From Rhizobium sp. Q54 (lineage in GTDB: Bacteria > Pseudomonadota > Alphaproteobacteria > UBA2966 > CAIVPW01), in contig CAMEYM010000009.1 of NCBI GenBank assembly GCA_945947575.1, positions 1-64,000 on the forward strand: 64,000 bases of DNA, in the 5' to 3' direction. The notes under the pieces are model-generated. The model saw only the letters and a list, made by a program, of their open reading frames with translations. It was not told where the DNA came from and made no database searches. A program made the position numbers and the translations under genes. Shown here one piece after another: positions 1 to 64,000 of the stretch. Position 1 is the stretch's first letter, and every line of letters starts with the position of its first letter.

Positions 1-172
1 AGCCTTGGCACGATTGATGCCCGCACTCCTCTTCGCCCGCCGGCCGCTGGCCGCAATCATGACCGGCCAACCACCGCCCATACAGACCCTCACCTCGCGA
101 CAATGCGAGCTGACCTATGCTTAACCGGACAGCAGTGGGCCTGACCCGGCCATCCACGCCTTCCGTCCGCGC
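1..172. other. Left edge, no callable gene
   Basis: Nothing here can be called firmly. On the minus strand an ATG at 81 follows a GAGGTGAGGG ribosome-site-like stretch and stays open for 27 codons to the window edge, so it could be the start of a gene that lies mostly outside. On the plus strand another frame runs in from the edge and stops at TAA 122-124. Both fragments are too short to identify, and they exclude each other. Confidence 0.2.
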
Positions 173-212
173 ACAAAAAGAAACCCTCCCGCAATGTGGG
201 GAGGGTTTCTTT
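173..212 (-). terminator. Rho-independent terminator of the SYLF gene
   Basis: A perfect 13-bp stem (178-190 pairing with 199-211) has an 8-nt loop. Read on the minus strand it is followed by a T-rich run (TTTCTTTTTG). It lies about 20 nt past the stop codon of the SYLF-domain gene, so it ends that transcript. Confidence 0.85.
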
Positions 213-231
213 CCTTGTTTCTCCGTCGCGC

Positions 232-804
232 TCAGTCGACCGGGTTGATCTTGGTGATCTTCGTGCCTTCGATCTGCACGCCGGCCATCAAGCCCGTCTG
301 GTCGAAGATGAACGCATAGGCGTCCTCCTTCGCCGTGGTCGTGGACAGGTTCTTGGCCACGCCCTCGTTGACGACGACGATGGTTGGGCCGACGCCCAGT
401 TCCCAGCCGGCCGTCTTGTCGAGGAACTCGAGCGCCTTTTCGGTCATCAGGAACACGGCGTAGCCGTACGTCTGGGCGCCCACTTGCAGGCCCCAGGAGG
501 CCGACACCGAGTTGTAGTAGTTGACCGGGGCGACTCCCTGCTTCAGCACGCCTTCGCCGTAGGCGCCGCCAAAGATGAAGCCGCCTTTGACGATCTCGGG
601 GAAGATCAGCACGGCTTTGGCGGTCTTAGCCAGGGCCTCGGCCGCCGGGTTGGTGCGATACAGCGTCTGCAGCGCCTCATCGGCGTCGCGGTTGATCTCG
701 GCCTTGGTGGCGGCAATTGCCATGCCGCTCGTCGTCGCGACGAGGGGGGCGGCCACCGACAGGGCGAGACCGATTGACAGTAGGGTTTTGCGAAGCGCGA
801 TCAT
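232..804 (-). CDS. Lipid-binding SYLF/YSC84-domain exported protein
   Basis: This 190-residue protein begins with a signal peptide (basic start, hydrophobic stretch to about residue 31). The rest matches the SYLF (Ysc84) family: a helix ending in the AVLIFPEIVKGGFIFGG motif, then SASWGLQVGAQTYGYAVFLM and a C-terminal FDQTGLMAGVQIEG. SYLF domains bind phosphoinositides in eukaryotes; the bacterial versions are periplasmic or outer-membrane-associated and of unknown role. An AAGGAGG ribosome site sits 5 nt before the ATG. The gene stands alone and ends at a strong terminator. Confidence 0.85.
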   Translation of the reverse strand: MIALRKTLLSIGLALSVAAPLVATTSGMAIAATKAEINRDADEALQTLYRTNPAAEALAKTAKAVLIFPEIVKGGFIFGGAYGEGVLKQGVAPVNYYNSVSASWGLQVGAQTYGYAVFLMTEKALEFLDKTAGWELGVGPTIVVVNEGVAKNLSTTTAKEDAYAFIFDQTGLMAGVQIEGTKITKINPVD

Positions 805-936
805 GGGCGCCTCCTTCTTCTTGGTTGGTCATGGGGGCGCGGCGGGGCGCCGCGCCCGCCCTCTAGATGTATGCGGCCAAGCCCGCGGTATGCATTCCCC
901 AAAGGCGCAGCGGCCGGGGCGCGAAAGAGGTAGCCG

Positions 937-1119
937 CTAGGTCCCGGCGTTGCCGGCGCCCTCTTGGCGCTCGAAACGCAAGGCCATGTCGTCCCACGTG
1001 TCAGCCAAAGTGCGGAGTTGTCGCCGGGCGTCCGCATCGTTGGTAAGGGAGGCGAGGTCGCGGAGCTCCCCGGCGCGGGCGCGCCAGCTCCCAGGCTTCA
1101 CGGACTTTTCAACAGCCAC
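937..1119 (-). CDS. Small alphaproteobacterial protein, function unknown
   Basis: A 60-residue ORF with a GTG start. Its WRARAGELRDLA core followed by ARRQLRTLADTWDDMA resembles the many tiny helical proteins of alphaproteobacteria that carry a W-R-x-R-A-x-x-x-R-x-L-A pattern; their role is unknown. No clear ribosome site precedes the GTG, so the start is uncertain. The next gene (1245-1433) follows the same pattern, which supports both being real. Confidence 0.5.
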   Translation of the reverse strand: MAVEKSVKPGSWRARAGELRDLASLTNDADARRQLRTLADTWDDMALRFERQEGAGNAGT

Positions 1120-1244
1120 TGGTCACACTACGGCGCGTGTGCGGTTCCGTGCCATCCGGTCGATCTACCAGGGAATAAGTCACAGCAGGTCGCGGCCTTC
1201 GGAAAGGCTCGGGAGCGCCGGGTAAGTCTCGCGGGCGGGCGGGA

Positions 1245-1433
1245 CTACTCTTTCGCAGCCGGCAGATCGCGCTGCCACGGCGGGCTCTCCGCGATATCGG
1301 CCTTCGTTTCCAGATCGCGCGCTTGGCTCAACAGATGATCGCGCACTTCCGAGTTCTTCTCGACGACGGCGCGCTCCCGCAGCATTTGCGCCCGCAGGCG
1401 CCATTTGGGTCCGTTGATTGGATCGTATGCCAC
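1245..1433 (-). CDS. Small alphaproteobacterial protein, related to its neighbour
   Basis: A 62-residue ORF with a GTG start and a GGCGGAA ribosome-site-like stretch upstream. The core WRLRAQMLRERA followed by VRDHLLSQARDLETKA aligns in spacing with the 60-residue protein at 937-1119 (W-R-x-R-A-x-x-L-R, then R-x-x-L-x-x-x-A). Both are probably short helical hairpins of unknown function. The two lie in the same direction downstream of the Crp/Fnr regulator. Confidence 0.55.
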   Translation of the reverse strand: MAYDPINGPKWRLRAQMLRERAVVEKNSEVRDHLLSQARDLETKADIAESPPWQRDLPAAKE

Positions 1434-1484
1434 GACTATTCCGCCGCGAGTCCCGAGGCTGCGGTTTTCGCGCGCATCACCCAG

Positions 1485-2213
1485 CTACGTCTGCACGGAA
1501 GCGTACGCGGTACGCGCGCGAGCTTTGGCGTGCGTCTTGAGGATGCGGTAGCACTCGCAGGACGCGGCCGCCAGGCCGCGCCGGTCGAGCACGACGACCT
1601 TGCCGCGCCGGTAGGTGATGAGTCCCGCGCGGCGCAGCGAACCCGCCGCCGCCGAGACGCCGGCGCGCCGCACCCCCAGCATCTGGGCGAGGAATTCCTG
1701 GGTGAGGGAGAACGAGTCGGCGCCGACGCGGTCGCGCGTCATCAGCAGCCAGCGCGCGCACCTTTGCTCGACGCTGTGGCGGCCGTTGCAGGCGACGGTC
1801 TGGGATACCTGGTCGAAAAAGAGCAGCGCGCCCTGCCCCGTCGCGTCCTTCAGTGCCGGCAGGCGTTCGAGTTCCTTGCGGAACACCTTCGCGTCCATGC
1901 GCAGGCCGTTGCCGTCCTGTTGCACGACGGCCAGGTTGGCCGCGATGGTGGCGCCGAGCAGCATCTCGAAGCCCAGCACACCCTCGGGGCCGATCACGCC
2001 TACCTCTACGGCGGCGCCGTCGGAGAGAGGTGCCACGATCGAGATCATTCCCGACAGCGGAAAGTAGACGGAGCGGATGACGCCGCCGGGGTCCTGCAGA
2101 ACCGTCCCGGATTCGAGTACCACGTGCGAGCACAGCTTGCGAAAGCGCTGCCGCTCGCCGGCTGGCACCGAGGCCAGAATCGAATTGGTCGCCTCTACCG
2201 ATGGGCTATGCAA
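1485..2213 (-). CDS. Crp/Fnr-family transcription regulator
   Basis: This 242-residue protein has an N-terminal cyclic-nucleotide-binding-like beta barrel (about residues 20-135, including VYFPLSGMISIV and VGVIGPEGVLGFEMLLG) and a C-terminal winged helix (about 165-225, FSLTQEFLAQMLGVRRAGVS then AGLITYRRGKVVVLDR). The four cysteines of oxygen-sensing FNR are absent, and the usual cAMP-contact arginine motif is not visible. It belongs to the cNMP-independent group common in rhizobia and relatives, so its signal is unknown. The start is a TTG with GGAG 7 nt upstream. Confidence 0.85.
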   Translation of the reverse strand: MHSPSVEATNSILASVPAGERQRFRKLCSHVVLESGTVLQDPGGVIRSVYFPLSGMISIVAPLSDGAAVEVGVIGPEGVLGFEMLLGATIAANLAVVQQDGNGLRMDAKVFRKELERLPALKDATGQGALLFFDQVSQTVACNGRHSVEQRCARWLLMTRDRVGADSFSLTQEFLAQMLGVRRAGVSAAAGSLRRAGLITYRRGKVVVLDRRGLAAASCECYRILKTHAKARARTAYASVQT

Positions 2214-2344
2214 ATGCGGTCTCCGGATCGGCGAAGGAAGATTCCTCAGCCGCGGATACCGGCATCTGCCAGCCGGAAATGGATCGGAACTGAATGCGTC
2301 GTCCGCAAAGCCGCGGTACTAAGCACGCCGGAAGCGGTGGCGTA

Positions 2345-2360
2345 TGTCCGTTAGCGGACA
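2345..2360. promoter_or_regulatory. 16-bp dyad in a divergent intergenic region
   Basis: TGTCCG-TTAG-CGGACA is a perfect 6-bp inverted repeat around 4 nt. It lies in the 299-nt gap between the Crp/Fnr regulator (leftward) and the nuclease-like gene (rightward). It could be an operator for either. Beyond this and a possible -10 (TATCAT near 2487) I see nothing else in the gap. Confidence 0.25.
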
Positions 2361-2512
2361 AACAGCGGGCGGTCCCATGGCGGCGGGACGGCGGGATGAG
2401 GTTGAACTAGCGCGTTCCCCCTCGATGTCCAGCGGACTGCGGGGGGGGGCTGTGTCTCGGGCGTGCGACGCCCGCCGCCGGCGGTGTATCATCGCGGCCG
2501 GGAGCCGACCGC

Positions 2513-2995
2513 ATGACACTGTTGCGTGCTCTTCTTGGCGTAGCGCTCGCGTTCTCGAGTGTCCCGGTATTCGCCCAAGAGTTGCGGCCGAAGGAAGTCT
2601 CCGGCCGCGCCTCAGTCGTGGACGGCGACACCCTGCGCATCGGCCTCGCCGTGGTGCGCTTGTGGGGCGTCGACGCGCCGGAGATCGACACCTGCCGGGC
2701 CGCAACGGTTCCCATGCGGCCGTTCTGCGGCACGCCCCAGGCCGAGACCTCGCGCCAGAGCCTCGAGCGCATCGCCGGCACCGGCGACGTCGTCTGCCGC
2801 GAGGTCAATCGCGACTCCTTCGGCCAGATGATGGGCGAGTGTTTCGCGGGACGCATCAACATCGGCGTCGAGCAGATCCGCTCCGGCAACGCCGTCGGCT
2901 GGCCGAGCTACCTCCGCCAGGACGCCCAGCGCTCCGCCGCCTTCAACGCCGCCGAGGCCGAAGCCAAGGCCGCCCGCCGCGGCGTCTGGCAGTAG
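2513..2995 (+). CDS. Exported staphylococcal-nuclease-like (thermonuclease family) protein
   Basis: A 160-residue protein with a signal peptide cleaved after VFA (about residue 21). The SNase fold is recognisable: SVVDGDTLRI, then VRLWGVDAPEID, which holds the equivalents of S. aureus Arg35 and Glu43, and a C-terminal EAKAARRGVWQ. Where active members have D-R-Y-G-R (Arg87), this protein has DSFGQ, so the second catalytic arginine appears to be glutamine. Catalysis is therefore doubtful. A GGGAGC ribosome site precedes the ATG. Confidence 0.8.
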   Translation: MTLLRALLGVALAFSSVPVFAQELRPKEVSGRASVVDGDTLRIGLAVVRLWGVDAPEIDTCRAATVPMRPFCGTPQAETSRQSLERIAGTGDVVCREVNRDSFGQMMGECFAGRINIGVEQIRSGNAVGWPSYLRQDAQRSAAFNAAEAEAKAARRGVWQ

Positions 2996-3001
2996 CCGGT
3001 A

Positions 3002-3513
3002 CATACGACGGTCGCCGCGACCGAGCCGAACGTCAGCGAGACGTTTCCAGATAACGCCCGTATCCCACCGTTTCCAACGGAGGTCGCGGCCGGCCGCGAG
3101 CCCGGCACGGGCCGCTTCACGACGGGCAACCCAGGCCGTCCAAAGGGCGCCCGCAGCAAGGTCACTCTGGCGCGCGAGTTCCTCGAATCGGAATCCGAAA
3201 CCTTCGTCGCGCATGTCCTCGCGGCCGCGCTCGCTGGTGACACGATCGCCCAGCGTGCGTGTTTCACGCGTCTGCTGCCGCCGCGGCGCGACCTGCCCGT
3301 TGAGGTGGACTTACCGGCGATCGTCACCGCGGCGGACGCGGTGCGCACCATCGGCATCGTGACAGCGAGGTGGGCGAGGGGCGGTTGACGCCGTCCGAAG
3401 GTCAGAAGCTCGCCAGCATCATCGACGTGCAGCGGCGCGCCATCGAGACCGGCGAACTCGAGCGCCGCATCCTGATTCTCGAAGCGAACGTGAAGGACCC
3501 GCCGAAATGCTGA
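3002..3513 (+). pseudogene. Broken DUF5681-family gene, no start and one frameshift
   Basis: Directly after the nuclease stop, and in the same frame, the DNA encodes GTGRFTTGNPGRPKGARSKV and then LAGDTIAQRACFTRLLPPRR, the hallmark of the DUF5681 family often found beside phage terminase genes. No ATG, GTG or TTG opens this frame after the nuclease stop at 2993-2995. At about 3357-3363 the matching reading moves to another frame (SEVGEGRLTPSEGQKLASII, then a cysteine and TGA at 3511-3513), while the first frame stops at 3386-3388. The gene is dead unless the indel is a sequencing error and the start lies elsewhere. Confidence 0.6.
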
Positions 3514-3625
3514 GCGCGCGCGAACCTGGCGGCTCGTCCTGCTTGGTCTAGAACGTCTCGACGCCATCCAAGTTCGGCGGTGGCGGCGAGGGCCGACACG
3601 CGCAGCCCGGCGATCGGGCTTGCGG

Positions 3626-3648
3626 CCCCGCGCCCGGCGGGCGCGGGG
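3626..3648 (-). terminator. GC-rich hairpin after the bactofilin gene
   Basis: A perfect 10-bp stem (3626-3635 with 3639-3648) around a 3-nt loop lies 13 nt past the bactofilin stop codon. No T-run follows on the minus strand, so it is only a candidate terminator or an mRNA-stabilising end. Confidence 0.4.
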
Positions 3649-3661
3649 AAGCTCGTACCTG

Positions 3662-4105
3662 TTAGCCCGCGGCCTTCTCGCCGCCGACGGCGAGCTTCGT
3701 GACGGCTTCCGGCTTGCGGCGCGGCTCGTCGTCACGGCGGTTCTTCTGCTCCTCGTCGAGGCGGCGGAGCTGGCCCTCGATGTGGGCGCCGGCTTCGATA
3801 GCGAGCACCTCATGGATGATGTCGCCGACGACCTTGGCCGTCTTGGCGAGGCGCACCTGGCGCGCGCTGATCTTTCCCGAGATCTGGCCGTGCACGATGA
3901 TGTCGTCCGCGACGAGCTCGCCGGCGATGCGGGCGTGCGCGCCGACCGTCAGCGACACCGCGGTGACGTCGCCATCGATGACGCCATCGACTTGGATCTC
4001 ACCCTCGGTCTTCAGGTTGCCGACGATGTGGAGGTTCGAGCTGATGATTGACGGCGCGCCGCGCGCGCCTTGTGGTGCGGCAGCCGGTCTCGGAGTCTCG
4101 GCCAT
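3662..4105 (-). CDS. Bactofilin (polymer-forming cytoskeletal protein)
   Basis: This 147-residue protein has a proline- and alanine-rich N-terminus, a bactofilin beta-helix core (IISSNLHIVGNLKTEGEIQV onward to about residue 115) and a charged, lysine/arginine-rich tail. Bactofilins polymerise at the membrane and scaffold cell-wall enzymes. The chosen ATG at 4105 lies 4 nt after the stop of the M23 peptidase gene and has GGAG upstream; an in-frame ATG at 4132 would overlap that gene. Pairing with an M23 peptidase is a recurrent arrangement and suggests local peptidoglycan remodelling. Confidence 0.85.
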   Translation of the reverse strand: MAETPRPAAAPQGARGAPSIISSNLHIVGNLKTEGEIQVDGVIDGDVTAVSLTVGAHARIAGELVADDIIVHGQISGKISARQVRLAKTAKVVGDIIHEVLAIEAGAHIEGQLRRLDEEQKNRRDDEPRRKPEAVTKLAVGGEKAAG

Positions 4106-4109
4106 CGAC

Positions 4110-5744
4110 TTAGTCTCCGGTTTTGAAAACATTGCGACCTGCCTTGAGGAAATTGGCGGGGTCCATCGGCTCCCCGTCAAACAACACTTCGTAATGGAGG
4201 TGCGGGCCGGTCGTCCGGCCGCTGCGTCCCATCGTACCAATGTCTTGGCGGAACGCCACCTTCTGCCCCTTCTTGAGCGGGGCCTTGGACAGGTGCCCGT
4301 AGCGGGTGGTGATGCCGAATCCGTGGTCGATCTCGACCATCAGGCCATAGCTGCCCCAGTAGCCGACGCGCGTCACCACGCCCGGCGCCGGCGCCTTGAT
4401 CGGCGTGCCGAGGGCGCCCGCGAAGTCCATGCCTTCGTGGAAGGCTGGCTTGCGGGTGAACGGATCGATGCGGTTGCCGAAGCCGCTGGACAGGGTATAG
4501 CCGTCCGCCGGAGCCGCCAGCGGCAGCGCGGCCAGAAGCTGCTCCATCGCGTTCCAACGGTCGAGCTGCAGTTCGACGCCGACCACCGCCTGGAAGAACG
4601 GGTCCTCCGCCTCGTGGGCGCGCCCGGCGAAGGCGAGGGGGACATAGGGGCCGCCGACGCCCGGTGTGGCATCGCCGCCCGGAGCGTTGTTGAGCAGCAG
4701 CTCCAGATTGAGCCCGGTGTGGCGGATGATCGTCTGCGCCATCTGCACGTTCTCGTCGGCGCGGATCTTGAGGCGCTCGACCAGTTCGATCTGGGAGTCC
4801 TTCAGGCCGGCCAGCCGGTACTGCAGCTCGTCCACCAAATGGGCCATGAAATCGCGCGAGCGCACGGCTTCGTCGCGTTCGGTCGCGACCTTGACTGCCT
4901 GATCCTCGGCGCGGCCAAGATCACGCAACAGATCGGTGGTGCGGCCGGCGGTGACCGTATTGCGCGTGGCGAGTTCGGCGACCTGCCGATCTAGCTCGGC
5001 GCCACGGGCCAGGGCGGCGTCGCGCTCGCGCCCGGTTTGGGCCAGGCGATTCTGGGTCTCGGCGAGGGTCGTCTTGGCGGTGTCCTCATCGGTGACGGCG
5101 CCGCGCAGGGCGGTGGTCAACTCGGCGATCTGTCCGGCAAGTGTACGGTTGTCCTTGAGGGCCGCTTCACGCGCCTCCGCGAGCGCTGCGGTCTGGCGCC
5201 GGGCGTCGTCCAGGGAGCGGCCGAGTCCGGTGGTCGTCGCCATCGCTACCGCCAGCTGCTGCTCGGCCGTTGCGACCCGGGTGCGCAAGCCATCGATGTC
5301 GGCGCGCGCCTGGTCGCGTTCGCCGACCGCGCGCGACAGCGCCCCGCGCAGTTCCTGGACGTCCTTCTCCAGGCGCGAGCGGTAGTCCACCAGGGCGATC
5401 AATTGGCGGTGCTGCGCCTCGACCTCACCGGTGATGGCGAGGAAGCGCTTCTCTGTGTCGAGGGTGCGCTGGGCGAGTTGGTCGTAGGCCGCGGAGACTG
5501 CGCGGATCCGGTCGTTCTTGGCTTCGATGATCTCGTTGCGGAGGACGACCTGGGCAGTCGCGAAGGTCAGCCACGCGAACAAGGCGACGAGCGCGCCGGT
5601 CGCGCCCATCTGGGCGTGCTTGCCGAGGGTAACGAAGCGAACGACACCCTGGCTGCGGTAGTAGAATTGGCGTTCCGGATACAGACGATCCAGCGCATCG
5701 CGAATGCGCTGGATGGTAACGGCGGTTCCCCCTCCGTCGGCCAT
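4110..5744 (-). CDS. M23-family peptidoglycan endopeptidase, membrane-anchored
   Basis: The 544-residue protein has a cytoplasmic N-terminus, one membrane segment (about residues 46-66), a long coiled coil (about 70-330) and a C-terminal LytM/M23 domain (about 415-525). The zinc-site motifs are FHEGMDFAG (H-x3-D) and TGPHLHYEV (H-x-H), so it should be catalytically active in the periplasm on peptide cross-bridges. A GAGGGGG ribosome site precedes the ATG. The gene leads an operon with the bactofilin gene, which may position it in the cell envelope. Confidence 0.88.
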   Translation of the reverse strand: MADGGGTAVTIQRIRDALDRLYPERQFYYRSQGVVRFVTLGKHAQMGATGALVALFAWLTFATAQVVLRNEIIEAKNDRIRAVSAAYDQLAQRTLDTEKRFLAITGEVEAQHRQLIALVDYRSRLEKDVQELRGALSRAVGERDQARADIDGLRTRVATAEQQLAVAMATTTGLGRSLDDARRQTAALAEAREAALKDNRTLAGQIAELTTALRGAVTDEDTAKTTLAETQNRLAQTGRERDAALARGAELDRQVAELATRNTVTAGRTTDLLRDLGRAEDQAVKVATERDEAVRSRDFMAHLVDELQYRLAGLKDSQIELVERLKIRADENVQMAQTIIRHTGLNLELLLNNAPGGDATPGVGGPYVPLAFAGRAHEAEDPFFQAVVGVELQLDRWNAMEQLLAALPLAAPADGYTLSSGFGNRIDPFTRKPAFHEGMDFAGALGTPIKAPAPGVVTRVGYWGSYGLMVEIDHGFGITTRYGHLSKAPLKKGQKVAFRQDIGTMGRSGRTTGPHLHYEVLFDGEPMDPANFLKAGRNVFKTGD

Positions 5745-5834
5745 CCCAACCCCCTCAAAATCCGGCTCACGCTAGGTACCGGTTCGGCCTCGCGTTGGCA
5801 ACGAAAAGCCGGCCGATTGTCAGCTTGCAAGCAA

Positions 5835-5877
5835 CAAAAAAGAGGCTTGCCTCAGCGCCGGCCGTCGAGTCGGCCGG
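5835..5877 (-). terminator. Terminator of the glnE-bcp transcript
   Basis: On the minus strand a 7-bp GC-rich hairpin (5858-5864 with 5871-5877) is followed by a short GAGG-CAAG-CCTC hairpin that runs straight into six T residues (5836-5841 as A on the plus strand). It sits about 30 nt after the bcp stop. Confidence 0.65.
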
Positions 5878-5908
5878 GCCGTCCCAAATGCTGCGGCGTT
5901 AACCCTGA

Positions 5909-6388
5909 TTACGCGTCCAGCGCTTTGGCTGCCGCCAGCACTTCATCGACATGACCATCGACCTTCACTTTGCGCCACACTTGGCGCACGACGCCCTTGC
6001 CGTCGATCAGGAAGGTCGCACGCTCGATGCCCATCGACTTCTTGCCGTAGAGGTTCTTCTCGACCCACACCCCGTAGGCGTCCGTCGCCTTGCCGTCTTC
6101 GTCCGCTCCCAGCGAGTGCTCGAGGCCGTACTTCTCGCGGAACTTGGCGTGAGACGCGCAGGAATCGCGCGAGATGCCGATGACGGTGGTGTTGGCCTTC
6201 TCGAACTTGGGCAGGGCGCCGGTGAAGGCGATCGATTCCTTGGTGCAGCCCGGCGTGTCGTCCTTTGGATAGAAGTAGACGACGACCTTCTTGCCCTTCT
6301 GGCCGGACAGCGAAACCTTGCCGCCACCGTCGGTCTCCAGGGTGAACGCGGGTGCCTTGTCGCCTTCCTGCGGACCACCATCGGCCAT
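5909..6388 (-). CDS. bcp: Thioredoxin-dependent peroxiredoxin, Bcp/PrxQ type
   Basis: A 159-residue single-domain peroxiredoxin that reduces hydrogen and organic peroxides in the cytoplasm. The peroxidatic Cys48 lies in YPKDDTPGCTKE. The resolving cysteine that follows five residues later in E. coli Bcp is missing (ESIAF here). The only other cysteine is Cys77 in SRDSCASH, which is the likely partner if the protein works by a 2-Cys mechanism. The gene follows glnE after 34 nt and is probably co-transcribed with it. Confidence 0.9.
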   Translation of the reverse strand: MADGGPQEGDKAPAFTLETDGGGKVSLSGQKGKKVVVYFYPKDDTPGCTKESIAFTGALPKFEKANTTVIGISRDSCASHAKFREKYGLEHSLGADEDGKATDAYGVWVEKNLYGKKSMGIERATFLIDGKGVVRQVWRKVKVDGHVDEVLAAAKALDA

Positions 6389-6422
6389 CCAAGAACTCCT
6401 TATTATTTCAAATCGTTAGGCG

Positions 6423-9293
6423 CTACTGCTGAACCAACTTGGAAGCTGGTTCCTCAATGCGCGCGCGGAAGCGTTCGTAGACCCAGGCCTGGGTTTGCAC
6501 AAGATCAGCGGCGAGGCTCTGGGGCGACGCCGCTCCGGCCGCCCGCGCCAGCACCGCGAGCATCGGCGCCTCGCCAAGGGTCCCAGGGGTCGGCTCATCC
6601 AGGCAGGCCCGCAGCCATGCCTGGACGTTGCGCTGAAACAACACCGCCCGGCCCAGGCGGCCGGCCTCGTCGGCGGGCAGCGCTCCGGCCCTGGCCAGCG
6701 CATCGAAGGCCGCGGCCGTGTCGCCCCGCAGCACCTCCGGATGGGTTGCCGCAGTCTGCAGCTCCAGGGTCTGGGCGAGGAACTCAAGGTCCAGGAGCCC
6801 GCCGCGTACATACTTCACCCGCATCGGGTCGCTGGTGCCGTGCTGCGCATCCACCTTGCTGCGCAGGTCAGCGACGTCGGCGATTACCTTGGCCGCGTCG
6901 CGCGGTTGCGCCAGCACCGCACGCACCTCGTTGGCGAGTCGCGCCGCCAGCTCCGGCGAGCCCGCCACGAAGCGGCCGCGCGTCAGGGCAAGGTGCTCGA
7001 ATGTCCATGCCTCGGTGCGCTGGTAGCGCAGGAAGCCCGTCAGCGAGGTGGCAATCGGACCCTGCGTCCCCGACGGCCGCAGGCGCATGTCCACCTCGTA
7101 GAGGTGGCCGGCGGCTGTGGGCGCCGTCAGCGCCCCGATCAGACGTTGGCTCAGGCGCATGAAATATGTCGAGGCGGGCAGTGGCGTCTTGCCGTCGGAC
7201 GTCACGTCCAGCGCGTCATACAAGAAGACGAGGTCGAGGTCGGAGGCGGCCGTCATCTCGCGCGCGCCGAGCTTGCCCATGGCCAGCACCGCGAAGGCGC
7301 CCCCCGCGACCGTGCCGTGCTGGCGGGCGAACTCCGCTGCGCTGCGTTCCGCCAACGCCTCCAGCACCACGTCGGCAAGGTCCGACAGCATCCACCCGGC
7401 GGCGCGCGCGTCGGCGCGCCCGCGCATCACCTGCACGCCGACCTGGAACTTGCGCTCGCCGGTGAACCGCCGCACGCGATCGAGGGTCTCCTCGAAGACC
7501 GCCGCGTCGGCCAACGCCGTCGCGAGCTCGGCGCGCAGAGCGTCTTTGGAGGGCAACCGCCGGAAGAACGCCGGGCTCAGCACCGCGTCGAGCACCTCCG
7601 GCCGCCGCGCCAGCGTCTCTGCAAGCACGGGTGCGGTCCCCATCACCTCCGCCAACAGGTCGAGCATCTCGGGATGCGCGTTGAGGAGCGCGAACAGCTG
7701 CACCCCAGCCGGCAAGCGCGTGAGGAACTCGTCGAATCGAAGCAGGGCGAAGTCGGCGTGCGGCGTACGGCCGAAGGCTCGCAGCAGGTCCGGCATGAGC
7801 TCGGTCAGCAACTCGCGCGCCCGTTCGGTGCGCGTCGCCGCGCTGTGGCCGTGATGCCAGCCCCGCACCATCGCCGCCGCCTTGGAGGGCTCCTTGAAGC
7901 CGAGCCGGGTCAACGTCTTGATCGTCTCGGGATCGTCTTCGACGCCGGTGAACACCAGGCTGCCGCCGCTCCCCAACGTCGGCGCGCGCTGGAACAGCAG
8001 GCCCGAGTGATGGCTGACCTTGAGGAGGTGACGGTGGATGTCGCTCTCGAACGCCGCGACGTCGCTGTAACCGGAGAACAGCGCGATGCGGCGCATGCCC
8101 TCGGCTTCCTTCGGCAGAGTGTGGGTCTGCTCGTCGGCGACCATCTGCAGCCGGTGTTCGACGCGGCGCAGGAACCAGTACGCCGGCGTCAGCTCGGTCG
8201 CCGCGGCAGGATCGATGCGGTTGGCCGTCGCCAACGCCTGCAACGCGGCCGTGGTCGCCCGGTAGCGCAGGGTCGGATCGCGCCCCCCGGCGATGAGCTG
8301 CAGGGTCTGGGCGAAGAACTCGATCTCGCGGATGCCACCGGCGCCGAGCTTGACGTTGTGGCCGCGCACCGCGACCTCGGAGTGGCCGTGGTAGGCGTGT
8401 ATCTGGCGCTTGATCGAGTGGATGTCGGCGATCGCTGCGAAGTCGAGGTGCTTGCGCCAGATGTATGGCGTCAGTGTCTTCACGAAGCGCTCGCCCGCGG
8501 CGATGTCGCCGGCTATGGGGCGCGCCTTGATCCACGCGGCGCGCTCCCAGTTCTGGCCGACGCTCTCGTAATAGGCCTCGGCGGCCACCATCGACATAGC
8601 GACCGCGGTCGAGCCCGGGTCGGGACGCAAGCGCAGATCGGTGCGGAACACGTAGCCGTCCTCGGTGCGCTCCGCGAGCAGCTTCACCAGGCGCCGCGTC
8701 AGCGGCACGAACGCGTCGGAGGCGCTCGCCGCGCTTCCCAGTGCGACCACGTCCTGATCCCAAAGCACGATCAGGTCGACGTCGCTCGAGTAGTTGAGCT
8801 CGCGCCCGCCGAGCTTGCCCATCGCGAACACGACGAAACCGTCCGCCGCCTTCAGCTGTCCGCTGGCAATCGCGTCGGTCAACAGGTGGCGCACCGTCGC
8901 CTCGATCGCCGCTTCGGCGAAGTCGCTCAGCGCCGCGACGACCGAGCCCGTGTGCCAGCCGGCGACGTCGGCGAGGGCAATCGTGGTTGCTGCCGCGAGC
9001 CGGTGGGCACGGCTCGCCTTCATGAACGCCGGCCCATCGGTCTCGGCGGCCGAGCGCCGCATCGCCTCGTTGATGTCGCTCAGCGCCGCCGGCGCCCCGC
9101 GCTCCACTGCCGCGCGCAACGTGCCCGGTTGGCGCACCAGGGCCTGCGCGAGGAAGGGGCTATTGCCGGCGACGGCCCGCACGAGGGTGGCGGTCTCCGT
9201 ATCCAGAGGCGCAAGCTCAACCACGGCACGCTCGGCGGCGGCTTCGTCCGCGGGCAGCGCGAGAGGTACCGAAGAGGGAGGAAGTCCCAGCAC
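6423..9293 (-). CDS. glnE: Glutamine synthetase adenylyltransferase/deadenylylase
   Basis: This 956-residue enzyme attaches and removes AMP on the adenylylation tyrosine of glutamine synthetase under P-II control. It has two nucleotidyltransferase halves, each with a signature: GKLGGRELNYSSDVDLIVLW in the N-terminal (deadenylylating) half and GKLGAREMTAASDLDLVFLY in the C-terminal (adenylylating) half, joined by the regulatory helical linker. The start is a GTG without a strong ribosome site, so the true N-terminus could differ slightly. Its target glnA and the P-II genes lie 22-35 kb away. Confidence 0.93.
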   Translation of the reverse strand: MLGLPPSSVPLALPADEAAAERAVVELAPLDTETATLVRAVAGNSPFLAQALVRQPGTLRAAVERGAPAALSDINEAMRRSAAETDGPAFMKASRAHRLAAATTIALADVAGWHTGSVVAALSDFAEAAIEATVRHLLTDAIASGQLKAADGFVVFAMGKLGGRELNYSSDVDLIVLWDQDVVALGSAASASDAFVPLTRRLVKLLAERTEDGYVFRTDLRLRPDPGSTAVAMSMVAAEAYYESVGQNWERAAWIKARPIAGDIAAGERFVKTLTPYIWRKHLDFAAIADIHSIKRQIHAYHGHSEVAVRGHNVKLGAGGIREIEFFAQTLQLIAGGRDPTLRYRATTAALQALATANRIDPAAATELTPAYWFLRRVEHRLQMVADEQTHTLPKEAEGMRRIALFSGYSDVAAFESDIHRHLLKVSHHSGLLFQRAPTLGSGGSLVFTGVEDDPETIKTLTRLGFKEPSKAAAMVRGWHHGHSAATRTERARELLTELMPDLLRAFGRTPHADFALLRFDEFLTRLPAGVQLFALLNAHPEMLDLLAEVMGTAPVLAETLARRPEVLDAVLSPAFFRRLPSKDALRAELATALADAAVFEETLDRVRRFTGERKFQVGVQVMRGRADARAAGWMLSDLADVVLEALAERSAAEFARQHGTVAGGAFAVLAMGKLGAREMTAASDLDLVFLYDALDVTSDGKTPLPASTYFMRLSQRLIGALTAPTAAGHLYEVDMRLRPSGTQGPIATSLTGFLRYQRTEAWTFEHLALTRGRFVAGSPELAARLANEVRAVLAQPRDAAKVIADVADLRSKVDAQHGTSDPMRVKYVRGGLLDLEFLAQTLELQTAATHPEVLRGDTAAAFDALARAGALPADEAGRLGRAVLFQRNVQAWLRACLDEPTPGTLGEAPMLAVLARAAGAASPQSLAADLVQTQAWVYERFRARIEEPASKLVQQ

Positions 9294-9385
9294 CGTCCGA
9301 CCCTATTGCGGGCGGCACCGCTCTGGAAGCCTTCCATCTCAGCCCGTGCTAAGGAAGACTCTCGGAGGCTGGAAGGCGAGGCGGG

Positions 9386-12300
9386 TTGAAGCGCGCGCGT
9401 AGGTTCCTGGTTCGGCTGCTCGCGGCCTTGACCGCCGGGTTCATCCTCGTCGCCGCGGGCGCGCTGTGGCTGGTGTCGACCGGTCCGGTATCCCTCGGCT
9501 TTCTGACACCATACTTCCAGGACGCTCTTGGCGGCCGCGACAGCGGCTACCGCATCACCTTTGCGGACACGGTGCTGGCCTGGGGGGGCTGGGAGCGCAC
9601 CCTCGACCTGCGCGTCCTCGACGTGCGCGTCCTCGCGCCCGACGAAACCCTGATCGCACAAGCGCCGGAGATCTCGGTGACCTTGTCGATCCGCGCCTTG
9701 TTCGACGGGGTCCTGGCGCCGACGGGTATCGATCTCATCGGTCCCGCTCTGCGCCTGGTGCGCAACGAGGACGGCCGCATCGCGCTTGGCGCGGCAACGC
9801 CGCGCGACCCGATCCGGGCCGGCAGCATGCTGGAACTGCTGCTCGCTGCCCTCGGCCAGCCTGCAACGGCCGGCACGCCGCTCGCCTATCTCACCCGCAT
9901 CGGCATCGCTGACGGCACCGTGTGGATCGAGGACCGCGCTACCGGGGCTGAATGGTTTGCGCCGCGCCTCGACGCCATCCTGGAGCGCCGCACGGCCGGC
10001 ATCAGCGCCGAGCTCGATCTGGTTCTTGCGTTGCAGTCGGGCTCGGTCGGCTTCACCGCCACCGCCGAGTGGTCGGATGTGCCCGGCGTGCTGACCATGG
10101 CGGCCGCGTTCAGCAATCTGAATCCCGCCGACCTGGTCGGGTCGGCGCCGCTGCTCGCCAACGTCGGCAGCGTCAACGCCGAAGTCAGCGGCAACGTCGC
10201 CGCACTCGTCGTGCGCGACGGCTCGATCTCGCGCATCGAGTTCGATCTTGCCAGCGGCCCCGGCGTGGTTCGCTCGCCCCTGTGGAGGGAACCGATCGCC
10301 TACGACAGTGCGACGATGCGTGGCACCGTCCTGGATGGGCTGCGCACCGTGCGCATCGACGACTTCTTCGTCGCCCAATCGGGCGCCTCGGCGGAGGCGA
10401 GTGGGCTCTTCACCTTTGCGCCCCAAGGCCTCGGCTTCGTTGCGGATGCAAGCTGGACCAACGTCCCCGTCGATCGCTTCGCGGCCATGTGGCCGGTGAC
10501 GCTGGCCCCGTTCACCCGCCATTGGGTCACCACCAACGTGCGCACGGGCCTGGTGCCCGAGGGCACCCTGCACCTGCGCGCCGCACCGGGCGAGATCCCG
10601 CTGATGCCTGGCAAGGGCGAGATCGACCTGCGCTTCGCGTACACCGGCGCCGCCGGCACGTACCTCGACGGACAGCCGGAGTTGCGCGAGGCGCGCGGGG
10701 TTGGCCGGCTCACCAATCGCGCGTTCGACCTCACCGTCGAAACTGGCCGCGTCGGTAGCCTGACGGTCGCCGAAGGGGCCGTGCACATCGACGGCATCGA
10801 CTCGCTCGTGCCGCAGATGGTCATCGAACTGGTCGCGAGCGGCCCCACCGCGGAGGCGCTGCGCATCCTTTCGCTGGCCCCACTGGCCTTGGACGTGCCG
10901 CGGGACTACGGCGGCGCGATGGCGGCACGCGCGCAGATCGCGTTGCCGCTGGGCGACCCGATCCCGCCGGAGCAGATCAAGTACGCGGCAGCCGTGAACC
11001 TGCGCGACCTCACCATCCCGACCGGCACCGCGCAGTTGTCGCTGACAGATGGCGCTCTATCGTTGCGCGCCGACGCGACCGGTATCGAGGCACAGGGCAC
11101 GCTCTCGGCGAACGGAGTGCCGCTGCGCATCGATGCGCGCGTTCCGACACGCCCGGGCCAAGCCATCCAGGTGACCGCCAGTGGTACCCTCAACGACGAT
11201 GCGCGTAAGCGACTCGGTATCGATGCCGGCGCGCTCATCCAGGGGCCGGTCGGCGCCATCGCCCGTCTGGAGATCGCCTCGGCCGCGGGCGGGCCGGTCG
11301 GCGTGCGGCGCGGCTCGTTCGACCTCGACCTCGCCACTGCGCGCATCGACCTGCCCGGCGAGGGCTGGGACAAGAGTGTCGGCCAAGCCGCGACGGCCAA
11401 CCTGCTGTTGGAGCCGGCTCCTGACGGCGTGCTGAACTTCACGTCCCTGATGATCCACACGCCGCAGTTCACGGCGGACGGACGCTTCTCGCTCGATCCG
11501 CGCAGCGCCACCTCCAGCGGCGGCGCCACCATCAACGGCTACGAAGTGGCGTTCACCTGGAAGCGCACCGACCCGGGCGGGGCAGGGCACATCTCTGCCA
11601 CGGCGCGCGCCGACGAAAAGATGCTCGCCGCGTTCGGCTACGCGCTGGAGCCGTGGCTAAGCGGGCCGCTGCAGATCGGCGCGGAGATCGACACCGCCGG
11701 TACCGAGCCTGGTCTGGTGCGCGTTGCCCTCGACCTGCGCGATGCAACCATTGCCACCAACCTGTACGCCAAGGCGGCCGGGCAGGACGGCTTTGCCGAG
11801 CTGACGTTCGCGCCGGACACGACGCGCGCGTACCGGCTGCGCTCGTTCGCCGGAACGGCGGCCGGTCTCGCTCTCGCCGGCACCGTCGAGGCAGCGGCAG
11901 CACCCGACACGGGATGGCGCCGCATTCAGTTCGCGCGCTTTGTGCTCGGCGAGACCACCATGAGCGCGACGGTCGAGCAGCAAGCGGGCGGAGCGCTGGT
12001 CGTCGCCGCCCAAGGGCAGCGCCTCGACATCCGGCCGATGTTCGGTGGCGTCACCGTCGCAGATGGCTCTGCGGATCCCGACCGCGTTCCGCTGCCGCCG
12101 TTGCAGTTCAGTGGCCGCTTCGACAACCTCATCATCGGACCCGACCGCACGCTGCACGAGGCCGCCGGTACCGGCGAGTTCCGCGACGGCGCCTGGCGCT
12201 CGCTCGGCGCTACTGCGCGGCTGCCCAACGGCGCGAGCGTCGCCGTGGCGATCGCCGATGCGGAGGGCGGTCAGAACATCTCCGTGACGTCCACCGACGC

Positions 12301-12841
12301 CGGTTCGTTCTTGGCGGTGTTCGGACTCTTTCAGGGTGCCGGCGGCGGCGCCATGGAGCTCAACGGCAAGATCGAGAACAGCGGTGGGATGGTGCTGGCG
12401 GGTACCTTCGTGGCGCGCGATTTCCGCCTCGTGCGTGCCCCGGGCGTGCTGCAGCTCCTATCGGTGGCCTCGCTATTCGGTATCGTCGAGTCGCTGCAGG
12501 GACCCGGCATCCAGTTCCTCGACTACGTCGCCCCGTTCCGCATCTCGGCGAACTCGTTCACGCTCGGTGACTCGAGGGCACGCGGTGCGTCCCTCGGCAT
12601 CACCATCGCCGGCACGCTGGATCGCCGCACCGACACGATGGACTTCCGCGGCACGATCGTGCCGTTCTTTGCAATCAACGATATCCTCGGGCGCATACCG
12701 CTGCTGGGCGACATCTTCATCGGCGAAGGTGTGCTGGCCACCAACTATCGGGTGACGGGAAGTCCGGCCTCGCCGGTGATCACCATCAACCCGGTGTCCA
12801 CGCTGACGCCGGGCTTCCTGCGCGAGCTGCTGCCGAACTAG
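9386..12841 (+). CDS. AsmA/YhdP-like envelope protein (DUF3971)
   Basis: A 1151-residue protein with one N-terminal membrane anchor (about residues 8-30) and a very long periplasmic region rich in beta strands, as expected for the AsmA/YhdP/TamB bridge family that moves phospholipid between the inner and outer membranes. The C-terminus ([20 protein letters not shown] through [19 protein letters not shown]) is the typical AsmA-like end. The start is a TTG after a purine-rich GGAAGGCGAGG. It is divergent from glnE (92-nt gap) and converges on tyrS, sharing four bases at the stops. Confidence 0.82.
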
Positions 12842-14103
12842 CTCGGCACGCCGAGGGCATGGCGCTTGCGTCCGAGCGAGAGCTTGATGCGTCCCTCGCC
12901 GTCGAGGTGCTGGCGGCCGATGCTCTCGGTCTCGTTGGTGATCGGGGCGTCGTTCAGGCGAATGCCACCGCCACGGATCAGCTTGCGCGCCTCGCCTTTC
13001 GATGCGACCAGGCCGGACGCGAACACCAGCTCGAACGCCGGGATGCCGGCGCTGAGGGCCGCGCGGTCGATCGGGAAGGTCGGCAGGCCTTCGCCGGCGA
13101 CGCCCTGTTCGAACGTCTTGCGCGCTGTTTCCTCCGCGGCCCGCGCCGCGTCGCTGCCGTGGTTGAGCGTGGCTGCGGCGTTGGCGAGGGCGATCTTGGC
13201 CTGGTTGAGCTCCTGGCCTTCGAGCTTCTCCAACCGCGCGATCTCCGCGAGCGGCATATCCGTGAACAGCCGCAAGAAGCGGCCGACGTCGGCGTCGTGG
13301 GTGTTGCGCCAGAACTGCCAGTAGTCGTACGGCGACAGCTTCTCGGCGGAGAGCCACACCGCGCCCTGCGCGGTCTTGCCCATCTTGCCGCCGCCGGCGG
13401 TGGTGATGAGCGGCGTGGTCACCCCGTACAGCTCGCGTCCGTCTACGCGCCGGCCGAGTTCGACGCCGGTGACGATGTTGCCCCACTGATCGGAGCCGCC
13501 GAGTTGCAGGCTGACGCTCTGGCGGCGGGCGAGCTCCAGGAAGTCGTAGGCCTGGAGGATCATGTAGTTGAATTCGAGGAACGACAGCGGCTGCTCGCGC
13601 TCCAGCCGCAGCTTCACGCTGTCCATGGACAGCATGCGGTTGACGGAGAAGTGCGCGCCGAATTCGCGCAGGAACGGGATGTAGGCGAGCCCGTTGAGCC
13701 AGTCGTCGTTATCGACCAGGATCGCATCGGTGGGGCCGGTGCCGAACTTGAGGAACGGCGCAAAGTTCCGCGCAATCCCTGCCTTGTTGGCGGTGATGTC
13801 GGCATCCGACAGCACCTTGCGTGCTTCGTCCTTGCCGGATGGATCGCCGATCTTTGTGGTGCCGCCGCCGACGAGCACGATCGGCTTGTGGCCGGTCTGC
13901 TGCAGGCGGCGCAGCATCATGATCTGCACCAGGCTGCCGACGTGCAGGCTCGACGCGGTGCAGTCGAAGCCGATGTAGGCGACGACGCGCCCGCTCACCG
14001 CCTTGGCGTCCAGGGCGTCGCGATCGGTGATCTGATGGACGTACTGGCGCTCCTCCAGAACGCGGAGAAGGTCCGACCGGGCCGCGCTCATGTTCTGCGT
14101 CAC
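12838..14103 (-). CDS. tyrS: Tyrosyl-tRNA synthetase
   Basis: The 421-residue class I synthetase charges tRNA-Tyr. The HIGH-like motif is SLHVGSLVQ (about residue 53), the substrate pocket shows [12 protein letters not shown], and the KMSKS loop is [12 protein letters not shown]-terminal S4-like RNA-binding domain ([15 protein letters not shown]) completes it. The frame opens with GTG at 14103; an ATG four codons later (14091) is an alternative start. Its stop overlaps that of the AsmA-like gene in a shared CTAG. Confidence 0.95.
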
Positions 14104-14113
14104 GCCTTTGGCG

Positions 14114-14755
14114 TCAGGCCTTTACGGTCGTGTCGGCGTAGCGCTCGATCATTGCCGCCATCTCGTCGAGCTTGCCCTCGAAGAAATGGTCTGCGCCGGC
14201 AATCGTCTTGTACTCGACGCCGATGCCGCGCTGCGCCTTCAGGCGGTTGGCGAGCTTGTTGACGTCGGGCTCCGGCACGACCTCGTCGCCGGTGCCCTGG
14301 ATGATCAGGCCGGAGGACGGGCAGGGCGCCAGGAAGGCGAAGTCGTAGATGTTCGCTGGCGGCGCGACCGCGATGAAGGCGTTGATTTCGGGCCGCCGCA
14401 TCAGGAGTTGCATGGCGATCCAGGCGCCGAACGAGAAGCCGCTCACCCAGGTGTGTGACGCGCTCGGGTGGTAGGTCTGCAGCCAGTCGAGGGCGGCGGC
14501 CGCGTCGGCGAGCTCGCCCTGGCCGTTGTCGAAGGTGCCCTGACTCTTGCCGACGCCCCGGAAGTTGAAGCGCAGCACGGCGAATCCCGAGCGCGCCAGC
14601 GCGTGGAAGATGTTGTAGACGACCTTATTGTTCATCGTGCCGCCGAAGCGCGGATGCGGGTGCATGACCAGCGCAACGGGAGCGGTGGCGGTCGCCGCCT
14701 TCTGGTAGCGGGCCTCGATGCGGCCTTCGGGTCCGTTGATGACGACTTCGGGCAT
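14114..14755 (-). CDS. Alpha/beta-hydrolase, COG2945-like
   Basis: This 213-residue hydrolase has the nucleophile elbow GFSFGAW, an oxyanion-site region [14 protein letters not shown] and a C-terminal [11 protein letters not shown] with the catalytic histidine. It resembles the COG2945/dienelactone-hydrolase-like family; the substrate is unknown. I prefer the ATG at 14755, where the conserved [17 protein letters not shown] begins, over a longer frame rich in arginine. It ends 10 nt before tyrS begins and is probably transcribed with it. Its upstream region carries IscR-like palindromes. Confidence 0.82.
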
Positions 14756-14807
14756 GCTCAAACTTTCTGGGCGCGCGCGGCGTGGCCGGCGGGCTGCCAG
14801 AGCCAAA

Positions 14808-14828
14808 ATCCGACTCTGTTAGTTCAGT
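14808..14828. promoter_or_regulatory. IscR-like palindrome, distal
   Basis: GACT-CTGTT-AGTT (14812-14824) is close to the core of the E. coli type 1 IscR site, GACT-N5-AGTC, with one mismatch. On the other strand it reads AACT-AACAG-AGTC-GG and closely resembles the proximal site 56 bp away, in inverted orientation. It lies between the hydrolase start and the cysE-isc promoter, so it may act on either. Confidence 0.5.
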
Positions 14829-14865
14829 TTACGTCGCTCAGGAGCCACAGCCTGGGCTCGCAAAC

Positions 14866-14893
14866 TTGACTAACCAGGTCGGACAACTAAAAT
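14866..14893 (+). promoter_or_regulatory. Isc operon promoter overlapped by an IscR-like site
   Basis: TTGACT (14866-14871) and TAAAAT (14888-14893) are 16 bp apart and form a good housekeeping promoter about 190 nt upstream of cysE. The -35 element and spacer contain GACT-AACCA-GGTC (14868-14880), one mismatch from the GACT-N5-AGTC core of type 1 IscR sites. A bound IscR would block polymerase, which fits autoregulation of the operon. Confidence 0.6.
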
Positions 14894-15091
14894 CCAAACG
14901 TAGGGCCAAGTCCTTGGCCGGGTTCTGGCGCGCGCCAGGATGGCTGGCCTCGGGGCGACTCGCTGGATGGCGCCGGACGGCGCCGTCACAACGAGAAGCG
15001 GCTTATATCATATCTCGGCAGGCGGCGATCAAGCACAGCGGCCGGGTCGGCGCGCGGAGTGCGCGGCAAATAAGCGGGAGCTGGCGGCGCC

Positions 15092-15808
15092 TTGGCATTC
15101 GAGACCGTACGCAGCGATATCGCAGCGATCTTCGAGCGCGACCCCGCGGTGCGGTCGCTGCCGGAGATTTGGCTGAGCTATCCCGGCTTCCACGGCGTTC
15201 TGATCCACCGCCTGACCCATCGCCTGTGGCGGGCGCGATGGCGGCTCCTGGCGCGCATGCTTTCCAATGTGGGGCGGCTCTTTACCGGGATCGAGATCCA
15301 TCCCGCTGCCAAGATCGGCAAGGGCTTCTTCATCGACCACGGCAACGGCGTGGTCATCGGCGAGACCGCCGAAATTGGTGACAACGTCACCCTCTATCAC
15401 GACGTTACCTTGGGCGGCATCGCCCCGGCCGTCGACTCGGCCTCTCAGGTCAACGTAAAGCGCCATCCGACCCTACGGGACGGCGTCATCATCGGCTCCG
15501 GCGCGCAAGTGCTGGGGCCGATTGTCATTGGCGAGAACGCGCGCGTCGGCGCCAACGCCGTCGTGCTGAAGGACGTTCCGGCTGGCGCCACCGTCGTCGG
15601 CATCCCGGCGCGGGTCGCGATGACCCGGCGTGATCGCGACGCCCATTTCGAGGCATACGGGACATCGCGCGACGAGGTTCCCGATCCCGTGGCGCGCGTC
15701 ATCGAAGGTCTGCTGGACCAGATCGAGTCGTTGCAGGCGCGCGTCAACAAGCTCGAAGGCACCACCGTCCCCGAGCGCTGGAAGGTGCCGGCGGACAACA
15801 AGGACTAA
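15092..15808 (+). CDS. cysE: Serine O-acetyltransferase
   Basis: A 238-residue enzyme that acetylates L-serine, the committed step to cysteine. The left-handed beta-helix of hexapeptide repeats is clear ([20 protein letters not shown], then [20 protein letters not shown]), with the catalytic HDVTLGG segment. A short N-terminal helical part and an extended C-terminal tail with a coiled-coil stretch complete it. The start is TTG with GGGAG upstream. It heads the isc operon, so cysteine precursor supply is coupled to the desulfurases downstream. Confidence 0.92.
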
Positions 15809-15858
15809 GGCTCCAGGGACTAAGGCGGGCCGAAAAAATCGAGGGGAGCGAAGGGTAT

Positions 15859-16347
15859 ATGAAACTTTCTTCACGAGGCAGATACGCGGTGATGGCGATG
15901 GCTGACCTCGCCATTCACAGCTCCGACCGGCCGGTATCCCTGGCCGAGATCGCCGAGCGCCAAGAGATCTCGCTCTCCTACCTCGAGCAGCTGTTCGGCA
16001 AGCTGCGCCGCAACCACTTGGTGCGCAGCGTCCGCGGCCCGGGCGGCGGCTACAAGCTGGCCCGCGTCGGTGAGGAGATTCGCGTCGCCGACATCGTCGT
16101 CGCGGTCGATGAGCCGCTCAGCGCCACGCGCTGTCGTCCAGGCTCCGCTACTGGCTGCCATTCCTCGCGCGGCCGCTGTTTGACCCACGATCTCTGGGAA
16201 GAACTCGGCAACCAGATCCACCTCTACCTCAGCTCCGTTTCCCTCGCCGACGTCGTCAACCGCCGTGTCCTTGGCACCAGCGGCCTGCTGGCGCGCGCTG
16301 CGCTCGCCCGCTTCGAGCCGCGTCCGGAGCCGGTTCCGGCCGAGTAG
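15859..16347 (+). CDS. iscR: Fe-S cluster regulator IscR (Rrf2 family)
   Basis: The 162-residue Rrf2-family protein has an N-terminal winged helix (MKLSSRGRYAVMAMADLA at the start, then RGPGGGYKLAR) and the [2Fe-2S] site Cys92, Cys100, Cys107 with His110, in a C-x7-C-x6-C spacing slightly wider than the C-x5-C-x5-C of E. coli. With a cluster bound it represses isc transcription when Fe-S supply is adequate. Two IscR-like palindromes lie at the operon promoter, suggesting autoregulation. It is 50 nt after cysE. Confidence 0.93.
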   Translation: MKLSSRGRYAVMAMADLAIHSSDRPVSLAEIAERQEISLSYLEQLFGKLRRNHLVRSVRGPGGGYKLARVGEEIRVADIVVAVDEPLSATRCRPGSATGCHSSRGRCLTHDLWEELGNQIHLYLSSVSLADVVNRRVLGTSGLLARAALARFEPRPEPVPAE

Positions 16348-16352
16348 GGGCG

Positions 16353-17540
16353 ATGGACTCCCGCTGGACATACCTCGACTACAACGCGACCACCCCGGTG
16401 CGGCCGGAGGTGTTGGCGCGTGTGGCCGAAGTCATGACCGTGGGCGGCAATCCATCGTCCGTCCACCGCTTCGGCCGCTTGGCGCACGCCTTCATCGACC
16501 GGGCGCGGGAGTCGGTCGCGGAGCTGGCCGGCGCCGATATGGAGCAGGTCGTCTTCACCAGCGGCGCCACAGAGGCGAACGCCCTCGCCCTGCGCAGCCT
16601 GGCGCGCCACGCCGCTCCCGGCGGCCGCGCCTGGGGCGCGAGCCGGGTGCTGATCTCCGCCATCGAGCACGACTCGGTGGTTGGCTCCGCCCATGCTCTC
16701 GATCTTCCGGTGGAGACCGTTCCGGTCACCGCGGACGGCGTCATCGACCTCGCGGCGCTAGAGCAGATGCTGGGCGCTGGCGGCACGGCCGTCCTGGCGC
16801 TGCAGCTCGCCAACAACGAGACCGGTGTCATCCAGCCGGTGGCCACCGCGGCCGAGCTCGTGCATGCGGCCGGCGGCGTTCTCCATTGCGACGCGGTGCA
16901 GGCCGCCGGACGCATTCCCATAGATTTCCCGGCGGTTAGCGCCGACACCCTGGTTTTGTCGAGCCACAAGATGGGCGGACCCGCCGGTGCCGGCGCGCTG
17001 CTTGCGCGCGAACTGAGCTTGCTATCGCCGATGCTGATCGGCGGTGGTCAGGAGCGCGGATTGCGCGCTGGGACCGAAAACGCCGCGGCGATTTCTGGCT
17101 TCGGACTGGCGGCGGATCTCGCCGCTGCCGACCTCTCCAAGGCAAGCGATATCAGTATTTTGCGGGACGATCTTGAATCCAGATTGAAGGTCATGGCGGC
17201 GGGCGTGCGGGTGTTTGGCACCGGCTCGGCGCGCCTTCCCAACACCTCCTGCTTCGCCCTCGGCGGCCTCGACAACGAGACCCAGGTCATCGCCCTCGAC
17301 CTCGCCGGCGTGGCGGTGAGCGCCGGTGCGGCCTGCTCGTCGGGCAAGGTCGCCGCGTCGCGGGTGCTGCGCGCCATGGGCGTGCCGGAGAGTCTCGCGC
17401 GCGCCGCCATTCGCGTCAGCATCGGCTGGGCCACGACCCGCGCCGACATAGATCGTTTCTGCGCTGCATGGTCCGAGTTCGTGACGCGCCAGATGGCGCG
17501 CGCCACCGGCACCGCGCGCTTTGCCGCCGCCGCGCACTAG
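16353..17540 (+). CDS. Cysteine desulfurase, NifS/IscS-like paralogue
   Basis: A 395-residue PLP enzyme that removes sulfur from cysteine. The PLP lysine is Lys206 in SSHKMGGPAG and the active-site cysteine is Cys328 in AACSSGK. It starts 6 nt after iscR and is followed at once by a second, standard IscS. It is shorter and more alanine-rich than IscS and lacks the C-terminal tail that docks IscU. It may serve another sulfur acceptor or act as a second donor; the sequence does not decide. Confidence 0.88.
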   Translation: MDSRWTYLDYNATTPVRPEVLARVAEVMTVGGNPSSVHRFGRLAHAFIDRARESVAELAGADMEQVVFTSGATEANALALRSLARHAAPGGRAWGASRVLISAIEHDSVVGSAHALDLPVETVPVTADGVIDLAALEQMLGAGGTAVLALQLANNETGVIQPVATAAELVHAAGGVLHCDAVQAAGRIPIDFPAVSADTLVLSSHKMGGPAGAGALLARELSLLSPMLIGGGQERGLRAGTENAAAISGFGLAADLAAADLSKASDISILRDDLESRLKVMAAGVRVFGTGSARLPNTSCFALGGLDNETQVIALDLAGVAVSAGAACSSGKVAASRVLRAMGVPESLARAAIRVSIGWATTRADIDRFCAAWSEFVTRQMARATGTARFAAAAH

Positions 17541-17549
17541 GTAAGAGAC

Positions 17550-18827
17550 ATGGCAACCAAGACCCAAGAAGGCACCAAGACCGTGCAAGCCAAGGAACCG
17601 GCCACCGCGCGTAACATCGCGCTGCCGATCTACCTCGACTATCAGGCGACCACGCCGACCGATCCGCGCGTCGTCGAGGCGATGCTGCCGTACTTCACAA
17701 CCAAGTTCGGCAACCCGCACTCGCGCAACCATTCGTTCGGCTGGGAAGCGGAGGAGGGCGTCGAGACGGCCCGAGCCCAGATCGCCGCCCTGGTCGGCGC
17801 CAACGACAAGGAGATCATCTTCACGTCGGGCGCGACCGAGTCGAACAACCTCGCCATCAAGGGCGTCGGCCGCTTCTACAAGGATCGCCGCAACGAGATC
17901 GTCACCGTCGTGACGGAGCACAAGTGCGTGCTCGACGCGTGCCGCCACCTCGAGGAAGAGGGCTTCAAGGTTACCTACCTGGCAGTGAAGCAGAACGGTC
18001 TCGTCGACCTCGACCACCTGCGCCAGGCGGTCACCGACAAGACCGCGCTGGTGTCGGTCATGGCGGTCAACAACGAGATCGGCGTCGTTCAGCCGCTCAA
18101 GGAGATCGCTGCCATCGCCCACGAGAAGGGCGCGTTCTTCCACACCGACGCCGCCCAGGCGGCCGGCAAGATCCCGCTCGACGTCGAGGACATGCACATC
18201 GACCTGATGAGCATCTCTGCCCACAAGATGTACGGCCCGAAGGGCATCGGCGCGCTCTACGTGCGGCGCAAGCCGCGCGTGCGCCTCCACGCACTCATCC
18301 ATGGCGGCGGCCAGGAGCGCGGCATGCGTTCCGGCACTCTGCCAGTGCCGCTGATCGTCGGGTTCGGCAGGGCAGCGGAAATCGCCAAGAACGAGATGGC
18401 CAAGGACAACGAGCGCATCCGGCGCCTGTCCGACCGCCTCTTCAACGGCATCAACAAGCAGCTGAAGGACGTCGTCCTTAACGGCGACCGTGAGGCTCGC
18501 TTCCCCGGCAACCTCAACCTGAGCTTCTCGTACGTCGAGGGTGAGTCGCTCATGATGGGCATCCGCGACATCGCGGTGTCGTCAGGTTCGGCTTGCACCT
18601 CCGCCTCGCTGGAGCCGTCGTACGTGCTCCGTGCTCTGGGTGTTGAGGAAGAGATGGCCCACACCTCGATCCGCTTCGGGATCGGCCGGATGACGACGGA
18701 GGCCGAGATCGACTACGCGATCGAGACCATCGTTAAGCACGTGAAGAAGCTGCGCGAAATGAGCCCATTGTGGGAAATGGTCCAGGAAGGGATCGACCTG
18801 AAGTCGATTCAATGGTCCGACCACTAG
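17550..18827 (+). CDS. iscS: Cysteine desulfurase IscS
   Basis: The 425-residue enzyme donates persulfide sulfur for Fe-S cluster assembly. The PLP lysine is Lys226 in [10 protein letters not shown], and the mobile active-site loop carries Cys349 in [10 protein letters not shown]. The C-terminal end ([11 protein letters not shown]) matches the IscU-docking tail of E. coli IscS. A roughly 25-residue N-terminal extension before [12 protein letters not shown] is longer than in E. coli. It sits between the paralogous desulfurase and iscU. Confidence 0.95.
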
Positions 18828-18910
18828 GACGAGAGCGCCCGGGAATGCGGCTGAGCCTTGAAAATCCAGGGTTTCCGCCATATTTCATTGGGTAGGGAGC
18901 GGAGAAGCAA

Positions 18911-19342
18911 ATGGCGTACGGCGAGAAGCTCATCGATCACTACGAGAACCCGCGCAATATCGGGGCGATGGACAAGCATGCTACCGACGTGGGCACCGGC
19001 CTTGTTGGCGCGCCGGCCTGCGGCGACGTCATGAAGCTGCAGATCAAGGTGAGCGCCGAGGGCATCATTGAGGACGCCAAGTTCAAGACCTTCGGCTGTG
19101 GCTCGGCGATTGCATCGTCGAGCCTCGTCACCGAGTGGGTGAAGGGCAAGACGCTGGATGAGGCCGAATCGATCAAGAACACCCAGATCGCCCAGCACCT
19201 GGCCCTGCCGCCGGTCAAGATTCACTGCTCGGTGCTGGCCGAGGACGCCATCAAGGCCGCCATCGCCGACTATCGCAAGAAGTCGGGCAAGCCTGGCGCC
19301 GCCCACGTGAACGCCGAACCCGCGAAGGTCGCGGCCGAGTAG
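18911..19342 (+). CDS. iscU: Fe-S cluster scaffold IscU
   Basis: A 143-residue scaffold on which IscS, Fdx and iron build [2Fe-2S] clusters. The cluster ligands are all present: Cys37 and Asp39 (PACGD), Cys63 (GCGSA) and Cys106 (IHCSVLAEDA). The LPPVK motif recognised by the chaperone HscA is at 99-103. The C-terminal tail is slightly longer and lysine/alanine-rich. The 83-nt gap after iscS holds a GGGAGCGGAG ribosome site. Confidence 0.96.
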   Translation: MAYGEKLIDHYENPRNIGAMDKHATDVGTGLVGAPACGDVMKLQIKVSAEGIIEDAKFKTFGCGSAIASSSLVTEWVKGKTLDEAESIKNTQIAQHLALPPVKIHCSVLAEDAIKAAIADYRKKSGKPGAAHVNAEPAKVAAE

Positions 19343-19394
19343 CGACGAGCCAAGTAGCGACAAGACGAGCGATACAAGAGGATAACGAGACGAC

Positions 19395-19730
19395 ATGGCA
19401 ACGCCGGTCATCACCATCACCGACTCCGCCGCCAAGCGCGTTGCCGCGATGCTCGCGGACCGCGGCAAGCCGAGCCAGGGCGTCCGCATTGGCGTGCGGA
19501 CCGCCGGCTGCTCCGGCCTCTCGTACACCCTCGAGTTCGCCGACGAAGTGCAGTCGCAGGACGAGGTGGTGCAGGACAAGGGTGTCACCGTCTACGTCGA
19601 TCCCAAGGCCACCATGTTCCTGGTCGGCACCGAAATGGACTTCGTCGAGAGCGATTTGCAGTCCGGGTTCGTCTTCAAGAACCCGAACGAACGCGCCCGC
19701 TGCGGCTGCGGTGAGTCGTTCCACGTCTAG
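19395..19730 (+). CDS. iscA: A-type Fe-S carrier IscA
   Basis: The 111-residue carrier holds the three conserved cysteines, Cys39 (AGCSGLSY) and Cys103/Cys105 (CGCGESF), that bind iron or clusters in the dimer. It accepts clusters from IscU and passes them on, especially to [4Fe-4S] proteins. It lies in the canonical place between iscU and hscB. Confidence 0.95.
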   Translation: MATPVITITDSAAKRVAAMLADRGKPSQGVRIGVRTAGCSGLSYTLEFADEVQSQDEVVQDKGVTVYVDPKATMFLVGTEMDFVESDLQSGFVFKNPNERARCGCGESFHV

Positions 19731-19791
19731 GCGCCGCGCGCAGCACCCGATCCCGGCGTCCGTGGTGGACGCCACCTTCTAGGCAACTCCG

Positions 19792-20418
19792 ATGACTGCG
19801 CAACCGGCGCCGGCTTCTGATCGCGCGCCAGCCATGGCCGCGTGCTGGTCGTGCAGCGGCACGGTCGATCGCGATGGGCTGTTCTGCGAGAGCTGCGGTG
19901 CGCTGCAGCCGCCGCGGTTGGCCGATCACTTCGCGCGCCTCGGCGTGCCGGCGGCGTTCGACATCGCGGTGCCTGCACTTGAGCGCCGGTACTTCGAGCT
20001 GCAGCGGCGCATACATCCCGACCGCTTTGCGGCGCGCCTGCCCAACGAGCGTGAATACTCGCAGCAGCATGCCGCCAACCTCAACGACGCACTGCAAACC
20101 CTGAAGTCGCCGGTGCGCCGTGCCGAGTACCTGCTGGCGCTCAAAGGCCGGCCGATGCGCGGCAGCGGCCAGGAAACCGTGGATGACGAGGAGATCCTCG
20201 TTCATGCCATGGAGATGCGCGAGGCGCTGGCCGAGGCTGCCACGCCCGCTGCGGCGGACGCCGTGGTCGCGGACGCGCGCGGCCAGGCGGAGCGTGTGAC
20301 CAAGGAACTTGTGACAGCCTTCGCCGCAAACGATTTGGCGGGCGCGGCGCGGCTCACCCTGCGGCTCAAGTACCTGGACAAGTTCGTGGAGGACGCGCGC
20401 GAGCGCCGCCGGCCATGA
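19792..20418 (+). CDS. hscB: Co-chaperone HscB with N-terminal zinc-finger-like domain
   Basis: This 208-residue J-domain protein brings IscU to HscA and stimulates its ATPase. The HPD motif is at residues 75-77 (IHPDRF), and a C-terminal helical IscU-binding domain follows. Before the J-domain lies an extra cysteine pattern, Cys18-x2-Cys21 and Cys32-x2-Cys35, a likely zinc site absent from E. coli HscB but known in human HSC20. The stop overlaps the hscA start (ATGA). Confidence 0.92.
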   Translation: MTAQPAPASDRAPAMAACWSCSGTVDRDGLFCESCGALQPPRLADHFARLGVPAAFDIAVPALERRYFELQRRIHPDRFAARLPNEREYSQQHAANLNDALQTLKSPVRRAEYLLALKGRPMRGSGQETVDDEEILVHAMEMREALAEAATPAAADAVVADARGQAERVTKELVTAFAANDLAGAARLTLRLKYLDKFVEDARERRRP

Positions 20419-22331
20419 GCCTTCTGCAGATTCACGAGCCCGGCCAGACGCCTCTGCCGCACGCCAAGAAGTCGATCGCCGTCGGCATCGACCTCGGCAC
20501 CACCAACTCCCTCGTTGCTGTCTCCGAGAACAACAAGCCGCTGGTGTTGAGAGACGCGCAGGGTCGCGGCTTGGTGCCGTCGGCGGTGCTCTACCAGGCC
20601 GGCTCGATGCACGTGGGCGAGGTTGCTCGCGCCGCGCTCCAGGATCATCCGGAGCGCGTCGTCGTCTCCATCAAGCGCTTGATGGGCCGCGGCGCCGAAG
20701 ACGTCATGCGTGTCGCCGATCAGCTGCAGTACGAGCTCGACACGTCGTCGGGCGGCATGGTGCGGGTGAAGGTGGGCGGCCGCGTGCTGACGCCGGTAGA
20801 AATCTCCGGCCACATCCTCGAGGAATTGCGCGGCCGCGCCGAGCGCACCCTCAATCGCGAGGTGCGCCAAGCCGTCATCACCGTGCCGGCCCATTTCGAC
20901 GACGGCGCGCGCACGGCTACCAAGGACGCGGCCAAGCTCGCTGGCCTGCAGGTGCTGCGCCTCGTCAACGAGCCGACCGCGGCCGCGCTCGCCTACGGGT
21001 TGGACAAGGGCGCGCAAGGGACCTATGCGGTCTACGATCTGGGCGGCGGCACCTTCGACGTATCGGTGCTGCGCCTCGAGATGGGCGTATTCCAGGTGCT
21101 GGCGACCGGCGGCCACGTGCAGCTTGGTGGCGACGACTTCGACCGCGCCGTGGCCGAGCACTTCCTGATCGACCGCACGCGCATGTTCGGCGCCGAGAAG
21201 CTGACCTCGCCCGACATCAGGCGCGCCATGGCGGTCGCACGCCAAGCGCGCGAGCACCTGACCGAGCACGAGACCGGCTCCTGGCCGCTCGACCTCGCCG
21301 GCCGCTTGACGTGGCACAGCCTGGATCAGGCGACGCTGAACGCGCTCATCGCGCCGAAGGTCGAGCAGACCATCGCCATCGCGCGCGGCGTCCTGGCCGA
21401 TGCCAAGCTGGATGCCGCCGAACTCAACGGCATCGTTCTGGTCGGCGGCGCGACTCGCACGCCGCTGGTGCGCCGACGCGTTGCGGAGTTCTTCGGCCGA
21501 CCGCCGCTCACCGACATCGATCCCGACGAGGTCGTCGCCCTCGGCGCCGCATTGCAGGCGGAGGCGCTGACGCGTGGCTCGGACGCGCTGCTGCTCGACG
21601 TGACGCCGCTGTCCCTCGGTCTCGAAACCATGGGTGGGCTCGTCGAAAAGGTCGTGCCGCGCAACACGCCCATCCCGGTGTCGCTCGCGCAGGAGTTCAC
21701 GACGTACCAGGACGGCCAGACGGCGATGGCGATCCATGTCCTGCAGGGCGAGCGCGAGCTGGTATCCGAGAACCGCAGCCTGGCGCGCTTCGAGCTGCAC
21801 GGCATTCCGCCGATGACGGCGGGCGCGGCGCGCATCCGCGTCCTGTTCAGCGTCGATGCCGACGGCCTGCTCACCGTGAGCGCCGAAGAGATCACCACCG
21901 GCACCCGCCAGCAGGTCGCGGTGAAGCCGAGCTATGGCTTGTCGGACAGCGAGATGGCGGAGATGCTGCGCGCCAGCATTGAGCACGCCAAGGACGACAT
22001 GACCGAACGTCTGCTGCGCGAAGCGCGCGTCGATGCGGAACGGCTGCTGTTGGCGATCGACGGCGCGCTGCGTGCCGACGGCGATCTTCTGGCCGACGGC
22101 GAGCGCCGCGAGATCGACCGCCAGATGCAGGAGTTGCGCCGCGTCATGGCGGGTACGGACCGGACACCGATCCTCGATGGCGTCGATGCCCTCAACACCG
22201 CCACCGAGACTTTTGCCGCGCGCCGCATGGACCGGGGCATCCAGCAGGCTTTGGCGGGCGTTTCCGTGAGCGCCCTGGCCGATCGCCTGGTGGCCGGCGA
22301 GGGCACTCGGCCCCCCGGGGCGGCGAAGTAA
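20415..22331 (+). CDS. hscA: Hsp70-type Fe-S chaperone HscA
   Basis: A 638-residue Hsp70 specialised for IscU. The nucleotide-binding domain starts at VGIDLGTTNSLVAV (about residue 24) and includes VYDLGGGTFDVSVL and the VLVGGATRTPLVR segment. The substrate domain follows from DVTPLSLGLETMGG. The protein uses ATP to release clusters from IscU bound through LPPVK. It overlaps hscB by 4 nt, so the pair is translationally coupled. Confidence 0.96.
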   Translation: MSLLQIHEPGQTPLPHAKKSIAVGIDLGTTNSLVAVSENNKPLVLRDAQGRGLVPSAVLYQAGSMHVGEVARAALQDHPERVVVSIKRLMGRGAEDVMRVADQLQYELDTSSGGMVRVKVGGRVLTPVEISGHILEELRGRAERTLNREVRQAVITVPAHFDDGARTATKDAAKLAGLQVLRLVNEPTAAALAYGLDKGAQGTYAVYDLGGGTFDVSVLRLEMGVFQVLATGGHVQLGGDDFDRAVAEHFLIDRTRMFGAEKLTSPDIRRAMAVARQAREHLTEHETGSWPLDLAGRLTWHSLDQATLNALIAPKVEQTIAIARGVLADAKLDAAELNGIVLVGGATRTPLVRRRVAEFFGRPPLTDIDPDEVVALGAALQAEALTRGSDALLLDVTPLSLGLETMGGLVEKVVPRNTPIPVSLAQEFTTYQDGQTAMAIHVLQGERELVSENRSLARFELHGIPPMTAGAARIRVLFSVDADGLLTVSAEEITTGTRQQVAVKPSYGLSDSEMAEMLRASIEHAKDDMTERLLREARVDAERLLLAIDGALRADGDLLADGERREIDRQMQELRRVMAGTDRTPILDGVDALNTATETFAARRMDRGIQQALAGVSVSALADRLVAGEGTRPPGAAK

Positions 22332-22406
22332 GTACTTTCTTTGGCGGGCTGAAACCGCCATGTTCTCGCCCGTTTGCCCCCAGTGGGCCAGGAGCTGACG
22401 CCCCGT

Positions 22407-22745
22407 ATGCCGAAGATGACGTTCTTACACCCCGATGGAAGGCGCCAAGAAGTGGACGCGCCGCTCGGGCTGTCGGTCCTCGAGATCGCCCACCGCAACA
22501 ACATCGACCTCGAGGGCGCCTGCGAAGGCTCGCTCGCCTGCTCGACCTGTCACGTCATCGTCGATACGAAATTCTATGCCGCCATCCCAGAGGCGACCGA
22601 GGACGAGGAGGACATGCTCGACCTCGCCTTCGGGTTGACTCATACGTCGCGGCTGGGTTGCCAGATCATCATCACTCAACAGCTCGACGGGCTCGTCGTG
22701 GCGCTGCCGGCGGCGACACGCAACATGCTGCTCGAAGGGGCGTGA
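22407..22745 (+). CDS. fdx: Adrenodoxin-type [2Fe-2S] ferredoxin of the Isc system
   Basis: The 112-residue ferredoxin supplies electrons for cluster building on IscU. The ligands are Cys39, Cys45, Cys48 ([11 protein letters not shown]) and Cys85 (RLGCQI), the adrenodoxin pattern C-x5-C-x2-C-x36-C. I chose the ATG at 22407 because it follows AGGAG and begins the conserved [11 protein letters not shown]; a TTG 33 nt upstream opens the same frame. Confidence 0.95.
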
Positions 22746-22746
22746 C

Positions 22747-22947
22747 GTGGCGCTGAAGTGGACCGATGTCCTCGACATCGCCATCGAGCTCGAAGACGCA
22801 CACCCGGATGCGGACGTAGTGAACCTGCGCTTCACGGATTTGCACCGCTGGGTGCGCGAGCTGCCGGACTTCAAGGACGACCCCAACAAGTCCTCCGAGA
22901 AGATTCTCGAGGCCATCCAAATGGCCTGGCTCCGGGAGCGCGAGTAG
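22747..22947 (+). CDS. iscX: IscX, iron-binding modulator of IscS
   Basis: The 66-residue acidic protein has the family pattern (LKWTDVLDIAIELEDAHPDA at the start and DDPNKSSEKILEAIQMAWL near the end). IscX binds IscS, competes with CyaY and tunes desulfurase activity with iron. It starts with GTG one base after the fdx stop and closes the isc operon. Confidence 0.94.
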   Translation: MALKWTDVLDIAIELEDAHPDADVVNLRFTDLHRWVRELPDFKDDPNKSSEKILEAIQMAWLRERE

Positions 22948-22988
22948 GCGCTGCCCTGATCGGCGCAACGCGCCGAATTTCGATACCC

Positions 22989-23388
22989 ATGGCGTCGATG
23001 GGCAAGGCGTATTTGCTGAGCGCCAACGTCGTGGGCGCCAACCTCACGCAGGTCGACATACGGGAAGGCCGCCTCGGCAACGCCAATCTAAAGGGTGCGA
23101 ACCTCTACAACACTTGGCTATACGAGGCGGGTATCGAGCGCGCTGACTTGTCGCTAGCGATGGCGGAGAAGGCCGTTCTGTATGGAGCGCTCTTGACGGG
23201 GGCTGACCTGATGGGCGCAGACTTGCGCGGCACCGAGATGGAGAACGCCGACCTGCAGCGGGCGGACTTCACCGGCGCGGACCTACGCGGCGCGCTGCTG
23301 ACCGGCACCAAACTGTTGGAGGCGCGCTTCGATGGCGCCAAGACCGAAGGCGCGAAGTTCCCCCCCCGGTTTCACCCCCGCGCGCTGA
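22989..23388 (+). CDS. Pentapeptide-repeat protein, frame disturbed near its end
   Basis: From the ATG at 22989 the frame encodes an A(D/N)LxG-type pentapeptide-repeat fold (GANLTQVDI, ADLMGADLRG, ADFTGADLRG). After AKTEGAKFPP it meets a run of eight C residues at 23360-23367. As written, the frame then leaves family-like sequence and stops only at 23708. With seven C residues it would end naturally as PGFTPAR and TGA at 23386-23388, as related proteins do, so I end the feature there. Function unknown. The gene begins 41 nt after iscX. Confidence 0.6.
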
Positions 23389-23479
23389 TCGCCTCCGCTT
23401 TCGCGAAGTCGACAGGCGGACCTGGCCGGACTTCGAGCGCCTCTTCGAAAGCCGCGGCGCGCCGAAGTATTGCTGGTGC

Positions 23480-23941
23480 ATGGCGTGGCGCGCGACGCCC
23501 GCGGAAGTGCGCGATGAGGCGCGCGGCAGCCGCAAGCGGGCCATCAAGCGCCGGATCGACGCCGGGACTCCGGTCGGCATTCTTGCGTACCTGGGCGAGG
23601 AGCCCATCGCGTGGTGCTCGATTGCGCCGCGCGCGAGCTATCGCGACCTCGGTGGGCCGGGCGAAGCCGATGACCCGAAGGTCTGGTCGATCGTCTGTTT
23701 CTTCGTGAAGCGCGATTTGCGCGGGGAGGGCATCGGGCCCAAGCTTGTCGAGGCTGCCATCCACACCGCGCGCCAGCATGGCGCCAAGACGCTTGAGGCG
23801 TACCCGGTCGATGCCGATTCGCCGAGTTATCGCTTCATGGGTTTCGTACCCAGGTTCGCCAAAGCGAAATTCAAGGAAGTCGGACGGGCGGGGTCACGCC
23901 GTCACGTCATGCGCCGCACGGTTCGCGCGGTGCGGAGCTAG
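23480..23941 (+). CDS. GNAT-family N-acetyltransferase, 5' end unclear
   Basis: A GNAT acyltransferase: PIAWCSIAPRASY, the acetyl-CoA loop KRDLRGEGIGPKLVEAAI and a C-terminal SPSYRFMGFVPRF. The first usable start is ATG 23480. Family-like sequence clearly begins earlier in the same frame (LRFREVDRRTWPDFERLFES, then APKYCWCMAWR, about 23390-23480), yet no ATG, GTG or TTG opens that part. The true start may be lost or hidden by the C8 tract at 23360-23367. Its stop overlaps that of rhlE in a shared CTAG. Confidence 0.65.
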   Translation: MAWRATPAEVRDEARGSRKRAIKRRIDAGTPVGILAYLGEEPIAWCSIAPRASYRDLGGPGEADDPKVWSIVCFFVKRDLRGEGIGPKLVEAAIHTARQHGAKTLEAYPVDADSPSYRFMGFVPRFAKAKFKEVGRAGSRRHVMRRTVRAVRS

Positions 23942-25545
23942 CGCTTCGGGCCGCGCAGCAGGAACGCGGGTACATGGCCGCCCATGACGGCCGCGGCGCG
24001 CACAGAGTCGGGCGCCGATGGATCGGGCCGCGCTTGCGGCGCCAGACGCTGCTGTTGACGATCGGGCTGCCGTTCCTGGCGTCCGTGGCCTTCGCGGCCA
24101 CGATCCCGCTCGCGTCCGCGGCCATGACCGTCGCGACCGCGACCTTGCGATTGTTGTTGCGGCTGCGCCTGGGGCGGCGGCGGATTGGGGTGCACGACCG
24201 GTGCCGGAGCAACGGGCTCGGGCGCTGCAATCTGTGCGACAGGAGCCGGGGCAGGGGCCTCGGGGGGGCGGGCGGCGGCACCGCCGCGTCCGCCGCGTTC
24301 GCGCGCACTGCGTCCAGCGCCGGCGCCAGCGGCCCCGCGGCGGCCGCCGCGTTCGCCGCCGCGGCTGCGACCACCGCGGCCGCGCCGGGCGCGTGCTTCT
24401 TCTTCGCTGAGCGGTTGCGGAGTCTCAATGCCCTCTATGGTGATCGAAGGGAGCTCTTTGCCGATGAGTTGGGTTATCTGCGCCAGGAATCGCGCGTCGT
24501 CGGGCGTCGCCAAGGTGAAGGCGGTGCCGCTACGTCCGGCCCGCGCCGTGCGGCCGATGCGGTGCACGTAGTCCTCGGCGTTGATGGGCACGTCGAAGTT
24601 GATGACCCACGGCAGCGACTCGACGTCGAGTCCGCGTGCCGCAACGTCACTGGCGATCAGGAAGGCGATCTCGCCGGCCTTGAACTTCTCGAGCGTCTCG
24701 GTGCGCACCGACTGGGCGAGGTCGCCGTGAATGCCGGCGGCGGAGAAGCCGTGCTTGCGCATCGACTTGAGCAGGATATCGACGTCGCGCTTGCGGTTCA
24801 GGAAAATGATGCACTGCTCGATCTTCTCGGACGCGATCAGGCGGCGCAGCGCCTCGCGCTTCATCTCCTGGTCTACCAGCACCACCGCCTGACGCACGGA
24901 AGTCGCTGTCGAGGACGGCGGCGCAACCGTGATCTCTTTCGGGTTGTGCACGAACTCGGCGCCGAGCGAGCGGATCTCCGGCGACAAGGTCGCCGAGAAG
25001 AACAGCGTCTGGCGGAGCGGGGGCAGCAACTTGACGATGCGCTGGACGTCCGGGATGAAGCCCATGTCCAGCATGCGGTCGGTCTCGTCGATGACGAGGA
25101 TCTTCACGCCGCGCAGCATGACCTGGCCGCGATCTGCGTGATCCAGGAGTCGCCCGGGCGTGGCGATAATGATGTCCGGCGCCGCTTCGAGCTGGCGGTT
25201 CTGGTCGTCCATCGATGTGCCGCCGATCAGGAGGGCGGTCTCGAACTTCGAGTACTTGCCGTACTCGGCGAAGCTTTCGGCAACCTGGGCGGCGAGTTCG
25301 CGCGTCGGCTCCAGGATGAGCGCGCGCGGCATGCGCGCCCGGGCGCGGCCGGTGGAGAGTATGTCCAGGATGGGCAGGGCGAAGCTCGCAGTCTTGCCGG
25401 TGCCGGTCTGGGCGCAGCCCATGACGTCGCGGCCCTGCAGGACGATTGGGATCGCCCGCTCTTGGATGGGGGTTGGCTGGGAGTAGCCTGCTTCCTCTAC
25501 GGCTCGCAGGACCTCAGGGCTTAAGCCCAAGTCGGAAAAATTCAT
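23938..25545 (-). CDS. rhlE: DEAD-box RNA helicase, RhlE type
   Basis: The 535-residue ATP-dependent RNA helicase has a Q motif (YSQPTPIQERAIP), Walker A AQTGTGKT, motif II written DETD in VIDETDRMLDMGF, motif III SAT, and the helicase C domain ending HRIGRTARAGRSG. A long tail from about residue 375 is rich in RGG/RG, then proline and glutamine, and ends in an arginine-rich stretch, probably for RNA contact. The ATG at 25545 follows AGGTG and begins MNFSDLGLSPEVLRAV; an upstream extension in the same frame lacks family features. Confidence 0.93.
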   Translation of the reverse strand: MNFSDLGLSPEVLRAVEEAGYSQPTPIQERAIPIVLQGRDVMGCAQTGTGKTASFALPILDILSTGRARARMPRALILEPTRELAAQVAESFAEYGKYSKFETALLIGGTSMDDQNRQLEAAPDIIIATPGRLLDHADRGQVMLRGVKILVIDETDRMLDMGFIPDVQRIVKLLPPLRQTLFFSATLSPEIRSLGAEFVHNPKEITVAPPSSTATSVRQAVVLVDQEMKREALRRLIASEKIEQCIIFLNRKRDVDILLKSMRKHGFSAAGIHGDLAQSVRTETLEKFKAGEIAFLIASDVAARGLDVESLPWVINFDVPINAEDYVHRIGRTARAGRSGTAFTLATPDDARFLAQITQLIGKELPSITIEGIETPQPLSEEEARARRGRGGRSRGGERGGRRGAAGAGAGRSARERGGRGGAAARPPEAPAPAPVAQIAAPEPVAPAPVVHPNPPPPQAQPQQQSQGRGRDGHGRGRERDRGREGHGRQERQPDRQQQRLAPQARPDPSAPDSVRAAAVMGGHVPAFLLRGPKR

Positions 25546-25667
25546 TACACCTAAATACAGCGCAGAGGCACGCCAGCGGGCGCTCGCGTTCGGATACTGT
25601 CCCGAGCGGGGTAGCGCCAACGCTCGCGCGCACTCGCGAGCGCGGCTCGCATGTGCGGACAACAGCC

Positions 25668-25681
25668 GCACGAATTCGTGC
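25668..25681. promoter_or_regulatory. 14-bp perfect palindrome between rhlE and a hydrolase gene
   Basis: GCACGAATTCGTGC is a perfect palindrome in the 148-nt divergent gap between rhlE and the downstream hydrolase. A second structure, an 8-bp stem with a 6-nt loop (25621-25642), lies on the rhlE side. A TATAAG-like box ends 2 nt before the hydrolase GTG. Either gene could be controlled here; no known regulator site is recognised. Confidence 0.3.
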
Positions 25682-25693
25682 ACAATATAAGGC

Positions 25694-26392
25694 GTGAACG
25701 GCCATTTGCCACTGATTCTGATACCCGGGCTGCTCAATACCGCGCGATTGTGGGCGGATCAGGCTGCGGTCCTAGGGCGCGGGCGGCCGGTCACGGTCGC
25801 AGACAGCGCCGCCGCGGACACCCTGGGAGGGCTGGCGGAAGGGGTTCTGCGGGGCGCCCCGGAACGCTTTGCCCTGGCTGGCCTGTCCATGGGCGGCTAC
25901 GTGGCGTTTGAGATCCTGCGCCGTGCCCCCCTGCGGGTGGACCGCCTCTGCCTGGTCGATACCACGGCGCGGCCGGACACCGCCGACCAGTCGGCGCGGC
26001 GGCGGATGCTGATGGACCTAGCGACGCGGGAAGGCATCGCGGCGGTCCTGCCGATGCTACTCCCGGGGTTCCTCGCGCCAGGCCACAAGGACGATCCGCG
26101 CCTGGTCGGGATCGTCACTGAAATGGCCAACACGGTGGGTGTGGAAGGCTTCGTGCGCCAGCAGCTCGCGATCCTCGCCCGGCCCGATAGCCGCGCGGAC
26201 CTCGCGGGCATCGGCATTCCGACGATGGTGATGGTCGGCGCCGACGATCAGATCACGCCGAAGGACCGCGCCGAGGAGATGGCCGAAGCGATTCCGGAGG
26301 CAGAGCTCGTCGTCATTCCGGACGCCGGCCACTTCGCGCCGCTGGAGAATCCCAAGGCAGTGACGGCCGCTATGCAGCGCTGGCTGGACTAG
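25694..26392 (+). CDS. Alpha/beta-hydrolase
   Basis: The 232-residue hydrolase has the fold order expected for the family: LILIPGLLNTARLW, nucleophile elbow GLSMGGYVA, acid region VMVGADDQITP and histidine in IPDAGHFAPLENP. The substrate is unknown; it resembles small esterase or carboxylesterase-like members. The start is GTG with only a weak upstream AAGG. It ends 4 nt before the convergent TPR-like gene. Confidence 0.8.
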   Translation: MNGHLPLILIPGLLNTARLWADQAAVLGRGRPVTVADSAAADTLGGLAEGVLRGAPERFALAGLSMGGYVAFEILRRAPLRVDRLCLVDTTARPDTADQSARRRMLMDLATREGIAAVLPMLLPGFLAPGHKDDPRLVGIVTEMANTVGVEGFVRQQLAILARPDSRADLAGIGIPTMVMVGADDQITPKDRAEEMAEAIPEAELVVIPDAGHFAPLENPKAVTAAMQRWLD

Positions 26393-26396
26393 CGAT

Positions 26397-27297
26397 TTAC
26401 GCGACGCGCGCGTACTTGGACTGGAACCACTGCTGCAGGCCCGGGTCCTCGAAGGTGCGGGCGATATCGGAGGCGTCCTTGCGGGCGCGCTCGAAGTCGT
26501 CCTTGTGCTTCAGCTCACGGCACGCGAAGGCGAGCTCCACGTTGATGAAGGCGCGATCGACCGTCTCGTCGCCATGGGAGTCGATGATGGCCAAAGCGCG
26601 CGTGGCCGCCTGACGCGCTTCGTCGAAGCGGCGGAGGGCGTTGTAGCTGAGCGCAAGCAGATAGTTGGCGCGCTCGTGGTGGATCCAGCTGCCCGCGCTC
26701 TCCCAGAAACGGTGGCTGAGGAGCGCCGCGCGCTCGAGCGCTTCGTCGTGCGCGGCGGTGCGCTGTCCGAATTCGAGCAGGTCGGTGGCGAGGTTGTTGG
26801 CGATCGCGGCAATGGCGCTGTCGTGGCGCGAGCCGGGTTGCACGCCTTGGGCGAGGTCGAGCACCGGACCCAGCAGGGCGAAGCAGGCGGGCCAATCTTG
26901 CTGGCCCTGGAACGCGTGCGCCGCCGACAAGCGCACCCATACGCACACCGACAGGGCGCTCTCCCGCGCCGCAGCCATGGCGCGGCTTTCGGCTTCGAGT
27001 CCTGCGACCCAGTGGCTGGACAGGTAGCACGCAACGGCGAGGTTGCCCTGAACGCCGACGCTCTGGCGGAAGCGCGCCTCGAGCGAGCTGATGAGGTTGC
27101 GCGCCAGATCCCAGTTGCCCGACTCTTCGCCGACGACGTGGGAGACGACCGAAGCAAAGCGGGCCGCGTCGTCGGTCGCATTGACCTGGGCGGCGAGCCC
27201 CAATAGCGCCTTCGCACCCGTGCGGATGTCGTGGCTGTGGTGGGCGAGCAGATCCTGCAGGTGATCGGCGACCGATGCCTGCTCTTCGGCTCCAGCG

Positions 27298-27305
<8 letters not shown>
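26397..27305 (-). CDS. Helical-repeat (TPR-like) protein of unknown function
   Basis: A 302-residue soluble protein made almost wholly of alanine-rich helices, with TPR-like pairs such as ANYLLALSYNALRRFDEARQ (about residues 215-234) and RAFINVELAFACRELKHKDD. No catalytic motif or export signal is seen; it is probably a protein-interaction scaffold. Its ATG overlaps the parE stop by 8 nt, so it is translated from the parE transcript, but nothing links its job to DNA topology. Confidence 0.65.
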
Positions 27306-29307
<2,002 letters not shown>

Positions 29308-29316
29308 GGGGCACGC

Positions 29317-29345
29317 AGTATAGGGGGGCTCCCCTGGCCGACCAA
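29317..29345 (-). promoter_or_regulatory. parE promoter
   Basis: On the minus strand TTGGTC (29340-29345) and TATACT (29317-29322) are 17 bp apart. The -10 box ends 9 nt before the parE ATG, so the transcript would start within a few bases of it and be leaderless or nearly so. No ribosome site precedes this ATG, which fits. Confidence 0.5.
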
Positions 29346-29430
29346 CCATATATAGTAGCGAGGACGTCGTCGCTTATGGGCGCGCGCGTTGCCGGCCAAC
29401 TCGCGCAGGCGTAGGGGAAGACCGCCGAAC

Positions 29431-30924
29431 GTGCGCATCGGAATGTGGGTGACAGCGGGCGCCGTGGTGGCGACCGCCGCGGCGGTGGGTTGGGTCGGTG
29501 CGCAGCGCCAGCTTGCCAGCCCGATCGCGCGTCATCTGGGCCCGACGGTGACCGCCGGTGACCTCAGCCTGACCCCAGTCCTGTTCGCTACCGGCGACTA
29601 TTACCTGTTTCCGGAGACGACGCGCGCCGAAGAGGGGCGCCTAGTGGTGCCGCAGAACCGCGAGCGCAGCAGCGGACCGACGGTCGATTTGCACTTCGTG
29701 CGATTCGCGGCGTCGACCAACGACCCCGGCACCACGACGATCTACCTGTCCGGCGGGCCTGGCGCCGCCGCGACCCTCTCGGCAGCGGGCGATCGCTACG
29801 AGTTCCTCATGCGGCTGCGCCAAGCCGGCGACGTCGTCGTGCTCGATCAGCGCGGCACCCGCTTCTCGCCGCCGACGCTGGACTGCTCAGGCCGCTATTC
29901 CTTTCCGTCGGACCAGGAAGCAACGCTCGGCGCGCGCACGCCGATCATCGTGGCGCACATTCGCGAATGCATGCGCGAGTTTGCAGGCGAGGCCGACCTT
30001 GGCGCCTTCAACACGCGCGAGAGCGCGCTCGACATCGACGATCTGCGCATGGCCCTCGGCCTCGATCGCGTCAACCTCGTCGCGATCAGCTACGGCACGC
30101 AGCTCGCGCTCGAGTACATGCGCCTGTTTCCAGACCGGGTGGCGAGCGCCGTGCTCGCGGGCACCGAGGCCCCCCATCAGGTGTACAAGCTGCCGTCGCG
30201 CACCGACACCGCGGTTGATCGCATCGCTGCTGCGGTCAACGCGGCTGGCGGCACCACGGACTTCCGCGGCGACGTCGCTGCACTGCTGGCCGACGTGGAG
30301 GCGGCTCCCATCAGCGTTTTGATGAGCACGCCCGAGCCGGTCGAGATCGTACTGGGCCGCCTCGACGTCGAGAGCTGGCTCTACTCGCTGATGGCGGATC
30401 GCGATGGCATCGCCACGTTGCCGCGCTGGGTCGGGATGATGCAGCAGGGCGACTTCCGCGAGCTGGCGCGGCTGGCGCTTGGTGGCCGGCAAAACAACTC
30501 CGCCTCGCTCATGAGCGTGGCGATGAACTGCACCGCCGGAGTCGAGCCGGCGCGCCTGGAGCAGATTGAACGGGAGGCCACGACCGCCCTCTTGCGAGAC
30601 TTTGCCAACGTTCCGCTGCGTGCCGCCTGCTCGGCGTGGACGGGCCCCGTGCTTGGGCCCGACTTCCGCGAGCAGGTCGAGTCGGACGTCTTCACGCTGT
30701 TCATCAGCGGGACCCTTGACGTGCGTGCGCCTGTCGAGGATGCCGAGGAAGTGATGGCAGGATTCCTCAACGCCACGCACCTCGTGATCGAGGGCGCCGG
30801 CCACGACGACGATCTTCTGCTGTCGTCGCCGCGCATCGCCGAGCTGGTTGTTGCCTTCCTGCGCAGCGAGGAACTCGCGGTTGATCGTTTGACGTTGCCG
30901 CGTATCGCCTTTCGGAATCCATGA
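29431..30924 (+). CDS. Exported alpha/beta-hydrolase, tripeptidyl-peptidase-like
   Basis: About 497 residues with an N-terminal signal or anchor (MWVTAGAVVATAAAVGW), then an alpha/beta-hydrolase of the prolyl/tripeptidyl aminopeptidase (TAP) type. The oxyanion motif is LSGGPGAAAT, the DQRGTR segment follows, and the nucleophile elbow is AISYGTQLA. A C-terminal lid ends with ISGTLDVRAPVEDAEE and GAGHDDD. It probably cleaves peptides or esters in the periplasm. I prefer the GTG at 29431, which follows AGGGGAAG, over a TTG at 29389. Its end overlaps the first RDD gene. Confidence 0.8.
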   Translation: MRIGMWVTAGAVVATAAAVGWVGAQRQLASPIARHLGPTVTAGDLSLTPVLFATGDYYLFPETTRAEEGRLVVPQNRERSSGPTVDLHFVRFAASTNDPGTTTIYLSGGPGAAATLSAAGDRYEFLMRLRQAGDVVVLDQRGTRFSPPTLDCSGRYSFPSDQEATLGARTPIIVAHIRECMREFAGEADLGAFNTRESALDIDDLRMALGLDRVNLVAISYGTQLALEYMRLFPDRVASAVLAGTEAPHQVYKLPSRTDTAVDRIAAAVNAAGGTTDFRGDVAALLADVEAAPISVLMSTPEPVEIVLGRLDVESWLYSLMADRDGIATLPRWVGMMQQGDFRELARLALGGRQNNSASLMSVAMNCTAGVEPARLEQIEREATTALLRDFANVPLRAACSAWTGPVLGPDFREQVESDVFTLFISGTLDVRAPVEDAEEVMAGFLNATHLVIEGAGHDDDLLLSSPRIAELVVAFLRSEELAVDRLTLPRIAFRNP

Positions 30925-31328
30925 GCGCCCTGCAGCCGGCTGCCGCGCTCGGCGGGCTGGGCCGCCGCACGACGGCCTTCCTGGTCGATGTCTCCATCGA
31001 GGTGACAGTGGTGCTGCCCGTGGGTATCGGCATCGGCAATTTCAGCGCGTTCGAATCGTCGCCGATGCAGGCGTCGCCGGGAAAGTGGCTGCTCGGCATG
31101 CGCGTCACCGATTTGGACGGCCGGCGCATTTCCTTGCTGCGCGCCTCTGGGCGGTACCTCGGGAAAGGCCTCTCCGCGATGCCGCTCTTCTGGGGTTTCG
31201 TGATGATCGCCTTTCATCGCCACAAGCAGGGCCTGCACGACATGCTCGCGCGGACCCTTGTCATGCGTGGCCGCGTGAAGGTGGCGCCGGGGATTGAAGC
31301 GCCGTCACCCTCGCCATTGCGGCCCTAG
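30921..31328 (+). CDS. RDD-family membrane protein, shortened
   Basis: The 135-residue protein has the RDD signature GRRTTAFLVDVSIEVT, then SPGKWLLGMRVTDLDG and a final membrane segment MPLFWGFVMIAFH with HRHKQGLHDMLARTLV. The usual second helix, normally followed by YFALFESSxxQAT, is reduced to a short stretch before FSAFESSPMQASPG, so the protein may have an internal deletion. RDD proteins are small membrane proteins; some act as ion antiporters. It overlaps the upstream hydrolase stop by 4 nt. Confidence 0.75.
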   Translation: MSALQPAAALGGLGRRTTAFLVDVSIEVTVVLPVGIGIGNFSAFESSPMQASPGKWLLGMRVTDLDGRRISLLRASGRYLGKGLSAMPLFWGFVMIAFHRHKQGLHDMLARTLVMRGRVKVAPGIEAPSPSPLRP

Positions 31329-31336
31329 GAGGAAGC

Positions 31337-31822
31337 ATGAACGCCGACGCGGGAGCAAATTCGGCCGATCTGGAGTACGCCGGCATTGGGTGGCGCCTCC
31401 TGGCGTTCTTGATCGATGCCATCGTACTCGCGTTGGGCGGCTCGATCCTGGGGATCGTCATTGGCAACGGACTCAATCCGTTGTTCATCGACTACCGCGG
31501 CCAGGGACTCGTGGGTGTCGTGCTCCAATGGCTGTACTTCGCCGGCCTGGAGTCCTCGTCGATGCGCGGCAGTCTCGGCAAGCGCGCCTGCGGGCTCATT
31601 GTCGTCGATATGGAGGGGAGGCGGCTGACCTTCCTGCGCGCCACCGCGCGGTACTTCTCGAAGATGCTGTCGGCCTTGGTGCTGTTCGTGGGCTACCTGA
31701 TGATCGCGTTCACTGAGCGGCGCCAGGGACTGCATGACCTGATCGCGTCCACGGTCGTGCTGAAAGAGGTGAGGCCGCTAACCGCCGCTCCGTCGCGACC
31801 GGTGCCGCCGGACACGCACTAA
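31337..31822 (+). CDS. RDD-family membrane protein
   Basis: A 161-residue RDD protein with three membrane segments: IGWRLLAFLIDAIVLALGGS (about residues 17-36), VGVVLQWLYFAGLESSS (about 59-75) and MLSALVLFVGYLMIAF. The arginine-aspartate pair and the LGKRACGLIVVDMEG loop fit the family. It is the fuller paralogue of the RDD gene 8 nt upstream and has a GGAGG ribosome site. The operon ends at the bidirectional terminator that follows. Confidence 0.8.
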   Translation: MNADAGANSADLEYAGIGWRLLAFLIDAIVLALGGSILGIVIGNGLNPLFIDYRGQGLVGVVLQWLYFAGLESSSMRGSLGKRACGLIVVDMEGRRLTFLRATARYFSKMLSALVLFVGYLMIAFTERRQGLHDLIASTVVLKEVRPLTAAPSRPVPPDTH

Positions 31823-31826
31823 CAAA

Positions 31827-31850
31827 AACGGGGGCCGCGAGGCCCCCGTT
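31827..31850. terminator. Bidirectional terminator between the RDD operon and glnA
   Basis: A perfect 10-bp stem (31827-31836 with 31841-31850) closes on a GCGA tetraloop. On the plus strand TTTCGTTTC follows; on the minus strand TTTTTGTT follows. It ends both the RDD operon and the convergent glnA transcript. Confidence 0.9.
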
Positions 31851-31873
31851 TCGTTTCACAGATCAGCGCCAAC

Positions 31874-33286
31874 TTACATCGAGTAGTACATATCGAACTC
31901 GACCGGATGGGTGGTCATTCGGAAGCGCGTGACCTCTTGCTCCTTGAGTTCGATGTAGGCGTCGATGAGGTCGTTCGAGAACACGCCGCCCTTGGTCAAG
32001 AAGGCGCGGTCCTTGTCGAGTTCGGCCAGCGCCTGATCGAGCGACGAGCACACCGTCGGGATCTTCGCGTCTTCCTCGGGCGGCAGGTCGTACAGGTTCT
32101 TGTCGGCGGCGGCACCCGGATGGATCTTGTTCATCACGCCGTCGATGCCGGCCATCGCCATTGCGGCGAAGGCGAGATAGACGTTGGCGGTCGGATCCGG
32201 GAAGCGCACCTCGATGCGGCGGCCTTTCGGATTGTCGACGTACGGGATGCGGATCGAGGCCGAGCGGTTGCGCGCCGAGTAGGCGAGCTTCACCGGAGCT
32301 TCGAAGCCCGGCACCAGGCGCTTGTAGCTGTTGGTGCCCGGGTTGGTGATCGCGTTGAGCGCCTTGGCGTGCTTGATGATGCCGCCGATGTAGAACAGCG
32401 CGAACTCCGACATGCCGGCGTAGCCTTCGCCAGCGAACAGGTTCTTGCCGCCCTTCCAGATCGACTGGTGGCAGTGCATGCCCGAGCCGTTGTCACCGAC
32501 GATCGGCTTCGGCATGAAGGTCGCGGTCTTGCCGTGCTTGGCGGCGACGCTCGTCACCACGTACTTGAGGATCTGGGTCCAGTCGGCGCGCTGGGTCAGC
32601 GGACCGAACTTGGTGCCGATCTCGCACTGACCGGCGCCCGCAACCTCGTGGTGGTGTACTTCGACGGGCACGCCCATCTGGGTGAGGACCGTGCACATCT
32701 CGGAGCGAATGTCCTGCAGGCTGTCGACCGGCGGCACCGGGAAGTAGCCGCCCTTTACCGCGGGGCGGTGGGCGAGGTTGCCCTTCGGATAGTCGATGTT
32801 GGTCGACCAAGCCGCTTCCTCGGAGTTGATCTTCACCGAGGAGCCGGACATGTCGACCGACCAGGTGACGCTGTCGAAGATGAAGAACTCGGGCTCAGGC
32901 CCGAAGTAGATGGCGTCGCCGAGGCCAGAGGACTTCACGTAGGCCTCGCAGCGCTTGGCGAGAGAGCGCGGGTCGCGCTCATAGGCCTGGCCGGTGGACG
33001 GCTCCAGCACGTCGCAGGTGATGTTCAACGTCGGGACGGCGCGGAAGGGGTCCATGACCGCGGTGGCCGGATCCGGCATCAGCAGCATGTCGGACGCCTC
33101 GATGCCCTTCCAACCGGCGACGGAGGATCCGTCGAAGGCGTGGCCCGAGGTGAACTTGCTGTCATCGAACGCGAAGGACGGCACCGAGACGTGCTGTTCC
33201 TTGCCCTTGGTGTCGGTGAAGCGGAGGTCGACATACTCGACCTTATTGTCCGCGATCGTCTTCAGAACGTCTTTGCCGGTAGCCAT
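31874..33286 (-). CDS. glnA: Glutamine synthetase type I
   Basis: The 470-residue enzyme makes glutamine from glutamate, ammonium and ATP as a dodecamer. Conserved parts include [20 protein letters not shown], the [13 protein letters not shown] metal region and [10 protein letters not shown]. The adenylylation tyrosine is Tyr399 in NLYDLPPEE, so it is a target of GlnE, encoded about 23 kb away. It follows glnB by 62 nt in a classic glnBA operon. Confidence 0.97.
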
Positions 33287-33348
33287 GGACTCGCTCTCTC
33301 CTCCTCAGAATTGCGATGGTTCGTCGTGTCGGCGTAAGGGGAGCGGCC

Positions 33349-34465
<1,117 letters not shown>

Positions 34466-34477
34466 GGAGGTTGCGGG

Positions 34478-34741
34478 ATGTGGTGGCAAGACTGGGTGAT
34501 TGCGATCTGTCAGTGGGGCTTCGCGTTGGCCCTCCTGCCGACCGTGTTCGGCACGGAGAAGCCAGAGGTCAGCACGGCGCTCGTCACCGCGGTTCTGGCC
34601 GGCGTCGTGGCCGCGACCTTCGCCACCATTCCTCTGATCTGGGCGGCGGTCGCCACGGGCAGCACTTCGGTGATCTGGTTCATCATCACCGCCCAGTCCT
34701 GGCGGCGCCGGCGGCAGCCCCCGGCCAGCGCTCGGCCTTGA
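34478..34741 (+). CDS. Small membrane protein, function unknown
   Basis: An 87-residue protein with two or three hydrophobic helices (VIAICQWGFALALLP, VTAVLAGVVAATFATIPLIW and STSVIWFIITAQSW) and a basic, proline-rich tail. GGGAGG lies upstream of the ATG. It follows the ICMT-like gene by 12 nt, so the two are likely co-transcribed. I do not recognise the family. Confidence 0.65.
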   Translation: MWWQDWVIAICQWGFALALLPTVFGTEKPEVSTALVTAVLAGVVAATFATIPLIWAAVATGSTSVIWFIITAQSWRRRRQPPASARP

Positions 34742-34765
34742 CCGCCCACCGAGCGGGGGTTACAT
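34738..34765 (+). promoter_or_regulatory. tRNA-His promoter
   Basis: TTGACC (34738-34743) and TTACAT (34760-34765) are 16 bp apart and end 14 nt before the tRNA. The tRNA-Asp gene at 57720 has the same design. Confidence 0.5.
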
Positions 34766-34779
34766 GACCCCGACCTAAC

Positions 34780-34858
34780 GGCGAGTGTAGCTCAGCTGGT
34801 CTAGAGCACCGGATTGTGGATCCGGGTGTCGCGGGTTCGAATCCCGTCACTCGCCCCA
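34780..34858 (+). tRNA. tRNA-His (anticodon GTG)
   Basis: A full cloverleaf with the 7-bp acceptor stem GCGAGTG/CACTCGC. The histidine-specific extra G at -1 (34780) is encoded and pairs with C73 (34855). The anticodon loop ATTGTGGAT gives GTG, the TTCGAAT T-loop is intact, and the CCA end is encoded. Confidence 0.97.
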
Positions 34859-34943
34859 GTTTTCCGCGGCTTGGGCCAAGGCCGCCGCGTGTAGCACGCT
34901 TCCGGCGAGAAGCCTGCCGGGGGTGAGCGGGCAAGTGAGTGGC

Positions 34944-37817
<2,874 letters not shown>

Positions 37818-37843
37818 CCCTTCCATCTTCCGCCCCGTAGCAC

Positions 37844-39661
<1,818 letters not shown>

Positions 39662-39682
<21 letters not shown>

Positions 39683-39895
39683 CGGCGGCCGGTACGTTGG
39701 CCACTCCAGCGGTGGCACGCGCGGCTTGACGATCGCATTGCCAAAGCGGTCGTGCTCGGTCGGCGCGAGGGCGAGGTTCGGCTCGAACAGCGCCTGGCCT
39801 TGGTAGCGTTCGCGCAGTTGCAGGCCCGGTGCGTTACTGCACGCACTCAGTAGCAAAACGCCGGCCGACAGGAGCGCGGCAACCCCGACTCGCAT
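39662..39895 (-). CDS. Small lipoprotein
   Basis: A 77-residue protein with a lipoprotein signal peptide ending in a lipobox (LLSAC, modified Cys at about residue 19), followed by a proline-rich mature part (KPRVPPLEWPTYRPPLPPRAE). The function is unknown. The ATG at 39895 is used; a GTG at 39910 is an alternative that would overlap the dadA-like stop. Its end overlaps that of the convergent FAAL gene by 21 nt. Confidence 0.65.
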
Positions 39896-39899
39896 GCCG

Positions 39900-41174
39900 C
39901 TATTGTGCACGGAAACGCGTCACGGAATAAGGCGCTGGATCGATCGGTGGAGTGCGCCCGTGGACAAGGTCGGCGAGCAATTGCGCTGAACCCGCGGCGA
40001 GCGTCCATCCGAGCGGACCGTGACCGGTGTTGAGGAAGAGACCGGCTACGCCCGGCGCAGCCCCCAGGATCGGCGGGCCGTCCGGCGTCATGGGGCGCAG
40101 GCCGGTCCACGCGTTGGCATCCGCCGCGGTCGCGCCATCGAACGGACCCGGAAACAGCTCCTGGGCGGCCGCGAGAATGGGGCGCACACGGCGATCGTCG
40201 ATGCGCGTGTCGAATCCGGCGAACTCGGCGGTCCCCGCGCCACGCAGGGTCGTACCGAAGCGCGCGAAGACGACCTTGCGATCATCGTCGATGATGCCGA
40301 TGCGCGGCAGGCGCGGCTCGGTGGGCGAGGCGGGCAGGGTGATGGAGTAGCCCTTGACCGGATAGAGCGGCAGGTCGATGCCGAGCGGGGCGAGCAGGGC
40401 GCGGCTGCCCATACCGAGCGCGACGACGACCGCGTCTGCTGCCTCCCATCCGGTCGATGTCCGCAGTCCGGTGACGGTGCCGCGTGCGACCTCGATGCGC
40501 TCCACGTCGGTGTCGTAGCGGAATGCGACCTGCCGGTGCGCGGCGGCGGCCGCGAGGGCGGTGGTGAACTTCGCGGCATCGCCCGTTGCGGCGTCGCGAT
40601 ACAGCAGCCCGCCGGCGATGAGCCCGCGCGCGCACGCGCTGGAAAGCGCGGGTTCGATGCGTGCGCAATCGTCGGCGGTGAGCAAGTCGGCTTCGACGAG
40701 CAGGCGCTCGGCGTCGCGCTGAGCGCGATCGAGCGACTTCGCGGATCGATTCAACTGGAGTAGCCCGCCGGCACGGTGATCGAACTCGACGCCGGACGAA
40801 GCGACAACGCGATCCAACGCATCGCGGCTGAGCTGGGCGAGACGCAGCAAGGACTGGGCATTGGCGCGGTAGCGCCCCGGCGTGCAGTTGCGCAGATAGT
40901 GCGTGCCCCACCGCCACAACTCCGGATCCCAACGCGCCAGCGGCAGCCGCAGCGGCGCGTCGGCGCGCCCCAGCCACTTCACGAGCTGACGCGGCACGGC
41001 CGGAGTCGCCCACGGCCGCGCCTGGCTCGCCGACAGGTGCCCGCCGTTGGCGGCGCTCGTCTCCTGCGCCGGACCCGAACGCCGGTCGATCACCGTGACG
41101 CGCGCGCCGGCTTCCGCCAGCGCATACGCCGTGGTGATGCCGACTACACCGGCGCCGAGGACTAGGACGTGCAT
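39900..41174 (-). CDS. dadA: D-amino-acid dehydrogenase, DadA-like
   Basis: The 424-residue flavoprotein of the DAO family oxidises D-amino acids (mainly D-alanine in DadA) and feeds electrons to quinone. The FAD-binding VLVLGAGVVGITTAYALAEA opens the protein, SAANGGHLSASQARPW is a DadA-type signature, and the C-terminus has GLRPMTPDGPPILG and NTGHGPLGWTLAAGS. The small lipoprotein gene follows in the same direction 4 nt downstream. Confidence 0.88.
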   Translation of the reverse strand: MHVLVLGAGVVGITTAYALAEAGARVTVIDRRSGPAQETSAANGGHLSASQARPWATPAVPRQLVKWLGRADAPLRLPLARWDPELWRWGTHYLRNCTPGRYRANAQSLLRLAQLSRDALDRVVASSGVEFDHRAGGLLQLNRSAKSLDRAQRDAERLLVEADLLTADDCARIEPALSSACARGLIAGGLLYRDAATGDAAKFTTALAAAAAHRQVAFRYDTDVERIEVARGTVTGLRTSTGWEAADAVVVALGMGSRALLAPLGIDLPLYPVKGYSITLPASPTEPRLPRIGIIDDDRKVVFARFGTTLRGAGTAEFAGFDTRIDDRRVRPILAAAQELFPGPFDGATAADANAWTGLRPMTPDGPPILGAAPGVAGLFLNTGHGPLGWTLAAGSAQLLADLVHGRTPPIDPAPYSVTRFRAQ

Positions 41175-41425
41175 GGGGCGAACCTATCAAAACGAGGATG
41201 CCGCGCCTCTTCACCACGAAACGTATCACGCCAAGGCGAGGTCGCTCCCGTGGTGGTACCCGGGCGACCGAGGATGGCGGCTGGTGAGACGCGCAAAATG
41301 CGCGGGATTACGCGGATGTCGGGCCCGGTGAGGGTGTCGGAACTGCGGCGTGGCTTTTCGGAGCGCCCGGAGGGCCCCGACGCGTAATGTAGTGACGCCT
41401 CGCGCCCCGTCAAGGGGCCGGGAGG

Positions 41426-41797
<372 letters not shown>

Positions 41798-41832
41798 CTA
41801 GGTCGAGCTTACCTCACAGATCGCCGGACCTC

Positions 41833-43140
<1,308 letters not shown>

Positions 43141-43406
43141 GCGATCTCCCCACGGCCGGGTTCGGCCAGAGGGGCACGCGCGCCAATACAGTCGCCAAGA
43201 CGCCCGGAAACTGCCCCCCTAAGGCTCCCGCGCGTGCGCCAACTTAACCATAGCGGTCGGGAAGCGTCTAGAGGTTGGGCAGCGCCTCCACCGACTGCCT
43301 AATTCTTGGGCATCGAGCCAAGAAGCCGGACCAGCGGTAGTATTGCAGCCGGCGCCTTCCTACATGAGCGGCGCGCCCCGGCCCCGGGCGCCCCCTCGGA
43401 GATTTC

Positions 43407-44804
43407 ATGCAGCGTCCCACCCCGCAGGCGATCCTGCGCCGCCTCGCCGAGCGCAACACCGTGCGCGTCGCCGTCACCGGCCTGCGCCGCTGCGGCAAGA
43501 CCGTGTTCACGACGTCGTTTGTACACAACCTGATGAGCGCGGGGCAGTGGCCCGACTTGCTGCCGTTCCTCAAGGTGGCGGCGCGTGGCGACCTCATTGC
43601 GGCGGAAGTCTTCCCGCTGCCGGGCGTACCGATGTTTCCGTTCGAGAACTCCCTGGCGGCGATCGTCGGCGGCGGCGGTGCGCACGGATGGCCGGCGGCG
43701 ACGGATCGCCTGTGCGGCCTGCGCATCGCGGTGCGCTACCGTTCGCGGCGCACGATTAACGTGTTGCGCGGCCGTTCCGTGCGCACCCTCAACATCGACC
43801 TGGTGGACTATCCGGGCGAATGGCTCCTCGATCTGCCGTTGCTCGCCAAGGACTTCGCAACGTGGTCGGCCGAGACGATGGCGCTCGCCGCAAGCGAGCC
43901 GCGTGCTCGCCACTTTCGAGAGTGGCAGGCGGTGGTCGATGCGATCGATGCACGCGCAAACGCCGATCCGGTCGCGCTGAAGCGCGCCGCGACCTTGTAT
44001 GCGGAGGCGTTGCGCCGGGGCGCGGCGCCGGAGGTTGGGCTGACCCTGCATCAGCCGGCGCGCCTGCTGCGGCCGGGTGACCTCCGTCCGAACGATGCGT
44101 TGCTGGAACTCTCGCCGCTGCCGGCGCCGCGCGACGGCGCGCCGACGCCCGCAGGCTCGAACTTCGCTACCATGGCGGCGCGCTACGACGCCTACCGCGA
44201 GCGAATCGTCGTGCCGTTCTATCGCGACCACTTCCGCTATTTCGACGCACAGATCGTGCTCGTCGATGTGCTTGGCGCGCTGAAGGCGGGACAGACGGCG
44301 TTCGACGACATGCGCGCGGCCATCGCGGCGATCCTGCAGAGCTTCGACTACAGCCGCACCGGTTTCCGTGCCTGGCTCGAGGGGGCGCTGACCGAGCGCG
44401 TGCTGTTCGCCGCGACCAAGGCCGATCACGTGTCGAGCAACCAGCATCCCAACCTGCGCCGGCTGCTCGAGGAGGTCGTGGCGCGCGAGGCGAATCGCAT
44501 TCGCTTCCGTGGCGTCGAGACGGACGCGCTGGCGATTTCGTCGGTGCGCTGCACGGAGGACGTCGTGGGCGAGGTGCAGGGCCAGACGCTCAGCCTGGTG
44601 CGCGGCATGCCGGTGGGCCGTGATTCCGAAACGGCGCTGTTTCCCGGCGAGATTCCCGCGCACTTCCCCGGTCCGCAGGACTGGAGGGAAGGGCGCTTCC
44701 GATTCCTGGATTTCCTGCCCGTGCATGTGAGCGGTGCCCGCGGCATCCCCAACATCGGCCTCGACGAGGCGATGCAGGGTCTGGTCGGCAATCGCCTGCG
44801 ATGA
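43407..44804 (+). CDS. ycjX: YcjX-family ATPase (DUF463)
   Basis: The 465-residue cytoplasmic nucleotide-binding protein has Walker A GLRRCGKT (residues 25-32), the family segment NIDLVDYPGEWLLDLPLL, and a C-terminal half with ERVLFAATKADHV. YcjX proteins go with YcjF and are linked to envelope stress; their reaction is unknown. The 266-nt gap before it is shared with divergent amtB and shows no clear promoter. Confidence 0.9.
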   Translation: MQRPTPQAILRRLAERNTVRVAVTGLRRCGKTVFTTSFVHNLMSAGQWPDLLPFLKVAARGDLIAAEVFPLPGVPMFPFENSLAAIVGGGGAHGWPAATDRLCGLRIAVRYRSRRTINVLRGRSVRTLNIDLVDYPGEWLLDLPLLAKDFATWSAETMALAASEPRARHFREWQAVVDAIDARANADPVALKRAATLYAEALRRGAAPEVGLTLHQPARLLRPGDLRPNDALLELSPLPAPRDGAPTPAGSNFATMAARYDAYRERIVVPFYRDHFRYFDAQIVLVDVLGALKAGQTAFDDMRAAIAAILQSFDYSRTGFRAWLEGALTERVLFAATKADHVSSNQHPNLRRLLEEVVAREANRIRFRGVETDALAISSVRCTEDVVGEVQGQTLSLVRGMPVGRDSETALFPGEIPAHFPGPQDWREGRFRFLDFLPVHVSGARGIPNIGLDEAMQGLVGNRLR

Positions 44805-45832
44805 GCGATCCGCGCTCGCCCTTCGAAGTCTCGCCGGACGCCGTGCGTCGAGCCGGCATCGACGCGGGCGCGACGCGCGCCGCGCCGGTGGAACTCGTCG
44901 CGACGGAAACAAGGCCGGCAGCTGCCGTTGTCGCGCTCCCCATGCCCGCGCTGCCGCCGCGCCGTATGCTCGCCAAGGTGTTCGGGACGAGCGCCGTGGC
45001 ATTCGCCCTCGGCGCGATCGGCTACCAGCTGTGGGACTTCGTCGCCGGCGTGCTGCTGCGCAACGTCGCGGTCGGTACGACGCTGGCGGTCGCGCTCGGC
45101 ATTGCCGTCGCCAGCGGCGGATTCATGCTGCTGCGCGAGGTGCTCGGATTCAGCCGCGAGATGCGCAAGCTGCGCGAGGTCGAGGCGCTCGCGATCGAGG
45201 CGACGGAAGTGCTGGCCGCCAATGGCCACGGCCGCGCGCTCGCCTTGTCGGCCCGCATCATTGCGCCGCTGCGCGCGCGGCGGGACCTGGGCGACGCCAT
45301 CGAGCACTTCCGGCGCGCGGCGACGACGGCGCACTCGGACCGCCAGGTGCTCGAGTTGCTCGCCGATGGCATCGTGCGGCCGCTCGACCGGCAGGCGTAC
45401 CAGTGTGTCTCGCGCGCCGCCCGCGATGCGGGCCTTGGTGTCACCATGAGTCCGTTCGGCGTGCTCGACGCCGGCATCATCATCTGGCGCGGCCTGCGCA
45501 TGGTGCGCGAGGTGGCTGCCGTCTACGGCTTCCGGCCGGGGTTCTTCGCCCGCGCCGGCCTGGTGCGCCGGATTCTGTACACGGCGGCGACCCAGGGCGC
45601 GGCCGACTTCGTCGCCGACGCACTGCTCAGCCATGTTGGCGCCCGGCTCGCCGGCTTGCTGTCGGCACGGGTAGGAGAGGGCGTGCTGAGTGGGATGCGC
45701 ATGGCGCGGCTCGGTATCGTGACGATGGCGGCGTGCCGTCCGCTGCCGTTCCTGGAGCAGGATAAGGCGTCGATCGCGCGGCTGGGCTCCGACGTCACCT
45801 CGGCCGTCAGCAGCAACGAGGAGCGCTCCTAG
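44801..45832 (+). CDS. ycjF: YcjF-family membrane protein (DUF697)
   Basis: A 343-residue partner of YcjX. After a proline- and alanine-rich N-terminus come two membrane segments (about residues 62-105) and the DUF697 domain with ISARxxDAGLGVTMSPFGVLD-like spacing (VSRAARDAGLGVTMSPFG as written). The function is unknown. It overlaps ycjX by 4 nt (ATGA), so the two are made together. Confidence 0.88.
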   Translation: MSDPRSPFEVSPDAVRRAGIDAGATRAAPVELVATETRPAAAVVALPMPALPPRRMLAKVFGTSAVAFALGAIGYQLWDFVAGVLLRNVAVGTTLAVALGIAVASGGFMLLREVLGFSREMRKLREVEALAIEATEVLAANGHGRALALSARIIAPLRARRDLGDAIEHFRRAATTAHSDRQVLELLADGIVRPLDRQAYQCVSRAARDAGLGVTMSPFGVLDAGIIIWRGLRMVREVAAVYGFRPGFFARAGLVRRILYTAATQGAADFVADALLSHVGARLAGLLSARVGEGVLSGMRMARLGIVTMAACRPLPFLEQDKASIARLGSDVTSAVSSNEERS

Positions 45833-45848
45833 GGTAGTCTGCGGCCGA

Positions 45849-47315
45849 ATGCCGCCGTCACCCGGTCCAGAGGTCCTCACCGTCGCCCAGCATGGCGAGG
45901 CGGATCGACTCGCCGTGGCCGCAGGCAGGACCCTCGAGACGCTGATGGAGGCCGCCGGCCGTGCCGTCGCCGATGCGATCCTCCAGCGCTATGCGCCGCG
46001 ACCGGTGATCGTTCTTTGTGGCCCCGGCAATAACGGCGGCGACGGGTTCGTGGCGGCGCGGTGGTTGCGACACGCCACGTGGCCCGTGCGGGTAGCAGCG
46101 TTGGGCGCGCCCACGGGCTTCGCCGCAAGAATGCGGGCCAAGTGGGGCGAACCCATCGAGGCGGTGTCGCCGCAGTGTCTCGCCGGCGCCGAGCTGGTGG
46201 TCGACGCACTGTTTGGGGCCGGGCTGTCGCGACCCCTCGAGGGAGCGGCCGAGGCCGCGGTGAAGGCCATCGCTGAACTGCACCGCGCGTGTGTCGCGGT
46301 GGATGTCCCGAGCGGACTTGCCGGCGATACCGGCGCTCCGCTCGGGGTCAGCGCGGCGGCCGACCTGACGGTAACCTTCTTTCGCAAGAAACCAGCCCAT
46401 CTCCTTTACCCAGGTAGAAAATTATGCGGCAAGGTTGTCGTCGCCGACATCGGCACGCCGGCTTCCGTTCTGACCGACGTGGGGGTCGATACCTGGGAGA
46501 ACGGGCCCGGCATCTGGTCCCTGCCCGAGCCCGGCCTGGAGATTCATAAGTATGGGCGTGGCCACGTCTTGGTGACGAGCGGCGGGCCCCTCGACACGGG
46601 TGCCGCGCGTCTCGCCGCCGAGGGCGCGCTGCGCGCGGGAGCGGGGTTGGTGACCATCGGCGGTCCGTCCGCCTCGATACCCGTGCTGGCGGCCCACGTC
46701 ACCGAGATCCTGCTGGCGCGGTTGGATGCCGCCGAGGACGTCACGCGACTGCTCGCGGAGCGCCGCCGCAACGTTGCGCTGATTGGTCCCGGCAACGGCG
46801 TCGGTGCGCGCACGGCCGACGCCGTCCTGGCCGCATTGCGGAGTGGCGCGAAGTGCGTGCTCGATGCGGATGCGCTGACGTCGTTCGCGGATCGCCGCGA
46901 CGAATTGCTGCAGGCGGTGCGTCTGGGCACGGTGATCACGCCGCACGACGGGGAGTTTGCGCGTCTCTTCCCGGAGGCGGCGAAGCTCGGCACGCGATTG
47001 GCGCGCGCCCGCGCCGCTGCAGCGGAGTCCGGTGCGATCGTCGTGCTGAAGGGGCCCGATACCGTGGTGGCGCACCCGAGCGGCCGCGCCGTCATCAACA
47101 GCAACGCGCCGCCGACCCTGGCGACAGCCGGATCGGGAGACGTACTCGCGGGGTTCGTCGCCGGGCTCTTGGCACAGGGCATGGGCGAGTTCGAAGCCGC
47201 GGCCGCTTCGGTATGGCTCCACGGCGAGGCGGCGCGAGCGGCCGGGCCCGGGTTGATCGCCTCCGACCTGCACCGGACGTTGCCGCGGATATTGGCGACG
47301 CTGCGCGGGGCGTAG
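45849..47315 (+). CDS. nnr: Bifunctional NAD(P)HX epimerase/dehydratase
   Basis: The 488-residue enzyme repairs hydrated NAD(P)H. The N-terminal epimerase domain (about 10-215) has VLCGPGNNGGDGFVAARWL and DALFGAGLSRPL. The C-terminal ADP-dependent dehydratase (about 230-488) has KYGRGHVLVTSGG, the TPHDGEFARLFP motif and ATAGSGDVLAGFVAG. It follows ycjF after 16 nt. In many relatives this gene sits beside glnB, but here it is 12 kb away. Confidence 0.93.
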   Translation: MPPSPGPEVLTVAQHGEADRLAVAAGRTLETLMEAAGRAVADAILQRYAPRPVIVLCGPGNNGGDGFVAARWLRHATWPVRVAALGAPTGFAARMRAKWGEPIEAVSPQCLAGAELVVDALFGAGLSRPLEGAAEAAVKAIAELHRACVAVDVPSGLAGDTGAPLGVSAAADLTVTFFRKKPAHLLYPGRKLCGKVVVADIGTPASVLTDVGVDTWENGPGIWSLPEPGLEIHKYGRGHVLVTSGGPLDTGAARLAAEGALRAGAGLVTIGGPSASIPVLAAHVTEILLARLDAAEDVTRLLAERRRNVALIGPGNGVGARTADAVLAALRSGAKCVLDADALTSFADRRDELLQAVRLGTVITPHDGEFARLFPEAAKLGTRLARARAAAAESGAIVVLKGPDTVVAHPSGRAVINSNAPPTLATAGSGDVLAGFVAGLLAQGMGEFEAAAASVWLHGEAARAAGPGLIASDLHRTLPRILATLRGA

Positions 47316-47672
47316 CTTCGGTGTGAACGTCATCCTGTATCTATCGGGCTCCGTTCCACAATTGTTGGACGGGAACGGCGCCGCCCTGAGGGGGCGGGAT
47401 GCCGGGTCTCGCGGCCGTCACCAGCGTTGCGGCGCCACGGTCACGCCATCACCGGCGTGAACCTGATGGTCGGCGGGCACGAGAGCGATGACCCCGCCGA
47501 TCTCAAGACCGAGGTCCGCTACCAGCTCAAGTACGCCCCGGCCGAACGGTCAGTGGGCCGGGCTCAGAAGCCCTGTGATAACCCGTCATCTGTGGTAATA
47601 AGGCGCCCTTCGTTCTCCGGGCCGGGCTGCCGTCACGACTCCGGCCGATGCCCGCCGGAGTGCAAGCTGGAC
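47316..47672 (+). other. 357-nt gap before tRNA-Leu
   Basis: No gene is called. A short ATG-opened frame (from 47427, containing VGGHESDDPADL and KTEVRYQLKYAP) looks somewhat protein-like but runs through the tRNA, so at most it is a remnant. A CCGCCC-tgag-GGGCGG hairpin near 47383-47399 may be the nnr terminator. A TAATAA box near 47596 could belong to the tRNA promoter, without a convincing -35. Confidence 0.3.
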
Positions 47673-47757
47673 GCGGCTGTGGTGGAATTGGCAGACACGC
47701 ATGCCTTAGGAGCATGTGCCTCCGGGCTTGGGGGTTCGAGTCCCTCCAGCCGCACCA
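47673..47757 (+). tRNA. tRNA-Leu (anticodon TAG)
   Basis: The 85-nt gene has the acceptor stem GCGGCTG/CAGCCGC, a long class II variable arm, anticodon loop CTTAGGA (TAG) and T-loop TTCGAGT; the CCA end is encoded. It reads CTN leucine codons. It is followed by three AAGCG repeats and then the trigger factor gene. Confidence 0.97.
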
Positions 47758-47817
47758 AGCAAAGCGAAGCGAAGCGAATATTGGCTCCAACCACCGAATT
47801 GAACCCGAGCAACCCGG

Positions 47818-49221
47818 ATGCAGGTAACTGAGACCAACGCCGAAGGCCTTCGGCGCGAATTCAAGATCGTCGTCGAGGCGCGCGACCTCTCCGACCGCAT
47901 GACCGCGCGGCTCGATCGCATGAGCCAGCAGGCGCAGATGCCCGGCTTCCGCCCTGGCAAGGTGCCGAAGACCCTGCTCAAGCAGCGGTTCGGCAAGGCG
48001 CTGATGGGCGAGGTGCTCGAGGAGACCGTCTCCACGTCGAGCCAGGCGGCGATCGCCGAGCGTTCGCTCCGTCTCGCCACGCAGCCGCGCGTCGAGATCA
48101 AGGAATTCAGCGAGGGCAAGGACCTCGAGTACACGCTCGCGTTCGAGGTCATGCCGGAGTTCGATCCGGGCGATTTCAAGAAGCTCGAGGTCGAGAAGCT
48201 CGTCGCTGAGCCATCCGACAGCCAAGTCGAGGAGGCCGTGAGCCGTCTCGCGCAAGCCCAGCGCAAGTTCGGTCCGGCCCCCGAGGGTCACAAGGCCGAG
48301 AAGGGCGACCTGCTCACCATCGACTTCGTGGGTACCGTCGATGGCGTCGAGTTCGAGGGCGGCAAGGCCGAGGGCGCCCGCGTCGAGCTGGGTACCGGAC
48401 AGTTCATTCCGGGCTTCGAGGACCAGCTGATCGGCGCCCAGGTCGGCGGCAACGTGAAGATCAAGGCGACCTTCCCGTCGGATTACGGCGTGCGCTTCCT
48501 CGCCGGCCGCGAGGGCGTCTTCGACACCACCGTGAAGGAGATCAAGCATCCCGAGGAAGCGAAGGTCGACGACGACCTCGCCAAGGCGCTGGGCCTCGAG
48601 AACCTCGACGGTGTACGGGCCGCGGTGAAGGGCCAGCTCGAAAAGGATCTCGGCGTCGTCTCGCGCCGGCGCCTGAAGCGCCGCGTGCTGGACCAGATGT
48701 CCAACATGCACGGCTTCGAAGTGCCGCCGGGACTGGTCGAGGCCGAGTTCAACGTCATTTGGACCGAGATCGACGCGGCGCGGAAGCGCGGCGAGAACGA
48801 GCCGGGCGACGAGGGCAAGTCCGAGGACGAGCTCAAGGAGCAGTACCGCACGCTGGCGACGCGGCGTGTGCGTCTCGGCCTCGTGCTTGCCGAAGCGGGC
48901 CGGCGCAACAATATCGCTGTGACGTCCGAGGAGATCGAGCGCGCCATCAGCCAGCAGGCGTCTCGCTTCCCGGGCCAGGAGAAGTCCATCTACGCTTACT
49001 TCCGCAACAATCCGCAGGCCGTCGATCAGCTGCGCGGTCCGATCCTCGAGGACAAGGTCATCGACTTCATCGTCGAGATGGCCAAGGTCACCACGAAGAC
49101 CGTGACGCCCGAGCAGCTGATGGATGAGTCGGAGGACGACGCGGCACCCGCGGCCGAGGCCGCGGGCGACAAGGGCGAGGGCAAGGCCAAGAAGAAGGCC
49201 AAGGCGAAGAAGGACGAATAG
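47818..49221 (+). CDS. tig: Trigger factor chaperone
   Basis: The 467-residue ribosome-bound chaperone folds new chains. The ribosome-binding tail shows the [17 protein letters not shown] signature near residue 42, the FKBP-type prolyl isomerase domain follows ([20 protein letters not shown], about 160-250), and a long C-terminal chaperone domain ends in an acidic then lysine-rich tail. It leads the tig-clpP-clpX-lon cluster. Confidence 0.96.
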
Positions 49222-49256
49222 TTGCGCGACGAGCGAAGGCAGGAGTCGACGAACAC

Positions 49257-49916
49257 ATGACGGATCATCTGACGCGCATGCAGAACCTAGTGCCCATGGT
49301 GGTCGAGCAGACCAACCGGGGCGAGCGCGCGTATGACATCTATTCGCGACTCCTCAAGGAGCGGATCATCTTCATCTCGGGCCCGATCGACGACGTCACG
49401 TCGAGCCTGGTGAACGCCCAGCTCCTGTTCCTGGAGGCGGAGAACCCGACCAAGGACATCGCGATGTACATCAACTCGCCGGGCGGCATCGTCTCGTCCG
49501 GCCTGGCGATCTACGACACGATGCAGTACATCCGCCCGAAGGTGTCGACCCTGTGCTTCGGCCAGGCGGCGTCGATGGGCTCGCTGCTGCTGGCGGCCGG
49601 CGCCGCGGGCATGCGCTTCGCGCTGCCCAACGCGCGCATCATGGTGCATCAGCCGTCGGGCGGGTATCAGGGGCAGGCTTCCGACATCGAGATCCAGGCC
49701 CGCGAGATCCTGGCGCTGCGCGAGCGGCTCAACCGCATCTACGCGAAGCACACCGGCCAGACTCTCGAGCGCATTGAAAAGAGCCTCGACCGCGACACAT
49801 TCATGACGGCGGAGGCGGCCAAGGAGTTCGGCATCATCGACGAGATCCAGGCGCACCGCCCGAGGCCCGAGGATGACGCCAAGAATGTCGAGAAGATGCG
49901 CGTCAAGGGTGAATAA
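49257..49916 (+). CDS. clpP: ClpP protease subunit
   Basis: A 219-residue serine peptidase that forms the 14-mer chamber used by ClpX or ClpA. The catalytic triad is Ser106 (GQAASMGS), His131 ([10 protein letters not shown]) and Asp180 (SLDRDTFM). A short propeptide probably precedes [20 protein letters not shown], the usual mature start. It lies 35 nt after tig. Confidence 0.97.
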
Positions 49917-49972
49917 GCGTGGCTGCAGCGGCGGCTGAACCCCGCGATTAACGTTTTCTTCACCATACCCGC

Positions 49973-49987
49973 GGTACGTTCGGTACC
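49973..49987. promoter_or_regulatory. Small dyad between clpP and clpX
   Basis: GGTAC-GTTCG-GTACC is a perfect 5-bp inverted repeat in the 216-nt gap. It could be a processing hairpin or an operator for a separate clpX promoter; no clear promoter boxes accompany it. Confidence 0.25.
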
Positions 49988-50132
49988 TGATAAAGCCGGA
50001 TGTGTTGCCCGATCCGCTCAGTTGGCCAGGGTTTGCGCTTGCCAACGGGGTTTGTAGTCGGGATGCTCCGCGGATACCATCTAGGAGTAGGGAAGGCCGG
50101 ATGACACAACATCCGGTCCGCAGCAGGCTCCC

Positions 50133-51389
50133 ATGACCAAGTCCGGCGACTCAAAGAACACCCTCTACTGCTCCTTCTGCGGAAAGAGCCAGCATGAGGT
50201 CCGCAAGCTCATTGCGGGCCCGACGGTGTTCATTTGCGATGAATGCGTCGAGCTCTGCATGGACATCATCCGTGAAGAGCACAAGTCCGCCCTCGTTAAG
50301 ACCTCCGATGGCGTTCCGACCCCAGAGGATATCTGCGGGGTGCTGAACGACTACGTCATCGGCCAGGACTACGCGAAGCGCGTGCTCTCGGTGGCGGTCC
50401 ACAACCATTACAAGCGGCTGTCGCACAGCGCGAAGTCCAACGACGTCGAACTGGCGAAGTCGAACATCCTGCTGGTCGGTCCGACGGGCTCGGGTAAGAC
50501 GCTGCTGGCGCAGACGCTGGCGCGCATCCTCGACGTGCCGTTCACCATGGCGGATGCGACGACGCTTACCGAAGCCGGCTATGTCGGCGAGGACGTCGAG
50601 AACATCATCCTCAAGTTGCTGCAGGCGGCCGACTACAACGTCGAGCGCGCGCAGCGTGGCATCGTCTACATCGACGAGGTCGACAAGATCAGCCGCAAGT
50701 CCGACAACCCGTCGATCACGCGCGACGTGTCGGGTGAGGGCGTGCAGCAGGCACTGCTCAAGATCATGGAAGGCACGATTGCCTCCGTGCCTCCGCAGGG
50801 CGGCCGCAAGCACCCGCAGCAGGAGTTCCTGCAGGTCGACACGACCAACATTCTCTTCATCTGCGGCGGCGCCTTCGCCGGCCTGGAGAAGATCATCTCG
50901 TCGCGCAGCCAGGGCACGTCGATCGGCTTCGGCGCCGACGTGCGCTCGCCCGACGACCGCAAGACCGGCGAGATACTGAAGCAGCTCGAGCCTGAGGATC
51001 TCCTCAAGTTCGGCCTGATCCCGGAATTCATCGGCCGTCTGCCGGTCGTCGCGACGCTCGACGACCTGGACCAGAAGGCCCTGGTCGACATTCTCGTCCG
51101 TCCGAAGAACGCCCTGGTCAAGCAGTACCAGCGCCTGTTCGAGATGGAGTCGGTGAAGCTGACGTTCTCGGACGACGCGCTGACCTCGATCGCCCGCAGG
51201 GCGATGGGTCGCAAGTCCGGCGCGCGCGGCTTGCGCTCGATCATGGAAGCGATCCTGCTGGACACCATGTTCGAGTTGCCGAGCCTCGACGGCGTCGAGG
51301 AAGTGGTCGTCAATTCCGAGGTCGTGGAGGGCAGGGCGCAGCCGCTGCGCATCTACTCCGAGCGGCGCGAGGACAACGCCACCGCATAG
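50133..51389 (+). CDS. clpX: ClpX ATPase, unfoldase of ClpXP
   Basis: The 418-residue AAA+ unfoldase has an N-terminal zinc-binding domain with Cys13, Cys16, Cys35 and Cys38 (YCSFCGKSQ and CDECVEL). Walker A is [12 protein letters not shown] (about residue 115), Walker [14 protein letters not shown], and the ClpP-contacting loop is GFGADVRSP. It recognises tagged substrates and feeds them to ClpP. A strong terminator follows, so lon has its own promoter. Confidence 0.97.
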
Positions 51390-51418
51390 GCGGCGGGCAC
51401 CGAATCGAGATCGATCGC

Positions 51419-51450
51419 AAAGCCGAGGCAACGCCTCGGCTTTGTCGTTT
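51419..51450 (+). terminator. clpX terminator
   Basis: A perfect 11-bp stem (51419-51429 with 51433-51443) with a 3-nt AAC loop lies 30 nt past clpX and is followed by a T-rich stretch. Confidence 0.85.
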
Positions 51451-51576
51451 GTGGCGGTGCGAACGCCTCGCCGGTGCCGTTCACCATCGCAACCCGCCCC
51501 CGGCCAAGGGGTGTGACGCAGCGTCCACGGTGGACCTGTCCATTGTGACAAGTCTCCTTGATTCCCAGGAGTTCCC

Positions 51577-51595
51577 TTGCCACTTGTTGTGGCAA
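51577..51595. promoter_or_regulatory. 19-bp dyad upstream of lon
   Basis: TTGCCAC-TTGTT-GTGGCAA is a perfect 7-bp inverted repeat with a 5-nt centre, 105 nt before the lon ATG. It is not the CIRCE element. It could be an operator for stress control of lon or the start of a leader hairpin. Confidence 0.4.
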
Positions 51596-51700
51596 CAGGC
51601 ACCCTGACGAGGTGCTGCGGAAGCGTCTCTTGTGTCGCAGCCGCCCTTCGCGTCCCTGCATCCCCAGCTCCACGCCTGTGGAGCGCTAGTGAGAGGCGCC

Positions 51701-54112
51701 ATGATCGAAACCCCGAAGACCCAGTCCTATCCGGTGCTGCCGCTCCGGGACATCGTGGTCTTCCCCCACATGATCGTGCCCCTGTTCGTCGGCCGCGAGA
51801 AATCGGTCAAGGCGCTCGAAGAGGTCATGCGGGACGACAAGCAGATCCTGCTCGTCGCGCAGAAGAACGCTGCCGAGGACGATCCGACGCCCGATGACAT
51901 CCATCGCGTCGGCACCATTGGCTCCGTGCTGCAGCTACTGAAGCTGCCCGACAACACCGTCAAGGTGCTGGTCGAGGGCGGTCAGCGCGCGCGCATCCAT
52001 TCGTTCGACGAGACCAGCAAGGACTACTTCCGCGCTGACGCCGAGGTCATCGACGAGCTCAAGGGCGATCCGCGCGAGGTCGAGGCGCTGGCGCGCTCGC
52101 TCTACTCGCAGTTCGAGCAGTACGTGAAGCTCAACAAGAAGATTCCGCCGGAGGTCCTGGTTTCGCTCAACCAGATCGACGATCCCTCCAAGCTCGCCGA
52201 CACCGTTGCCTCGCACCTGACGACCAAGGTTTCCGAGAAGCAAGAGCTCTTGGAGGTCGCCAACGTCATGGAGCGCCTGGAGCGCGCCTACGCCCTCATG
52301 GAGGGCGAGATCGGCGTCATGCAGGTGGAAAAGCGCATCCGCAACCGCGTCAAGCGGCAGATGGAGAAGACGCAGCGCGAGTACTACCTGAACGAACAGA
52401 TGAAGGCGATCCAGCGCGAGCTGGGCGAAGGCGAGGACGGCCGCGACGAGCTCAGCGAGCTCGAGAACCGCATCAAGAAGACGCGGCTCTCCAAGGAAGC
52501 GCGCGAGAAGGCCGGTGCGGAGCTGAAGAAGCTGCGCAACATGAGCCCGATGTCGGCCGAAGCCACCGTCGTGCGCAATTACCTCGACTGGATCCTGTCG
52601 ATCCCATGGGGCAAGAAGAGCCGCATCTCGCGTGACATCACCAAGGCCGAGAAGATTCTCGATGAGGATCATTTCGGGTTGGAGAAGGTCAAGGAACGCA
52701 TTCTCGAGTACCTGGCGGTGCAGCAGCGCACCAAGCACTTGAAGGGTCCGATCCTGTGCCTGGTCGGCGCTCCTGGCGTCGGCAAGACCTCGCTCGGCAA
52801 GTCGATCGCCCGCGCCACGGGCCGCAACTTCGTGCGCATGTCGCTCGGCGGCGTGCGCGACGAGGCGGAGATCCGTGGCCACCGGCGCACGTACATCGGC
52901 TCGCTGCCGGGCAAGATCATCCAGTCGATGAAGAAGGCGAAGACGACCAACCCGTTGATCGTCCTCGACGAGATCGACAAGCTCGGCGCCGATTTCCGCG
53001 GCGACCCGTCGTCCGCGCTCCTCGAGGTCTTGGACCCCGAGCAGAACGGCGCGTTCAACGACCACTATCTCGAACTCGATTATGACCTCTCGGACGTGAT
53101 GTTCATCACCACGGCCAACACCCTGCGCATTCCGCCGGCCCTGTTGGACCGCATGGAGGTGATTCGCATCTCGGGCTACACCGAGGACGAGAAGGTCGAG
53201 ATCGCCAAGCGCCACCTCATCCCGAAGCAGATCGAGTCGCACGGGCTGAAGAAGGACGAGTGGTCCATCTCCGACAACGCGCTGCGCGACCTCATTCGCC
53301 ACTACACGCGCGAGGCGGGCGTACGCAGCCTTGAGCGCGAGATCGCGGGCCTGGTGCGCAAGGCGACGCGCGAGCTGGTCAAAAAGGGCAGCGGCAAGGT
53401 CAAGGTCAGCGACCGCAACCTCGAGAAGTACGGCGGCGTGCAGCGCTACCGCTACGGGGAGTTGGAGGCCGAGGACATGGTCGGCGTCGTCACCGGCCTG
53501 GCCTGGACGGAGGTCGGCGGCGAGCTGTTGTCGATCGAGTCCGTCATGGTGCCGGGCAAGGGCAAGATGCAGATCACCGGCAAGCTTGGTGACGTGATGC
53601 AGGAGTCGGTGCAGGCGGCGGCGTCTTTCGTGCGCGCCCGCTCGATCGAGTTCGGCATCAAGCCGACCCTGTTCGAGAAGCGCGACATCCACGTCCACGT
53701 GCCCGAGGGCGCCACGCCCAAGGACGGCCCGTCGGCGGGCGTCGCGATGGCCACTTCGATCATCTCGGTACTGACCGGCAATCCGGTGCGCAGGGACGTC
53801 GCCATGACGGGCGAGATCACTCTGCGCGGCCGCGTTCTGCCGATCGGCGGTCTCAAGGAGAAGCTGCTGGCGGCGCTGCGCGGCGGCATCAAGACCGTCC
53901 TCTTCCCCAAGGAGAACGAGAAGGATCTGGCCGACATCCCGGATAACGTGAAGAAGGGTATGGAACTGGTCCCGGTCGCGACGGTCGACGAGGCGCTCAA
54001 GCGGGCGCTCTCGAAGCCGCTGGTGCCCATCAAATGGGAGCAGGAGGAGCACGACGAGAAGGTCCGCTCCGACAAAGCGGATGGGGATCGCGACGCCGTC
54101 ACAACGCATTAG
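51701..54112 (+). CDS. lon: ATP-dependent protease Lon
   Basis: The 803-residue protease has the N-terminal substrate domain ([20 protein letters not shown]), an AAA+ module with Walker [14 protein letters not shown] and Walker [13 protein letters not shown], and the Ser/Lys proteolytic domain with Ser678 ([11 protein letters not shown]) and Lys721 ([10 protein letters not shown]). It degrades damaged and regulatory proteins. The ATG at 51701 after GAGAGG starts the conserved N-terminus; an upstream GTG (51632) would add 23 unlike residues. Confidence 0.97.
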
Positions 54113-54190
54113 GCGGGCGCGACCAGGTCCGCCGACGCTGGCGCGACACACATAGATGCCGCCCCGCAACAGGGGTGTGAAAACGAGACA

Positions 54191-54230
54191 AGGGGCGGGT
54201 TTTGTTCAGAAACCCGCCCCTTTTCCCTTT
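54191..54230 (+). terminator. lon terminator
   Basis: A perfect 13-bp stem (54191-54203 with 54211-54223) with a 7-nt loop lies 78 nt past lon and is followed by TTCCCTTT. Confidence 0.85.
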
Positions 54231-54327
54231 GACGCCTGCGGATGAGCCGCACTAGACTCCGCGCCGCCGTTCGATCCTGGATCATTTTGACAATATCTAT
54301 CCTGCTCAGCGCAGAGGGGGCTCAATC

Positions 54328-54600
54328 GTGAACAAGAACGATCTTGTGGCAGACGTTGCGCGTACGACGAACCTTTCCAAAACGGATGCCGCCAAGGCCG
54401 TCGAAAGCGTCTTCGACTCCATCACCAAGTCGCTGTCCAAGGGGAATGAAGTCCGCCTGGTAGGTTTCGGCACGTTCACCGTCGCGAAGCGCGCTGCGTC
54501 CGAGGGCCGCAATCCTCGTACCGGCGAGAAGATTCAGATTCCCGCGACGAAGCAGCCGAAGTTCAAGGCCGGCAAGGCCCTCAAGGACGCCGTCAACTAA
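54328..54600 (+). CDS. hupB: DNA-binding protein HU
   Basis: A 90-residue HU-type nucleoid protein: helical dimer part MNKNDLVADVARTTNLSKTD, then the DNA-embracing arm GRNPRTGEKIQIPATKQPKF (about residues 60-79) with the intercalating proline in NPRTG. It bends and wraps DNA. It starts with GTG after AGAGGGGG. The lon-hup order is common in bacteria. Confidence 0.96.
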   Translation: MNKNDLVADVARTTNLSKTDAAKAVESVFDSITKSLSKGNEVRLVGFGTFTVAKRAASEGRNPRTGEKIQIPATKQPKFKAGKALKDAVN

Positions 54601-54636
54601 ACGAACGCTTTCGTCGCCCAGCGGGCCAGTTTTTGC

Positions 54637-54668
54637 GTCCGGCCGCCCCGTCAAACGGGCGGCCGGAC
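54637..54668 (+). terminator. Hairpin after hupB
   Basis: GTCCGGCCGCCC pairs with GGGCGGCCGGAC over 12 bp around an 8-nt loop. Only a short T3 follows, then a run of ten G residues (54676-54685), so termination is plausible but not classic. Confidence 0.5.
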
Positions 54669-54763
54669 CGCGTTTGGGGGGGGGGCCGCAAGGGCGGAAT
54701 TCCGGCCTGGATAGGCCGCCGGCGGGGTGCCCCCAGCCCGCCACCCCGTGTTATTGGGTGCTC

Positions 54764-54838
54764 GGGCGATTAGCTCAGCGGTAGAGCATCTCGTTTACAC
54801 CGAGAGGGTCGGGGGTTCGAACCCCTCATCGCCCACCA
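54764..54838 (+). tRNA. tRNA-Val (anticodon TAC)
   Basis: The acceptor stem is GGGCGAT/ATCGCCC, the anticodon loop TTTACAC (TAC) lies between TCTCG and CGAGA, the T-loop is TTCGAAC and CCA is encoded. It reads GTN valine codons. Confidence 0.97.
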
Positions 54839-54963
54839 TCCACCCCGCAGCTGCTTCGGTCAAAGGCTGGGCGAGGTACCTCGGCCGCCCCCAAGGCGCA
54901 GCGCGAGCACGGCGGTAAGGTTTGGCTCCCTTCGGCAAGCGACGGCGAAAGGCGGGCTGACCT

Positions 54964-56145
54964 TTGCGTGTGCGCGATTCCATGGCTCCCGCGTTCGCCT
55001 GCATTCTCGGCGACATGGATCTTGTCCGTTCATTGGGGCTGGCGGGCATTCGCTGCATCGTCGTTACCCGCCGCGGCAATCCGGCCGCCTTCACGCGCTT
55101 CGCGCGGAAGGTCGTGTACCTGGACGACACTGGGTCCGAGGGACGGGAGCTGGACGCTCTCCTGGCCGTGGGGCGCGGGCAGGCCGTCCAGCCGGTGCTC
55201 TTCTACGAGGACGACGCGCAGTTGCTGATGATCTCGCGCAATCGCGCGGCCCTGGCGGAGGTCTTTCGATTCGTCATCGCGGCTCCGGACTTGATCGAGG
55301 ATCTCGTCGACAAGGGGCGGTTTGCGGCGCTGTCACGCCGTCTGGGCCTGCCCGTCCCGGCAACCAAGGTGGTCGAACCGGTGAGCGAGCCTCCGATCGC
55401 GGACTTCTCCTGGCCCGCCATCGTCAAGCCGATCCGCCGCACATTGCTCTGGGACGAGGTTGCGGGGACGCACAAGGCGTTGCGCGTGGACGATGCTGCC
55501 GCCCTGCGGGCTCTATGGCCGCGCCTCGCGAAGAGTGGCGGACGGTATCTGGTGCAGGAGGACGTGCCCGGTCCTGAGAGCCGCATCGAGAGCTACCACG
55601 TCTACGTCGATGGCACCGGCGCGGTGGCCGCGGAGTTCACTGGCCGCAAGATCCGCACCAATCCGGTCGCGTGCGGTCACAGTTGCGCCCTGGAGCTCAC
55701 GGACGCGGCCGATGTCGTTGCGCTGGGCCGCGATCTCGTCGGGCGCATGGACCTGCGTGGCGTCGCCAAGTTCGATTTCAAGCGCGCGCCCGACGGGCGG
55801 CTGTTCCTGCTGGAGGTTAATCCGCGCTTCACGCTCTGGCATCACCTGGGTGCCGTCGCCGGCGTCAACATCCCGGCCGTGGTCTTCGCCGACATGGCCG
55901 GCACCGCGCGCCCGCCTGCCGGCGCGGTCCGCTCCGGCGCGCGCTGGGCGCGCCTGCGATCGGACCTTCGCGCGGCGCGCGAGCAAGGTGTCTCCTTTGC
56001 GGCGTGGGCATCGTTCGCTTGGGCGTGCGAGGCCAAGTCGCTGCTCGCCTGGGATGACCCGATGCCTGCCCTCGGCCGCATCGCGTTCCGGATCCGCGAG
56101 CGGGTGAGCCGACGCGTGCCGAACCTCGCCGCGAGCAAGACCTGA
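54964..56145 (+). CDS. ATP-grasp ligase of the COG3919 type
   Basis: About 393 residues with an N-terminal Rossmann-like part (FACILGDMDLVRSLGLAGIR) and an ATP-grasp core (about 130-310): SWPAIVKPIRRT, RYLVQEDVPGPESRIESYHV, EFTGRKIRTNP, and GRLFLLEVNPRFTLWHHLG with the magnesium-binding Glu and Asn. Members resemble carboxylate-amine ligases such as D-aspartate ligase, but the substrate is unknown. The TTG start is the earliest; an ATG at 54982 is possible. It ends 1 nt before a phosphoesterase gene, suggesting a two-gene unit. Confidence 0.8.
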   Translation: MRVRDSMAPAFACILGDMDLVRSLGLAGIRCIVVTRRGNPAAFTRFARKVVYLDDTGSEGRELDALLAVGRGQAVQPVLFYEDDAQLLMISRNRAALAEVFRFVIAAPDLIEDLVDKGRFAALSRRLGLPVPATKVVEPVSEPPIADFSWPAIVKPIRRTLLWDEVAGTHKALRVDDAAALRALWPRLAKSGGRYLVQEDVPGPESRIESYHVYVDGTGAVAAEFTGRKIRTNPVACGHSCALELTDAADVVALGRDLVGRMDLRGVAKFDFKRAPDGRLFLLEVNPRFTLWHHLGAVAGVNIPAVVFADMAGTARPPAGAVRSGARWARLRSDLRAAREQGVSFAAWASFAWACEAKSLLAWDDPMPALGRIAFRIRERVSRRVPNLAASKT

Positions 56146-56146
56146 C

Positions 56147-56959
56147 ATGCGCCTTGGACTGATCTCGGACATCCACGCCAATCTGGAGGCCTTGGAGGCG
56201 ATTCTGGCCGACCTCGACGCGGCCGGTGTCGATCGCCTGGTCTGCCTGGGCGACGTCGTCGGCTACAACACCGACGCCGAGGCCTGCATCGCCCTCGTGC
56301 GCGAGCGCCAGCCGGTGTGGGTGGCCGGCAACCATGACCGCGGCGTCACCGGGCAGCTGCCGGAGAGCGACTTCAATTCCACCGCCGCGCGCGCCCTTGC
56401 CTGGACACGCGCGCGCCTGACCGCCCCAGCGCTGGAGGCGCTGCGCACTCTGCCGCTGAAGGCCACGGCCGGTTCGGACCTGGTGGCTGTCCACGGCGCG
56501 CTGCATCCGGAGGTCGGCTGCGAGCTGGTGCGCCTCAACAACCACGAGCGGCGGCGTTTATCGTTCGCGGCGCTGCAGGCGCACCCGTCGGGCGCGCGTG
56601 TCTGCGCTCACGGCCACACGCACCAGATCGGCGTGTTCGAAATGCGCGGCGGCGCGCTCCTGGATCGGACGGCCGACGAAGTCACCCTGCGCGACGACGC
56701 GCACTACATCATCAGTCCAGGCACCGTGGGCGAGCCCCGCTACGCTGAGCAGCGCGCGACCGCGATGGTCTTCGATACCGAGAAGCGCACGCTTGTGGTG
56801 CGTCGCGCCGCCTACGATCGTTCACGGACCTGGATCAAGACCCGCCGCGCCGGATTGGTGCCGCGCTACTGGTTCCTGCCGGCCGGCCTGCGTCGCGCCA
56901 TTCGCAAGACCGCGCGAGCTGCGCGCATCCATTCGACGCTCAAGCGCCTCGGCGTCTAG
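56147..56959 (+). CDS. Calcineurin-like metallophosphoesterase
   Basis: The 270-residue YfcE/MJ0936-type enzyme has all the metal motifs: LISDIHAN (residue 8), LGDVVGYN (36), AGNHDRG (60) and HGHTHQIG (about 158). An arginine-rich C-terminal tail is longer than in compact members. It probably cleaves phosphodiesters or phosphomonoesters. It begins 1 nt after the ATP-grasp gene and shares its stop with convergent marC in a CTAG. Confidence 0.85.
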   Translation: MRLGLISDIHANLEALEAILADLDAAGVDRLVCLGDVVGYNTDAEACIALVRERQPVWVAGNHDRGVTGQLPESDFNSTAARALAWTRARLTAPALEALRTLPLKATAGSDLVAVHGALHPEVGCELVRLNNHERRRLSFAALQAHPSGARVCAHGHTHQIGVFEMRGGALLDRTADEVTLRDDAHYIISPGTVGEPRYAEQRATAMVFDTEKRTLVVRRAAYDRSRTWIKTRRAGLVPRYWFLPAGLRRAIRKTARAARIHSTLKRLGV

Positions 56960-57591
56960 CCCGCGAGCGCCGGCCACGCGGCGACGATGCCGTCGACCAT
57001 GAACTGGATCGACATGGCGGCGAGCAGGATCCCCATGACGCGACTCACGACGTTGACGCCGGTCACGCCCAGCACCTTCATGATGCGGGTGGCGACCAGG
57101 AAGCACGCGAAGGTCGCGGCTAGCACCAGCACCATCAAGCCGAGAATCCCCGCTTGCAGCAGCAGGTCGCCGTTGGCTGCGCTGACGTGCAGGACCATCG
57201 AGGTCATCGCCCCGGGTCCGGCGATCAGGGGGATGGCGAGGGGGAACACGGATACATCCTCGCGGATGCCGGTCTCGGCGTTCTCCGGCGCGGTGGTGCT
57301 GCGCAGGCCGGACTGACGCGCCATCACCATGTCGATGGCGAGCAGCAAAAGGAGCACGCCGCCGGCGATGCGGAAGGCGGGCAGGGTGATACCCAGCGCG
57401 CGCAGGACGGGCTCGCCAGCCAAGCCGAAGCCGAGCAGCACGCCGCCGGCGATGACCGTGCCGCGCAAGGCGATGCGGCGGCGCTCGGCCGGTTCGTGGT
57501 GCTGGGTGAGTGCGGCGAACACCGGCGCCATGCCTGGCGGGTCGATGACCACCAGGAACGTCACCAGCGCGGCGAACAGGGAACCGGTCAT
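56956..57591 (-). CDS. MarC-family membrane protein
   Basis: A 211-residue protein with six predicted membrane helices and the MarC pattern FLVVIDPPGMAPVFAAL near the start and FPLAIPLIAGPGAMTSMVL near the centre. Despite its name the family is not proven to act in drug resistance; amino-acid transport has been proposed. It is the only minus-strand gene in this stretch. Confidence 0.85.
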   Translation of the reverse strand: MTGSLFAALVTFLVVIDPPGMAPVFAALTQHHEPAERRRIALRGTVIAGGVLLGFGLAGEPVLRALGITLPAFRIAGGVLLLLLAIDMVMARQSGLRSTTAPENAETGIREDVSVFPLAIPLIAGPGAMTSMVLHVSAANGDLLLQAGILGLMVLVLAATFACFLVATRIMKVLGVTGVNVVSRVMGILLAAMSIQFMVDGIVAAWPALAG

Positions 57592-57674
57592 TGGTCAGGC
57601 TTATAGCGCGGCGTGCGGCCCGTGGGCGATTGGCGCGGCGGTGCGACGCGGACGCCAATAGGGAGCCGCACCGC

Positions 57675-57702
57675 TTGACCCTGGGGGAGGCGTCCTTTAC
57701 AC
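57675..57702 (+). promoter_or_regulatory. tRNA-Asp promoter
   Basis: TTGACC (57675-57680) and TTACAC (57697-57702) are 16 bp apart and end 17 nt before the tRNA, the same design as at tRNA-His. Confidence 0.5.
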
Positions 57703-57719
57703 CCCGGGGCACTGGCAAC

Positions 57720-57796
57720 GGGGGCGTAGCTCAGTTGGTCAGAGCGCCGGCCTGTCACGCCGGAGGTCGCGGGTTCGAGCCCCGTCGCTCCCGCCA
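57720..57796 (+). tRNA. tRNA-Asp (anticodon GTC)
   Basis: The acceptor stem GGGGGCG/CGCTCCC contains one G-T wobble, the anticodon loop is CTGTCAC (GTC), the T-loop is TTCGAGC, and G73 and CCA are encoded. A 9-bp hairpin (57828-57848) follows and may end its transcript. Confidence 0.97.
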
Positions 57797-57863
57797 GTAT
57801 CCGCACCAACACATCTCAACGAGTAGAACTGCGGCGCGCCGCCGCAGTGCGGCTGGCATTCTC

Positions 57864-57891
57864 TTGCCGGAGCCCGAAACGCCTCTATACT
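57864..57891 (+). promoter_or_regulatory. nuo operon promoter
   Basis: TTGCCG (57864-57869) and TATACT (57886-57891) are 16 bp apart. Transcription would start near 57898 and leave a leader of about 78 nt before nuoA. Confidence 0.55.
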
Positions 57892-57975
57892 TTGTTGTGC
57901 GTCCTGACGAATTTGGGGAAGGATGCTGCGCTGGCGGGGGCGTCGGCGCAATTTTTTCTCGGGCGGGCGCGGGAA

Positions 57976-58341
57976 ATGCAGGCGTTGTTGGCGGAATACC
58001 TGCCGATTCTGGTCTTTATGGCCATCGCCGCAGGTTTGGCCACGGCCTTCATCGGCGCCTCGTGGTTTGCGGGCCGCCAGAAGCCCGACGCCGAGAAGCT
58101 TTCCCCCTATGAGTGCGGCTTCGACACCTTCTCGGACGCCCGTCATGAGTTCGACGTGCGCTTCTACCTGGTGGCGATCCTCTTCATCATCTTCGACATC
58201 GAAGTCGCCTTTCTGTTCCCCTGGGCGGTAACCCTCGGCCAGATCGGCATGTTCGGCTTCTGGTCGATGGTGGCGTTCCTCGGCGTTCTGACCGTCGGCT
58301 TCATCTACGAGTGGAAGAAGGGCGCCCTGGAATGGGAGTGA
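57976..58341 (+). CDS. nuoA: NADH-quinone oxidoreductase subunit A
   Basis: The 121-residue membrane subunit of complex I has three helices ([58 protein letters not shown]) and the conserved loop [21 protein letters not shown] chose ATG 57976 because the conserved protein begins at [10 protein letters not shown]; the open frame upstream lacks family features. It heads the nuo operon. Confidence 0.95.
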
Positions 58342-58343
58342 GT

Positions 58344-58886
58344 ATGTCTCCCTTGGCTCCGCCCTCCGGCCTGACCCCGCGCACGGCGCAGGGCGACGAC
58401 GCCTTCGCCGGCATGGCCGCCGACCTTTCGGATCGCGGCTTCCTCGTCACCAAGGTCGATGACGTCGTCAATTGGGCGCGGACCGGCTCGCTGTGGTGGA
58501 TGACCTTCGGTCTCGCCTGCTGCGCGGTCGAGATGATGCACGCGTCGATGCCGCGCTACGACCTCGAGCGCTTCGGCATCATTCCGCGCGCCAGCCCGCG
58601 CCAGTCCGACCTGATGATCGTCGCCGGCACGCTGACCAACAAAATGGCGCCGGCGCTGCGCAAGGTCTACGACCAGATGGCGGAGCCACGCTGGGTCATC
58701 TCGATGGGCAGCTGCGCCAACGGCGGCGGCTACTATCACTATTCGTACTCGGTGGTGCGCGGCTGCGACCGCATCGTTCCGGTCGACATTTACGTACCGG
58801 GCTGTCCGCCGACCGCCGAGGCGCTCGTTTACGGCATCCTGCAGCTGCAGAAGAAGATCCGGAGGACCGGCACCATCGCCCGCTAG
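58344..58886 (+). CDS. nuoB: NADH-quinone oxidoreductase subunit B
   Basis: The 180-residue subunit carries the terminal [4Fe-4S] cluster N2. Its ligands are the adjacent cysteines in [10 protein letters not shown], one in [15 protein letters not shown] and one in [17 protein letters not shown] 6 nt before the ATG at 58344 fixes the start, 2 nt after the nuoA stop. Confidence 0.97.
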
Positions 58887-58912
58887 GAGGGCGGTGACAG
58901 GCCTGGACTGCG

Positions 58913-59563
58913 ATGGATAAGGACGCAGCCCTCCGTGAATTGTCCGATCACGTTTCGGCAAATCTGCCGAACGTCGTCGTGGACGCGCAGCTGGCGTTCG
59001 GGCAGTTGACGTTGTCCTGCGCCGCAACGGACGTTGTCCGGTTGCTGAAATTCCTGCGCGACGACAAAGCCGCCGACTTCCAGACGCTGATTGACATGGC
59101 CGCCGTCGACTGGCCGGCGCGCCCGCAGCGCTTCGACGTGGTCTACAACCTGCTGTCGCTGACCAAGAACTGGCGCATCCGCGTCAAGACGATGACGGAC
59201 GAGGCAACGCCGGTTCCGTCGGTGACCGATGTCTATCGCGCCGCCGGCTGGTACGAGCGCGAAGCGTGGGATCTGTACGGAGTTCTCTTCTCCGGACACC
59301 CGGATCTGCGCCGCATCCTCACGGACTATGGCTTCGAGGGCCACCCGATGCGGAAGGACTTTCCGCTCACCGGCTACGTCGAGGTGCGCTACGACGCCGA
59401 GCAGAAGCGCGTCGTCTACGAGCCCGTATCGTTGACGCAGGAATTCCGCACCTTCGAGTTCATGAGCCCGTGGGAGGGTGCGCAATACATCCTGCCCGGC
59501 GACGAGAAGGCGCCGCACGTGGATCTGCCCAAGCCGCGCAACCAGGCGCCGAAGGCGAACTGA
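58913..59563 (+). CDS. nuoC: NADH-quinone oxidoreductase subunit C
   Basis: A 216-residue hydrophilic subunit (30-kDa type) with the signature [20 protein letters not shown] and the [20 protein letters not shown] segment. It bridges the peripheral arm to the membrane arm with NuoD. It is separate from nuoD, unlike the fused nuoCD of E. coli. Confidence 0.95.
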
Positions 59564-59564
59564 C

Positions 59565-60743
59565 GTGGGTGAAGTTCAGATCGCCAACTACACGATCAAC
59601 TTCGGGCCGCAGCACCCGGCGGCGCACGGCGTGCTGCGCCTGGTCATGGAGCTCGATGGCGAGATCGTCGAGCGCGCCGATCCGCACATCGGATTGCTGC
59701 ATCGCGGCACCGAGAAGCTGATCGAGCACAAGACCTACACGCAGGCGATCCCGTACTTCGATCGCCTCGATTACGTGTCGATGATGTGCCAGGAGCATGC
59801 CTTCGTCCTCGCGGCGGAGAAGCTGCTCGGCCTGCAGGTGCCGCTGCGCGGCCAGTACATCCGCGTGCTGTTCAGCGAGATCACGCGCATCCTCAATCAT
59901 CTGCTCAACGTGACGACCCAGGCGATGGACGTCGGTGCCATCACGCCGGCGCTGTGGGGCTTCGAAGAACGCGAGAAGCTCATGGAGTTCTACGAGCGCG
60001 TGTCGGGCGCGCGCATGCACGCCAACTACTTCCGCATCGGCGGCGTACACCAGGACATGCCGGACGGCCTGGCCGAGGACATCGGCAAGTTCATCGACGC
60101 GTTCCCGAAGGTCATCGACGAGATCGAAGGCCTGCTCACCGAGAACCGCATCTTCAAGCAGCGCAATGTCGACATCGGCATCATCAACGCCAAGGATGCT
60201 CTCGATTGGGGCTTCACGGGCGTGATGATCCGCGGCTCGGGCGTGGCGTGGGACCTGCGCAAGTCGCAGCCGTACGAGGTCTATGACCGCATGGACTTCG
60301 ACATTCCCATCGGCAAGCACGGCGACTGCTACGACCGCTACGTCTGCCGCATCGAGGAGATGCGCCAGAGCGTGCGCATCATCCGCCAGTGCCTCCACGA
60401 GATGCCGGCGGGCCCGGTGATCGCCGACGACAACAAGGTGGTGCCGCCGAAGCGCGGCGAGATGAAGGCGACCATGGAGTCGCTCATCCACCACTTCAAG
60501 CTGTTCACCGAGGGCCATCGCGTCCCGGCCGGAGAGGTCTACACCGCGGTCGAGGCGCCCAAGGGGGAGTTCGGCGTGTACCTAGTGTCGGAAGGCGAGA
60601 ACAAGCCGTACCGCTGCAAGATTCGCGCGCCCGGCTTTCCGCACCTGCAGGCGCTCGAGTTCATGAGCAAGGGCCACATGCTGGCCGATGCCGTCGCCAT
60701 CATCGGCACCCTCGACATCGTGTTCGGCGAGATCGATCGATGA
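59565..60743 (+). CDS. nuoD: NADH-quinone oxidoreductase subunit D
   Basis: The 392-residue 49-kDa-type subunit lines the quinone site with NuoB. It opens with the conserved [20 protein letters not shown] and has [17 protein letters not shown] and DIVFGEIDR at the end. The start is GTG one base after the nuoC stop, followed directly by conserved sequence. Confidence 0.96.
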
Positions 60744-61326
60744 GCGCTCCCGCACCCGCGCCGTTCGCGTTCACACCCGCCAACGTCGAGAAGGCCAACG
60801 CGATCGTCGCCAAGTATCCGAAGGGCAAGCAGCAGAGCGCGCTGTTGCCGTTGCTCGACCTCGCCCAGCGCCAGAACGACGGCTGGCTTCCGCGCGCCGC
60901 AATGGATCACGTCGCGGCGTTTCTCTGCCTGGCGCCGATCCGCGTTTACGAGGTCGCGACCTTCTACACGATGTACAACCTGCGCCCGATCGGCCGTCAC
61001 CACGTGCAGGTCTGCACGACGACCCCGTGCTGGCTGCGCGGCTCGGACCAGGTCCTCGATGCGTGCAAGAAGCGCCTCGGCGTCGATGCCGGTGAGACCA
61101 CCAAGGACGGCAAGTTCACGCTGTCGGAGGTCGAGTGCCTGGCCGCATGCGTTAATGCCCCGGTGGCCTGGGTCGGCGACGACTTCTACGAAGATCTCGA
61201 CGCGGGCTCGATGACAAGACTGCTCGACGATCTCGCGGCCGGCAAGCAGCCGAGACCCGGCCCGCAGGTGAAGCGCCAGACCTCGGCGCCGGCGACCGGT
61301 CCAACGACTCTGAAGGCAGGCTCGTG

Positions 61327-61327
<1 letters not shown>
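60740..61327 (+). CDS. nuoE: NADH-quinone oxidoreductase subunit E
   Basis: A 195-residue 24-kDa-type subunit with a thioredoxin-like [2Fe-2S] domain (cluster N1a). The ligands are in [11 protein letters not shown] and [10 protein letters not shown]. The helical part has [13 protein letters not shown] proline-rich tail follows. Its ATG overlaps the nuoD stop by 4 nt. Confidence 0.95.
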
Positions 61328-62619
<1,292 letters not shown>

Positions 62620-62640
62620 GGCGGAGCGGGGGAGGACGCA

Positions 62641-64000
62641 ATGCCAAAGCTGACCATCAACGGCACGGAAGTCACCGTCGACGCGGGCAAGACGGTGCTG
62701 CAGGCGTGCGAGCAGATCGGCATCGAAATTCCGCGCTTCTGCTATCACGACCGCCTGCAGATCGCCGGCAATTGCCGCATGTGCCTGGTCGAGATGGAGA
62801 AGTCGCCGAAGCCCATCGCCAGCTGCGCCATGCCGGTCAACGAAGGCATGGTCATCCGCACCAACACGCCGAAGGTGAAGAAGGCGCGCAACGGCGTGAT
62901 GGAGTTCCTGCTCATTAACCATCCGCTCGATTGCCCGATCTGCGACCAGGGCGGCGAGTGCGACCTGCAGGACCAGGCGATGGCGTACGGCCTCGACCGC
63001 AGCCGCTATACCGAGCACAAGCGCGCGGTTCCCGACAAAGACCTCGGCCCGCTGGTCGAGACGCACATGACGCGCTGCATCCACTGCACGCGCTGCATCC
63101 GGTTTGCGACGGACATCGCCGGCGTCGAAGAGCTCGGTACGATGGGCCGCGGCGAGCACATGGAGATCGGCACCTACGTCGAGAAGGCGCTCACCTCCGA
63201 GTTGTCCGGCAACATGATCGACCTGTGCCCGGTCGGCGCGCTCAACTCCAAGCCGTACGCGTACACCGCGCGCACATGGGAGCTGGTGCGCACCGAGACC
63301 ATCGACGTGCACGACGCGGTCGGCTCCAACATCAACGTCAACGCGCGCGGCCGCGAAGTGATGCGCGTGCTGCCGCGCCTGAACGAGGACATCAACGAGG
63401 AGTGGATCTCCGACAAGACCCGCTTCGCCTACGACGGCCTGCGCCGCGGCCGCCTCGATCAGCCATACGTGCGCAAGAACGGCAAGCTCGTGCCGGCGAC
63501 GTGGAAAGAAGCGCTCACCGCAGTCGCGGGCGCGATCACGGGCGCCGGCGGCGGCTCGGTCGCGGCCATCGCCGGTGATCTGGCATGCGTCGAGTCGATG
63601 ACGGCGCTCAAGGATCTGTTCGATCAGATCGGCTCGCCGCACCGCGACTGCCGCCAGGACGGCGCCAAGCTCGACCCGAGCGTGCGGGCCGGCTACGTGT
63701 TCAATACGACGATTGCCGGCATCGAAGAAGCCGACGTTTGCCTCTTGGTCGGCACCAACCCGCGCTGGGAAGCGGCACTGGTCAACGCGCGCCTGCGCAA
63801 GCGCTACCTGCGCGGCGGCTTCCTCGTCTTCTCGATCGGACCGCGTCTCGATCTGACCTTCCCGGTCGAGACTCTGGGTGCTGGCCCGGAGACCCTGGAG
63901 GGCATTGCCGCCGGCGGTCACCCGTTCGTCGAGGCGCTCTCGGCGGCGAAGCGCCCCATGATGATCCTGGGCCAGGGTGCGCTCGCGCGCGCGGATGGCT
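62641..64000 (+). CDS. nuoG: NADH-quinone oxidoreductase subunit G, cut by the window edge
   Basis: The first 453 codons are present and the frame is open to the edge. The N-terminal ferredoxin domain holds [2Fe-2S] ligands Cys34, Cys45, Cys48 and Cys62. Then come the His-Cys3 cluster ([19 protein letters not shown]), the [4Fe-4S] cluster N4 ([11 protein letters not shown] with CPVGAL), and the start of the molybdopterin-like domain ([20 protein letters not shown]). GGGGGAGGA lies 6 nt before the ATG. The gene is unusually easy to overlook here because it has no stop in the window. Confidence 0.96.

Follow-up and report, generated by a model that had tools for sequence, protein, structure and literature searches.

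Two IscR-like palindromes lie 56 bp apart upstream of a cysE-isc operon in Rhizobium sp. Q54, one at the promoter and the other beyond it, which raises the question of what the distant copy does: does it serve the isc promoter, the divergent hydrolase gene on its other side, or neither? IscR serves as the model for sensing of iron-sulphur supply, and the way in which it converts cluster status into operon output is best understood in gammaproteobacteria. We addressed the question in the window, the whole 64,000-nt stretch of contig CAMEYM010000009.1 that was analysed, and in the corresponding loci of related bacteria.

The cysE-isc locus and its IscR protein

Both boxes lie between a hydrolase gene on the minus strand and an operon with the order cysE-iscR-nifS-like-iscS-iscU-iscA on the plus strand. 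The divergent alpha/beta hydrolase gene (14114–14755, minus strand, ATG at 14755) matched Pfam Peptidase_S15, Hydrolase_4 and Abhydrolase_1 above cut-off; its mechanical open reading frame begins further up, with a TTG at 14806. A divergent relative of this gene was present upstream of (cysE-)iscR in all 205 alphaproteobacterial loci examined. The first gene of the operon, cysE (15092–15808, plus strand; serine O-acetyltransferase, TIGR01172, 234 bits, above cut-off), has a TTG start that is a mechanical call. It is followed on the same strand by iscR (15859–16347), a regulator of the Rrf2 family (Pfam Rrf2; PDB IscR 4hf1, E 8.4e-37), and then by iscS (17550–18827; TIGR02006, 698 bits, above cut-off), iscU (18911–19342; TIGR01999, 224 bits, above cut-off) and a gene for an iscA-like A-type carrier (19395–19730; TIGR00049 above cut-off, with the best match, TIGR02011 (IscA), below cut-off). 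Genes resembling hscB and hscA, assigned by appearance only, come next after the isc genes. A second cysteine desulphurase gene, NifS/IscS-like (16353–17540, plus strand; TIGR03402, 321.7 bits, below cut-off), is placed between iscR and iscS. Among the named loci whose IscR proteins are closest, a large number carry the label Rhodospirillales or Rhodospirillaceae, and the Rhizobium label of Rhizobium sp. Q54 may be wrong.

The IscR protein has an Rrf2 fold and aligned to the PDB structure 4hf1. Read from the translation, it contains S40 and E43, which we take to be the recognition residues, and C92, C100, C107 and H110, presumably the three cysteine ligands and one histidine ligand of the cluster (E. 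coli numbering); E43 is presumably also the negative charge that bears on half-site preference below. Against TIGR02010 it scored 191.7 bits and did not reach the cut-off of 207.55, though this was its best-scoring NCBIfam family, and among the three TIGR02010 matches in the genome it was the strongest. The ligands are spaced more widely than those of E. coli IscR, which are C92, C98, C104 and H107.

Two IscR-like boxes and their spacing

The proximal box (AAACTTGACTAACCAGGTCGGACAA, 14862–14886, plus strand; half-sites TT/CC) lies over the -35 of the cysE-isc promoter. The two palindromes of the first-pass annotation, GACT-CTGTT-AGTT (14812–14824) and GACT-AACCA-GGTC (14868–14880), are each one mismatch from GACT-N5-AGTC and separated by 56 bp, as had been claimed. 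The second was said to cover the -35 of a good promoter, and it does share TTGACT with the -35 hexamer (14866–14871, plus strand) of TTGACT-N16-TAAAAT, whose -10 hexamer occupies 14888–14893 on the same strand. This was the sole promoter-like match reported between 14700 and 15150 by a consensus scan that permits spacers of 16–18 only (shuffled sequences gave a mean of 0.1), and it would place the isc transcription start at about 14900. The proximal box shows the features of a type-1 operator, namely a palindrome with a GAC-N7-GTC core, TT in one half and CC in the other, and it overlaps the predicted promoter of an Fe-S operon. Going by the box itself and by studies of E. coli, Pseudomonas, Rhodobacter and Caulobacter, ordinary autorepression by holo-IscR is very likely here: IscR carrying a [2Fe-2S] cluster would cover the -35 and exclude RNA polymerase, and as clusters become scarce it would leave the box, so that the operon is expressed.

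A 96-genome search supplied the 30 loci, that of the window among them, whose IscR proteins are closest. The 25 that lie outside the window's genus were used, with the window unseen, to train a box model by expectation-maximisation on the region from the hydrolase gene to the next gene. The resulting motif, TTACCCGACTAAATTAGTCAAGTAT, reached a log-likelihood of 329, against 76–89 in five shuffled sets given fewer starts. In a scan of the 64-kb window, the top rank went to the proximal box (32.5 bits) and the second to the upstream box (AAATCCGACTCTGTTAGTTCAGTTT, 14806–14830, minus strand; half-sites CC/TG), centred 56 bp from it (19.3 bits). If a shifted reading of the proximal box (16.0) is set aside, the next-best match scored 9.8 bits. 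As a positive control, the untrained E. coli iscR promoter was matched twice, with 30.8 and 28.3 bits and 25 bp apart, at what we take to be the footprinted sites A and B.

The larger set comprised 205 alphaproteobacterial loci picked by IscR similarity, that is, close IscR relatives and not a random sample of the class. Removal of 19 loci as near-duplicates or with less than 60 bp between genes left 186 non-redundant loci, and 20 more were removed for a main box below 15 bits, leaving 166; the 25 training loci are among the source set. Counts quoted are those of this largest set, smaller spacing analyses having used 30 loci and then 107/116. A main box of at least 15 bits was present at the isc promoter in 166/186 loci, with the logo ATACTTGACca...TAGTCGGgcAtccTATAT over the 166, in which the TTGAC of the -35 is visible. 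The half-sites were CC/TT, the type-1 form, in 142/166, and TT occupied one half in 166/166, as the -35 requires it and the oriented model that picked the boxes favours it. Further IscR-like boxes were seen downstream of the main box, at +28 to +30 (13) and +69/+70 (4), counted without a null.

An upstream box of at least 6 bits was found between -140 and -20 in 64/166 loci, against a mean of 1.0 and a maximum of 3 in 20 trials with resampled sequence, and was missing in 102. The 64 distances from the main box took few values: -55 to -57 (45 loci), -66/-67 (7), -76 to -80 (9), and -89, -101 and -25 (one each), with no others. Eighteen of the 19 boxes outside -55 to -57 lay near -67, -77, -89 or -101, which correspond to whole helical turns. 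Without a threshold, the best upstream site fell at -55 to -57 in 77 of the 166 loci, at -66 to -68 in 10 and at -76 to -79 in 15. A palindrome-constrained motif search, confined to the upstream region with the main box excluded and independent of the first model, yielded tA.CCgAc.a...t.gTcGG.Ta, estimated to occur in 75% of the 166 loci, with a log-likelihood of 374 against 71–86 in four controls given fewer starts; 70 of its 117 sites of at least 6 bits were at -55 to -57.

A phase test on 18 hits (-55 to -57 and -25 omitted) gave a best period of 10.9 bp, matched by 0 of 20,000 random sets; the probability was 0.001 on unique distances and 0.011 on the four cluster centres, all of these values being too small because the loci share ancestry and presence of the box clusters on a quick IscR tree (at least 39 changes, where shuffled labels averaged 51.8). 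Within the window's genus, the spacings were 56, 56, 55 and 78, with a degenerate copy at 67 in G004, that is, zero, one or two turns; the upstream palindrome of G004 lacks one base and scores -4.3. The upstream box is positioned rather than random. Chance as the origin of the palindrome was ruled out by its rank in the window, by the 64 hits against a null of 1.0 and by the motif found de novo; frequency, fixed position and phase are far above those in resampled sequence. Conservation upstream of isc in relatives, against which the first-pass annotation had proposed to check the palindromes, held for both sites: the proximal one in 166/186 loci, the upstream one at a recurring, phased distance. 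Its description of the two as inverted to each other is correct for the window and does not extend to the family, where 41 of the 64 upstream boxes face one way and 23 the other.

The upstream box of the window has a nearly complete core and one imperfect half (CC/TG). Across the 64 loci, the upstream half-sites were CC/CC in 26, CC/CT in 15 and CC/TT in 9, as read by a symmetric model that weights C and T near-equally. The consensus of type-2 operators is CC-xYA-N7-TRx-GG; the upstream consensus, CC-GAC...GTC-GG, keeps N13 between CC and GG without the YA/TR bases and does not fit this pattern. A contrast came from 40 loci belonging to other classes of the same phylum, presumably beta- and gammaproteobacteria: 30 carried one or more boxes of 6 bits no further than 350 nt from iscR, and pairs were 25–31 bp apart in 14, 54 bp in one and 55–57 bp in none.

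Elsewhere in the genome, a loose box pattern had 21 matches against 9 for a reversed control, and the best model score in four other loci with this pattern (L038, L050, L056 and L062; 3 kb each) was 1.8 bits. A second pattern gave two further places, with 10.5 and 7.0 bits (L295 and L296), and 4 both-strand matches against 2 in the control. We claim no second IscR target in the genome from these scans, which are insensitive, the second pattern missing the main box itself.

A probable facing promoter for the hydrolase gene

A conserved plus-strand element, attATAtCATA, is followed 16 nt later by CAAG, and on the minus strand the two read TTGNNN-N19-TGNTATAAT. In the window, they correspond to an extended -10 (TGATATAAG, 15002–15010, minus strand), invariant in 5/5 genus members, and a -35 TTGATC (15027–15032, minus strand), with conserved CAAG offset, across a 19-bp spacer, forming a probable hydrolase promoter that faces the isc promoter. 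The consensus promoter scan missed 15002–15032 because it permits spacers of 16–18 only. The element was present in 84/122 cysE loci (2–6 in five resampled sets) and in 18/43 non-cysE loci.

In 70 of the 102 loci with the element, TATATCATA lies 20–22 nt before the cysE start, and where it so adjoins that start, CAAG coincides with early cysE codons in 59/70. Away from the cysE start, CAAG keeps its constant offset in 17/32 loci, including five genus members, and the other 15 have no CAAG at that offset. We rejected TATATCATA as a cysE translation signal, and a minus-strand promoter fits it better, because the CAAG distance is kept when the element is elsewhere (9/14 cysE loci and 8/18 non-cysE loci). 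It was also rejected as a repeated genomic element, with only one exact match in the window genome. Transcription of the hydrolase gene probably begins from a promoter of its own at 15002–15032, facing the isc promoter; the predicted start, near 14995, precedes the hydrolase ATG by some 240 nt. With starts at about 14900 and 14995, the isc and hydrolase transcripts would have 5' ends that overlap for about 95 nt, and both IscR boxes would lie within the hydrolase leader.

A similar arrangement has been mapped in R. sphaeroides. In the parts of that study covered here, the isc-suf promoter P2 carries an IscR box at -36 to -19, with which our hexamer-inferred box-to-start distances agree (PMC6956336). 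The promoter P5 of the hydrolase gene RSP_0444 was mapped between P2 and iscR, facing P2, and yields an antisense transcript that covers the first 28 nt of iscR mRNA; P2 activity rose with a P5 fragment carrying 88 nt of upstream sequence but not with one carrying 112 nt (PMC6956336). R. sphaeroides thus resembles the window in an IscR box at the isc promoter and a facing hydrolase promoter, probable in our case, and differs in having suf genes downstream and no cysE (PMC6956336, same parts). No second box at -56 was found in any of 10 Rhodobacteraceae-like loci. The Rhodobacter P1 box was rejected as a homologue of the upstream box, as it lies 174–198 bp upstream of the main box in 9/10 loci, where the IscR-like sequence is apparently inside the hydrolase gene.

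The first-pass annotation suggested that the divergent hydrolase gene may share the control of the isc promoter. A box over the hydrolase gene's own promoter would not provide this, given the probable promoter at 15002–15032; only a transcript crossing the boxes could. Shared control through the boxes is possible and is not the default expectation, in view of the probable facing promoter and the P5 findings in R. sphaeroides.

Possible roles of the upstream box

Both boxes, with their sequence, conservation, spacing and phase, are features of the locus. The explanation that we favour, and consider somewhat probable, is that two IscR operators, kept on a fixed face of the helix, cooperate in autorepression, which would be a variant of a known system. 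The upstream box would act as a second operator, placed on that face 56 bp away or at a distance longer by one or several turns, and a second IscR dimer bound there would most likely strengthen repression by touching the first across short bent or looped DNA. Most likely the hydrolase gene would be transcribed from its own facing promoter, with a leader crossing both operators. IscR binding at both boxes, the cooperation and the direction of the effect are predicted here from sequence comparison. Strengthened repression is favoured because the spacing to the proximal box takes only helically related values, because hardly any boxes occupy the nearer activator registers and because repression is what known type-1 promoters undergo; counting against two operators, a fixed helical face would also fit an activator site at about -83. 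Weighing against them too are the 102 loci with no upstream box of 6 bits, the 10 Rhodobacteraceae-like loci with none at -56, the base lost in G004, the imperfect half of the window's box and the dissimilar Caulobacter motif.

Known systems offer partial precedents. The E. coli iscRSUA promoter, like the one here, has two inverted type-1 boxes upstream of iscR (presumably those named A and B), both found by the alphaproteobacterial model; unlike here, the boxes are adjacent, 25 bp apart instead of 56, and no cysE lies between promoter and iscR. According to PMC6599224, the two E. coli sites are bound by IscR independently of each other, and the P. aeruginosa isc promoter has abutting sites A and B, at -18 to -42 and -43 to -67, the upstream one with only a minor role in repression. 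Cooperation is therefore not to be assumed. The P. aeruginosa promoter also combines a primary site over the promoter with a second, there weaker, site upstream (PMC6599224), whereas here a gap of about 30 bp separates the boxes and relatives display a series of helical-turn spacings. For Caulobacter crescentus, the covered parts of PMC11475020 report an IscR peak over the -35 of an isc-suf operon that is induced by iron starvation. IscR at the -35 of the isc operon is also what we predict for the window, whose box the Caulobacter ChIP-seq Type I motif does not resemble, and those parts of PMC11475020 describe no paired operator. In the open-access literature covered by our search, no alphaproteobacterial pair of IscR operators 56 bp apart, with variants longer by whole turns, was described. 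Autorepression through type-1 sites is known already, as are IscR sites in pairs, and what appears new is this 56-bp pair with its variants.

Alternatively, the upstream box could be an activator site whose CC-rich halves bind apo-IscR, with class I recruitment from about -83 (-94, -104), so that, with clusters running out, IscR would stop repressing its own operon and start to activate it. We regard this as unlikely, although several observations are in line with it. The inferred centres of -83, -94 and -104 are in the class I register, as for CRP. CC/CC (26) and CC/CT (15) predominate among the 64 upstream boxes, against CC/TT in 142 of the 166 main boxes, and the upstream box may be less cluster-dependent, because the TT half-site marks sites avoided by cluster-free IscR. 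Type I sites are marked by TT in one half-site, and a negative charge in the protein acts in favour of CC and against TT (PMC8561392); the Caulobacter motif bound more strongly under iron depletion is also CC-N13-GG (PMC11475020). However, the nearer class I registers, at box distances of about -35 and -46, are without any 6-bit box in the 166 loci, and the palindrome-constrained search puts only 3 and 2 of its 117 sites there; a slight rise does show in the mean profile of the 166 loci, at -35 and -43 (z 2.4 and 2.0). The window's own box, moreover, is CC/TG.

It is improbable, in our estimation, that the upstream box belongs to the hydrolase gene, with bound IscR blocking the hydrolase promoter or transcript. 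The 45 boxes at -55 to -57, selected by that distance, do lie 23–80 bp before the hydrolase start codon (sd 13.5), the gene is divergent in every one of the 205 loci, and with a facing promoter its leader would contain both boxes. The distances to the hydrolase start are, however, spread, whereas the spacing to the isc box takes few values, and the conserved minus-strand promoter is on the far side of the boxes. In Rhodobacter, P5 was affected by OxyR alone among the regulator mutants tested, whether an iscR mutant was among them being unstated in the covered parts of PMC6956336. That only the proximal box matters, its upstream counterpart being in decay or having arisen by accident, is very improbable: the 102 loci without a 6-bit box, the imperfect box of the window and the single-box promoters that seem enough in Rhodobacteraceae-like loci are in keeping with it, but frequency, fixed position and phase far exceed those in resampled sequence.

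The recurrence of a second operator at 56 bp plus whole turns would point to contact between distant IscR dimers or between IscR and RNA polymerase. Gammaproteobacterial paired IscR sites are side by side, whereas the alphaproteobacterial pair is distant. A two-state switch, in which cluster-loaded IscR alone would recognise the proximal TT/CC box and empty IscR, too, would recognise the CC-rich upstream box, held to one helical face, seems doubtful to us; if true, it would mean repression when clusters are plentiful and, otherwise, activation or an IscR parked ready to repress again, an IscR promoter logic that would be specific to alphaproteobacteria.
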